From the IMG/VR virus record IMGVR_UViG_3300008451_000417, positions 1 through 36,732 of that record: a stretch of 36,732 bases of DNA. The stretch is one strand, 5' to 3'. The position numbers and the translations under genes were made by a program. The notes under the pieces were generated by a model. That model did no database searches. It was not told the DNA's origin and was given only the letters and a program-made list of their open reading frames with translations. This DNA comes from a virus. The first letter of the stretch is position 1. Each line of letters starts with the position of its first letter. Of this stretch, positions 1-36,732 are shown piece by piece.

Positions 1-2398
1 TAACTCAAAAGGACCATTTAATAAAAGTTGGAATCAATTGGAAAACTGCTTAACATCTGAAGACAAGCTGCCTAATGGTTTTGGAGTAGGACTTGCACAT
101 GCCTACTCGGGAACAATGGCATTAGATATTGATAATATGAACAATGCTTACGATGAATTAATGAAGCATGAAATTGATTTATCTAAATTAATGAAAAAAG
201 AAGATGCGGTTTTTGTTTTATCTGGAAAACCTAATAGAGCAAAACTACTTTATAAAATGCCAGAAGATGTGATTCTTCCTTCTAAAAAAATAAACCACAT
301 GAACGAAACTATCTTCGAATTACGATGTGCCACTCATAACGGTCTAACAGTTCAAGATGTTCTTCCCCCTTCTATTCACCCCGATACTAAAAAACCATAT
401 GAGTGGAGAGGGGATTGGAAAAACCTCCCTTTAATACCTGATGAATTACTCACATATTGGAAAGAACTGGCTGAGACTGTTTCCCTTCACCCTAACGAGA
501 TAATGCCAACTGTCACGTCTACTGATGATGACTACTCGTTAGAGGATATCAAATACGCTTTAACATATATCAGTTCTTCAATAGGGCGTGATGAGTGGAT
601 TCGTATTGGCATGGCTCTCCATTGGTATGGGTCTTCGTTTAAACAGTATGAAGACGCTTTGAAAGTATGGGACGAATGGTCTCAAAAAGATGAAGTTAAA
701 TACCCTGGTCATAAGGAAATCGTGAGTCAATGGCATTCATTCAAGATCGATAAGAATCACCTGATTACCCCTCGCAGTATATTCCAACTAGCCTTTAAGA
801 ACGGATGGCGATTAGAAGGACGGGACATCTTTAAGTTCTTCAAAGATGAAGGGTCAGATAACCTTCCTGACTTGAATCTTACCTATAACCTACGGATGGC
901 ACCGCCAAAAGTGGATCTGGACCTGTGGCCACGTAAACTGGCGTCACGGGCAGAACAACTCAGCCATTCAACAGGTGGAGATCCACTAGCTTCCCTTTGG
1001 GCAGGATTAGCTGCGATATGTGCTGTAGCTGACGCTCGCACTCGGTTAGAGCTAGCACCAGGGTTCCTGGTACCACCTATTCTATGGCTCATGGTTATCG
1101 GTGAGCCAGGGGGTAAAAAATCACCTGGTACTAAACCCATGTTGAAAATATTAGGTGAAATCGAGGCAGAAGACCATCCCGACTTTAGAAAAAAATTCCT
1201 TGAATGGGAAGCACTTGAGGCTGCCCATGCTAGTGCCAAAAAAGCGTTTCTTGCTGCGTCGGGCAGCTCTGATTTCATCATGTCTCAAAAAGACTATACG
1301 ATGCTGCCGGATGTTCCTGAAATACCTGAGGCACCAGTTCCATTACGATTGACTGTATTCGACATCACTTCTCAGAAACTCGTTCGAGAGTTAGTCAGTA
1401 GGCCCCGTGGAGTATTGTGCTCTATGGATGAGATGAATAGCTGGGTTAAAAAGATGGTAGAGAAAAACAGTGGTGAGGATCGATCATCATGGGTAGTCAG
1501 TTACGAGAGTGAGCCGTACAAAATGGATCGAGTATCGGGAGGGTCATTTCACGTCGAGAACATGGCAGTCAGTATTCTTGGTAATATCCAACCAGCTATT
1601 TTTAGAAAATCGCTTAGTGCCTTGGCAGGGGACGGTCTTCTTCAACGATTCTTACCAGTGGTCCTTACCGACAACTACAGAATGCCTGAGCCAGTTCCTG
1701 AGTTTTTGCTTAATACCGGTCAATGGAACAACATCGTTAGAAATGTATTCTCTCTACCCACCATGAAGTACGTACTTAGTGAACAGAGTTACAACGTATT
1801 CCGTGAATTCCAACAGTGGTATCAGGTGAAACGTAAAGATGAGCGACTTCTTCAGTCGTCAGATGTTTTCATGACTGCATTCGGTAAATTAGAGGGAACA
1901 TGTGGTCGTTTGATATTAATTTTTCACATGATTGAAGATCCCTATTCAGTAGAGGTGAAACCTCAAATCGTTGAACGAGTGGTTCAAATTGTAAAATCTT
2001 TCATCGTCCCTTCCTTACGATACGCGTTCTCAGAAATTGGTGGTATTTCATCATTTGAAACTTGGTTGAACGACTTCGTTATGCACTACTCTCATCGTGA
2101 AGTTATTGAAATGTCATTGATTAAGAAAAGAGCGTGGAGAATACTTGATGATATTAACCCTCATCATCACGACCAGCTCATCATGGACCATATGGCTATG
2201 CTAGAAGCGTCTGATTGGGTGGTTCGAGTGGATGAAGTTAGTAACCGTCGCAAAGGGTCTGCTCAATGGATTGTAAGCTCTCGAATTGCTGAGAAACACA
2301 AAGACCGACGAATTGAAGTAATGAACGCTAAACAACGTCGAATGGATGAGATGCCGGGGTTCAACATTAAAGTTGAAGGGTATGTTAAAGATTCATGA
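1..2398 (+). CDS. Primase-polymerase with PriCT-2 and DUF3987 helicase-like region (3' part; continues from 36677)
   Basis: Replication primase/helicase of phage type. The frame is open from base 2 and joins in frame with 36677-36732, giving an 817-residue protein. Seen: an N-terminal prim-pol domain with the LDID acidic pair at residues about 60-63, a K-P-N-R-x-K motif near 95-100 and Q-D-V-L-P-P then H-P near 137-145. A PriCT-2-like middle (about 200-290, W-x-R-I-G-M-A and W-x-x-W-S) follows. Then comes a DUF3987-like region with a P-loop-like GEPGGKKS at about 386-393. From family knowledge, such proteins prime DNA and carry an ATPase for unwinding. It is transcribed away from the replication operon that starts at 36578. 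An internal TTG at 38 is not the start, because the frame extends upstream. The split is an artefact of where the circle was cut. High confidence for family, moderate for exact activities. Confidence 0.9.
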   Translation, partial: NSKGPFNKSWNQLENCLTSEDKLPNGFGVGLAHAYSGTMALDIDNMNNAYDELMKHEIDLSKLMKKEDAVFVLSGKPNRAKLLYKMPEDVILPSKKINHMNETIFELRCATHNGLTVQDVLPPSIHPDTKKPYEWRGDWKNLPLIPDELLTYWKELAETVSLHPNEIMPTVTSTDDDYSLEDIKYALTYISSSIGRDEWIRIGMALHWYGSSFKQYEDALKVWDEWSQKDEVKYPGHKEIVSQWHSFKIDKNHLITPRSIFQLAFKNGWRLEGRDIFKFFKDEGSDNLPDLNLTYNLRMAPPKVDLDLWPRKLASRAEQLSHSTGGDPLASLWAGLAAICAVADARTRLELAPGFLVPPILWLMVIGEPGGKKSPGTKPMLKILGEIEAEDHPDFRKKFLEWEALEAAHASAKKAFLAASGSSDFIMSQKDYTMLPDVPEIPEAPVPLRLTVFDITSQKLVRELVSRPRGVLCSMDEMNSWVKKMVEKNSGEDRSSWVVSYESEPYKMDRVSGGSFHVENMAVSILGNIQPAIFRKSLSALAGDGLLQRFLPVVLTDNYRMPEPVPEFLLNTGQWNNIVRNVFSLPTMKYVLSEQSYNVFREFQQWYQVKRKDERLLQSSDVFMTAFGKLEGTCGRLILIFHMIEDPYSVEVKPQIVERVVQIVKSFIVPSLRYAFSEIGGISSFETWLNDFVMHYSHREVIEMSLIKKRAWRILDDINPHHHDQLIMDHMAMLEASDWVVRVDEVSNRRKGSAQWIVSSRIAEKHKDRRIEVMNAKQRRMDEMPGFNIKVEGYVKDS

Positions 2399-2411
2399 CA
2401 AATGCTATAAT
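2383..2411 (+). promoter_or_regulatory. Extended -10 promoter before the small HTH gene
   Basis: TATAAT at 2406-2411 is preceded by TG at 2403-2404 (extended -10). The -35 position (2383-2388, TGTTAA) is weak. It lies in the last codons of the primase gene and would drive the HTH gene at 2441 and the holin at 2817. Prediction by inspection only. Confidence 0.5.
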
Positions 2412-2440
2412 CTTTCTTTTAAAAGAGGAGAGTTGTAAAT

Positions 2441-2611
2441 ATGGCCAGACCAATTGAATGGGATACTACAGGTATCGAAACTGATTTAGATGCAGGTAAA
2501 ACTATTACCCAAATTGCAAAAGAGCGGAACATATCGCGCCCTGCCGTCAGTGCTTGGGTTATCAAGTATATTAAAAAGATCACAACTCACGAGCGATTAG
2601 ACAATAAGTAA
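2441..2611 (+). CDS. Small helix-turn-helix protein (56 aa)
   Basis: Unnamed DNA-binding candidate. A strong ribosome site (AAGAGGAGAG) sits just upstream of the ATG. Residues about 20-46 read as a homeodomain-like helix-turn-helix: TITQIAKERNISRPAVSAW followed by a basic KYIKK. It stands alone between the primase gene and the holin, under its own extended -10 promoter. Inferred role: a regulator of phage transcription or replication; the five TCA[G/C]TGA sites or the late operator in 8780-9530 are possible targets. No family name can be given from sequence alone. Confidence 0.7.
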   Translation: MARPIEWDTTGIETDLDAGKTITQIAKERNISRPAVSAWVIKYIKKITTHERLDNK

Positions 2612-2634
2612 CGTTTTCTAGTAACATACCCCTT

Positions 2635-2670
2635 CCACCAGGTTTTGACATCCCCCTTTCTCCCTGGTGG
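2635..2670 (+). terminator. Hairpin after the HTH gene
   Basis: CCACCAGG (2635-2642) is complementary to CCTGGTGG (2663-2670), an 8-bp stem with a 20-nt loop followed by TTTAAC. The U-tract is short, so this is a weak terminator or an mRNA-processing hairpin. Confidence 0.4.
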
Positions 2671-2678
2671 TTTAACAC

Positions 2679-2743
2679 ACTGGCCGCGCCTCTAACCGCT
2701 CCCCACTATTCGGGATAAGCCGTTAAGCGCATTTTGGGCCAGT
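2679..2743. other. GC-rich, foldable intergenic element
   Basis: Between the HTH gene and the holin lies a GC-rich block unlike its AT-rich surroundings. Its ends pair perfectly: ACTGGCC (2679-2685) with GGCCAGT (2737-2743). Inside, GCGC (2686-2689) can pair with GCGC (2727-2730), TAAC (2693-2696) with GTTA (2722-2725), GCT (2698-2700) with AGC (2718-2720), and CCC with GGG around a 7-nt loop. The right arm is followed by TTTTA, so termination is possible. It could be a structured RNA, a terminator or a recombination remnant. Confidence 0.4.
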
Positions 2744-2816
2744 TTTATGTCCCCTTAGCTCATTGTTTAGGGTTATTGGAATATCACAAATCTTATTTAA
2801 AGGAGATGGCGCAAAT

Positions 2817-3104
2817 ATGAAAGAAATTCTAGTATCAGGTCTATTATCGATAGGTAGTGCATTAATTCTTTGGATGGTAAATGAGATTAAGACTGCCATT
2901 GTATCTAAAATTAAAGATGAGAACTTACAACAAGCGGCTACTATTGCAATAAATGCAGTTGAGCAAAATCTTCCCAACCTATCGAATGAAGATAAGCTAA
3001 AAGAAGCTGTGAAATTTACTCAGTCCATCACCCCTACTATTAAAGTTTCTGATAAAAAAGTGGAAACGTATATTGAAGGATTAATTAAGCAAGTTAAACT
3101 TTGA
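2817..3104 (+). CDS. Holin, LLH family (Phage_holin_6-like), 95 aa
   Basis: Predicted holin that would permeabilise the inner membrane for lysis. The ATG at 2817 follows AAAGGAG (2799-2805). The frame also runs upstream to a TTG at 2763, but that extension lacks a ribosome site. One N-terminal membrane segment (about residues 4-22, LVSGLLSIGSALILWMV) is followed by a soluble part. That part has the LLH-type pattern: A-I-N-A-V-E-Q, then E-D-K-L-K-E-A-V-K-F, then V-S-D-K-K-V-E-T-Y-I-E and a basic end. Length fits the family. It is far from the endolysin at 29327, on another transcript. A second candidate membrane lysis protein lies at 29019. Confidence 0.75.
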   Translation: MKEILVSGLLSIGSALILWMVNEIKTAIVSKIKDENLQQAATIAINAVEQNLPNLSNEDKLKEAVKFTQSITPTIKVSDKKVETYIEGLIKQVKL

Positions 3105-3112
3105 ATACTTTG

Positions 3113-3159
3113 ATTGGGGTTGAAGAGGCATATCTTTAACTGATATAATCAACCCCAAT
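3113..3159. terminator. Inverted repeat between convergent operons
   Basis: ATTGGGGTTGA (3113-3123) pairs perfectly with TCAACCCCAAT (3149-3159), with a 25-nt loop that contains TATAAT at 3144-3149. It sits between the holin (+) and the last gene of the leftward early operon (-). It is probably a transcription-end hairpin, though no clear U-tract follows it on either strand. Confidence 0.45.
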
Positions 3160-3163
3160 GTGC

Positions 3164-3204
3164 CCCACACATCACTCGCATGTGGGACGGGATAAAATCC
3201 GTCC
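3164..3204. terminator. Two further hairpins at the end of the leftward early operon
   Basis: CCCACA (3164-3169) pairs with TGTGGG (3181-3186), and GGACGG (3185-3190) pairs with CCGTCC (3199-3204). The second begins just beyond the stop codon of the leftward gene at 3206. U-tracts are poor, so terminator function is inferred from position. Confidence 0.35.
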
Positions 3205-3205
3205 T

Positions 3206-3418
3206 TCATGATACATTCCTAATCACTCTATTTTTTAAAAAATTACTCACTGATACCCCGTAACATCTAGGACATATAAACAATCTCATTCTCATAGCGT
3301 TATTAACGCCGACAAGTCGAGTGTGCATGTCATTGACCACCACTTCGCAAGAAGGGTTATGTTTCACATGACCAAAGATCAAACATTTAATACGATTTAT
3401 CAACTTCGATTTTAACAT
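3206..3418 (-). CDS. Small Cys/His protein, DUF1660-like (70 aa)
   Basis: Last gene of the leftward early operon. The N-terminal half has C-L-I-F-G-H (residues 12-17) and the C-terminal half F-I-C-P-R-C-Y. This resembles the short zinc-binding prophage proteins of the DUF1660 type, which carry CxxFGH and CxxCG. The ribosome site GAGGT lies 7 nt before the ATG. Function unknown; zinc binding through one Cys/His pair and one Cys pair is inferred. Confidence 0.6.
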   Translation of the reverse strand: MLKSKLINRIKCLIFGHVKHNPSCEVVVNDMHTRLVGVNNAMRMRLFICPRCYGVSVSNFLKNRVIRNVS

Positions 3419-3478
3419 TTTATTACCTCAATATTAAAAATATAACAATTATTACGACTATCCACATGGGTATAAACA

Positions 3479-3715
3479 TTATCTCTTTTCCCTTAGTTCT
3501 TCTAAATATCGTTGTTCATCTAGGTATTCCTTCAACTTATCAGTAGGATTAGGTTGCCTCTTCTTCCACTCTTCCATCATATAATCAGCATGCCAAGCAG
3601 CCTCTTTAGATACTGTATTTTTGTTAGGTTCACCTCTCATATGTTGAAGTCTGGATAAAATCCCATTCAAAGCCTGTCCCGCGAAATAGCTCCATAGGTC
3701 GATGTTGTTGTTCAT
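3479..3715 (-). CDS. Conserved-looking hypothetical protein (78 aa)
   Basis: Soluble, charged, helical small protein with no recognised domain. The middle (E-A-A-W-H-A-D-Y-M-M-E-E-W) resembles short phage proteins whose C-terminal helix carries an A-x-x-A-D-x-M pattern. It has a strong ribosome site, AAAGGAGATCC, upstream of the ATG. The start overlaps the stop of the preceding 41-residue gene (TAATG), suggesting translational coupling. Role unknown. Confidence 0.65.
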   Translation of the reverse strand: MNNNIDLWSYFAGQALNGILSRLQHMRGEPNKNTVSKEAAWHADYMMEEWKKRQPNPTDKLKEYLDEQRYLEELREKR

Positions 3716-3840
3716 TAAAAAGGATCTCCTTTAAATGTAAAATACTTACTATCGCAGAACGCACAAAATTCTAAATCGTGCAGTTTTGCCCGTACTTTAT
3801 GAAACCCCAACCAACACAATAATCGTCTAATCAAATCCAA
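3715..3840 (-). CDS. Mini protein with CxxC (41 aa, TTG start)
   Basis: Short gene filling the space between its neighbours. A TTG at 3840 lies 7 nt after GGAG, and a second in-frame TTG at 3834 overlaps the upstream stop. The product is basic, with R-R-L-L-C-W-L-G-F-H-K near the start and F-C-A-F-C at about 27-31. This is the same C...GFH...CxxC layout as the 70-residue gene at 3206, so the two may be distant paralogues. The stop overlaps the next start (TAATG). A small zinc-binding protein is inferred; function unknown. Confidence 0.55.
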   Translation of the reverse strand: MDLIRRLLCWLGFHKVRAKLHDLEFCAFCDSKYFTFKGDPF

Positions 3841-4151
3841 TATAAATCTCCTTTTAATTGACAATTCTGACGATCTACTTCCTGATTCCATCTAATGGAC
3901 CTTTCTCTAGCTGTGCAATATCCAATAGGTCCCTTAAAACCACAACCGCAAACTATTTGAGAATCCATTATCCATGACTCTCCACAGGTGTTATATTGAA
4001 CTCTACCTGATTTATACAAAAGCGATTCATGATTATGACAAACAGGGCATCGTTTCAAATCTTCAGGTTCGGGGAATGTAGGGGGGAGAGGTCTTGTCCA
4101 CACATTATCATCGGTCTTCTGGGCGAAAAAGCCTAGTAGTTTTCCAATCAT
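3831..4151 (-). CDS. Zinc-ribbon protein, Lar-like (106 aa)
   Basis: Probable zinc-binding protein. It has R-C-P-V-C-H (about residues 34-39), then I-V-C-G-C-G-F-K-G-P (about 67-76), then W-N-Q-E-V. This order (CPxC, second CxCG with G-P, ending in W-N) resembles the restriction-alleviation protein Lar and many Lar-like phage proteins. In family knowledge Lar modulates type I restriction, but most relatives are untested. The start overlaps the upstream gene's stop by 4 nt (ATGA). The N-terminal 30 residues (GKLLGFFAQK) are extra relative to Lar. Anti-restriction activity is a hypothesis only. Confidence 0.6.
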   Translation of the reverse strand: MIGKLLGFFAQKTDDNVWTRPLPPTFPEPEDLKRCPVCHNHESLLYKSGRVQYNTCGESWIMDSQIVCGCGFKGPIGYCTARERSIRWNQEVDRQNCQLKGDLYWI

Positions 4152-4318
4152 CGATTTATCCTATACTTATAACAAAGTTTAACCCCATTACGCTTGGCAA
4201 ATGCATACACATTAGGGGTGGTACATCCGAAATAGGTGGATAATTGCTTTGCGGTAAACTCCTTTCGAATGAGTTCTCTCATTATGGTCAGATTAATTTT
4301 TGGTATGTTAGAACGCAT
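4148..4318 (-). CDS. Small HTH-like protein (56 aa)
   Basis: Short gene supported by overlaps at both ends: ATGA with the downstream zinc-ribbon gene and TAATG with the upstream 30-residue ORF. Residues about 12-45 read as a helix-turn-helix: IMRELIRKEFTAKQLSTYFG followed by C-T-T-P-N-V-Y-A-F-A-K-R-N-G. It has a basic C-terminus. A likely DNA-binding protein or remnant of one; target unknown. It is distinct from the HTH protein at 2441. Confidence 0.6.
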   Translation of the reverse strand: MRSNIPKINLTIMRELIRKEFTAKQLSTYFGCTTPNVYAFAKRNGVKLCYKYRINR

Positions 4319-4410
4319 TATTTCTTCTTCCCTTCTAACCAGTCTAAATACTCAGTAAGCGCACTAAGCATGGCATCCCCTAGCGTGATTGATATATGTT
4401 TATAATTCAT
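4318..4410 (-). CDS. Very small ORF (30 aa)
   Basis: Thirty codons between two better-supported genes, overlapping the upstream gene by 11 nt and the downstream start by one base (TAATG). The product ends in D-W-L-E-G-K-K-K. No family recognised. Gene packing is the only support. Confidence 0.4.
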   Translation of the reverse strand: MNYKHISITLGDAMLSALTEYLDWLEGKKK

Positions 4411-4612
4411 TTAGTTTTCCTCTCTTCGGCGGTTTAGGTAATGGAATCCAGTGGGTAGGGTGATATACATCCCCTGTCTTTACACAATCCCATCCCATTA
4501 CACGCGGGTTATCATTGTATTCTGCAATAGTTATGTCTTTTATTGGACCATTAAACCCATATATTAAAATTTCTTTATTTTTAGGAGCACTATCGATTGG
4601 TTGCCATTTCAT
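4400..4612 (-). CDS. DUF551 protein (70 aa)
   Basis: Matches the DUF551 pattern of short phage proteins: an opening K-W-Q-P-I-D-S-A-P-K, a central I-L-I-Y-G, and a closing T-H-W-I-P-L-P-K-P-P. Length is typical for single-domain members. From family knowledge these occur in accessory regions of proteobacterial phages and prophages; their function is unknown. The start overlaps the upstream stop by 4 nt (ATGA). Confidence 0.75.
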   Translation of the reverse strand: MKWQPIDSAPKNKEILIYGFNGPIKDITIAEYNDNPRVMGWDCVKTGDVYHPTHWIPLPKPPKRGKLNEL

Positions 4613-4791
4613 TTATTAATCTCCGCCCATTCTAAAATAGCATTCAATAGCAAAGAGTGCTCATTAGTTGATTTTTTACAGTTAGTACATTGCAGAACGT
4701 ATAAATTACGATTGGGGCCCAAAGATTGAGAGCCCGTATAAACCTGAATTTCAGGCTGAGTTCCACATTTGCAATTTTTAAATTGTTTCAT
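4609..4791 (-). CDS. Small zinc-ribbon protein (60 aa)
   Basis: Two metal-binding pairs are visible: C-K-C-G (residues 7-10) and C-T-N-C (about 35-38), followed by a C-terminal helix ending A-I-L-E-W-A. This resembles the short Lar-like zinc ribbons in which a W lies just after the second pair. It overlaps neighbours on both sides by 4 nt. Function unknown; with the proteins at 3831, 3715, 3206 and 5394 it makes five Cys-rich products in one operon. Confidence 0.6.
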   Translation of the reverse strand: MKQFKNCKCGTQPEIQVYTGSQSLGPNRNLYVLQCTNCKKSTNEHSLLLNAILEWAEINK

Positions 4792-5219
4792 TGTTCAGTT
4801 CCAAATGTATCGTCCAATTCATCAATGCTTAAAAACAGCTCATTTACGCACTCAGTTTCTTCAATATTATTGAATTTATAAGTAGTGTCATAATCAATAA
4901 AAACCCTCTTTAATTCCCTAGCCGCACCAAGCACTTTTAAAAGGTGGGGGAGGGCTAAAAAAGCTCTCGCGTTGTCATCCCCTTGAATGGAGTTAGCCAG
5001 CCATTCATTATCTGCCATTAAATGCATTCCTGATATTTCATTCCGAAAGGAGTAAGCGGGCCTTAGACTCCACTCCCCCGGCGTGATCTTAGGTGCGAAT
5101 ATTTTGGTCATTTTGATTTCTTTATGGGTGATATCGATGGGCAATTGATTTATAACCTTATCAAAAATAGCTTGGTAATTAGGCCTCTCTTCATTATCTG
5201 GACCTGATATATTATCCAT
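4788..5219 (-). CDS. Hypothetical phage protein with TPGEW and NARAFLALPHLL motifs (143 aa)
   Basis: Residues about 46-50 (T-P-G-E-W) and about 82-92 (N-A-R-A-F-L-A-L-P-H-L-L) match a common layout in small phage proteins. There an N-terminal T-P-G-x-W is followed by N-A-x-L-x-A-x-A-P-E-L-L. Their function is not known. A ribosome site (GGTGGAGAG) precedes the ATG at 5219. An internal ATG at codon 37 would start nearer the recognisable part, so the first 36 residues may be an extension. Confidence 0.6.
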   Translation of the reverse strand: MDNISGPDNEERPNYQAIFDKVINQLPIDITHKEIKMTKIFAPKITPGEWSLRPAYSFRNEISGMHLMADNEWLANSIQGDDNARAFLALPHLLKVLGAARELKRVFIDYDTTYKFNNIEETECVNELFLSIDELDDTFGTEQ

Positions 5220-5232
5220 TTATCTCTCCACC

Positions 5233-5397
5233 TCACATTCTTTTAACAATATATTTTATCCCAGCAGTGTTCCAAGCGCTTATGTCTTGGTTGAATTTAC
5301 ATTTTCCACTGAACATTTTGGCCATATTCATGACATTAATTTTGATATTTTGGTAAAAACGTTTTTTATATTGTTTTTTACGTTGTCGCTTGTTCAT
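5233..5397 (-). CDS. Mini protein with one DUF285-like 26-residue surface repeat (54 aa)
   Basis: The start overlaps the upstream stop as ATGA, and GCGGAG precedes it. The first 15 residues are strongly basic (MNKRQRKKQYKKRF). Residues about 23-47 (M-N-M-A-K-M-F-S-G-K-C-K-F-N-Q-D-I-S-A-W-N-T) match the BspA/DUF285 type repeat, whose core is M-x-x-M-F-x-G-x-x-x-F-N-Q-D-I-S-x-W. From family knowledge such repeats occur in long tandem arrays in surface proteins. A single copy in a basic mini protein with no signal peptide is unusual. Function unknown. Confidence 0.6.
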   Translation of the reverse strand: MNKRQRKKQYKKRFYQNIKINVMNMAKMFSGKCKFNQDISAWNTAGIKYIVKRM

Positions 5398-5702
5398 ATC
5401 TCCGCCTCACAAATTCTTTTTGTAATTTTATGACACTCGCATATCTCTTCTCGCTCCCCACAAAAACAACCACGTCTCATATTGCCTCTATCCGGTAATT
5501 CGCAATAACCACCATCTCCATTCTCATAGCAGTACTCAGAAGATGCTTCCATGCATTCAGGGTGCATCTTGATTTCAGATGCTCCCCCGTCAAACCATGT
5601 GTATCTCTGGTATGAATCACCGACTAAAATTAATTCGTAACACCAATCACAATGATAATTTTTTCTAGCGCTTTTAACATTTGTAATAGGACTAGCGTAC
5701 AT
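5394..5702 (-). CDS. Cysteine-rich hypothetical protein (102 aa)
   Basis: Nine cysteines: C-D-W-C near residues 18-21, P-E-C near 50, then Cys pairs in G-C-F-C-G and I-C-E-C-H toward the end. The spacing suggests one or two zinc sites, resembling phage proteins with CxxC...GE.Y...KMHPEC. The frame extends to a GTG at 5738, but the ATG at 5702 has GAGGT 8 nt upstream and leaves only an 11-nt overlap with the preceding gene, so 5702 is preferred. Function unknown. Confidence 0.6.
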   Translation of the reverse strand: MYASPITNVKSARKNYHCDWCYELILVGDSYQRYTWFDGGASEIKMHPECMEASSEYCYENGDGGYCELPDRGNMRRGCFCGEREEICECHKITKRICEAEI

Positions 5703-6285
5703 CGTTCGATACCTCACATATTTTCCCATCATGTACACTTATCCACCCAGTAGGCGACTCTTTACACTCGATGGCACCGAAGCCTAGTTCGAGGAGACGC
5801 TCTTGCATGAGCATGGAATTTTTTAAAGCATACCGCCTTAATTCTTCATTTAATGAACTCTCAAAATCCTTATAAATACTTATTACAAATCGCAATTCAG
5901 TAAATCTTCCAATAATATAATCATTATGGAAATGCCATATCTCATGGTACCCATATAAATAGTTAGCAGGCACAATCTCCACCCCATTGTGCATCATGGG
6001 CGTTATGAGGGCGGTGTAGGGTTTTAGGATTGGGGAGACAGTAGTTATAGGCCCTCCTGATATCTCCTCGTAATAATTCTTATCGAGGGTGGAATACATC
6101 CTGCAAGTCATCCATTCGATAATTTTAAAATCAGGAGACGGTTTAAATGAATCTAAAATATAATGATCTAAATTAAATTCCACCCAACTTCCACTCGGGC
6201 CACTTATATAACCCTCATGTTCAAATTTAACCGGCATTCCGATATATTTACCTAGGCTGCGTGCATCGTGGTGCAGGTTAGTCAT
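5692..6285 (-). CDS. Hypothetical protein (197 aa)
   Basis: No recognised family. The opening (A-R-S-L-G-K-Y-I-G-M-P-V-K-F) resembles phage proteins whose N-terminus handles a short beta-rich domain. It is rich in aromatic residues (Y, W, F, H) in the middle, with a helical segment (about 143-167) near the end. No signal peptide or membrane segment. It is the largest product of the early operon. The gene after it overlaps its end. Confidence 0.55.
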   Translation of the reverse strand: MTNLHHDARSLGKYIGMPVKFEHEGYISGPSGSWVEFNLDHYILDSFKPSPDFKIIEWMTCRMYSTLDKNYYEEISGGPITTVSPILKPYTALITPMMHNGVEIVPANYLYGYHEIWHFHNDYIIGRFTELRFVISIYKDFESSLNEELRRYALKNSMLMQERLLELGFGAIECKESPTGWISVHDGKICEVSNDVR

Positions 6286-6301
6286 TTAATTTCTTCTCTT
6301 T

Positions 6302-6607
6302 TCATTTCGCCAACCTCAATAGTAATTCTTGTGTTTTCATAGCTCGATCAATGTTCACCTTCATGGGTTTTTGAGGTAGGTTCAACCAGGTTGAATCAAT
6401 AACAGTCTCGGTAAACACTTCAATAATTCGAGCCTGATAGACTTTGTCCCTACGATGGGCTTTTAAAAAATCCCTTACTTCGCTAAATGAATCTCCCCTC
6501 TCAAATGGACAATTTATAAATTTTTTATAGTGGATCACTGTAAACTGAACTTGGGCGCGAATATCGTTTTCCACTTCGGTGGGTAAGGATATTCTTTTAT
6601 TTAGCAA
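6302..6607 (-). CDS. Hypothetical protein (101 aa)
   Basis: Unrecognised, mixed helical protein beginning MLNKRISLPTEVENDI. It has one cysteine (residue 33) and a basic centre (K-A-H-R-R-D-K). It overlaps the end of the upstream gene by 11 nt, and there is a 16-nt gap to the downstream one. No membrane segment or known motif. Confidence 0.55.
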   Translation of the reverse strand: MLNKRISLPTEVENDIRAQVQFTVIHYKKFINCPFERGDSFSEVRDFLKAHRRDKVYQARIIEVFTETVIDSTWLNLPQKPMKVNIDRAMKTQELLLRLAK

Positions 6608-6815
6608 CTGATCTCCTTTTTAAAAAATTGTTAATATATTCGATTGCTTCCACTACTGATTTGCATTTTTTATCCATTACGATTCGATCACATAAATCAT
6701 AGGTCCTAGGGCGTTTCTCACTGGTTGATAGTCCAATTTTAATAAAAACTATCCCATTTTTATCGGCATTGGTTCGGTAGACGTGATGATATCTTTCTAT
6801 AGCAACACGACTCAT
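6597..6815 (-). CDS. Hypothetical basic protein (72 aa)
   Basis: Unrecognised; basic ends (R-Y-H-H, F-L-K-R-R-S-V-A-K) and a likely C-terminal helix (S-V-V-E-A-I-E-Y-I-N-N-F-L-K). The start shares a base with the upstream stop (TAATG). Could be a nucleic-acid-binding mini protein, but nothing specific supports that. Confidence 0.55.
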   Translation of the reverse strand: MSRVAIERYHHVYRTNADKNGIVFIKIGLSTSEKRPRTYDLCDRIVMDKKCKSVVEAIEYINNFLKRRSVAK

Positions 6816-7225
6816 TAATTCACCTCTCTATATAAAACCTTAAACATTTCTTTTGGACACGACCATACCAAACCGTCCTCATCTTTTAACAGATAATCAC
6901 CAACTCGCAATATAACCTCACGATTACTAAACAAAATGATTAAATAGCCTAAATATAAATCCAAATTGGTTTCAGTGAATTCACGTAACTCCACGTAACT
7001 CGTACGATCGTCAATCCCTTTCCACTGAAGCGCATGAACTAAATGACCCTTTAGAACACTTTGATACTGTTTCCACTTAACAGGTAAATACTCAATATCA
7101 CCAATTATATCACCGGTATCTCTATCGATTTGATGACGCATTCCTGTACCATCCTTGAACCTGGTATATTTAAACGTGCCAGCTGGTTCATGGAGAATGG
7201 TTATTTTAACTATTTCTGAAGTCAT
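6815..7225 (-). CDS. Hypothetical phage protein with C-terminal GDYLLKDEDG-type module (136 aa)
   Basis: Residues about 108-133 (V-G-D-Y-L-L-K-D-E-D-G-L-V-W-S-C-P-K-E-M-F) follow a pattern widespread in small phage proteins: P-G-D-x-I-V-x-G-x-x-G-x-x-x-x-C-x-P-x-x-F-x-x-x-Y. Its function is unknown. The N-terminal 100 residues are not recognised. The start overlaps the upstream stop (ATGA). Confidence 0.6.
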   Translation of the reverse strand: MTSEIVKITILHEPAGTFKYTRFKDGTGMRHQIDRDTGDIIGDIEYLPVKWKQYQSVLKGHLVHALQWKGIDDRTSYVELREFTETNLDLYLGYLIILFSNREVILRVGDYLLKDEDGLVWSCPKEMFKVLYREVN

Positions 7226-7680
7226 GCCTTACCCTTGTTGATAATCTCACCCATTACGTCTGAGGGGGGCCATATACCCTCATAGGACGCAATATTAGAA
7301 GCCCAACGGCTGTAGTCATCATTCTTTTGCAAATCGCGCTTTAATGATCCTTTGTAGTTGCAACGTCCGGTATACTTGCGACTGTTCAATACGCACCACC
7401 CTAGCACCCATTCTTTAGGAAACTTGCGAATAGTGACCTCTAGCTCAGATATTCCACCGATATCGTAGTGGTTGTTTAAATCAAGAGGGACAAGGGGTTT
7501 AAATAAGTCATTATCAATTGTGGTTCTCGTCATATCAATTGAATAACTAAATGAATTACACTCATGATCTGGCAACTTATTCAAAACCTTAGTGATAGAC
7601 GCTCTTATACTATCGTCTGAAGATGACCAATTCGTTAAAACTGCACTAGCAAACTCTGCAACATCCTCAATTAATTTCAT
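7222..7680 (-). CDS. Hypothetical protein (152 aa)
   Basis: No family recognised. An acidic/helical N-terminus is followed by a region with W-V-L-G-W-C and a C-terminus rich in W and Y. There is no predicted membrane segment. It overlaps both neighbours by 4 nt, the regular spacing of this operon. Confidence 0.55.
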   Translation of the reverse strand: MKLIEDVAEFASAVLTNWSSSDDSIRASITKVLNKLPDHECNSFSYSIDMTRTTIDNDLFKPLVPLDLNNHYDIGGISELEVTIRKFPKEWVLGWCVLNSRKYTGRCNYKGSLKRDLQKNDDYSRWASNIASYEGIWPPSDVMGEIINKGKA

Positions 7681-7865
7681 TTATGTTTCACCTTGTCCAA
7701 GTCTACTAAGTAGTGGTCTGATTGGTTTAACACGACCTCACCTTTACCTAATTCATACCCTAGGTTAAACGCGGTATTAGTCTCGAATTGAGTGTATAAA
7801 AGTGCCATATTGAAACTTAAAACGCTTGCGATGATAAATCCTAATGCAATTAATGTATATTTCAT
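7677..7865 (-). CDS. Small membrane or exported protein (62 aa)
   Basis: One hydrophobic segment at residues about 4-23 (TLIALGFIIASVLSFNMALL) follows a single lysine, then a polar tail of about 40 residues. It could be a single-pass inner-membrane protein or carry an uncleaved signal anchor. No lipobox is visible. AGAGGGA precedes the ATG. Such proteins in early operons can act on host envelope or superinfection, but no such role is shown here. Confidence 0.6.
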   Translation of the reverse strand: MKYTLIALGFIIASVLSFNMALLYTQFETNTAFNLGYELGKGEVVLNQSDHYLVDLDKVKHK

Positions 7866-7875
7866 GTTGTCCCTC

Positions 7876-7968
7876 TTAATTTCTATGTTCTTCCACGCAC
7901 TCTTTAATCATTGCCAATAATGCAACGATAATGATTAATAATCCAATTTCTTCAACGTATTTACTGAT
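7876..7968 (-). other. Open frame for a tiny membrane peptide lacking a standard start
   Basis: From an ATC at 7968 the frame reads about 30 codons to TAA at 7876. It includes a hydrophobic run G-L-L-I-I-I-V-A-L-L-A-M and a charged tail. AAAGGTGG lies at ribosome-site distance before that ATC, but there is no ATG, GTG or TTG. The frame is offset from the preceding 47-residue gene at an A5 run. So it may be reached by frameshift, by a rare start, or be separated by an indel. Confidence 0.3.
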
Positions 7969-8104
7969 TTTTAACCACCTTTTGCACTTTCTTCAATACT
8001 TTTCTTAATTCCTTAATCTTGGACAATGCTACCCATATAGATTGATTGCCTTGTTTAATAATCATTCGGTCATCTTCTATAAAGACTTGCGTTAATTCTC
8101 TCAT
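7961..8104 (-). CDS. Small charged protein (47 aa)
   Basis: The ATG at 8104 overlaps the stop of the 118-residue gene (ATGA). N-terminal half M-R-E-L-T-Q-V-F-I-E-D-D; C-terminal half a lysine-rich amphipathic helix (K-I-K-E-L-R-K-V-L-K-K-V). Not recognised. Its end abuts the odd membrane-peptide frame at 7876-7968. Confidence 0.5.
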   Translation of the reverse strand: MRELTQVFIEDDRMIIKQGNQSIWVALSKIKELRKVLKKVQKVVKNQ

Positions 8105-8457
8105 TCCATACCCTTTATAATAGCCTGAATAGTACCGTCTAATTCAATGGATTGACCGCAACAGGTACGACCCCACCATTGACCGTAATCATTACGCAAC
8201 AATGGTTCATTAATCTCATCTAGGCGGTTCGCTAACCAGTCAGTTACTAGGAACCATTGGAATACCTCTTTAAACTCACCCTCTTCTAAACCCTGCTCTT
8301 CACACTCTTCGTCGGTGTATGACATACCAGTGATATTGTCGTATGTGAATTCACCATTCGGTATATCTAAAAGGTCATTAACTAGCGATGTTTGATTAGC
8401 TAAAATATCAGTGTCAATAATACGTTTAACTTTTTGTTCGAATGTTTCAGTTGTCAT
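8101..8457 (-). CDS. Conserved hypothetical protein (118 aa)
   Basis: The C-terminal half (F-Q-W-F-L-V-T-D-W-L-A-N-R-L, then W-W-G-R-T-C-C-G-Q-S-I-E-L-D-G) matches a pattern I recognise from many proteobacterial phage and plasmid proteins, with V-S-D-W-L-A then R-T-x-x-G-Q-x-I-x-x-D. It has no assigned activity. N-terminal residues 1-60 are acidic and helical. AAAGGAAAA precedes the ATG. Confidence 0.65.
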   Translation of the reverse strand: MTTETFEQKVKRIIDTDILANQTSLVNDLLDIPNGEFTYDNITGMSYTDEECEEQGLEEGEFKEVFQWFLVTDWLANRLDEINEPLLRNDYGQWWGRTCCGQSIELDGTIQAIIKGME

Positions 8458-8469
8458 TTTATTTTCCTT

Positions 8470-8543
8470 TTAATCGTTAAAAATAATCATTGCCACAATA
8501 CTTCCAATAATCCATCCGATACAAAAGGATAAAAACCCTCCAT
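8470..8543 (-). CDS. Mini membrane protein needing a -1 frameshift (24 aa)
   Basis: A strong ribosome site (AGAGGAGG) precedes ATG at 8543. In the ATG frame only 18 codons follow. Three codons in, the sequence is G GGT TTT, which fits the X XXY YYZ rule for -1 slippage. The -1 frame continues to TAA at 8470 and encodes one hydrophobic segment (L-S-F-C-I-G-W-I-I-G-S-I-V-A-M-I-I-F). A missing T in the T5 run would give the same picture, so assembly error is not excluded. Confidence 0.35.
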
Positions 8544-8545
8544 CC

Positions 8546-8707
8546 CTACGCCTCCTCTACGATCTTCATTAACTCATGACGGTTCATTGGTATGCTTCTT
8601 ACGATAAGGCCCGTTGTAGCCCATATTAGACCCCTTACAACACGATGAGGGATGTTATGGTGATTCAATATCTCGATTGCTTGGTCTGTTGTTAGTTTAA
8701 TGTTCAT
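8546..8707 (-). CDS. First gene of the leftward early operon (53 aa)
   Basis: AAAGGGA precedes ATG 8707. The product is N-I-K-L-T-T-D-Q-A-I-E-I-L-N-H-H-N-I-P..., ending M-K-I-V-E-E-A. It has a mixed helical look with a short apolar centre. The opening T-T-D-Q-A-I-E-I-L might be a small helical DNA-binding fold, but no family is recognised. It lies about 90 nt downstream of the operon promoter, the usual place for a strongly expressed early protein. Confidence 0.55.
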   Translation of the reverse strand: MNIKLTTDQAIEILNHHNIPHRVVRGLIWATTGLIVRSIPMNRHELMKIVEEA

Positions 8708-8799
8708 TTGTGAAATCCCTTTCGATTAAAAACTATATTTATTCTAAGACTAATAAGTGTCACCTATTCCAATCGTTCCCGTGTTTCAGTGACTAACGA

Positions 8800-8829
8800 A
8801 TTATATCACCAATTACTGTCATCCGTCAA
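8800..8829 (-). promoter_or_regulatory. Leftward early promoter
   Basis: On the minus strand TTGACG (8829-8824), 18 nt, then TATAAT (8805-8800) with TG immediately upstream (extended -10). It is near consensus for sigma70 and placed about 90 nt before the first early gene. A TCAGTGA heptamer at 8786-8792 overlaps the expected transcription start and could be an operator. Confidence 0.75.
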
Positions 8830-8900
8830 CAATTAATTACATTAGTTTATAATGGTAATGGGTCACTGATTCGATGGGGGGTAATAATTCAATTGATTCA

Positions 8901-9271
8901 AAGTTCCACAAAGTTCCACAAAGTACACCGTGTTTTACATATGTAAAAATACAAAATACAGTAAATAGGTCATATAATTTACTTAAAGTGGCGTAGACTC
9001 TGTGATACCATATATTAATACCTTGTGGAATGTGTGGATTCTACCCTCGAAAGTTGACCAATTTTTACCCTGATTTTTGACCCAAAAAAACCCCTGATTT
9101 TCGTGGCGATTGTGGCACTTTGTCAAAAAAACCACTGAAATAGGCACAAAGTTCCACAAAGTCCACCACTTCTGACTATTCGGACACACGGTAGTTATCC
9201 ACAGGGCAAAAAAACGCGTTGTTTTTGTGTCACCCTGTGGATAACTCATAAAAATATGTGGACTTTGTGGA
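8901..9271. repeat. TTCCACAAAGT repeats (iteron-like)
   Basis: TTCCACAAAGT occurs at 8904-8914 and, sharing one base, at 8914-8924, then at 9152-9162. The inverse core ACTTTGTGGA lies at 9262-9271, and related CACAAAGT, GGCACTTTGT and CCTTGTGGA forms occur between. Phased repeats on both strands around DnaA boxes are typical of replication-initiator binding. Confidence 0.6.
9193..9246. other. Candidate replication origin: inverted DnaA boxes
   Basis: AGTTATCCACAGGG (9193-9206) and CCCTGTGGATAACT (9233-9246) form a perfect 14-bp inverted repeat. Each arm contains TTATCCACA, the strong DnaA box. The 26-nt spacer is A/T runs around ACGCGT and can form an inner imperfect stem. Position between divergent operons and next to iteron-like repeats supports an origin. 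No phage initiator gene is identified. Confidence 0.6.
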
Positions 9272-9344
9272 TTCCACGCACACTTCTAGCCACTTTAAGA
9301 CATGCCACGCTCAAAATAATGAGTCGTTGGACCCAATAAATCCC

Positions 9345-9398
9345 TGTATCATGGGCCATAATACCAATCGTTTGACACTAATAATGGCCCATGATACA
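9345..9398. promoter_or_regulatory. 15-bp inverted repeat around the late promoter (operator)
   Basis: TGTATCATGGGCCAT (9345-9359) and ATGGCCCATGATACA (9384-9398) are perfect reverse complements with a 24-nt spacer. The spacer contains the -35 box and the right arm runs into the -10 box. A protein binding both arms would cover the promoter, so this is a likely operator or activator site. Confidence 0.6.
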
Positions 9399-9400
9399 AT
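9372..9400 (+). promoter_or_regulatory. Rightward late promoter
   Basis: TTGACA (9372-9377), 17 nt, then TACAAT (9395-9400) with TG upstream as an extended -10. It is nearly consensus and points to the terminase-to-lysis operon starting at 9661, leaving a leader of about 250 nt. Confidence 0.75.
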
Positions 9401-9517
9401 GAGTTAGTCAGTGAGTAATGACATGAAATCCCGTGACTCACTGACACCTTCACTACCTATTGACCCAATTGAATCACCAAGCCCTATTGACTAACTAACT
9501 CACTAGGTGATAGCCTC

Positions 9518-9609
9518 ACTGAGTCATTTGAGTGCATGGGGAGGGGGTAGGGCCGACGCAAAAGGTGATTGCACTGGCTTAGATACCTCAGTAAATTTTT
9601 TTATTTTTT
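9518..9609 (+). terminator. Possible leader attenuator or small RNA end
   Basis: In the late leader, ACTGAG (9518-9523) can pair with CTCAGT (9587-9592), and inside it AGTGCA (9531-9536) with TGCACT (9570-9575). The outer stem is followed by T7-A-T6 (9596-9609). Stems are short, but the nested layout plus T-tract suggests premature termination that would release an RNA of roughly 200 nt. Confidence 0.35.
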
Positions 9610-9660
9610 GACCCTAGTGACCTAATTTTAAACAATCGTCATTAACCAACCAAAACCACT

Positions 9661-10284
9661 ATGAACCATCCCCCCGCTTACTCATTACCATCATTACCCC
9701 CAATAACCACCGCATCCTCTATTACACCTAAGTGGAATATTAAATCGATAGATATCCCCCTATCCACTCCTGTTCCAATACCTGAGTGGTTACATCCAAC
9801 CCCACCTCCTATACCTGCCAACCTCCAACTTACTAAACTTAAAAATGAAATAATGGAAACGCAATTTGACTCTTCATTCGAAAGGGTCCTAGACCAATTG
9901 GCAGAGGGTAAATCCCTTAAGACTATCTTTGAAGATGACCCCCGTGAATTCAAAGAATCTAAATTTATTAAATGGGTCTTGAAAGATCCCACTCGTAAGG
10001 AAGCGTATCATGAAGCGCTTGAAATAGGGGCTGAGATGATTGCTGCTGAGATGATTGAGATATCAGATGGAACTGACTCCATGGAAGACGTGCAGCGTTC
10101 CACACTCCGCATTAACACTCGCAAGTGGTTACTAGGGATATGGAACAAGAAACGTTATGGTGAGATTAAACAGATTGAGATGAATGGGGTTATTAGTATT
10201 ACCAATGCCCTTAAAGAGGCCAGAGAACGGGTCACGATAGACGCGTCGTATAAGGAGTTAGATGATGCAGAAACCGATATATAG
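9661..10284 (+). CDS. terS: Terminase small subunit, Sf6 type (207 aa)
   Basis: DNA-recognition subunit of the packaging motor. The C-terminal two-thirds match the Sf6-type small terminase: a helical N-domain (L-A-E-G-K-S-L-K-T-I-F), then W-V-L-K-D-P, then A-E-M-I-A-A-E-M-I-E-I-S-D-G-T, then the signature R-I-N-T-R-K-W-L-L-G-I-W-N-K-K-R-Y-G. The first 64 residues are proline-rich and lie outside the family. An internal ATG at 9853 would remove them, but neither start has a clear ribosome site. It overlaps the large subunit by 23 nt. Confidence 0.85.
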   Translation: MNHPPAYSLPSLPPITTASSITPKWNIKSIDIPLSTPVPIPEWLHPTPPPIPANLQLTKLKNEIMETQFDSSFERVLDQLAEGKSLKTIFEDDPREFKESKFIKWVLKDPTRKEAYHEALEIGAEMIAAEMIEISDGTDSMEDVQRSTLRINTRKWLLGIWNKKRYGEIKQIEMNGVISITNALKEARERVTIDASYKELDDAETDI

Positions 10285-11788
10285 TCCTTCTGAAGAGCAG
10301 GCATTAATGACTCAGTTATGGACTGACGACCTTGCTAATGACCCTGAAGCCTTCGTAATGTTCATTTACCCATGGGGAGTGGAGAACACGCCTCTAGCGC
10401 GGTTTAAAGGACCTCGTACATGGCAGAGGAAGGTGTTACGGTCGATAGCATTTCATATTAAGATGAACAAGGGTCGGATGGATATGTCCGTACTGCGTAA
10501 GGCAGTTAGCTCAGGTCGGGGGATTGGTAAGTCGGCACTCGTGAGCTGGCTCATACAGTGGATGATGACTACGCGCATTGGTGCGACTGTCATCGTGAGT
10601 GCTAACAGTGAGAATCAGCTTCGCTCTGTCACATGGGGTGAGTTGACCAAGTGGGTGACCATGTCGATACATTGCCATTGGTGGGAGATCTCAGCAACCA
10701 AGCTGATACCAGCACAGTGGTTGACTGACCTAGTCGAGAGGGACTTGAAGAAGGGTACTAGGTATTGGGCGGCTGAGGGTAAGCTATGGTCTGAGGAGAA
10801 CCCTGACTCGTATGCGGGGGTGCATAACCACGATGGGATGATGGTGATCTTCGATGAGGCATCGGGTATACCGGATAGCATTTGGTCGGTAGCGTCGGGG
10901 TTTTTCACTGAGAACATACTCGATAGGTATTGGCTAGCATTCAGCAACCCTCGTCGGCCTGAGGGGTACTTTTTTGACTGTTTTCACACTAAGGCGGAGT
11001 TTTGGGAGACTTCACAGATTGACTCGCGTACAGTGGAGGACACGGACAAGCAGGTCTATGCTCAGATTATCTCGGAGTATGGTGACGATAGCAATGAAGC
11101 CAAGGTAGAGGTTTATGGACAGTTCCCTGACATCGGTGATGGTCACCTCATCTCATCGAGAGCGGTGGACGGTGCTATCGAGAGGGAGGCTTACATGGAC
11201 CCCACTGCCCCCCTGGTCATGGGGGTTGACCCAGCTGGTGAGGGGAAGGATGACACTGCTATCACCCTTCGTAGAGGGTTGACAGTGTTGCCAGTGATAC
11301 GGTTCAGAGAGCCTGACCCTATGGCGTTGGTTGGGCGCATTATTAGCTACATTCGTGAGTATAAGCCCAAACTCATCGTGGTTGACCAAGTAGGACTCGG
11401 ATGGGGTATCGTAGGACGCCTTCAGGAACAGGGGTTTGCTGTACGAGGCTTCAAGGGATCGCGTGAGTCGAGTAACAAGCTGAGATGGAAGAACCAGCGG
11501 ATACAGGTATGGGATTTGATGAAGACTTGGTTAGAGGATGGGAGCATTCCTAACGATAAGAAGCTGCGCACTGAGTTGATGACGCAGAAGTTTAAGTACA
11601 CTTCCAACGGGGCTAAGAGTCTCGTTAGTAAACGAGACTCAGGTGAGAAGTCGCCGGATTCAGCTGATGCACTTGCTTTGACATTTGCCTATCCCATGTT
11701 CCAGGATGACGAGTTAGTACGCAGTATCCCTGTCGTAAGTCAGTACAAGAGTTACTCATCTGCACCAACGTCATGGATGAGTGCGTGA
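10262..11788 (+). CDS. terL: Terminase large subunit (508 aa)
   Basis: ATP-driven DNA packaging motor and nuclease. Seen: Walker A S-G-R-G-I-G-K-S (84-91), Walker B M-M-V-I-F-D-E-A (193-200), and the RNase H-like nuclease acidic residues in G-V-D-P-A-G (D323), V-V-D-Q (D375) and P-D-S-A-D-A near 465. Motif layout and length fit the Sf6/P22-like headful type. AAGGAG lies 4 nt before ATG 10262 and 7 nt before ATG 10265, so the second ATG may be used. The gene is clearly richer in G+C than the surrounding late genes. Confidence 0.93.
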   Translation: MMQKPIYSPSEEQALMTQLWTDDLANDPEAFVMFIYPWGVENTPLARFKGPRTWQRKVLRSIAFHIKMNKGRMDMSVLRKAVSSGRGIGKSALVSWLIQWMMTTRIGATVIVSANSENQLRSVTWGELTKWVTMSIHCHWWEISATKLIPAQWLTDLVERDLKKGTRYWAAEGKLWSEENPDSYAGVHNHDGMMVIFDEASGIPDSIWSVASGFFTENILDRYWLAFSNPRRPEGYFFDCFHTKAEFWETSQIDSRTVEDTDKQVYAQIISEYGDDSNEAKVEVYGQFPDIGDGHLISSRAVDGAIEREAYMDPTAPLVMGVDPAGEGKDDTAITLRRGLTVLPVIRFREPDPMALVGRIISYIREYKPKLIVVDQVGLGWGIVGRLQEQGFAVRGFKGSRESSNKLRWKNQRIQVWDLMKTWLEDGSIPNDKKLRTELMTQKFKYTSNGAKSLVSKRDSGEKSPDSADALALTFAYPMFQDDELVRSIPVVSQYKSYSSAPTSWMSA

Positions 11789-11823
11789 CAAGTGTTGCCT
11801 GAGATGATACCTTACCTGTCAAT

Positions 11824-13944
11824 ATGACAGATAATACTGATTTCCTAGCTGAGATAAAGAGTCGCATGATGATTGCGACATCCGCGTATTCTGACTCCCG
11901 TGAGTCTGAGTTACAGGATCTTAAGTTTGCAGCGGGTTCTCCTGATAACAACTGGCAATGGCCTGATGAAGTCCGTAACACTCGGACTAATCAGACCGTC
12001 AATGCACGACCTTGTTTGACAATTAACAAACTACCCCAACACATTAAGCAAATTACTAATGACCAACGGCAGAATAGACCCGCTGGTAAGGTCATCCCCG
12101 TTGACAGTGATGCTGATATTGAAGTAGCGGAGATATACGATGGTGTTGTAAAGCACATTGAGTATATCAGTGATGCTGACGTCGCCATTGACACTGCCTG
12201 TGAGAATCAGGTGACATTTGGTGAAGGGTACATACGCCTTCTGACTGACTACGTTAGTGATGACTCTTTTGATCAAGAGATTAAGATCGCTAGAGTGTGG
12301 AATAGCTTCTCAGTTTACATGGACCCAATGATGCAAGACCCTTGTGGTGCAGATGCCAAGTGGTGCTTCATCACTGAAGAGATGACTTACGATGAGTTTG
12401 AGAGAACTTACCCTAAGGCACAGTTAGCATCGTCAATTCAGGACCTTAGTAGAGGCGATGAGCAGATGAACTTCTGGTGTAATGAGAAGAACATCAAGAT
12501 TGCTGAATACTTTTATGAGGACTATGAAAAGACTACTTTGAATTTATACCCAGGGAATAAATCATTTTACTCTGGAACTCCTGAAGATATTCGTTATCAA
12601 GAAATCTATGGAGCACCTAAGAAAACTCGTTCAGTTCAACGACGCAAGATTAAGTGGTGTAAGACCAATGGTTTTGAGATTCTTGAAAAAGGTGAATGGG
12701 CGGGTCAGTACATTCCTATCATTCGAGTAGTTGGCAACGAGTTTATTGTTGAAGGTAAACGTTATGTATCAGGAATCGTGAGAAATGCCAAGGATGCACA
12801 ACGCATGTATAACTACTGGACTAGTCAAGAAGCAGAGATGCTTGCTTTGGCTCCAAAGGCACCATTCATCGCCATCGCTGGACAGATTGAGAACTTCCAA
12901 GATGACTGGAAGACTGCTAATACTAATAATCATTCAGTATTACTTTACAATGCTACGACAGTAGCTACCGGTGAAGCGATTCTTCCACCACCTCAGAGGT
13001 CTATGCCGCCGATGGCACAGACAGGGCTCATACAGGCCAAAATGGGGGCCTCTGAAGACATTAAGGGTACAACTGGTCAGTATGACGCTAGTTTAGGTGC
13101 TACTTCTAACGAGCGGTCAGGTAAAGCCATCCTCGCAAGGGAGCGTCAGGTTGATACAGGCACTTATCATTACGTTGACAACTTAGCTCGTGCTGTGCGG
13201 TACTATACCCGTCAGATTGTGGATTTGATTCCTAAGATTTATGACACTCAACGAATTGCTAGAATTATCGGAATTGATGAACAGATTAAAACAGTAAAAA
13301 CTGATCCTTCTCAACAAGAGCCGGTTAAAGAGATTAGAGATCCTAATACAAATGTACTTATTGAAAAGATCTATAACCTTGGGGTAGGTCGATATGATGT
13401 CTGTGTAACCACTGGTCCTAGTTATATGACAAAGCGTCAAGAAGCCATGGAGTCAATGAGTCAGATATTACAAGCCAATCCTCATTTATGGGCAGTTGCT
13501 GGCGACATATTCGCAAGAGATATGGACTGGCCTGGTGCTCAAGAGCTTGCGAAACGACTTAAGAAGACTATTGATCCTAAATTACTAGAGGATGCTGAAG
13601 ATCCAATGGTGGCAGCAGCGAATCAGAAGATGCAAGAAATGGCTGCTGAGTTAGATCAATTGCATCAAATGGTACAAAATGTGTCTAAATCGCTTGAAGT
13701 ACAAGAGTCTAAGCGTAAAGACGAAGAAGTACAGATTAAAGCATATGATGCTGAGACTAAAAGACTTTCTGCATTACAAGCAGGATTAACTGAAGACCAG
13801 GTGCAAGATATTGTAAGAGGTACTATCGATAGTATGATGGTAACTGGTGATTTAGGTGTTATGGATTCACTTCCACTACCTTCTGAACCACAGCAGCAAC
13901 CAGTTCCTGATCAACCACCAATTATGCTTGATGCTCTACAGTAA
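11824..13944 (+). CDS. Portal protein, P22 type (706 aa)
   Basis: Forms the dodecameric ring at the packaging vertex. The sequence follows the P22 portal family: N-A-R-P-C-L-T-I-N-K-L-P then N-D-Q-R-Q-N-R-P near residues 60-85, E-N-Q-V-T-F-G-E-G-Y, F-S-V-Y-M-D-P, a central T-G-Q-Y-D-A-S-L-G-A...R-S-G-K-A-I-L, and a long helical, Q-rich C-terminus (about 590-660) that could form the barrel. Length is close to P22 gp1. The first part of the gene has higher G+C, while 12500-12780 and the end are AT-rich, a mosaic look. Confidence 0.92.
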   Translation: MTDNTDFLAEIKSRMMIATSAYSDSRESELQDLKFAAGSPDNNWQWPDEVRNTRTNQTVNARPCLTINKLPQHIKQITNDQRQNRPAGKVIPVDSDADIEVAEIYDGVVKHIEYISDADVAIDTACENQVTFGEGYIRLLTDYVSDDSFDQEIKIARVWNSFSVYMDPMMQDPCGADAKWCFITEEMTYDEFERTYPKAQLASSIQDLSRGDEQMNFWCNEKNIKIAEYFYEDYEKTTLNLYPGNKSFYSGTPEDIRYQEIYGAPKKTRSVQRRKIKWCKTNGFEILEKGEWAGQYIPIIRVVGNEFIVEGKRYVSGIVRNAKDAQRMYNYWTSQEAEMLALAPKAPFIAIAGQIENFQDDWKTANTNNHSVLLYNATTVATGEAILPPPQRSMPPMAQTGLIQAKMGASEDIKGTTGQYDASLGATSNERSGKAILARERQVDTGTYHYVDNLARAVRYYTRQIVDLIPKIYDTQRIARIIGIDEQIKTVKTDPSQQEPVKEIRDPNTNVLIEKIYNLGVGRYDVCVTTGPSYMTKRQEAMESMSQILQANPHLWAVAGDIFARDMDWPGAQELAKRLKKTIDPKLLEDAEDPMVAAANQKMQEMAAELDQLHQMVQNVSKSLEVQESKRKDEEVQIKAYDAETKRLSALQAGLTEDQVQDIVRGTIDSMMVTGDLGVMDSLPLPSEPQQQPVPDQPPIMLDALQ

Positions 13945-13983
13945 GCATGTTAATTTAACAGAAACGATTTAAAGGATAATATA

Positions 13984-14295
13984 ATGGAATTATTAAGACC
14001 ACTTTGTTCAGATGTAACATTTCCCACTCAAAGTGTGGCATTTACAGGCACCGCAGGTGTCACTACTGGATGGCCTTTTGGTCCTCAAGGTGTATATTTA
14101 ATATCTGATTCAGATTGTTATGTAGCTGTTGGTGTTGATGTTACTGCTACCGCAACTAATGGATTTTTATTACCTGCCGGAATTCCTATTACAGTATATG
14201 CTCCTCAAACTGCTGATACTGGTAAATGGCGAGTAAGTGCTATTCAGTTGAGTGCTGCTGGTACAATCTATGCAACACCGGTTAACATGCGATGA
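13984..14295 (+). CDS. Small virion-like protein (103 aa)
   Basis: Beta-rich small protein after the portal, with AAAGGA 8 nt before the ATG. It is rich in T, A, V and G with repeated turns (V-G-V-D-V-T-A-T, L-P-A-G-I-P). The C-terminus W-R-V-S-A-I-Q-L-S-A-A-G-T-I-Y-A-T-P-V resembles small head-associated phage proteins. Virion location is inferred from the operon. The stop overlaps the next start (ATGA). Confidence 0.55.
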   Translation: MELLRPLCSDVTFPTQSVAFTGTAGVTTGWPFGPQGVYLISDSDCYVAVGVDVTATATNGFLLPAGIPITVYAPQTADTGKWRVSAIQLSAAGTIYATPVNMR

Positions 14296-14456
14296 CATTT
14301 GGCGAAGGGACTAGAAATAGTGTTGGGTTTGGAGTACAGGGATTTACTACTCTTACTGTTGGGGACGGAGACGTTCAACCAACACCTGTATTTTACCTGG
14401 CTCAGCAAGATGGCTTTAGAATACTTCAAGAAGACGGGTTTTCAATAAAAATATAA
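14292..14456 (+). CDS. Small protein between virion genes (54 aa)
   Basis: Supported by overlaps at both ends: ATGA with the upstream gene and TAATG with the downstream gene. The product is glycine-rich and beta-like (G-E-G-T-R-N-S-V-G-F-G-V-Q-G-F, ending Q-E-D-G-F-S-I-K-I). No family recognised. Probably a minor virion component. Confidence 0.6.
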   Translation: MTFGEGTRNSVGFGVQGFTTLTVGDGDVQPTPVFYLAQQDGFRILQEDGFSIKI

Positions 14457-14923
14457 TGTCAAATTTAACAATATCCCAGTTAACTGGTGCTAATACCCCA
14501 CTCGTAGGTGATGAATTAACAGTAATTGTACAAGATGGTGAGACTCGTCAGTGCGAAGTGCAGCAATTTTTTTCAGATGTTGACTCAGGAACTTATTCAC
14601 CTGTTCTTGTTGGGGTAACTAATATTGTTGATTTCGGAGATAGTTTTGATGCTCAATATATGAAAATAGGAAATGTTGTCACTGTAAGTGGTGCAGTTAG
14701 ACCTAATGCTACTGGTATAAGTACATTGGCCACTTTTACAATGACTTTACCTTTTGTTGGTAATTTTGAGAGTGTAGGTGATTTAGGTGGTACAACTGTT
14801 AGCAGTAATAGGACAGTGGGAAATATATCTGCCAATATTGCCAATAACACAGCATTATTCTCAATATTCACTTCAGTTACATCTAGTCCGGACTTATCCT
14901 TTACTCTTACTTATAAACTCTAG
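14456..14923 (+). CDS. Fibre-like protein with anchor module (155 aa)
   Basis: The N-terminal 40 residues (L-T-I-S-Q-L-T-G-A...P-L-V-G-D-E-L-T-V-I-V-Q-D-G) match the start of the next gene and a module common at the N-termini of phage fibres. The rest (Y-S-P-V..., Y-M-K-I-G-N-V-V-T-V-S-G, M-T-L-P-F) is a fibre tip-like domain, also seen in the 162-residue protein at 22591. It likely belongs to a receptor-contacting or head fibre complex. The anchor part is probably paralogous to the gene at 14932. Confidence 0.6.
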   Translation: MSNLTISQLTGANTPLVGDELTVIVQDGETRQCEVQQFFSDVDSGTYSPVLVGVTNIVDFGDSFDAQYMKIGNVVTVSGAVRPNATGISTLATFTMTLPFVGNFESVGDLGGTTVSSNRTVGNISANIANNTALFSIFTSVTSSPDLSFTLTYKL

Positions 14924-14931
14924 GATTTTAA

Positions 14932-16590
14932 ATGCCTAATCTTAAAATTTCACAATTACCTTCAGCTACTCCACCTTTAACAGGGACTGAATTAGTTCCC
15001 ATAGTTCAATCAGGTCAAACTGATAAAACTACTGTTGCAGATTTTGCTCTAGCTGGTACAGGTCTTACTAAATCAGGTAATACTATATCTCTAACATCCC
15101 CTGTAACTTTAACTTTAGGTGGTACCGGTGCATCATTAACAGCTTCCAATGGTGGAATTCCTTACTCAACCGGAAGTGCTCTTGCGATATTGGCAGGAAC
15201 TGCTACAGCTAATCAATTATTACTTTCGGGTTCATCTGCTGCTCCAATATGGTCTACTGCAACTTATCCATCAAGCACTGTTAATAATCAACTTTTATAT
15301 TCATCTTCAGCTAATACAGTTGCAGGGTTAACTACTGGAAATAATGGAGTTCTTGTCACAAGTGCGGGAGGAGTTCCTAGCATTTCTTCTACACTACCCA
15401 ATGCAACTCAGGATAACATCACTCGATTGAACACTATAACAAGTGGTACTTGGAATGGATCAGTAGTTGGATCTACTTATGGGGGAACTGGTGTTAATAA
15501 TGGATCTAGCACGATTACACTAGCGGGTAGTTTAACTACCTCTGGTGCTAATTCCCTTACATTGACCACTTCAGGAGATACTAACGTTACCTTACCTACA
15601 TCTGGCACATTAATAACTTCATCCGTGACTAGTTTACCTTCACTTGTTACAGTGAACACTATAACAAGTGGTACTTGGAATGGATCAGTAGTTGGATCTA
15701 CTTATGGGGGAACTGGTGTTAATAATGGGTCTAATACGATTACACTAGCGGGTAATTTAACTACCTCTGGTGCTAATTCCCTTACATTGACTACTTCAGG
15801 AGCTACTAACGTTACCTTACCTACTTCTGGTACATTGGTAAACTCCGCTGTAACAACACTTTCATCATTAACAACCATTGGCACACTAACAACAGCTCTT
15901 ACGACAGCATCGGGAATTGGAGCGGCTTTTGGTGGCGCTGCTCAGAATATCGGAGGGTTTTCTCCGTATGTTGCAATAAATGGATCACTTCCTATTCTAC
16001 AACTTGTAGGGACTTCTGAGTCCAGTTCTTTTGGAGGGAACGCCTATATCTCTTTTCAAAGTGGTACAAACATACGCGGTGCGATAACGTACAAAAAAAC
16101 AGCGGCAAATGATGCGTCTTTAATTCTAAGTGGGGCTTTAAATAATGCAAATTTAGAAACTCTAACCCTAGATTCTTCAAATAATGTCACATCATTAGGT
16201 AAAATGATTGTTACCGGTGATAATCCGTTTCGAATGGTAAGCGTTGCTTCTGGAACAGGTACGGCTGCGATTATTGACGCTTCGGGAGATATTAGACCTC
16301 TTACATCTTCTTTTAAATTCAAAAAGAATATTCAACCATTAGAATTTGATCATGATAAATTCTTTTTGAATGAAGCTAAGACATATGACTACTCAAATGT
16401 TTCAATTGATAGAGAGGGTATTGGATTCATTGCTGAGGAGTTTATATCAAATGGGTTTGGTAATTTAGTGACTTTTGATTTAGATAATGAGCCATTTGGA
16501 TTTAAATATTTAGAAATGGCTGCTTTTTTATTTGAAGCAGTTAAATCTTTACATAAAAAAGTTAAAATTTTAGAAGGAGGTGTAGAATGA
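14932..16590 (+). CDS. Fibre protein with C-terminal S74 intramolecular chaperone (552 aa)
   Basis: Residues 1-45 are an anchor module (K-I-S-Q-L-P-S-A-T-P-P-L-T-G-T-E-L-V-P-I-V-Q). A Ser/Thr/Gly-rich beta repeat shaft follows, with two 75-residue near-identical units (G-T-W-N-G-S-V-V-G-S-T-Y-G-G-T-G). The last 93 residues match Peptidase_S74: S459/S460 before K-F-K-K-N-I, Y-D-Y, then G-I-G-F-I-A-E-E and Y-L-E-M-A-A-F. In that family the domain folds the trimer and cuts itself off before the serine. Its position between portal and scaffold is unusual for a P22-like order, where tail genes come last. Confidence 0.75.
   Translation: MPNLKISQLPSATPPLTGTELVPIVQSGQTDKTTVADFALAGTGLTKSGNTISLTSPVTLTLGGTGASLTASNGGIPYSTGSALAILAGTATANQLLLSGSSAAPIWSTATYPSSTVNNQLLYSSSANTVAGLTTGNNGVLVTSAGGVPSISSTLPNATQDNITRLNTITSGTWNGSVVGSTYGGTGVNNGSSTITLAGSLTTSGANSLTLTTSGDTNVTLPTSGTLITSSVTSLPSLVTVNTITSGTWNGSVVGSTYGGTGVNNGSNTITLAGNLTTSGANSLTLTTSGATNVTLPTSGTLVNSAVTTLSSLTTIGTLTTALTTASGIGAAFGGAAQNIGGFSPYVAINGSLPILQLVGTSESSSFGGNAYISFQSGTNIRGAITYKKTAANDASLILSGALNNANLETLTLDSSNNVTSLGKMIVTGDNPFRMVSVASGTGTAAIIDASGDIRPLTSSFKFKKNIQPLEFDHDKFFLNEAKTYDYSNVSIDREGIGFIAEEFISNGFGNLVTFDLDNEPFGFKYLEMAAFLFEAVKSLHKKVKILEGGVE
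15429..15830 (+). repeat. 225-bp-period direct repeat in the fibre gene
   Basis: 15429-15605 and 15654-15830 are nearly identical (only scattered substitutions) with a period of 225 bp, in frame (75 codons). Recent duplication of a shaft unit; it could change fibre length by recombination. Confidence 0.85.
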
Positions 16591-16742
16591 AAAAGTATAT
16601 TATAACAGAAGAATTAGTTCAAAAAATTGGAGTATTATTATTAAGTTTACCAATGGGACAAGTAGAACCATTGGTTCAATCATTGAGAACTGAATTAAAA
16701 GAATATGTGGAAGAAAATCCTAATGTTGATAGGGAAGAATAG
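16587..16742 (+). CDS. Small helical protein (51 aa)
   Basis: Very strong ribosome site (AAGGAGGTG) before ATG 16587, which overlaps the fibre stop (ATGA). The product is helical: I-T-E-E-L-V-Q-K-I-G-V-L-L-L-S-L-P-M-G-Q-V-E-P-L-V-Q-S-L and an acidic tail. It resembles short phage proteins with the L-x-x-L-P-x-x-E-V-x-x-L pattern. Function unknown; it may assist the fibre. Confidence 0.65.
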   Translation: MKKYIITEELVQKIGVLLLSLPMGQVEPLVQSLRTELKEYVEENPNVDREE

Positions 16743-16798
16743 TAATATTTGACAACAATCAAATATTAATTTAAAGTTCAAAATACCGTACTAGTACG
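16743..16798 (+). promoter_or_regulatory. Hairpin, -35-like box and palindrome before the scaffold gene
   Basis: TAATATTTGA (16743-16752) pairs with TCAAATATTA (16759-16768) around a 6-nt loop. TTGACA (16749-16754) lies in it, with a weak TAAAGT 17 nt on. CGTACTAGTACG (16787-16798) is a perfect palindrome. This could be a separate promoter or an mRNA processing site for scaffold and coat. Confidence 0.35.
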
Positions 16799-16821
16799 TA
16801 ATTACTAGGGAAAGTTGTTAT

Positions 16822-17622
16822 ATGTCAGAAGATCAAATTGTTCAAGATAGTTTACCGGAACTAGAAACCGGGATAGATTCAGTTGACACGGTTAATACTG
16901 AATCTGAAACTTCACTACCGGAATCTCCTGAAGAGATAAAAGATCCAGAACCTAAAGAAGAAAAATTACTTACTCAAGAACAATTCGATAGAGAACTTCA
17001 AAAACGACTCGCAAGAGAAAGACGGAAGTTTGACAGAGAATATTCTGAAAAAATTGCTCAAGCTCAACGAGAGCAGTTAGTAAATAATCCGCCTTCACTA
17101 GATGAATTTAATTCAGCTGAAGAATACGCAGAAGCACTTGCGATTGTAAAAGCTGAAGAAATATTGGCCAGACGTCAAAGTGATCAACATGAAAGAGATG
17201 CGACAGATTCTTTTAAAGAAAAACAAGAAGAAATCAAATCTAAGTATGATGATTATGATCAAGTTGTAGGAAATGAAAATTTACCTATTACTCAAATGAT
17301 GGCTGTTACAATTCGTGATTCTGAAATAGGTCCTGAGATTGCTTACTTTTTAGGTACTAATGTCAAAGAAGCTGAAAGAATTTCACGATTGCCTGGTCAT
17401 ATACAAGCAAAAGAACTAGGAAAAATTGAATTAAAGTTGACAGATAATCCTCCTGTAAAAAGAGTAACTTCTGCACCTACTCCAATTACCCCAGTTCTAG
17501 CACGTGGTTCAAATAATTCTTCTTATGACACTACAGATCCTCGTTCTATTAAACAATTATCAATGGATGAATGGGCAGAAGCCCGCAAACAGAGATTAAT
17601 AAAACAAGCCAAAGGCTTATAA
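16822..17622 (+). CDS. Scaffolding protein (266 aa)
   Basis: Temporary assembly core for the procapsid. The sequence is acidic and Pro/Glu-rich at the start, then a long charged helix or coiled coil (F-D-R-E-L-Q-K-R-L-A-R-E-R-R-K-F-D-R-E-Y), with a basic C-terminus (R-K-Q-R-L-I-K-Q-A-K). That tail resembles a coat-binding end. Position directly before the coat gene, length and composition all fit. Family call rests on context and composition rather than a diagnostic motif. Confidence 0.8.
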   Translation: MSEDQIVQDSLPELETGIDSVDTVNTESETSLPESPEEIKDPEPKEEKLLTQEQFDRELQKRLARERRKFDREYSEKIAQAQREQLVNNPPSLDEFNSAEEYAEALAIVKAEEILARRQSDQHERDATDSFKEKQEEIKSKYDDYDQVVGNENLPITQMMAVTIRDSEIGPEIAYFLGTNVKEAERISRLPGHIQAKELGKIELKLTDNPPVKRVTSAPTPITPVLARGSNNSSYDTTDPRSIKQLSMDEWAEARKQRLIKQAKGL

Positions 17623-17636
17623 AAAGGAAATAATAA

Positions 17637-18854
17637 ATGGCTAATACTTTACTAACGATCGATATGATCACTAGAGAAGCTCTAGCGGTACTAGAAAACA
17701 ATCTTGTATTCGGAAGACTTGTAAACCGTCAATATGATGATTCTTTTGCCAACAAACAAGCTCAAATTGGTTCAACTTTACGTATTCGTAAACCTGCCCG
17801 TTATTTAGTAACTGATGGTCCTGGTCTTCAAGTTCAAAACAGTGTTGAAGAATCAACCACTTTAACCGTTTCTAAACAACGTAATGTAGCCATGAATTTC
17901 ACCACTGCTGAATTAACAATGAAAATTGATGACTTCTCAGATCAATTCATTAAACCAGCTGTAAGTCAGTTAGCTGCTACTATCGATAACGATATCGCAA
18001 GTGTATTTAAACAAATTTACAACACCGTTGGTACTCCTGGAACTACTCCTGGAACATCATTGGTATTGTTACAAGCTCAACAAAAATTAAGTGAACTTGC
18101 TGCTCCTATGTCACCACGATACGGTGTAATTAACCCAGCTGCAAACGCTCAGTTAGTAGAAGGTTTAAAAGGCTTGTTTAACCCAGTTGATGTTATTGCT
18201 AAACAGTTCCGAAATGGTGCTGTATCAGATAACATTTTAGATTACAAAGAAATTGCAATGTCTCAGTCTATTGCAACTCATACCACTGGCACTCGTTCAA
18301 CAGCTGATACTATCTTGGTAAACGGAACCATCTCTACTCAAGGTCAATCAACTATCTCTATCGATGGTGGTACTGGTTCTGCTACTGTTACTGAAGGTGA
18401 CGTTTTCACTGTTGCTGGTGTTTATGCAGTTAACCCTCAAACTCGTCAGTCAACTGGTTCTCTTCAACAATTCGTAGTAACAGCTGCTAATACTGCTTCT
18501 GGTGGTGCTTGGACTAACATTGCTGTACAACCAGCCATGTACACTGCTGATCAAGCTCTTGCTACAATCAGTGCTTTCCCACAAGATGGTGCAGCTATTA
18601 CTTTTGTAGGTGCAGCTAGCACAGCTTACCCTCAAAACTTAGTATTTCATAAAGATGCTATCACTATGGCTACTTGCGACCTTGTATTACCTACTTCTGG
18701 TATCGTAATGGGATCTCGACAAGTTCATAATGGAATTAGCATGCGTATTATTCAAGATTATGATATCAATAATGACCGTATGCCTTGCCGAATTGACGTA
18801 TTATATGGATTCACAGCTCAAAGACCTGAAACAGCTGTTAGAATGTGGGGATAA
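17637..18854 (+). CDS. Major coat protein, P22 gp5-like (405 aa)
   Basis: HK97-fold shell protein of the P22 coat family. Features: N-terminal helix (I-T-R-E-A-L-A-V-L-E-N-N-L), then R-K-P-A-R-Y and an E-loop-like stretch. The central beta insert about 220-300 (I-D-G-G-T-G-S-A-T-V-T-E-G-D-V-F-T-V-A-G-V) is comparable to the P22 I-domain. The end R-I-D-V-L-Y-G-F-T-A-Q-R-P-E-T-A parallels the P22 ending. Ribosome site AAAGGAAA. Codons are biased to CGT, GCT and GGT as in highly expressed genes. Confidence 0.88.
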   Translation: MANTLLTIDMITREALAVLENNLVFGRLVNRQYDDSFANKQAQIGSTLRIRKPARYLVTDGPGLQVQNSVEESTTLTVSKQRNVAMNFTTAELTMKIDDFSDQFIKPAVSQLAATIDNDIASVFKQIYNTVGTPGTTPGTSLVLLQAQQKLSELAAPMSPRYGVINPAANAQLVEGLKGLFNPVDVIAKQFRNGAVSDNILDYKEIAMSQSIATHTTGTRSTADTILVNGTISTQGQSTISIDGGTGSATVTEGDVFTVAGVYAVNPQTRQSTGSLQQFVVTAANTASGGAWTNIAVQPAMYTADQALATISAFPQDGAAITFVGAASTAYPQNLVFHKDAITMATCDLVLPTSGIVMGSRQVHNGISMRIIQDYDINNDRMPCRIDVLYGFTAQRPETAVRMWG

Positions 18855-18866
18855 AGGAGAAAATAA

Positions 18867-19301
18867 ATGCCAACATTACCTGAATTAGCAAACATAAGCT
18901 CTTACCAATTAACAGATGGTAACACTAGTGAACTTATTACTGGTTATCAAGGAGCTCCTGCAACTCCTAGCGTTACTGCTACTTTAACCGCTGCTCAATT
19001 AGCTACTCAATTGTTAGTAGCTGATCAAGCTGCTTCTGGTGCTGCTACTTATACACTACCTACTGGTACTTTGATGGATGCTGCATTTCCTAATATGCGA
19101 GTAAATGCATCTTTTGATTTTGCTGTATGTAATATCGGTAGTGAAGCAGCCGAAGATGTCACTATTGCTACTGGTACTGGCTGGACCTTAGTTGGAAACA
19201 TGGTTGTAGCAAGTAATGCTGCTGCGACTGATCAATCAGCCGCTATGTTCAGAGCCCGTCGTACTGCTGATGCTACTTGGATTTTATACCGTATTTCTTA
19301 A
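18867..19301 (+). CDS. Head decoration-like protein (144 aa)
   Basis: Placed right after the coat gene with a good ribosome site (AAAGGAG). The pattern T-A-T-L-T-A-A-Q-L, then Y-T-L-P-T-G-T, then V-T-I-A-T-G-T-G-W-T-L-V-G and a closing R-A-R-R-T-A-D-A-T-W-I-L-Y-R-I-S is a known layout of capsid-associated phage proteins. Its precise role (decoration or head fibre) is not set. Strong expression codons. Confidence 0.6.
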   Translation: MPTLPELANISSYQLTDGNTSELITGYQGAPATPSVTATLTAAQLATQLLVADQAASGAATYTLPTGTLMDAAFPNMRVNASFDFAVCNIGSEAAEDVTIATGTGWTLVGNMVVASNAAATDQSAAMFRARRTADATWILYRIS

Positions 19302-19313
19302 TACAGGAATTTT

Positions 19314-19331
19314 CCCCCTCATAAGAGGGGG
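19314..19331 (+). terminator. GC hairpin after the decoration gene
   Basis: CCCCCTC (19314-19320), loop ATAA, GAGGGGG (19325-19331). A tight stable stem with no T-tract after it. It may slow transcription, protect the 3' end of coat mRNA or partly terminate. Confidence 0.5.
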
Positions 19332-19349
19332 ACTTAAAAGGATTAATCA

Positions 19350-20069
19350 ATGACTAATACAAAAGCTGTAGGGGTTGCTTATTCTGATCCCGAACTTGAT
19401 GGTGCTTCTATTAGTAATTCAAGTTTTAATGGATCTATTGGGTCTACAACTGCTAGCACTGGGGCTTTTACAAGCATCAGTTCAACACTGGGTGTAACTG
19501 CTGGAACTTCTTCTTCACCTATTTCAAAATCATCTGGGAGTATTAATCAGTTTTACGGAACTGCAACTAATACCACTGGTGATGTAAGAGGAATTTATTC
19601 TAAATTAAATTTCACAGGTGCGGGTGGATCTGGTGAAACATTACGAGCTTTCACTACTGTAGCTGCCGCAGTTGCAACTGGTGGAACTGTTAACGGTGCC
19701 CATATTTCCATGTCAGTAAATTCAGGTGGTTCTGTTTCAGGTGCTGGTAATGCTTTGAGAGCTACTTTGGGGGCTGCTGCTTCAGTTACTCCTGGTGGAA
19801 CTTTATCAGTTATACAAGTTGATTCTGATTTAGCTGCGACAGCTACTATTGGAGCTACTGTATCGTATTTGCGATTCACTAACTCGAATACAACTAAAGT
19901 GCCAATTTTATTTAATTTAGATGGTGTAGACACCTCTACTTTATATATTGCTGCTGGAACTTCAGCTGGGTCTGCTGGTGATGCTGCTAAATGTGCTGCT
20001 CAACAAGTTGTCACTATCCGTGTAAATGGTGCCACTTGTTATATTCCAGTATTTACTCAAAACACCTAA
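19350..20069 (+). CDS. Beta-rich virion protein (239 aa)
   Basis: N-terminal part S-I-G-S-T-T-A-S-T-G-A-F-T-S-I-S is a recurring phage fibre/decoration motif. It continues into a repetitive Gly/Ser/Thr domain (G-A-G-G-S-G-E-T-L-R-A-F) and a C-terminus with I-R-V-N-G-A-T-C-Y-I-P-V-F. Probably decorates the head or forms a fibre; no further assignment. Preceded by AAAAGG. The stop overlaps the next start (TAATG). Confidence 0.6.
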   Translation: MTNTKAVGVAYSDPELDGASISNSSFNGSIGSTTASTGAFTSISSTLGVTAGTSSSPISKSSGSINQFYGTATNTTGDVRGIYSKLNFTGAGGSGETLRAFTTVAAAVATGGTVNGAHISMSVNSGGSVSGAGNALRATLGAAASVTPGGTLSVIQVDSDLAATATIGATVSYLRFTNSNTTKVPILFNLDGVDTSTLYIAAGTSAGSAGDAAKCAAQQVVTIRVNGATCYIPVFTQNT

Positions 20070-20218
20070 TGATTACTAGAGAATTCCTTGAATCTGAAAT
20101 TATTCACTTGGAAAAAGAATTAAATAATTCTCAAATTCTCATATTTAAGATTCAGGGAGTTCTCGAAAGTTACAAAATGTTGTTAACTAAACTTGAAGAA
20201 AAGAAAGAGGAATTATGA
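20069..20218 (+). CDS. Short coiled-coil protein (49 aa)
   Basis: Starts at the ATG overlapping the upstream stop, though the frame is open further upstream. Almost entirely helical with heptads (L-E-S-E-I-I-H-L-E-K-E-L, then L-L-T-K-L-E-E-K-K-E-E-L). Similar short coiled coils accompany phage tail and head genes. Ends in a 4-nt overlap with the next gene. Confidence 0.6.
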   Translation: MITREFLESEIIHLEKELNNSQILIFKIQGVLESYKMLLTKLEEKKEEL

Positions 20219-20451
20219 GCGCAATTTATTTAAGACATCCTATTCATGGAACTAAAGTTGCTTGTGCAGAACAAGAGGCTTCTTACGATGAGAAAAATGG
20301 ATGGGTTAGATTTGATCCATCTGTACCAGTAGAACCTGAAGCAGTAGAACCTGAAGCAGTAGAACCTGTACCAATTACTGAAACAGTTGATAACTTTTTT
20401 AATGAAATTAACTCGTTAGAAAAAAAGAAAAAAGGTAATAAACTAGCGTGA
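20215..20451 (+). CDS. Small protein with EPEAV repeat (78 aa)
   Basis: N-terminal I-Y-L-R-H-P-I-H-G-T-K-V-A and G-W-V-R-F-D-P are recognisable in small phage virion-operon proteins. The centre contains V-E-P-E-A repeated and the end is lysine-rich. The start overlaps the upstream stop (ATGA) and the end overlaps the GTG of the next gene (GTGA). Function unknown. Confidence 0.6.
   Translation: MSAIYLRHPIHGTKVACAEQEASYDEKNGWVRFDPSVPVEPEAVEPEAVEPVPITETVDNFFNEINSLEKKKKGNKLA
20329..20368 (+). repeat. 15-bp tandem repeat
   Basis: GTAGAACCTGAAGCA twice (20329-20343, 20344-20358) plus a partial third copy, encoding V-E-P-E-A units. Confidence 0.8.
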
Positions 20452-21161
20452 TAACTTCTTCAGTTTCCGATTTAATTAATGGTTCTTTACGATTGATCGG
20501 GCAACTGGCTGAAGGTGAAACTCCGTCAGCTTCTACATCACAAGATGCTCTAACCGCACTTAATCAAATGATTGATTCATGGAATATTGAGAATCTTTCA
20601 GTATTCACTACTCAAGATCAATCATTTTCATGGCCTGTGAATCAAGCAACTCGAACACTTGGACCTACTGGTGATTTTATAGGAAATCGACCTGTTTCAG
20701 TAGATGATTCCACTTATTATGTAGACAGCAACAATATTTCTTATCCTGTTCAAATGCTTAATCAAGATCAATATAACGCAATTGCTCAAAAAAATATTAC
20801 TAGCACTTATCCGCAGTATCTTTGGATTAACATGGATTACCCCAATGTTACATTAAAAATATATCCTGTCCCTACTGCTTTAATGACATGGCATTTTATT
20901 TCAATTACTGAATTAACTCAGCCTTCAACATTATCAGATACATTAGCTTTTCCTCCTGGATATCTAAGAGCATTTAGATTTAACCTTGCTATTGAATTAG
21001 CTGCTGAGTTTGGTGTATCTGCCTCTCCTGAAATAGTAGTTATTGCTCGAAAGAGTAAATTAAATTTACAACAAATCAATCACCCTAGTAGTTTGATGTC
21101 GATGCCAGCTTCATTAATTTCCAATACTCAAAGATATAATATCTTCACAGATAACGCTTAA
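20448..21161 (+). CDS. Tail accessory factor, P22 gp4-like (237 aa)
   Basis: Head-completion protein that binds the portal and starts the tail. Pattern: L-I-N-G-S-L-R-L-I-G, then A-L-T-A-L-N-Q-M-I-D-S-W-N, then R-P-V-S...Y-P-V-Q-M-L-N-Q-D-Q-Y, and L-A-F-P-P-G-Y-L-R-A-F. This is typical of the gp4 family. Starts at GTG 20448, overlapping the upstream TGA as GTGA, so it is likely translated by coupling. Order gp4 then gp10 matches P22. Confidence 0.85.
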   Translation: MITSSVSDLINGSLRLIGQLAEGETPSASTSQDALTALNQMIDSWNIENLSVFTTQDQSFSWPVNQATRTLGPTGDFIGNRPVSVDDSTYYVDSNNISYPVQMLNQDQYNAIAQKNITSTYPQYLWINMDYPNVTLKIYPVPTALMTWHFISITELTQPSTLSDTLAFPPGYLRAFRFNLAIELAAEFGVSASPEIVVIARKSKLNLQQINHPSSLMSMPASLISNTQRYNIFTDNA

Positions 21162-22591
21162 TGAAATCTCCAATTCTAGGATCAAGTTATGTTGCAAGAA
21201 CTCTCAACGCCGCCGCAAATCGAATGGTTAATCTTTTTCCTGAAGTTGTACCTGAAGGTGGTTTAGAACCTGCTTTTTTAATGAGAACTCCTGGGTTACG
21301 ATTATTAGTCGAAGTTGGGGAAGGTCCTATTCGAGGTCTGTGGAATGTTAGAGAGTTTTTATATGTAGTATCAGGAACTGGTTTTTATAAAGTTGATACT
21401 GCATATAATGTAACTTACATAGGAATGGTTTCAACATGTCAAGTTGCTTCCATGGTAGACAATGGAACTCAAATATTTATTGCTTGTAACGGACCTAGTT
21501 ATATATACAACACCTCCACTGAAGTGTTTGCTCAAATAACCGATGTAGATTTTCCAGGAGCTGTTACTGTAGGTTATTTAGATGGATACTTTGTATTCAA
21601 TGAACCCAATAGTCAAAAATATTGGATCACAAGTTTATTAGACGGTACTCAGGTGGAACCACTTGATTTTGCAAGTGCTGAAGCTAGTCCTGACTTACTT
21701 TTAAGTTTAATCGTGGATCATAAACAAGTATGGTTATTTGGTGCTAATTCGATAGAAGTAATATACAATGCCGGATCTTCTCCTTTTCCTTTACAGCCAA
21801 TATCAGGAGCTTCTAATGAAATTGGTTGTATTGCCGCTTATTCAGTAGCTAAAATGGATAACGGTATTTTTTGGCTAGGGGCAGATAATAGAGGATTTGG
21901 AGTCATTTACAGATCAACTGGATATACTGCTCAGAGAATTTCAACACATGCTGTCGAATGGCAGATTCAACAATATACAGATTTAACAAACGCTTCAGCT
22001 TACACTTATCAACAGGACGGTCATTCTTTTTACGTTTTAAATTTTCCAAGTCAAGGTAAAACTTGGGTTTATGATGCATCTACTTCCGCGTGGCATGAGC
22101 GAGCAGGTTTTAGTAATGGAGAATTTATCAGAAGTCGTAGTACATGTATGTGTATGTTTAATGCATTGACAACAGTAGGTGACTTTGAAAACGGTAATTT
22201 ATATTCTCTTGAATTAGAAACTTATTCTGATAATGGTCAACCACAAAAATGGTTAAGATCATGGAGAGCGCTCCCGACAGGTCAAAATAATTTTAAAGGA
22301 ACTACACAACACTCTCTTCAGCTTATAACTAACCCAGGCGAAGGATTAAGCGATGGTCAAGGATATGATCCCCTTGTAATGTTACGTTTTTCAGATGATG
22401 CTGGTAAAACTTGGTCCAATGAGAATTGGAAAAAAACTGGTAAAATTGGAGAATATGGTTATCGTACAATTTGGAGAAGATTAGGGGGAACTGAAAAAAT
22501 AAGAGACCGAGTGTATGAAGTTTCTGGTACTGACCCTGTGCCTGTATATATTGAAGGTGTTGAATTAGATTTAACCGAAAGTTTTAGCTAA
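21161..22591 (+). CDS. Tail hub/DNA stabilisation protein, P22 gp10-like (476 aa)
   Basis: Beta-propeller-like tail protein that closes the portal channel after packaging. N-terminus R-T-L-N-A-A-A-N-R-M-V-N-L-F-P-E, then F-L-M-R-T-P-G-L-R, repeated propeller-like strands (W-N-V-R-E-F-L-Y-V-V-S-G, F-I-A-C-N-G-P-S-Y-I-Y). The C-terminal half holds D-D-A-G-K-T-W. Length matches P22 gp10. It begins in a one-base overlap with the gp4-like gene. Confidence 0.85.
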   Translation: MKSPILGSSYVARTLNAAANRMVNLFPEVVPEGGLEPAFLMRTPGLRLLVEVGEGPIRGLWNVREFLYVVSGTGFYKVDTAYNVTYIGMVSTCQVASMVDNGTQIFIACNGPSYIYNTSTEVFAQITDVDFPGAVTVGYLDGYFVFNEPNSQKYWITSLLDGTQVEPLDFASAEASPDLLLSLIVDHKQVWLFGANSIEVIYNAGSSPFPLQPISGASNEIGCIAAYSVAKMDNGIFWLGADNRGFGVIYRSTGYTAQRISTHAVEWQIQQYTDLTNASAYTYQQDGHSFYVLNFPSQGKTWVYDASTSAWHERAGFSNGEFIRSRSTCMCMFNALTTVGDFENGNLYSLELETYSDNGQPQKWLRSWRALPTGQNNFKGTTQHSLQLITNPGEGLSDGQGYDPLVMLRFSDDAGKTWSNENWKKTGKIGEYGYRTIWRRLGGTEKIRDRVYEVSGTDPVPVYIEGVELDLTESFS

Positions 22592-23079
22592 TGGGTTTAA
22601 ATTTTAATAATATACCAAGAGCAACTGCTTCAATAACTGACTCAATAAATGCATTTTTTACAAGAGAATGGTATTTATTTTTTCAAGGGCTTTCAGGTAA
22701 AGGAACTTGGACCCCTGAGATAAAAGGAAGTACCACAGATCCGACTATTACTTACGATGTGGCTATCGGTGAGTATATGAATGTTGGCAATCTTATTCAG
22801 TGTAACGTTCATATTGTTTGGTCAGGGTATTCAGGTGGTTCAGGAGATGTAAAAATAACTCTTCCATTTGCAGTCTCCAACTCGATAGACATAGGAGGGG
22901 TTATTTCTTCTTGTGACGGAATTGATTTTGTAGGGGATTTCATTACTATCGAAGGTGAAACTACAAAATTAACTGCCAAAATAATGACTGTTGTAAATGG
23001 TGGAATCAGTAATGAATTAACAGTTGCTGATTTACAATCTTCTGGTTTTATTAAATTTAATATGATTTACAAAAATTAA
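22591..23079 (+). CDS. Tail tip-like protein (162 aa)
   Basis: A short N-terminal helix (S-I-N-A-F-F-T-R-E-W-Y-L-F-F) is followed by the G-x-W-T-P ... G-E-Y-M-N-V-G-N-L-I ... I-T-L-P-F domain common at phage tail fibre ends. It shares this domain with the protein at 14456. It stands where P22 has its tail needle gp26, but the sequence is not coiled coil, so needle function is not supported. Confidence 0.6.
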   Translation: MGLNFNNIPRATASITDSINAFFTREWYLFFQGLSGKGTWTPEIKGSTTDPTITYDVAIGEYMNVGNLIQCNVHIVWSGYSGGSGDVKITLPFAVSNSIDIGGVISSCDGIDFVGDFITIEGETTKLTAKIMTVVNGGISNELTVADLQSSGFIKFNMIYKN

Positions 23080-23116
23080 ACTTGCCTAATTTGATAAATG
23101 AACTTAAAATCATAAA

Positions 23117-24577
23117 ATGGTAGTATATTTATCCCCCTTAGCTGGTGCCGGTTGGCAATTCTTTACTAATGCAGGTGCTGTGTTATCGGGAGGGTTGTTG
23201 TACACCTATTCTGCCGGTACGGTTACACCACTTTCAACATACACTTCTTCAACAGGTCTTATAGCCAATAGCAATCCTATTGTACTCGACTCGGCAGGTA
23301 GAACATCGAGTGATGTTTGGCTAACTTCCAATTTAAGTTATAAATTTGTCTTAAAAACTTCAGCAGGTGTAACCATCGGCACTTATGACAACATAAGTGG
23401 AATAAATGATATTGGAAATATCCCCTCATCCATAACTATGACTTTTGGGGAGACTATGGTTGCTGGTAATTTAGCAAGAAGTCTCAGTGGTCAAGCGGCT
23501 AAAGCAAGTAACACAACAGCAGCTGGAATTACTAATTTTATTGGAATTGTTACAGTTGGTGCCACTGTCGGAAATCAAGGTGTTATTTCCACTTTCAGTT
23601 ACTCAAATTATTCTTTACTTACCGCAAGTGCGCCAGTCTATATTGGAGCAGCAGGTGCTCTTACTCAAACTAAACCTACTGGTCAATTAAGTTACCCTAA
23701 ATGTATTGGTTATGCTACTTCTACAACTACTGTTTTACTAAGTGCTAACGGAGAAGCGGATACTACTTTCTCCTCTATTAATGTTGCCAATAATCTTTCA
23801 GGAACCCCGATTCAACAAGGGTTAATTAATCAATATCGAAGCATAACCGCTAATTACGACACAACATTTGATGATTATAATATTATGTGTTCAGGATCAG
23901 CTTTTACTGTCACTTTGACAGCAGGGAGTGGGAGAAAAGGCCAAACTCTTAAAATTACTAAAACCGATGCTTCTTTGTCAAATATTATTACAATAAACCC
24001 AGCTGCCTCTGACACTATTAATGGTGTAGCTACTACTACTCTCAATACTCAATACGAATCAATTACTTGTGTGTATGATGGAGTATCTAATTGGGTTATA
24101 ACAACGAGGGAAATACCATCTTCTTGGACACAAGCGGCTATTACCTTTAGTGCAACTACTTCAGCCCCTTCTAAAGGAACTGTGCTAGTTGATAAATTCT
24201 GGTGGAGACGAGTTGGAACAGATATCACCTTTCGATTAGAATACTCACAAAGTGTAGCAGGATCTGCGGGAACTGGTGATTATCTAATTTCAATGCCGAC
24301 TGGATTATCAATTGATACTTCTGCTTTAACTGTTAACACCACTGTAGGAGCAGCTAATTCTCAATTTTCAATTGGTAACGGAATGATTCGAAATGACACA
24401 ACTGACTCAGAAATAGGAATATGTATTCCATATGGGTCAAGTTCTTTTAGAATTGGCTTTACAATTGCGTCGGTAGGTGGATCAAGAATATTCTCATCCT
24501 CTCAATATCCATTAAGTACAGCTAATATGAGTCTTGCTTTCACAGGTACCATTCCTATATCAGGGTGGAATAGCTAA
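23117..24577 (+). CDS. Tail fibre/spike protein (486 aa)
   Basis: N-terminal particle-binding module is well known from podovirus fibres: L-S-P-L-A-G-A-G-W-Q-F-F, G-G-L-L-Y-T-Y-S-A-G-T, N-P-I-V-L-D-S-A-G-R, W-L-T...Y-K-F-V-L-K-T. The middle is T/S-rich, and the C-terminus (R-R-V-G-T-D-I-T-F-R-L-E-Y ... Y-L-I-S-M-P) looks like a receptor-binding beta domain. No lyase or hydrolase motif is seen. The ribosome site is weak. Likely host-recognition protein. Confidence 0.8.
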   Translation: MVVYLSPLAGAGWQFFTNAGAVLSGGLLYTYSAGTVTPLSTYTSSTGLIANSNPIVLDSAGRTSSDVWLTSNLSYKFVLKTSAGVTIGTYDNISGINDIGNIPSSITMTFGETMVAGNLARSLSGQAAKASNTTAAGITNFIGIVTVGATVGNQGVISTFSYSNYSLLTASAPVYIGAAGALTQTKPTGQLSYPKCIGYATSTTTVLLSANGEADTTFSSINVANNLSGTPIQQGLINQYRSITANYDTTFDDYNIMCSGSAFTVTLTAGSGRKGQTLKITKTDASLSNIITINPAASDTINGVATTTLNTQYESITCVYDGVSNWVITTREIPSSWTQAAITFSATTSAPSKGTVLVDKFWWRRVGTDITFRLEYSQSVAGSAGTGDYLISMPTGLSIDTSALTVNTTVGAANSQFSIGNGMIRNDTTDSEIGICIPYGSSSFRIGFTIASVGGSRIFSSSQYPLSTANMSLAFTGTIPISGWNS

Positions 24578-25020
24578 TGGAGATAATTCAATCAGTTGTA
24601 CCTACTCAAGAAGAAATTGTAGAAGCTCAGAAAAATCTGGCAAAGTTACCTCAAATTGAAATAAAAACAGAACATTATTTTTTATCTGGTGTTTACACTC
24701 GTAAGATTTACTTACCTCAAACTGCCTTAGTAGTTGGTAAAAAACATAGAAAAGATCATTTATTTTTGTGTATTAAAGGTCATATTAAAGTTCTTCACGG
24801 TGATGATGTTCTTGAAATGAGAGAAGGGGACATTTTAGAAGCTAAAGGTGAATTAAAAAAAGTGGTATATGCTTTTGTTGATTCAATAGTGGTAAATGTT
24901 CATCGAACTGAAAACACTGATTTAGATATTATTGAAGAAGAACTTCTATACCCAGAGCCAGATTCTCCATATGACTCTGGTAATAAATTAAAAGAGTCTT
25001 ATCTGAAGGAGATTGCATAA
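24577..25020 (+). CDS. Cupin-like tail-operon protein (147 aa)
   Basis: Single cupin-type beta barrel: Y-T-R-K-I-Y-L-P-Q-T-A-L-V-V-G, H-L-F-L-C-I-K-G-H-I-K-V-L-H, M-R-E-G-D-I-L. A closely similar arrangement (with L-T-G-K-x-H in place of V-V-G-K-K-H) is common beside P22-like tail genes. The likely metal histidines H77 and H84 are kept partly. Enzymatic function is unproven. Starts in a one-base overlap. Confidence 0.65.
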   Translation: MEIIQSVVPTQEEIVEAQKNLAKLPQIEIKTEHYFLSGVYTRKIYLPQTALVVGKKHRKDHLFLCIKGHIKVLHGDDVLEMREGDILEAKGELKKVVYAFVDSIVVNVHRTENTDLDIIEEELLYPEPDSPYDSGNKLKESYLKEIA

Positions 25021-25850
25021 TGGCTTGGGTAGCAGTAGGTTCAGCAGCGATAGGTGCAATAGGTTCTAGTGTGGCGGCAGGTGCTCAAAGAGATGCTGCT
25101 GGAAGAGCAGCGGATGCTCAACGTTATGCTATCGATAAGCAAACTGAACTAAATGCTCCTTATAGAGAAGCAGGACTTACTGGTCAGAATAAACTAATGG
25201 AACTATTAGGACTTTCAGGAAATCAAAATTCTTCCGACTATGGTCGTTATAGTAGAGACTTCGGAATGTCTGACTTCCAACAAGACCCAGGATACAGCTT
25301 TCGACTAAACGAGGGGTTAAAGGCTCTTGATCGATCCGCAGCATCTCGCGGCGGTCTTCTATCAGGCGCTACCCTTAGAGGCGTACAAGACTATGGTCAG
25401 AACTCAGCTTCTCAAGAATATCAAAATGCTTTCAATCGATATCAAACAAATCGATCTAATCAACTTACTCCTTTAATGCAATTAGCTGGGTCAGGACAAA
25501 ATGCGGCTAATAACTTAGGTTCCGCATATCAAGGATTTGGGAACAACATGAGCAACCTTGAGCAAGGTGTTGGCAATGTCAATGCTGCTGGGATTATGGG
25601 TGGAGCTAATGCAGTTAACAGTGGTATCAGTCAGTACATGAACTATCAACAAGGGAATGAGCTTGTGAATGCTTTAAAAGGATATGGAAATCAATCTGTA
25701 CCGTCGGGGGCAGCTCCTTCAAGAAATTTTTATTACGACTCTGATGTCTCAGGTGGCGGAAACTTGTATTCTTCTGGTTATCCTGACAGTAGCTTAACAC
25801 CTGGACAATTCACCAACATGTTAAATCCTTTCAAAAGAATGGGGTTATAA
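25020..25850 (+). CDS. DNA injection protein, gp7-like (276 aa)
   Basis: The N-terminal segment is apolar, Gly/Ala-rich (G-S-A-A-I-G-A-I-G-S-S-V-A-A-G-A) and likely membrane-active. It is followed by a family signature: F-Q-Q-D-P-G-Y-S-F-R-L-N-E-G-L-K-A-L-D-R-S-A-A-S-R-G, broken here by L-L-S-G-A-T-L-R. Then come Q-E-Y-Q-N-A-F and a Gly/Asn-rich tail. Corresponds to P22 gp7-like or 'DNA transfer' proteins ejected with the genome. Confidence 0.75.
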   Translation: MAWVAVGSAAIGAIGSSVAAGAQRDAAGRAADAQRYAIDKQTELNAPYREAGLTGQNKLMELLGLSGNQNSSDYGRYSRDFGMSDFQQDPGYSFRLNEGLKALDRSAASRGGLLSGATLRGVQDYGQNSASQEYQNAFNRYQTNRSNQLTPLMQLAGSGQNAANNLGSAYQGFGNNMSNLEQGVGNVNAAGIMGGANAVNSGISQYMNYQQGNELVNALKGYGNQSVPSGAAPSRNFYYDSDVSGGGNLYSSGYPDSSLTPGQFTNMLNPFKRMGL

Positions 25851-25851
25851 G

Positions 25852-27072
25852 ATGTCAGGATTAGACCCCAATATTTTATTGTCCTATAAACCCATTCAAA
25901 TTGATAACCCAGCGGATCAATATGGAAAAATGCTGCAACTTCAAGGTCTTCAGAACAGTAACGCACTTGCGAAAATGCAAACTGATGAATACCAATCGGA
26001 AGCAGGCAACAGAAACGCTTTAAAACAATATTATAGTAGTTCAAACTTTAATCCTGAAAATACCAATGAATTACTTAAATTTGGTAAATCAGGTCAAGAA
26101 GCTGCTAAATTCCTTAGCGATCAAAGAAAAGCGAAGTTAGACGCAGGTAAGTCACAAGAGGATTTTTTATCAGCTAAACTGAAAAATGTTCAATCTCTTT
26201 ACGATCAAATAGACCCTGATGCTCCTAACGCTGGTCAAATGATGTTAAGTATTCAACGAGCTGTGAGCAACGATCCTGAAATTGGTCCATGGTTAAAATC
26301 GAAAGGTGTTAACTTAGAAGATGCTCAAGCTAATCTTGAAAGTTCAATCAACAGTGGAAACATCCTACAAGCTTTGGTTGCAGCTAAAGAAGGAACAGCT
26401 AAAGCTCACGAATCGATTCTAATGCAAAGAGATAATGGTGGATCTACCTGGGTGGATCGAATTCCTAAATTTGGGAATAAAGGTGTTGTTATGGTCCCCA
26501 ATAGTCAACGTGCCATGACTTTAAGCCCTAATCGTGCTCAGACTAATATTACAGTCAATAATAAAGCTGCTACTTCTTTGGAGAAATCGTTAGGTGAAAA
26601 GATGGGTGCAGATGTGTATGACACTTACTCTCGGGCGAGAGGTGCTACTAAGACCTATGATACCGGTAAAAATATTGAAAAACTTGTAACCAATGGGAAC
26701 TTTATAAATGGTTCTTTTGCAGATCAAAAATTATTCTTAGCCAAGGTTATCCCTGGTGTTGATTCCAAAAAAATAACTAACACTGAACAGTTGCGTCAAA
26801 CCTTTAATAAAGCTGTTTTAACAGCTTTACCTAGTGCTGGGTTAGGTACAGGTAGAGGAATTACTGATAAAGACATTGAACTCGTAAGAGACGCCAATAG
26901 CGGAGATTTAACACTTGATAAAAAGACCATGCTTGAAGTTGCATCTTTCTTAAAACGCCTTTCATTAAGAAATGCTGCTGAATGGAACGAAACTTACGAT
27001 CGGGTACCTGGTGAAACTCTTAATGGTGCTGCACTTCAAAATACTAAAATTGATTTAAGAAAATTTAAATAA
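25852..27072 (+). CDS. DNA injection protein, gp20-like (406 aa)
   Basis: Second of three ejection-type genes. N-terminus P-I-Q-I-D-N-P-A-D-Q-Y-G-K-M-L-Q-L-Q-G-L matches a common opening of phage internal virion proteins. A long helical body and a C-terminal region with K-M-G-A-D-V-Y-D-T-Y-S-R-A and G-T-G-R-G-I-T-D-K-D follow. Assignment to the gp20 role is by order and composition. Confidence 0.7.
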   Translation: MSGLDPNILLSYKPIQIDNPADQYGKMLQLQGLQNSNALAKMQTDEYQSEAGNRNALKQYYSSSNFNPENTNELLKFGKSGQEAAKFLSDQRKAKLDAGKSQEDFLSAKLKNVQSLYDQIDPDAPNAGQMMLSIQRAVSNDPEIGPWLKSKGVNLEDAQANLESSINSGNILQALVAAKEGTAKAHESILMQRDNGGSTWVDRIPKFGNKGVVMVPNSQRAMTLSPNRAQTNITVNNKAATSLEKSLGEKMGADVYDTYSRARGATKTYDTGKNIEKLVTNGNFINGSFADQKLFLAKVIPGVDSKKITNTEQLRQTFNKAVLTALPSAGLGTGRGITDKDIELVRDANSGDLTLDKKTMLEVASFLKRLSLRNAAEWNETYDRVPGETLNGAALQNTKIDLRKFK

Positions 27073-29018
27073 TGCCATCTGATAAACCTATTTATTCATT
27101 AGAAGAACTTTACGGTACTGGAAATTATAAAATGCCTAAAGGTGTTAAATCTTCTAAACCAGTTTACAGAATGGAAGAATTAGAACAAGTTTCCGAACCT
27201 AAAATTACTTTAACTCCTGGTAAATCTCAATATTCATTATTGGAAACTCCAATAGCAGCAATGGAGAATTTTTTACCAAGTTTAGGTAAAAACATAAAAG
27301 ATCAAGCCATAGGTATGGCAACTATGGTTACTCAACCGGTTGAAACCCTTGAAAGTTTTGAGAATCTTTTAGGTGGGACCGTTCTTAATCTTCTTCCGAA
27401 AAGTGTATCTGAGAAGATTGGTAAAACTATTCCAAAAGAATATTTTAACTCTCAGAAGATGATGGACGCCGCTAACGCTGTTGGTGGTTATTATGGCGAT
27501 CGGTATGGGAGTTACGACAATATTAAGCGATCTCTTGCTGAAGACCCTGTAGGGACTGGTGCAGATCTTGCCGCTCTCGTATCGTTAGCAATACCTGGAC
27601 TAGAAGGAATGGGGTTATCAAGAGCCGCTAAGATGGCTTCAACTTCTGAAAGAGCGCTGTCATTACCTGGAAGATTGCCTTTTAAAGCAGCTGGTTCAGG
27701 TGTTAATGCAATGAAGTTTTTAACTGACCCTAAGGGGAAATCATATTTTCGTGCTACTGAGGGAAGAGTACCTGAAATAACAAATGCTTTAAGAAATGCT
27801 GAAAACTTTGTTGAAGGTTATGAACCAACATCAATGGAAGCAGCTGTAGAAGCTAATTCCCCTAAGTTTCAAGAGTTCATTCAACAGTCAATGAGAAATG
27901 CACCAGATGAAGTTTATGCACGTAAAGCTGCTAATAAAAATGCTCTTATCCAATCAATAGATGACATCGCAGGAACTCCTGCTGATATGGAAATGGCACT
28001 AAGTGATAGACGTAACTTCCCATCTCGACTGTATGGTGTGAACGACGCTACTAAAATTAGATCTGATGCCGAACTTGAAAGTATTTTAAGAACTCCTGCT
28101 GGTAGAAGTGCTTTACAAGAAGCTCAGACTATTGCTGCTAATAAGAGAGAGCCTTTTAATGTAGGTAAACCTAAATATAAATCAATTAATGGTGAAATGG
28201 TTTTACAAGAAAATACACCGATCTACACCGGTAAAAATCTATCTTATTTAAAAACTGCTGGATTCGATCCTGTAGTAAACATGGCTGAAAAAAGTATAGC
28301 CTCTCCGATGAATGAAACAATGACTCCTGGTAAATTAAATGCTATAAAAAAAGCACGACTCGATTATATGAATTGGTTTGAAGATAAATCCCCTGCTTTC
28401 AAAGAAGCTAATAAACAATTTAAAGAACTTAGTAAACCAATTAACGAGATGGAAGTTGGGAAGATTTTAAAAGACGATTTAGTGAATACTCTTGGTCAAG
28501 ATGCTTCTGAATTGCGTGCAGGTAAGTTTGTTGAAAGCATGAAAACTGCTCCTAAGAAAGCTGGTTTAGGTGACATTGATTTAAAAAAAGTATTATCTCC
28601 AGAGAAATTCAAAAAAGCTGAAGCAGTTAAAAAAGAACTAGAAAGAACTGCTAAGGCGAAATACATGGCTAAAGATGTTAATAAATCCGAAACTCCTTCT
28701 ACTGTACTTTCGAATGTAAAAGCTCCTCCTCTTTTAAGCGTGTGGACCTCTATGACTAACTGGGTAGCTTCTAAATTCGACGGTGATATCAGTAATAAAA
28801 TTGCTGCTAAAATTGCATTTGAATCGTTAGAACCTAAACAACAAGCTAAATTGATTGAAGATGCATTAAGTAAATCTGAAAGATTTGAAGGTCGTAAAGC
28901 TAAAATCAACAAGCTGGGCAATACCTTGAATCGTGGTAAAATAGCACCTGTAAATAGACTTTTGCAAAACATGGTAAATACTAAAAATGCATCAGGAAAC
29001 GCTTTAATAGGAATGTAA
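27072..29018 (+). CDS. DNA injection protein, gp16-like (648 aa)
   Basis: Third and largest ejection-type protein. It shows a short N-terminal repeat-like S-L-E-E-L-Y and R-M-E-E-L-E, an apolar amphipathic region about 80-190 (including G-T-G-A-D-L-A-A-L-V-S-L-A-I-P-G), and a long charged helical remainder. Likely inserts in the envelope during DNA entry, as P22 gp16 does. Lytic transglycosylase residues are not seen. Confidence 0.7.
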   Translation: MPSDKPIYSLEELYGTGNYKMPKGVKSSKPVYRMEELEQVSEPKITLTPGKSQYSLLETPIAAMENFLPSLGKNIKDQAIGMATMVTQPVETLESFENLLGGTVLNLLPKSVSEKIGKTIPKEYFNSQKMMDAANAVGGYYGDRYGSYDNIKRSLAEDPVGTGADLAALVSLAIPGLEGMGLSRAAKMASTSERALSLPGRLPFKAAGSGVNAMKFLTDPKGKSYFRATEGRVPEITNALRNAENFVEGYEPTSMEAAVEANSPKFQEFIQQSMRNAPDEVYARKAANKNALIQSIDDIAGTPADMEMALSDRRNFPSRLYGVNDATKIRSDAELESILRTPAGRSALQEAQTIAANKREPFNVGKPKYKSINGEMVLQENTPIYTGKNLSYLKTAGFDPVVNMAEKSIASPMNETMTPGKLNAIKKARLDYMNWFEDKSPAFKEANKQFKELSKPINEMEVGKILKDDLVNTLGQDASELRAGKFVESMKTAPKKAGLGDIDLKKVLSPEKFKKAEAVKKELERTAKAKYMAKDVNKSETPSTVLSNVKAPPLLSVWTSMTNWVASKFDGDISNKIAAKIAFESLEPKQQAKLIEDALSKSERFEGRKAKINKLGNTLNRGKIAPVNRLLQNMVNTKNASGNALIGM

Positions 29019-29330
29019 ATGGAAATTACTTACGACGTAACTGTTCTAAAAATAGATTCACTTCACGGTGAAGTTTCGGAGATAAAGACCGATTTGAAGA
29101 AAGTCATGGAAATCGTAAACAAGATAATGGTTTTTGAAGAAAGACTGCTTCATGCGAATTCTTCAATAAGCACATTAAAATCGGAAGTGAGCAGTTTAGA
29201 CAGTCGTTTATCGGCAATTGAAAAAACAGAAACTTCTAAAACTAGAACATCTGAATGGGTATACGATGCTGTAAAAGGGGTAGCATTTGCTGGTGCTATT
29301 TTATTAGCCAAGAGATCGGGATTATTTTGA
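29019..29330 (+). CDS. Coiled-coil protein with C-terminal membrane segment (103 aa)
   Basis: The helical body has heptads (I-D-S-L-H-G-E-V-S-E-I-K-T-D-L, L-K-S-E-V-S-S-L-D-S-R-L). It is followed near 83-98 by an apolar segment (V-K-G-V-A-F-A-G-A-I-L-L-A) and K-R-S-G-L-F. Layout and position before the endolysin resemble XhlA-type lysis proteins. It could be a holin helper, a holin, or a tail-operon protein. A clear LLH-type holin exists at 2817. The stop overlaps the endolysin start. Confidence 0.6.
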   Translation: MEITYDVTVLKIDSLHGEVSEIKTDLKKVMEIVNKIMVFEERLLHANSSISTLKSEVSSLDSRLSAIEKTETSKTRTSEWVYDAVKGVAFAGAILLAKRSGLF

Positions 29331-29803
29331 ACTTCGATAAAGCTTTTCACTTCCTCCTTCAATTCGAAGGTGGATATGTTGACGATAAGAATGATCCTGG
29401 TGGTAAAACCAAGTATGGAATTACTGAAGCAGTGGCCCGTGCCAACGGGTACAAAGGTGAGATGATTAATTTCACTATTGAGGAGGCAAAGAAGATCTAT
29501 CGTAAGAACTATTGGGATTCAGTAGAGCTAGATACACTTCCTTCAATCCTTCGATACCCTTTATTCGATGCAGCAGTGAACTCAGGAGTTTCTCAGTCCA
29601 TCAAATGGCTTCAACGATCTTTAAAAGTCAAAGCCGATGGGGTTTGGGGACCTGCTACTAAAGACGCTGTTCTTAAAAGTGACAGCAACAAAGTGTTTCG
29701 TGAAATTATTAATCAACGATTAAACTTCTTAACTGACTTAAAAACCTTCTCTTCATTTGGAAAAGGATGGGTTAAACGAGTTTCTAAGATCTTAACGCTA
29801 TAA
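29327..29803 (+). CDS. Endolysin, GH108 with peptidoglycan-binding domain (158 aa)
   Basis: Muramidase that cuts the cell wall at lysis. E14 in F-E-G-G-Y is the catalytic glutamate of glycoside hydrolase 108. D-P-G-G-K-T-K-Y-G-I-T follows, and Y-W-D-S then L-F-D-A-A-V-N-S-G-V. Residues about 85-155 (W-L-Q-R-S-L...D-G-V-W-G-P-A-T) are the usual PG_binding_3 partner. It starts at TTG 29327, whose TTGA overlaps the upstream TGA; the frame further upstream is not protein-like. There is no signal peptide, so it needs a holin. Confidence 0.9.
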   Translation: MNFDKAFHFLLQFEGGYVDDKNDPGGKTKYGITEAVARANGYKGEMINFTIEEAKKIYRKNYWDSVELDTLPSILRYPLFDAAVNSGVSQSIKWLQRSLKVKADGVWGPATKDAVLKSDSNKVFREIINQRLNFLTDLKTFSSFGKGWVKRVSKILTL

Positions 29804-31207
29804 CCACTTCTCCATTCTATAATTCTTAATCTCACGTCGTAAGGATGCTTGCGACTCGTCTTTAGACCCTAAAGTAGCCTTTTGAACATAATCCAAAGTT
29901 CCTTTCATAATAATACGATGGCAGATTACAGGTATTCCTTGACCTTGTCTTCTCAAACGGGCATTAAACTGTTCATAAAGGTCTAATGACCAGTTAAGAC
30001 CAAACCATACTAGAATATGTCCATTATCCTGTAGACCATCGATTCCATGCCCCATGGATTGAGGATGTCCAATCATTAATTGACATTCTCCCTTCTTCCA
30101 TTTAGTCATTGCATTCTCTAACGATGAGCTTGTCTTACATGCTGTTAGATTGATTGGTTTGATGGACTTGAAATGTTCCATAATTCTAGTAGCATCTGAT
30201 TTAAACTGATATGCCACTAAAACTTGATTACCATTAGCTTCGTCTATAATGCGCTCCAATGCTTCTAATTTAAGACTGTGTACATTCTCCCACACTGGTA
30301 GACCTGAGATAGGGTAGACTGATCCATTACTCAACTGAAGGCATTTATTCATAAGAGCCATCTTATTGAAGACTTCAATATTCACATCGTTATCAAGTTG
30401 CATAAAAAATTCTTTTTCAAACTGATCATACTTCTCTTGAAGATCTTGAGGGAACTCTAATTCAATATCATTGATCATCAAATTCGGAAGAGGGTTATAA
30501 TCCTCTGCTGACATTTCGAGTGTGATATCACTGATTAATTCCTTGATAATTGTCTCAGTATTGTCATAAGGAACAGATTTAAAAGTGTTGGGGATAGAAT
30601 AATAAAATTTTGAACTGAATGCTGTTTTACTTGTTCCAAGACGATGACCTCCATCTACTACTAAAAATTGACCATGAAGGTCTTTATACCCGTTAGAGGT
30701 GGGTGTGCCTGTTAGACCCGTAGTCCACTTAAAATGCTTCAGTATTCCTTTAACTGCTTTAACCCGACGAGTGCCTGAGTTCTTCATCTTGTTGATCTCA
30801 TCCCAGACTAACCCGTCGAAAGGAAGGGGTCGGTTATTCTTAACGAAGAATACATTCAGAGTTTCAGATAACCATTGAAGGTTCTCATAGTTGATAAGAT
30901 AAATATCTGCTTGTTTCAGTAGCGCACGACACCGTTGATCTCGACTTCCAATGATAGAGCTAAAAGTGAGATGATCCGTATGAGCCCACTTCTTGGCTTC
31001 TTGTCGCCATACCATTTGAATTACCTTGATAGGGGCGACAATGAGCACCCCAGTCAGTAGCTTTTCTTTTAAGAGATGACCTAATGTCGTAAGTGTAATC
31101 GCAGTCTTCCCTAGCCCTGGATCTAACCAGAGCATAGAGTTCTGTTTGTTACACTGGAACATCACGGCTTTCTTTTGATAGGCGTGGAGGTCGGTGATGT
31201 TACGCAT
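29798..31207 (-). CDS. SNF2/DEAD-like helicase (469 aa)
   Basis: Superfamily 2 ATPase for replication or recombination. Walker A D-P-G-L-G-K-T (29-35), motif II D-E-I-N (136-139), T-G-T-P-T-S-N (motif III region), and motif VI R-L-R-R-Q-G-Q (417-423). The start overlaps the VRR-NUC gene. It ends nose-to-nose with the endolysin: the two stop codons abut (29798-29800 and 29801-29803) with no room for a terminator. Confidence 0.88.
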   Translation of the reverse strand: MRNITDLHAYQKKAVMFQCNKQNSMLWLDPGLGKTAITLTTLGHLLKEKLLTGVLIVAPIKVIQMVWRQEAKKWAHTDHLTFSSIIGSRDQRCRALLKQADIYLINYENLQWLSETLNVFFVKNNRPLPFDGLVWDEINKMKNSGTRRVKAVKGILKHFKWTTGLTGTPTSNGYKDLHGQFLVVDGGHRLGTSKTAFSSKFYYSIPNTFKSVPYDNTETIIKELISDITLEMSAEDYNPLPNLMINDIELEFPQDLQEKYDQFEKEFFMQLDNDVNIEVFNKMALMNKCLQLSNGSVYPISGLPVWENVHSLKLEALERIIDEANGNQVLVAYQFKSDATRIMEHFKSIKPINLTACKTSSSLENAMTKWKKGECQLMIGHPQSMGHGIDGLQDNGHILVWFGLNWSLDLYEQFNARLRRQGQGIPVICHRIIMKGTLDYVQKATLGSKDESQASLRREIKNYRMEKWL

Positions 31208-31544
31208 TTAAAGGAACTAAGCAGGGTTCAAGACCTAGAAATTTATCAATGATATCTTTACCGGTTTTTAAGTCCCAGACGATAAATACCATTACTTTGT
31301 TATTAAGCAAAGTAGGGATTCGTCTTTGTTGAGCAGGAGTTAAAGGGGATGTCTCAGTTCTCTTGCATTCGATAAAGAATATAATTCCTGTAGGAGTTAC
31401 AAACATGCGATCAGGCCACCCCTCATCTCCTACCTTCTTAACCAAGCATCCTTTTTCAATGGCGTACTTGCGAAGTTTGACTTCGTTTGCCTTCTCAAGA
31501 GGAATTCCTTTTTTATAATCATGTGTCATCATTTCTTCTAACAT
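31200..31544 (-). CDS. VRR-NUC nuclease (114 aa)
   Basis: PD-(D/E)XK-fold nuclease of the VRR-NUC type. The frame has E-x-x-L near the start, G-W-P-D-R-M-F (catalytic D) and F-I-E-C-K-R (E-x-K), then L-T-P-A-Q-Q-R-R. ATG 31544 follows GAGGAGA and overlaps the upstream stop by a few bases. The open frame extends to 31580 but lacks a ribosome site there. It commonly sits next to SNF2 helicases, with which it may act on branched DNA. Confidence 0.88.
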   Translation of the reverse strand: MLEEMMTHDYKKGIPLEKANEVKLRKYAIEKGCLVKKVGDEGWPDRMFVTPTGIIFFIECKRTETSPLTPAQQRRIPTLLNNKVMVFIVWDLKTGKDIIDKFLGLEPCLVPLNA

Positions 31545-31747
31545 GTAGTTTCTCCTCGAGTGTAATTCATTTCCGGGCAATATCTTCTTGCTGTTTTTTC
31601 GTCAGGATAATCTAAAAAACTTAAACGATGTCCTTGTTTTGGTGTAGTTTCATTAAAAAAATCAAGTGCTTTTAGTCGTTGATTTGATTCAAATCTTTTT
31701 ATTTCTACAGTTCTTTTAAGTAAATCAACATCTACTATGAAAAACAT
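31538..31747 (-). CDS. Hypothetical protein (69 aa)
   Basis: Small gene between polymerase and VRR-NUC, with GGAGG 7 nt before the ATG. It opens with F-F-I-V-D-V-D-L and has Y-P-D-E-K-T-A-R-R-Y-C-P-E near the end. Not recognised. Overlap with VRR-NUC suggests coupled expression. Confidence 0.6.
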   Translation of the reverse strand: MFFIVDVDLLKRTVEIKRFESNQRLKALDFFNETTPKQGHRLSFLDYPDEKTARRYCPEMNYTRGETTC

Positions 31748-31748
31748 A

Positions 31749-33602
31749 TCAATCCTCCATCTTTCTAAGTGGCAATACTAACTTTTCAACCTCGTCTTGG
31801 TAGAAACTGTAATCAACAAACATCATTTCAATTGGATCAAAATCATTGCAAATTGTTACTTTTTTACCAGCATTTACTGCAAACTTTCTCATTTCAGTTT
31901 TCCCTTTTAAAGGAGGCATATATTTGAATAATGATCCTCCATCAGTTGAAATATAATAACGGGTGATGTTTTGCATTTTATTTTCCCAACCGTCTACTTC
32001 ATCACCTTCCAACCATAATTCACTAGATCGAGGGACCTTGGTTCTCAATAAGAAATCCAATGGATCTTCCCAATTCCTCAAAGTTCCCGAGATACTTTGC
32101 CCTTTGAGTAGTACAAGTTCAGCCACCTTTGGAACAACGAGCATGGAGTGGTTTTGATGCCATCCCATCTCATACTCGTAAGCGCCTTTTCTTTTGATTT
32201 TTCCGTCTTCATATTCAGCAATGTAGTTGTTAACATCTCGGATGCACATCTTGCGATAATAAGCCTGCTCCAGGTTAAGGCCAGTTTGATGAGTCCAATC
32301 TTCACATATGCCTTGTACTAGATTTAAATGGATTCTTTTAACTTTGACTGTAAGACCATCTGTATTGATTTGGAGAAGACGGCTAATTTTCATTAGTTGT
32401 TCAGCCAACTGACAAAGTAATAACTGACCATTCAGAGTAATCTTCATTGTAAACAATGGGTCATAGAAAGGACTGTAAGGGTTGTTACTGTCTCCATACA
32501 CTCCGTTTAAAGCAAGTTTAAGCATTGCATTGATGGCAGACCCTTTAAGGTGATATTTACGTTGTTCATAGAGATTTTTGTAAATTTGGCAAAATCGAAT
32601 TGTCAGATGGTGAGGATAAAAATCATTTTCAATTGCTAGATTAGGATAGTAAGATGCTACATCCAAATCCACGATGACATACTCGTCATTAGACTCGACA
32701 ATTTCATTCTCAATAGATCCATGGATTCCACCAGTGCCGAATACAAAAGGAAATCCGTCAATCATCACCTTAAGATCTTTAAAGGCATTCTTAGTTTCAG
32801 TGATGGTCTGAGATTTCAACCAATTCAACACTTCATTGAATTTAGGTTGTTCAAACTCAATCGACGGTAGAATAGCATCTTTAAGGTCAATCCTAGGTCT
32901 AATGGTCTGAATAGGTTTCTTATTCTCAAAACACTTAACTCCTGACTTCTCAAGTTCCATAATGAAAAAGTCTTTACCGATCTTTGTATCGTTATGATTC
33001 ATGAAGTTACGATTGTGCAGCTTGCTCAATTCTTCGCGAAACTTAATCATATCCACAGAGTGATGATAAAACTGTTTAGTTTGGGCCACATCGTAAGCAT
33101 TGTACTTTTTCAAAGTTTCAATTTGGTTTTGATCAAGAATCGTACCCACTGGAAACGGCAGTTCTTGAATAGATTCAGACCTCATATTGAATTCAAGAAT
33201 CTTTAAACTCGTGGCTCTAGCTTTGTTGTCAAAGTGATGAATCTTGAATAAATCCAATTGTTCAATAACTCGTTCATTTTCAGGAACAATATTTTTCCAA
33301 GCATTTTCATCAAATGTTTGAGACTGAATAATCTGTTGAGCTTTTTGGTATAGATTCTCCGGTGTCACTTTATTTGTGGTTAACAATAAGTGCAAAACAG
33401 GATAATCAAAATTGATATTGTTAAACCCGACCAGTCTTCCCTTACGATTACGAATATAGTGGATCAATCTGAAAAAGTCCTCCCGTTGATCATTGAATTC
33501 GCTAATCTCAAAGGACCACTTCAGTGGAGCAAACGCATGCTCCACTGCCACTGTAAACGCGTTGGGATAGGTTTCTACATCGTAGATATAATCTTCAAAC
33601 AT
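31749..33602 (-). CDS. DNA polymerase, family B-like (617 aa)
   Basis: Replicative polymerase. Exonuclease: D8-x-E10 (Y-D-V-E-T), N-N-x-x-F-D (61-66), Y-N-A-Y-D (167-171). Polymerase: motif A D-L-D-V-A-S-Y-Y-P-N (312-321), motif B K-L-A-L-N-G-V-Y-G (362-370), motif C Q-I-N-T-D-G (411-416). So it is family B, not A; the usual D-T-D-S is N-T-D-G, as I recall from some phage enzymes. No protein-priming insertion is evident. It starts in a TAATG overlap with DUF2815. Confidence 0.85.
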   Translation of the reverse strand: MFEDYIYDVETYPNAFTVAVEHAFAPLKWSFEISEFNDQREDFFRLIHYIRNRKGRLVGFNNINFDYPVLHLLLTTNKVTPENLYQKAQQIIQSQTFDENAWKNIVPENERVIEQLDLFKIHHFDNKARATSLKILEFNMRSESIQELPFPVGTILDQNQIETLKKYNAYDVAQTKQFYHHSVDMIKFREELSKLHNRNFMNHNDTKIGKDFFIMELEKSGVKCFENKKPIQTIRPRIDLKDAILPSIEFEQPKFNEVLNWLKSQTITETKNAFKDLKVMIDGFPFVFGTGGIHGSIENEIVESNDEYVIVDLDVASYYPNLAIENDFYPHHLTIRFCQIYKNLYEQRKYHLKGSAINAMLKLALNGVYGDSNNPYSPFYDPLFTMKITLNGQLLLCQLAEQLMKISRLLQINTDGLTVKVKRIHLNLVQGICEDWTHQTGLNLEQAYYRKMCIRDVNNYIAEYEDGKIKRKGAYEYEMGWHQNHSMLVVPKVAELVLLKGQSISGTLRNWEDPLDFLLRTKVPRSSELWLEGDEVDGWENKMQNITRYYISTDGGSLFKYMPPLKGKTEMRKFAVNAGKKVTICNDFDPIEMMFVDYSFYQDEVEKLVLPLRKMED

Positions 33603-34234
33603 TATTTCAAGAATGAAGGAACGTTGGCTGAAAAACTATCGTTATTAACCTTTGAAAAAATTGTAGAGACATCAAGTGCACTTTCCCCAAATGGTTCTCC
33701 ATCTTTTAAAAACTGAAGACCGACTAACTCAGATCTAACTGCTCGGCCAAAGTTGTTATTCTGAAGCCATATTTTGATAACAGCATTTACATAACAACCA
33801 CCGTAAAACTTCTTAGCGTATTCTTGATATAACATAGTGTTCAAAGGATCAATTGCTTTACCTTCTTCATCTGCGATCTGAGGACGAACATCGTCTTTCT
33901 TAGCACTTACATACACATTATTTTCATATCCAGGGTGTATTGCAAAAGTAGTAGTATTCACTTTTTCATCACCAGGGCCAAAGAAACGAAATTTCTTTTC
34001 TTTATCAATCAGTTTCATAACAGCAGGGGCATCTTTTTCCCACTTCTCTAAAGCCAACTCCGCATAAACTTCTTTAATCTCTTTAAGAGCAGGATGTTCA
34101 GGAGAAAGAATAAAGTCACAACAGTAAGTTGTTTTACCAGTTGTTTCCAATAAGTATTTACTTGGTTCAGATATATTTGGAAAAGATAAACGAACATTTG
34201 ATAGGTGTATAACGCTATTTACTTGAGATTTCAT
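33602..34234 (-). CDS. DUF2815, single-stranded DNA-binding-like protein (210 aa)
   Basis: Matches DUF2815: V-I-H-L-S-N-V-R-L-S-F-P-N near the start, Y-C-C-D-F-I-L, then K-V-N-T-T, and C-Y-V-N-A-V-I-K-I-W and G-L-Q-F-L-K-D-G. From family knowledge it accompanies DUF2800 and polymerase genes and is thought to bind single-stranded DNA. AAGGAG precedes the start. Confidence 0.85.
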   Translation of the reverse strand: MKSQVNSVIHLSNVRLSFPNISEPSKYLLETTGKTTYCCDFILSPEHPALKEIKEVYAELALEKWEKDAPAVMKLIDKEKKFRFFGPGDEKVNTTTFAIHPGYENNVYVSAKKDDVRPQIADEEGKAIDPLNTMLYQEYAKKFYGGCYVNAVIKIWLQNNNFGRAVRSELVGLQFLKDGEPFGESALDVSTIFSKVNNDSFSANVPSFLK

Positions 34235-34240
34235 GATTAA

Positions 34241-34717
34241 TTAACTCCTTAAAAATTCTGGTATTTCTTGATTCAACGGTTTAAACAGATTCACTACTTC
34301 GGCGGGTTTATCAATTAGATCATCGGCATCAGCCTCCTTTATGATTTTCTCAGCTCCACTTAACTTTGTACTAAATTCTTTATTGATTAATTGGAGCTGA
34401 TTTTTAGATAATGAATTATTTTGGCCATCTTTCCCGTGCCAAACTAACTTTTCCAACTGAGCAGGTGAAACAAATGATTGAGTAAATAATTCTTTTTTAG
34501 GAATCCCTAATTTTACAAATTTCTTGGTTAACTGTTCTTCTTCTAACTTCCACTCACGACGTGAGTTACCAACACCTAGTTTAAAGCCTGGGATCGTAGC
34601 ACCTTTCTTTAATCTCAGAAGTGCTTCTTCTTCTACTGATTTAAGAAAATTACGAATCATAGGGGCCATTTCTAGGACTTTTTTAAAATCTTCTGTGGTC
34701 ATTTCGTTAATATTCAA
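34241..34717 (-). CDS. DUF2800 C-terminal part as a separate gene (158 aa)
   Basis: Residues about 26-60 (E-E-E-A-L-L-R-L-K-K-G-A-T-I-P-G-F-K-L-G-V-G-N-S-R-R-E-W) correspond to the second half of DUF2800 proteins (I-P-G-Y-K-L-V-E-G-R-S-x-R-x-W). The final third has F-V-S-P-A-Q-L-E-K-L. The TTG start at 34717 overlaps the TGA of the upstream nuclease gene (TTGA) and GGAG lies 8 nt before it. So the normal one-piece protein appears split, probably translated by re-initiation and reassembled. Alternative ATG at 34702. Confidence 0.65.
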   Translation of the reverse strand: MNINEMTTEDFKKVLEMAPMIRNFLKSVEEEALLRLKKGATIPGFKLGVGNSRREWKLEEEQLTKKFVKLGIPKKELFTQSFVSPAQLEKLVWHGKDGQNNSLSKNQLQLINKEFSTKLSGAEKIIKEADADDLIDKPAEVVNLFKPLNQEIPEFLRS

Positions 34718-35457
34718 TTAAACATCTCCAAACATTTCATCATTAACGGTTTACATTTACTTGAGAAAGAACAGTATTTACATTGATCAGTACCTGGCGT
34801 TAGTAAACCTTCTCCGATGTCAGTCAACCTTGCTTCCATTTCAATGATCTCTAAAATGTTCATTACCTGATCTTTGGTATACGTCTGAGACCGAATACTC
34901 TTAGTGTTGAACATTACTGATCTAGGTTGAACAATCGTCGTAATGAACTGATCAACAGATGTTTTCAAGTTCTGAGACAATACTCCCGCTGCATACTGTT
35001 GAAGCTGAAGATTGTTATTAACACTTACGACAGTATGACCATCCTTATAGTCCACTATCTCAATGAAGTCTGGTCCAAAGATCTGCACATCGACAGTGCC
35101 ATCAAGATCCCATCGTCCAAGTGTTCCAAACAGACTGACCTTTGATTCAGTGATTACAGTGAAATCAGGGTGAAAGTCATTAGTCCTTTCTTTCACATAA
35201 TTAAATGCTTCTAGGACTCTTAAAGCACGGTCTGAATCAAAGATGAATTCAACACCTTCATAGAGGTATTTATTACCGATTAAGAACAAAGGTGACACCT
35301 TAGTCTTTAGGCAGAATTCAAGAATCAAATGAGTCTTACTTCCATCTTGAGCAAATTCGCTAGAAGGTTGTTCTTCTTGAAGTGCAACTGACCCAGGACA
35401 ATTGGCCCATCGGTTTCGTTGACTTGGACTTAATCTAGCGTGTGTTGAATCACTCAT
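34714..35457 (-). CDS. DUF2800 N-terminal nuclease part (247 aa)
   Basis: PD-(D/E)XK, RecB/Cas4-like. H-A-R-L-S-P-S-Q-R-N-R-W-A-N-C-P-G-S at the start, G-T-V-D (about 136) and E-I-V-D-Y-K-D-G (about 147-154) as catalytic residues, then Q-L-Q-Q-Y-A-A-G. The last 20 residues have C-K-Y-C-S-F-S-S-K-C-K; with the early cysteine it may bind Fe-S, as in Cas4. About 350-400 residues would be usual; the rest is the next gene. Role: end processing in phage recombination, inferred. Confidence 0.85.
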   Translation of the reverse strand: MSDSTHARLSPSQRNRWANCPGSVALQEEQPSSEFAQDGSKTHLILEFCLKTKVSPLFLIGNKYLYEGVEFIFDSDRALRVLEAFNYVKERTNDFHPDFTVITESKVSLFGTLGRWDLDGTVDVQIFGPDFIEIVDYKDGHTVVSVNNNLQLQQYAAGVLSQNLKTSVDQFITTIVQPRSVMFNTKSIRSQTYTKDQVMNILEIIEMEARLTDIGEGLLTPGTDQCKYCSFSSKCKPLMMKCLEMFN

Positions 35458-35842
35458 CTGTTTTCTCTTTTGTGGAACTAAAACATTCTATAAGATGCAA
35501 TTTAGATTCTCTTAATTCTTCTTTAGTTTTAAAATTTCCAATGGTTTTTAAAAAGGAATCTTTTCCTGCAAACTTCACTTCCTGAAGAGCTTTATCAATT
35601 TGTTCATCCGACCAAGAAGATTTCCACACATTGAACTTAGGGTGATGCTCAAGAATTAACTTTACTCGTTCATTGTGATGCCAACTATTTTTATCATTAG
35701 GCATCATTTTAACTTCAGGTCGACGGTGTAAATCAGGCGAATATTGTGAAACAACTTGATTATATATTTCAAAAACTTCAGATGAGGGTAAATCAAGAAG
35801 AATGTCTTTTATTTCAGAATACAATTGATCATTATTCATCAT
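35450..35842 (-). CDS. Hypothetical replication-operon protein (130 aa)
   Basis: Unrecognised. Mostly helical, with W-H-H-N and H-H-P-K-F-N-V-W-K-S-S-W-S-D near the middle and a charged end. No cysteines in a zinc pattern. AAAGGAG precedes the ATG. It overlaps both neighbours, so it is part of the DUF2800/DUF2815/PolB operon. Confidence 0.6.
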   Translation of the reverse strand: MMNNDQLYSEIKDILLDLPSSEVFEIYNQVVSQYSPDLHRRPEVKMMPNDKNSWHHNERVKLILEHHPKFNVWKSSWSDEQIDKALQEVKFAGKDSFLKTIGNFKTKEELRESKLHLIECFSSTKEKTDE

Positions 35843-35996
35843 TTTCTCCTTTCTTTAATCTCTCACGGTATTTCTTTTGTTTTTCTAATCGTTCAGCATG
35901 TTTTTTAAGATAAGATTTACGACTGTAGTCCTTCTGCTTTTCTTTGTTTTTATCACGCCATGCTTTTTGGTAACGATTCCAATTTTCATTAGTCAT
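35832..35996 (-). CDS. Very basic small protein (54 aa)
   Basis: Lys/Arg-rich helix throughout (N-R-Y-Q-K-A-W-R-D-K-N-K-E-K-Q-K-D-Y and K-K-Y-R-E-R-L-K-K). It resembles the short basic phage proteins of the Y-x-K-x-W-R-x-K-N-x-E-K form often found with HNH genes, but no HNH is here. Overlaps the next gene by 11 nt. Possible nucleic acid binder. Confidence 0.55.
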   Translation of the reverse strand: MTNENWNRYQKAWRDKNKEKQKDYSRKSYLKKHAERLEKQKKYRERLKKGENDE

Positions 35997-36044
35997 TTTT
36001 TATAAAGTTTTCTTATGTAAGAGTAATTGATAACCTTTAGTTTC

Positions 36045-36110
36045 CTAACCTTTAACAGGAATCTGAAGTTCAGGCCAATCCTCTTGAATTTCTGAAAAAG
36101 GGTCTTCCAC
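36045..36110 (-). CDS. Tiny acidic ORF or readthrough tail (21 aa)
   Basis: From GTG 36110 to TAG 36045, in frame with the gene at 36117 beyond its TAA. AAGGA lies 9 nt before the GTG. The peptide E-D-P-F-S-E-I-Q-E-D-W-P-E-L has a protein-like composition. Either a separate mini gene or a stop-codon readthrough extension. Confidence 0.3.
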   Translation of the reverse strand: MEDPFSEIQEDWPELQIPVKG

Positions 36111-36116
36111 AAATGT

Positions 36117-36578
36117 TTATCCTTGGTTTTTCAATTCTTCGATGTCTTTAGCGATATCGTCGTACTTGTCGCTAGTAATATCATTAATATTACTAAATCC
36201 ATGTCTTACCATGATATCCTGAATCTTAGCACCTTTGGTAGGTCCTAAATCTTGGTAACTTGTTTTCAAGTAATCAGTGAAGTCATCGGCATCTTGAAAT
36301 GCGGTAGAAGGTTCAGGTGTTTTCACAGGTTCTTCTTCTTTGATTTCTTCTACAACTCCTTTAAACGGATCTTGAACTGGAACTACTTCTTTAATGTCTT
36401 CAGGAACTTTAACTTTTTCAAGAGCTTCTACCATTTTTGATTTACTAGATGGGGCTACTTCTGATACCGTCTCTACAATCTTATTAACTGACACCACTGG
36501 TTCAGTTCTTACTTTCAAAATATCTCGTATTTCAATCAACGTTTGATTTAACTGAGAAATCTCTTTTTCTAGGGTCAT
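36117..36578 (-). CDS. First gene of the replication operon, coiled coil plus C-terminal domain (153 aa)
   Basis: N-terminal coiled coil (E-K-E-I-S-Q-L-N-Q-T-L-I-E-I-R-D-I-L), an acidic Pro/Glu/Val linker, then a small helical domain (residues about 100-150: Y-Q-D-L-G-P-T-K-G-A-K-I-Q-D-I-M, I-N-D-I). This C-terminal layout is shared by phage proteins of unknown function located near DUF2815. AAAGGAG precedes the ATG. It probably organises a replication complex, but this is a guess. Confidence 0.55.
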   Translation of the reverse strand: MTLEKEISQLNQTLIEIRDILKVRTEPVVSVNKIVETVSEVAPSSKSKMVEALEKVKVPEDIKEVVPVQDPFKGVVEEIKEEEPVKTPEPSTAFQDADDFTDYLKTSYQDLGPTKGAKIQDIMVRHGFSNINDITSDKYDDIAKDIEELKNQG

Positions 36579-36621
36579 TCCGTAGCTCCTTTAAAAACTA
36601 AAATTTAATTAACTGGTAGAC

Positions 36622-36650
36622 AGTATATTATGATTCATGTAAACTTTCAA
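36622..36650 (-). promoter_or_regulatory. Leftward promoter of the replication operon
   Basis: On the minus strand TTGAAA (36650-36645), 17 nt, TATACT (36627-36622). Close to sigma70 consensus and about 45 nt before the first gene. The primase gene diverges from the same 99-bp gap. Confidence 0.7.
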
Positions 36651-36676
36651 TACTTTATTGAAGGGAAACTCTAAAA

Positions 36677-36732
36677 TTGACAATCATACAAGATTACATT
36701 GACCACGGATTTAAGCTAGTTCCTATTCCACC
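36677..36732 (+). CDS. Primase-polymerase N-terminus (5' part; continues at 1)
   Basis: TTG at 36677 is the first possible start after an in-frame TGA at 36659, with GAAGGGA 10 nt upstream. It encodes I-I-Q-D-Y-I-D-H-G-F-K-L-V-P-I-P-P, the usual beginning of phage prim-pol proteins. The next codons after the join at base 2 give N-S-K-G-P-F-N-K-S-W-N-Q, the expected continuation. It shows where the circle was opened. Confidence 0.9.
   Translation, partial: MTIIQDYIDHGFKLVPIP

Follow-up and report, generated by a model that had tools for sequence, protein, structure and literature searches.

A Palindrome Pair at a Predicted Late Promoter of a P22-like Phage Appears to Be a Rapidly Changing Form of a Widespread Phage Early/Late Switch

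Closest Described Systems

By its behaviour, the closest known system to the locus described here is the p4 switch of phage phi29, although defining features of that switch are not found here. In phi29, the early protein p4 acts at inverted-repeat sites near the early promoters A2c and A2b and the late promoter A3 and governs the late promoter (PMC3100819). Each p4 site is one repeat (consensus CTTTTT-15-AAAATG) in which about 15 bp separate the arms, and A3 has a poor -35 element and needs p4 (PMC3100819). The window, that is, the whole 36,732-bp stretch of DNA that was analysed, resembles this system in bearing paired inverted sites at a rightward promoter, P_R, and a divergent promoter, P_L, at 8829, with presumed early and late roles; in addition, the late -35 elements of its relatives are often poor, as in A3. 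In contrast, the sites in the window read TATCATGGGCCATAATA and do not follow the p4 consensus, while the -35 of P_R is perfect and one site lies on the -10 element, an arrangement that would suit repression rather than activation. Moreover, p4 is not an HTH protein but adopts a distinct fold.

The operators of the lambdoid regulators CI and Cro are 17-bp near-palindromes that begin with TATC, lie over a sigma-70 promoter, and are bound by dimers on one face of the DNA. Likewise, the window carries 17-bp dyads (7/8 and 6/8 pairs) that begin with TATC and overlap a promoter, at a spacing that allows dimers on a single face. Unlike the lambdoid operators, there are two sites instead of three, they occur at P_R only, without a copy at the divergent P_L 600 bp away, and neither a CI or Cro homologue nor an integrase was found among the window proteins scanned. 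A further comparison is offered by DSL-LC05 (OR003940.1), a metagenome-assembled phage, and the aquatic P22-like podoviruses of its type (PMC10611076), which have in common with the window the TerS, TerL, and portal families, the gap, a palindrome at the late promoter, and a leftward HTH gene. These relatives carry 4–9 counted copies of their repeat unit across the gap, whereas the window has two; their promoter lies 3' of a G-rich then T-rich (G/T) element, between it and terS, whereas P_R lies 5' of it; and the window differs in its palindrome unit, ATGGSCCAT, and in that no homologue of the repressor RepC was found.

Genome Organization

The window corresponds to an entire IMG/VR virus record and comes from an uncultivated phage. 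Its PrimPol gene reads in frame across the junction 36732/1, so the record is probably a circularly permuted and apparently complete genome. The genome is P22-like, with a P22-like portal, P22-type head and tail genes, and an Sf6-like TerS, and it encodes a replication set of its own composed of a DNA polymerase, SSB, exonuclease, helicase, and PrimPol. Gene direction divides it into four blocks, namely the rightward PrimPol block, leftward small genes of unknown function (3.1–8.7 kb), the rightward terS and structural genes (9.66–29.8 kb), and a leftward block of replication genes. The locus studied is situated in a 953-bp gap with the leftward small genes on one side and, on the other, terS (9661–10284, plus strand; Sf6_terminase PF20901), the first gene 3' of P_R.

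An Inverted Repeat Overlapping a Predicted Promoter

The left arm of the repeat, TGTATCATGGGCCAT (9345–9359, plus strand), and the right arm, ATGGCCCATGATACA (9384–9398, the identical 15-mer on the minus strand), show perfect complementarity over 15 bp and are separated by a 24-bp spacer. This is the longest perfect inverted repeat in the genome (loops of up to 60 bp), followed by a 14-bp repeat made of DnaA boxes at 9193–9246, and it is beyond chance: the longest inverted repeat did not exceed 11 bp in Markov simulations of the whole genome (n = 5) or 12 bp in simulations of the 953-bp gap (n = 300), compared with the 15 bp observed. No further copies of the 15-mer were found in the genome with up to two mismatches allowed. 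Each of the two longest repeats of the genome, at 9193–9246 and 9345–9398, spans exactly 54 bp, and 152 bp separate their starts, which may be a coincidence.

P_R (TTGACA-17-TACAAT with an extended -10, TG; 9372–9400, plus strand) is predicted to transcribe terS together with the structural genes, and its position suggests that it drives the entire late operon. The first-pass annotation had placed this promoter in the spacer and right arm of a perfect 15-bp inverted repeat, and the coordinates were confirmed: TTGACA (9372–9377), a 6/6 match to the -35 consensus, lies within the spacer, and TACAAT (9395–9400) has its first four bases in the right arm and its last two outside it. Promoter calls were made as consensus matches, and no promoter of the genome other than P_R and P_L reaches 11/12 with an extended -10 TG. 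When repeat and promoter were placed at random in the gap, they overlapped in 8.7% of cases, and in the observed register in 1.7%; on account of these figures, an association of the two beyond chance is suggestive, not proven. The same range (1.7–8.7%, given that both lie in the gap), together with the absence of sequence conservation in relatives, speaks for a neutral or decaying repeat with no regulatory function. We consider this extremely unlikely, the least probable of the explanations weighed here, as a perfect 15-bp repeat stands far above the simulations and it is retained, in a compact genome, at one of the two strongest promoters.

A role of the repeat as a DNA or RNA structure, such as a cruciform or a single-strand hairpin, was also considered, and the segment 9330–9560, as single-stranded DNA, folded better than 200 of 200 shuffles (z -3.5). 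We judge such a role very unlikely, since a 24-base loop is unfavourable for cruciforms, the repeat lies 5' of the predicted start and outside the late RNA, an Rfam search returned no family at or near its threshold, and a hairpin needs no palindromic arms. A simple terminator was rejected because no T-run follows the repeat. Positions 9407–9416 pair perfectly with 9436–9445; the 10-bp stem starts where the late RNA is predicted to start and is a possible 5' stem-loop. Sites of the P2 Ogr type read TGT-N12-ACA near -55; this candidate was rejected as well, the left arm reading TGT-N12-AAT and the -35 being consensus.

The divergent, leftward promoter P_L (TTGACG-18-TATAAT with TG; 8800–8829, minus strand) is followed by the box GTTAGTCACTGA (8786–8797). 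A start-site box, AGTTAGTCAGTGAGT (9402–9416, plus strand), is common to P_R and P_L, and the two promoters, 600 bp apart, have in common the 23-mer TGATAYAATNNGTTAGTCASTGA (9392–9414 on the plus strand and 8808–8786 on the minus strand), which extends from the -10 through the start site and had no match in IMG/VR. Because of this shared sequence, a common regulator, separate from the repeat, may act on both promoters.

Two Operator-like Near-Palindromes

The arms of the repeat are themselves near-palindromic (TATcATGGgCCATaATA, 7/8 pairs). The first operator-like near-palindrome, TATCATGGGCCATAATA (9347–9363; 7/8 pairs), is centred at about -53, a short distance 5' of the -35, and the second, AATAATGGCCCATGATA (9380–9396; 6/8 pairs), at about -20, where it overlaps the promoter spacer and the -10; both values assume a start near 9407, 7 bases past the -10. 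The centres of these 17-bp elements are 33 bp apart, approximately three helical turns. Equally symmetric 19-bp stretches occur at 0.5% of positions, and copies of the near-palindrome were found nowhere else in the genome, P_L included. Given that each arm is near-palindromic in its own right, two separate operators would be a better reading than one protein on two half-sites, and the inverted repeat would arise from a single operator present twice in opposite orientation. The earlier proposal that a protein bound to both arms acts as a switch is thereby retained in part: a predicted site does lie on the probable late promoter, and relatives likewise have a palindrome at the promoter directly 5' of terS, but the arms would be two operators and not the half-sites of one.

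Other Elements of the Gap

The second long inverted repeat, AGTTATCCACAGGG/CCCTGTGGATAACT (9193–9246), is composed of two inverted DnaA-box consensus sites. The segment 8897–9277 is origin-like, with two inverted perfect DnaA boxes and TGTGGA pairs at 9–10 bp spacing; among the relatives, L056, L091, and L121 have one AGTTATCCACAG each in the same gap. The G/T element (9538–9610, plus strand) is located directly 5' of terS, is recognisable in relatives, and is a possible packaging site (cos or pac). Even phages that are related very distantly have a discernible version (for example, GGGGGGTGGGGGGCC...GGAGGTGTCAGAAGAAATTTTTTATTTTTT; L102, L106, and L109 are among these loci), and two contigs of the same species as the window (L003 and L004) both start inside it, at 9590. 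Repeats of the GTTAGT type are also present in the gap, while a further repeat, D10 (CCAATCGTT), was judged to be due to chance.

Such a setting raises the alternative that the inverted repeat at P_R is part of an origin of replication or of a region for packaging, as a site for an initiator or TerS, with the promoter either coincidental or supplying primer RNA or transcriptional activation. The inverted DnaA boxes, the iteron-like TGTGGA pairs, the G/T element, and the GTTAGT-type repeats would fit this alternative, as would the equal length of the DnaA-box and P_R repeats (54 bp) and the restriction of the relatives' arrays mostly to this region. We nevertheless regard it as unlikely, because only two palindrome copies exist and both lie on the promoter, unlike iteron arrays; the TerS N-termini look alike in relatives whose motifs differ; and in relatives the array motif itself is used at the promoter.

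Comparison with Related Phages

None of the relatives carries the arms or encloses a promoter in a repeat of this kind. The nearest relatives covering the region show 62% TerL identity, and the same-species contigs begin 3' of the repeat. In IMG/VR, the 15-mer gave 35 matches, all single copies and none doubled, which were taken as chance on a rough estimate from the size of the collection. The paired-palindrome pattern had two matches, a microvirus-like contig and a tandem repeat, both rejected as unrelated on inspection. The gene nearest upstream had one partial match in IMG/VR (55%; L158), without such a promoter box, and a search with TerL in genome_contigs yielded two fragments and nothing more. 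The first-pass annotation had named free variation of the arms between relatives as grounds against its own proposal; by that measure, the lack of conservation counts against it. This is tempered by the presence in relatives of a different palindrome, similarly placed, alongside a diverged regulator.

In relatives, lineage-specific repeats occupy the same gap and are mostly restricted to that spot in the genomes checked. At 14 of 41 loci, compared with 13 of 612 coding control windows, another copy of the array unit lies in the interval from the G/T element to terS, where a sigma-70-like promoter can be read. The centres of the upstream sites lie 8–11, 19–22, or 31 bp 5' of the start of the -35, i.e., one helical turn apart, and follow a period of 10.5 bp (R 0.84, n = 16 distinct promoters; these comparisons use metagenomic contigs of shared ancestry, so p-values overstate independence). 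Helical phasing with the -35 is expected from contact with RNA polymerase. The upstream site of the window, at -17 from the -35 start, is about 3 bp off the phase of the relatives (-9, -20, or -31). The near relatives L046 and L047 resemble the window in placement, with sites at -19 (11/11) and +17 (7/11) versus -17 (17/17) and +16 (15/17) in the window, the second site of these relatives being weak and its TGATACA doubling as promoter sequence. Overall, the sequence is not conserved, and the arrangement appears to be partly shared with distant relatives. As a separate observation, the arrays 5' of terS in L056, L089, L090, L091, and L121 consist of a pair 9 bp apart, followed in most of them after about 117 bp by another pair and, after about 104 bp more, by one lone unit; this geometry is largely retained while the unit varies (ATTGTCCACA, ATGACTAACA, ATGACCCACA).

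Candidate Binding Protein

The leftward operon of DSL-LC05 encodes a protein annotated as 'repressor protein C' (RepC), and a homologue is present in most of those relatives that match in TerS type and extend over the leftward genes. A RepC-like HTH protein was seen in the leftward operon of L005, L007, L014, L021, L032, L046, L047, L067, L096, and L161. A copy of the palindrome at the promoter was found in 10 of 12 relatives with RepC versus 1 of 20 without it (Fisher 1e-5, a value overstated by the kinship of the relatives). Additionally, the recognition helix and the repeat unit vary together, VYTLRKW or VFTLRKW corresponding to ACCCASTGGGT and KSALYAW to ACACAATGTGA; the DSL-LC05 RepC with ACCCACTGGGT and the L046 protein with ACACAATGTGA are presumed cognate pairs. 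The RepC profile gave weak matches to proteins of the Cro/C1 type, among them HigA and a phage C protein.

An HMM search of the window, covering ORFs of at least 35 aa, gave no match to RepC, and no Cro/C1-type regulator was recognised among the window proteins scanned. This, together with a site that is unrepeated in the genome, would be compatible with operators for a host regulator that links late expression to the state of the host. We hold this to be distinctly improbable, as the relatives encode a candidate regulator of their own and carry different palindromes, which better suits phage-encoded proteins. Two HTH proteins had been put forward earlier as candidates. The protein at 2441 has HTH matches under curated cut-offs, belongs to the PrimPol operon, and had no homologues in 20 related records or in annotated phages. 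The 56-aa HTH-like protein at 4148 (4148–4318, minus strand) is encoded in the leftward operon, as RepC is, and weakly resembles the RepC profile, short of recognisable homology; it is a positional candidate only for the operator-binding protein. Structure models of the 2441 and 4148 proteins were three-helix and HTH-like (pLDDT 79 and 76, respectively), and Foldseek searches with both gave a best E of about 0.6, so a family was not assigned.

Proposed Early/Late Switch

Taken as a whole, the palindrome pair at P_R appears to be a rapidly changing form of an early/late switch that is common among phages. With a probability of roughly 0.5, the repeat represents paired operators through which one dimeric phage DNA-binding protein controls the rightward, late promoter P_R. 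The regulator would probably be a repressor: with a site over the -10 of a near-consensus promoter, repression is the simplest reading, the upstream site would add cooperativity, and a promoter so close to consensus would need to be silenced early. Both sites would be bound cooperatively by an HTH protein from the leftward operon, possibly that encoded at 4148. Early in infection, this protein would block RNA polymerase at the promoter, and the late operon would open once replicated operators outnumber the protein or the protein is removed. For the relatives, a weak -35 combined with an upstream site in helical phase points to activation, and the window may have reversed the sign or may use both modes.

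A broader and more tentative proposal, which we think possible but would not favour, is that a large group of uncultivated P22-like podoviruses share an early/late switch in which a leftward HTH protein recognises palindromes in the gap and at the terS promoter, in phase with the polymerase. Protein and palindrome would change together while the placement of the sites is kept, and the window would be an extreme two-site form in which a site on the -10 turns activation into repression. If true, a large and barely studied group of aquatic phages without a recognised late activator would have a late-gene switch that can be tested, and its naturally matched operators and recognition helices could be used to study how a phage regulator shifts its DNA specificity.
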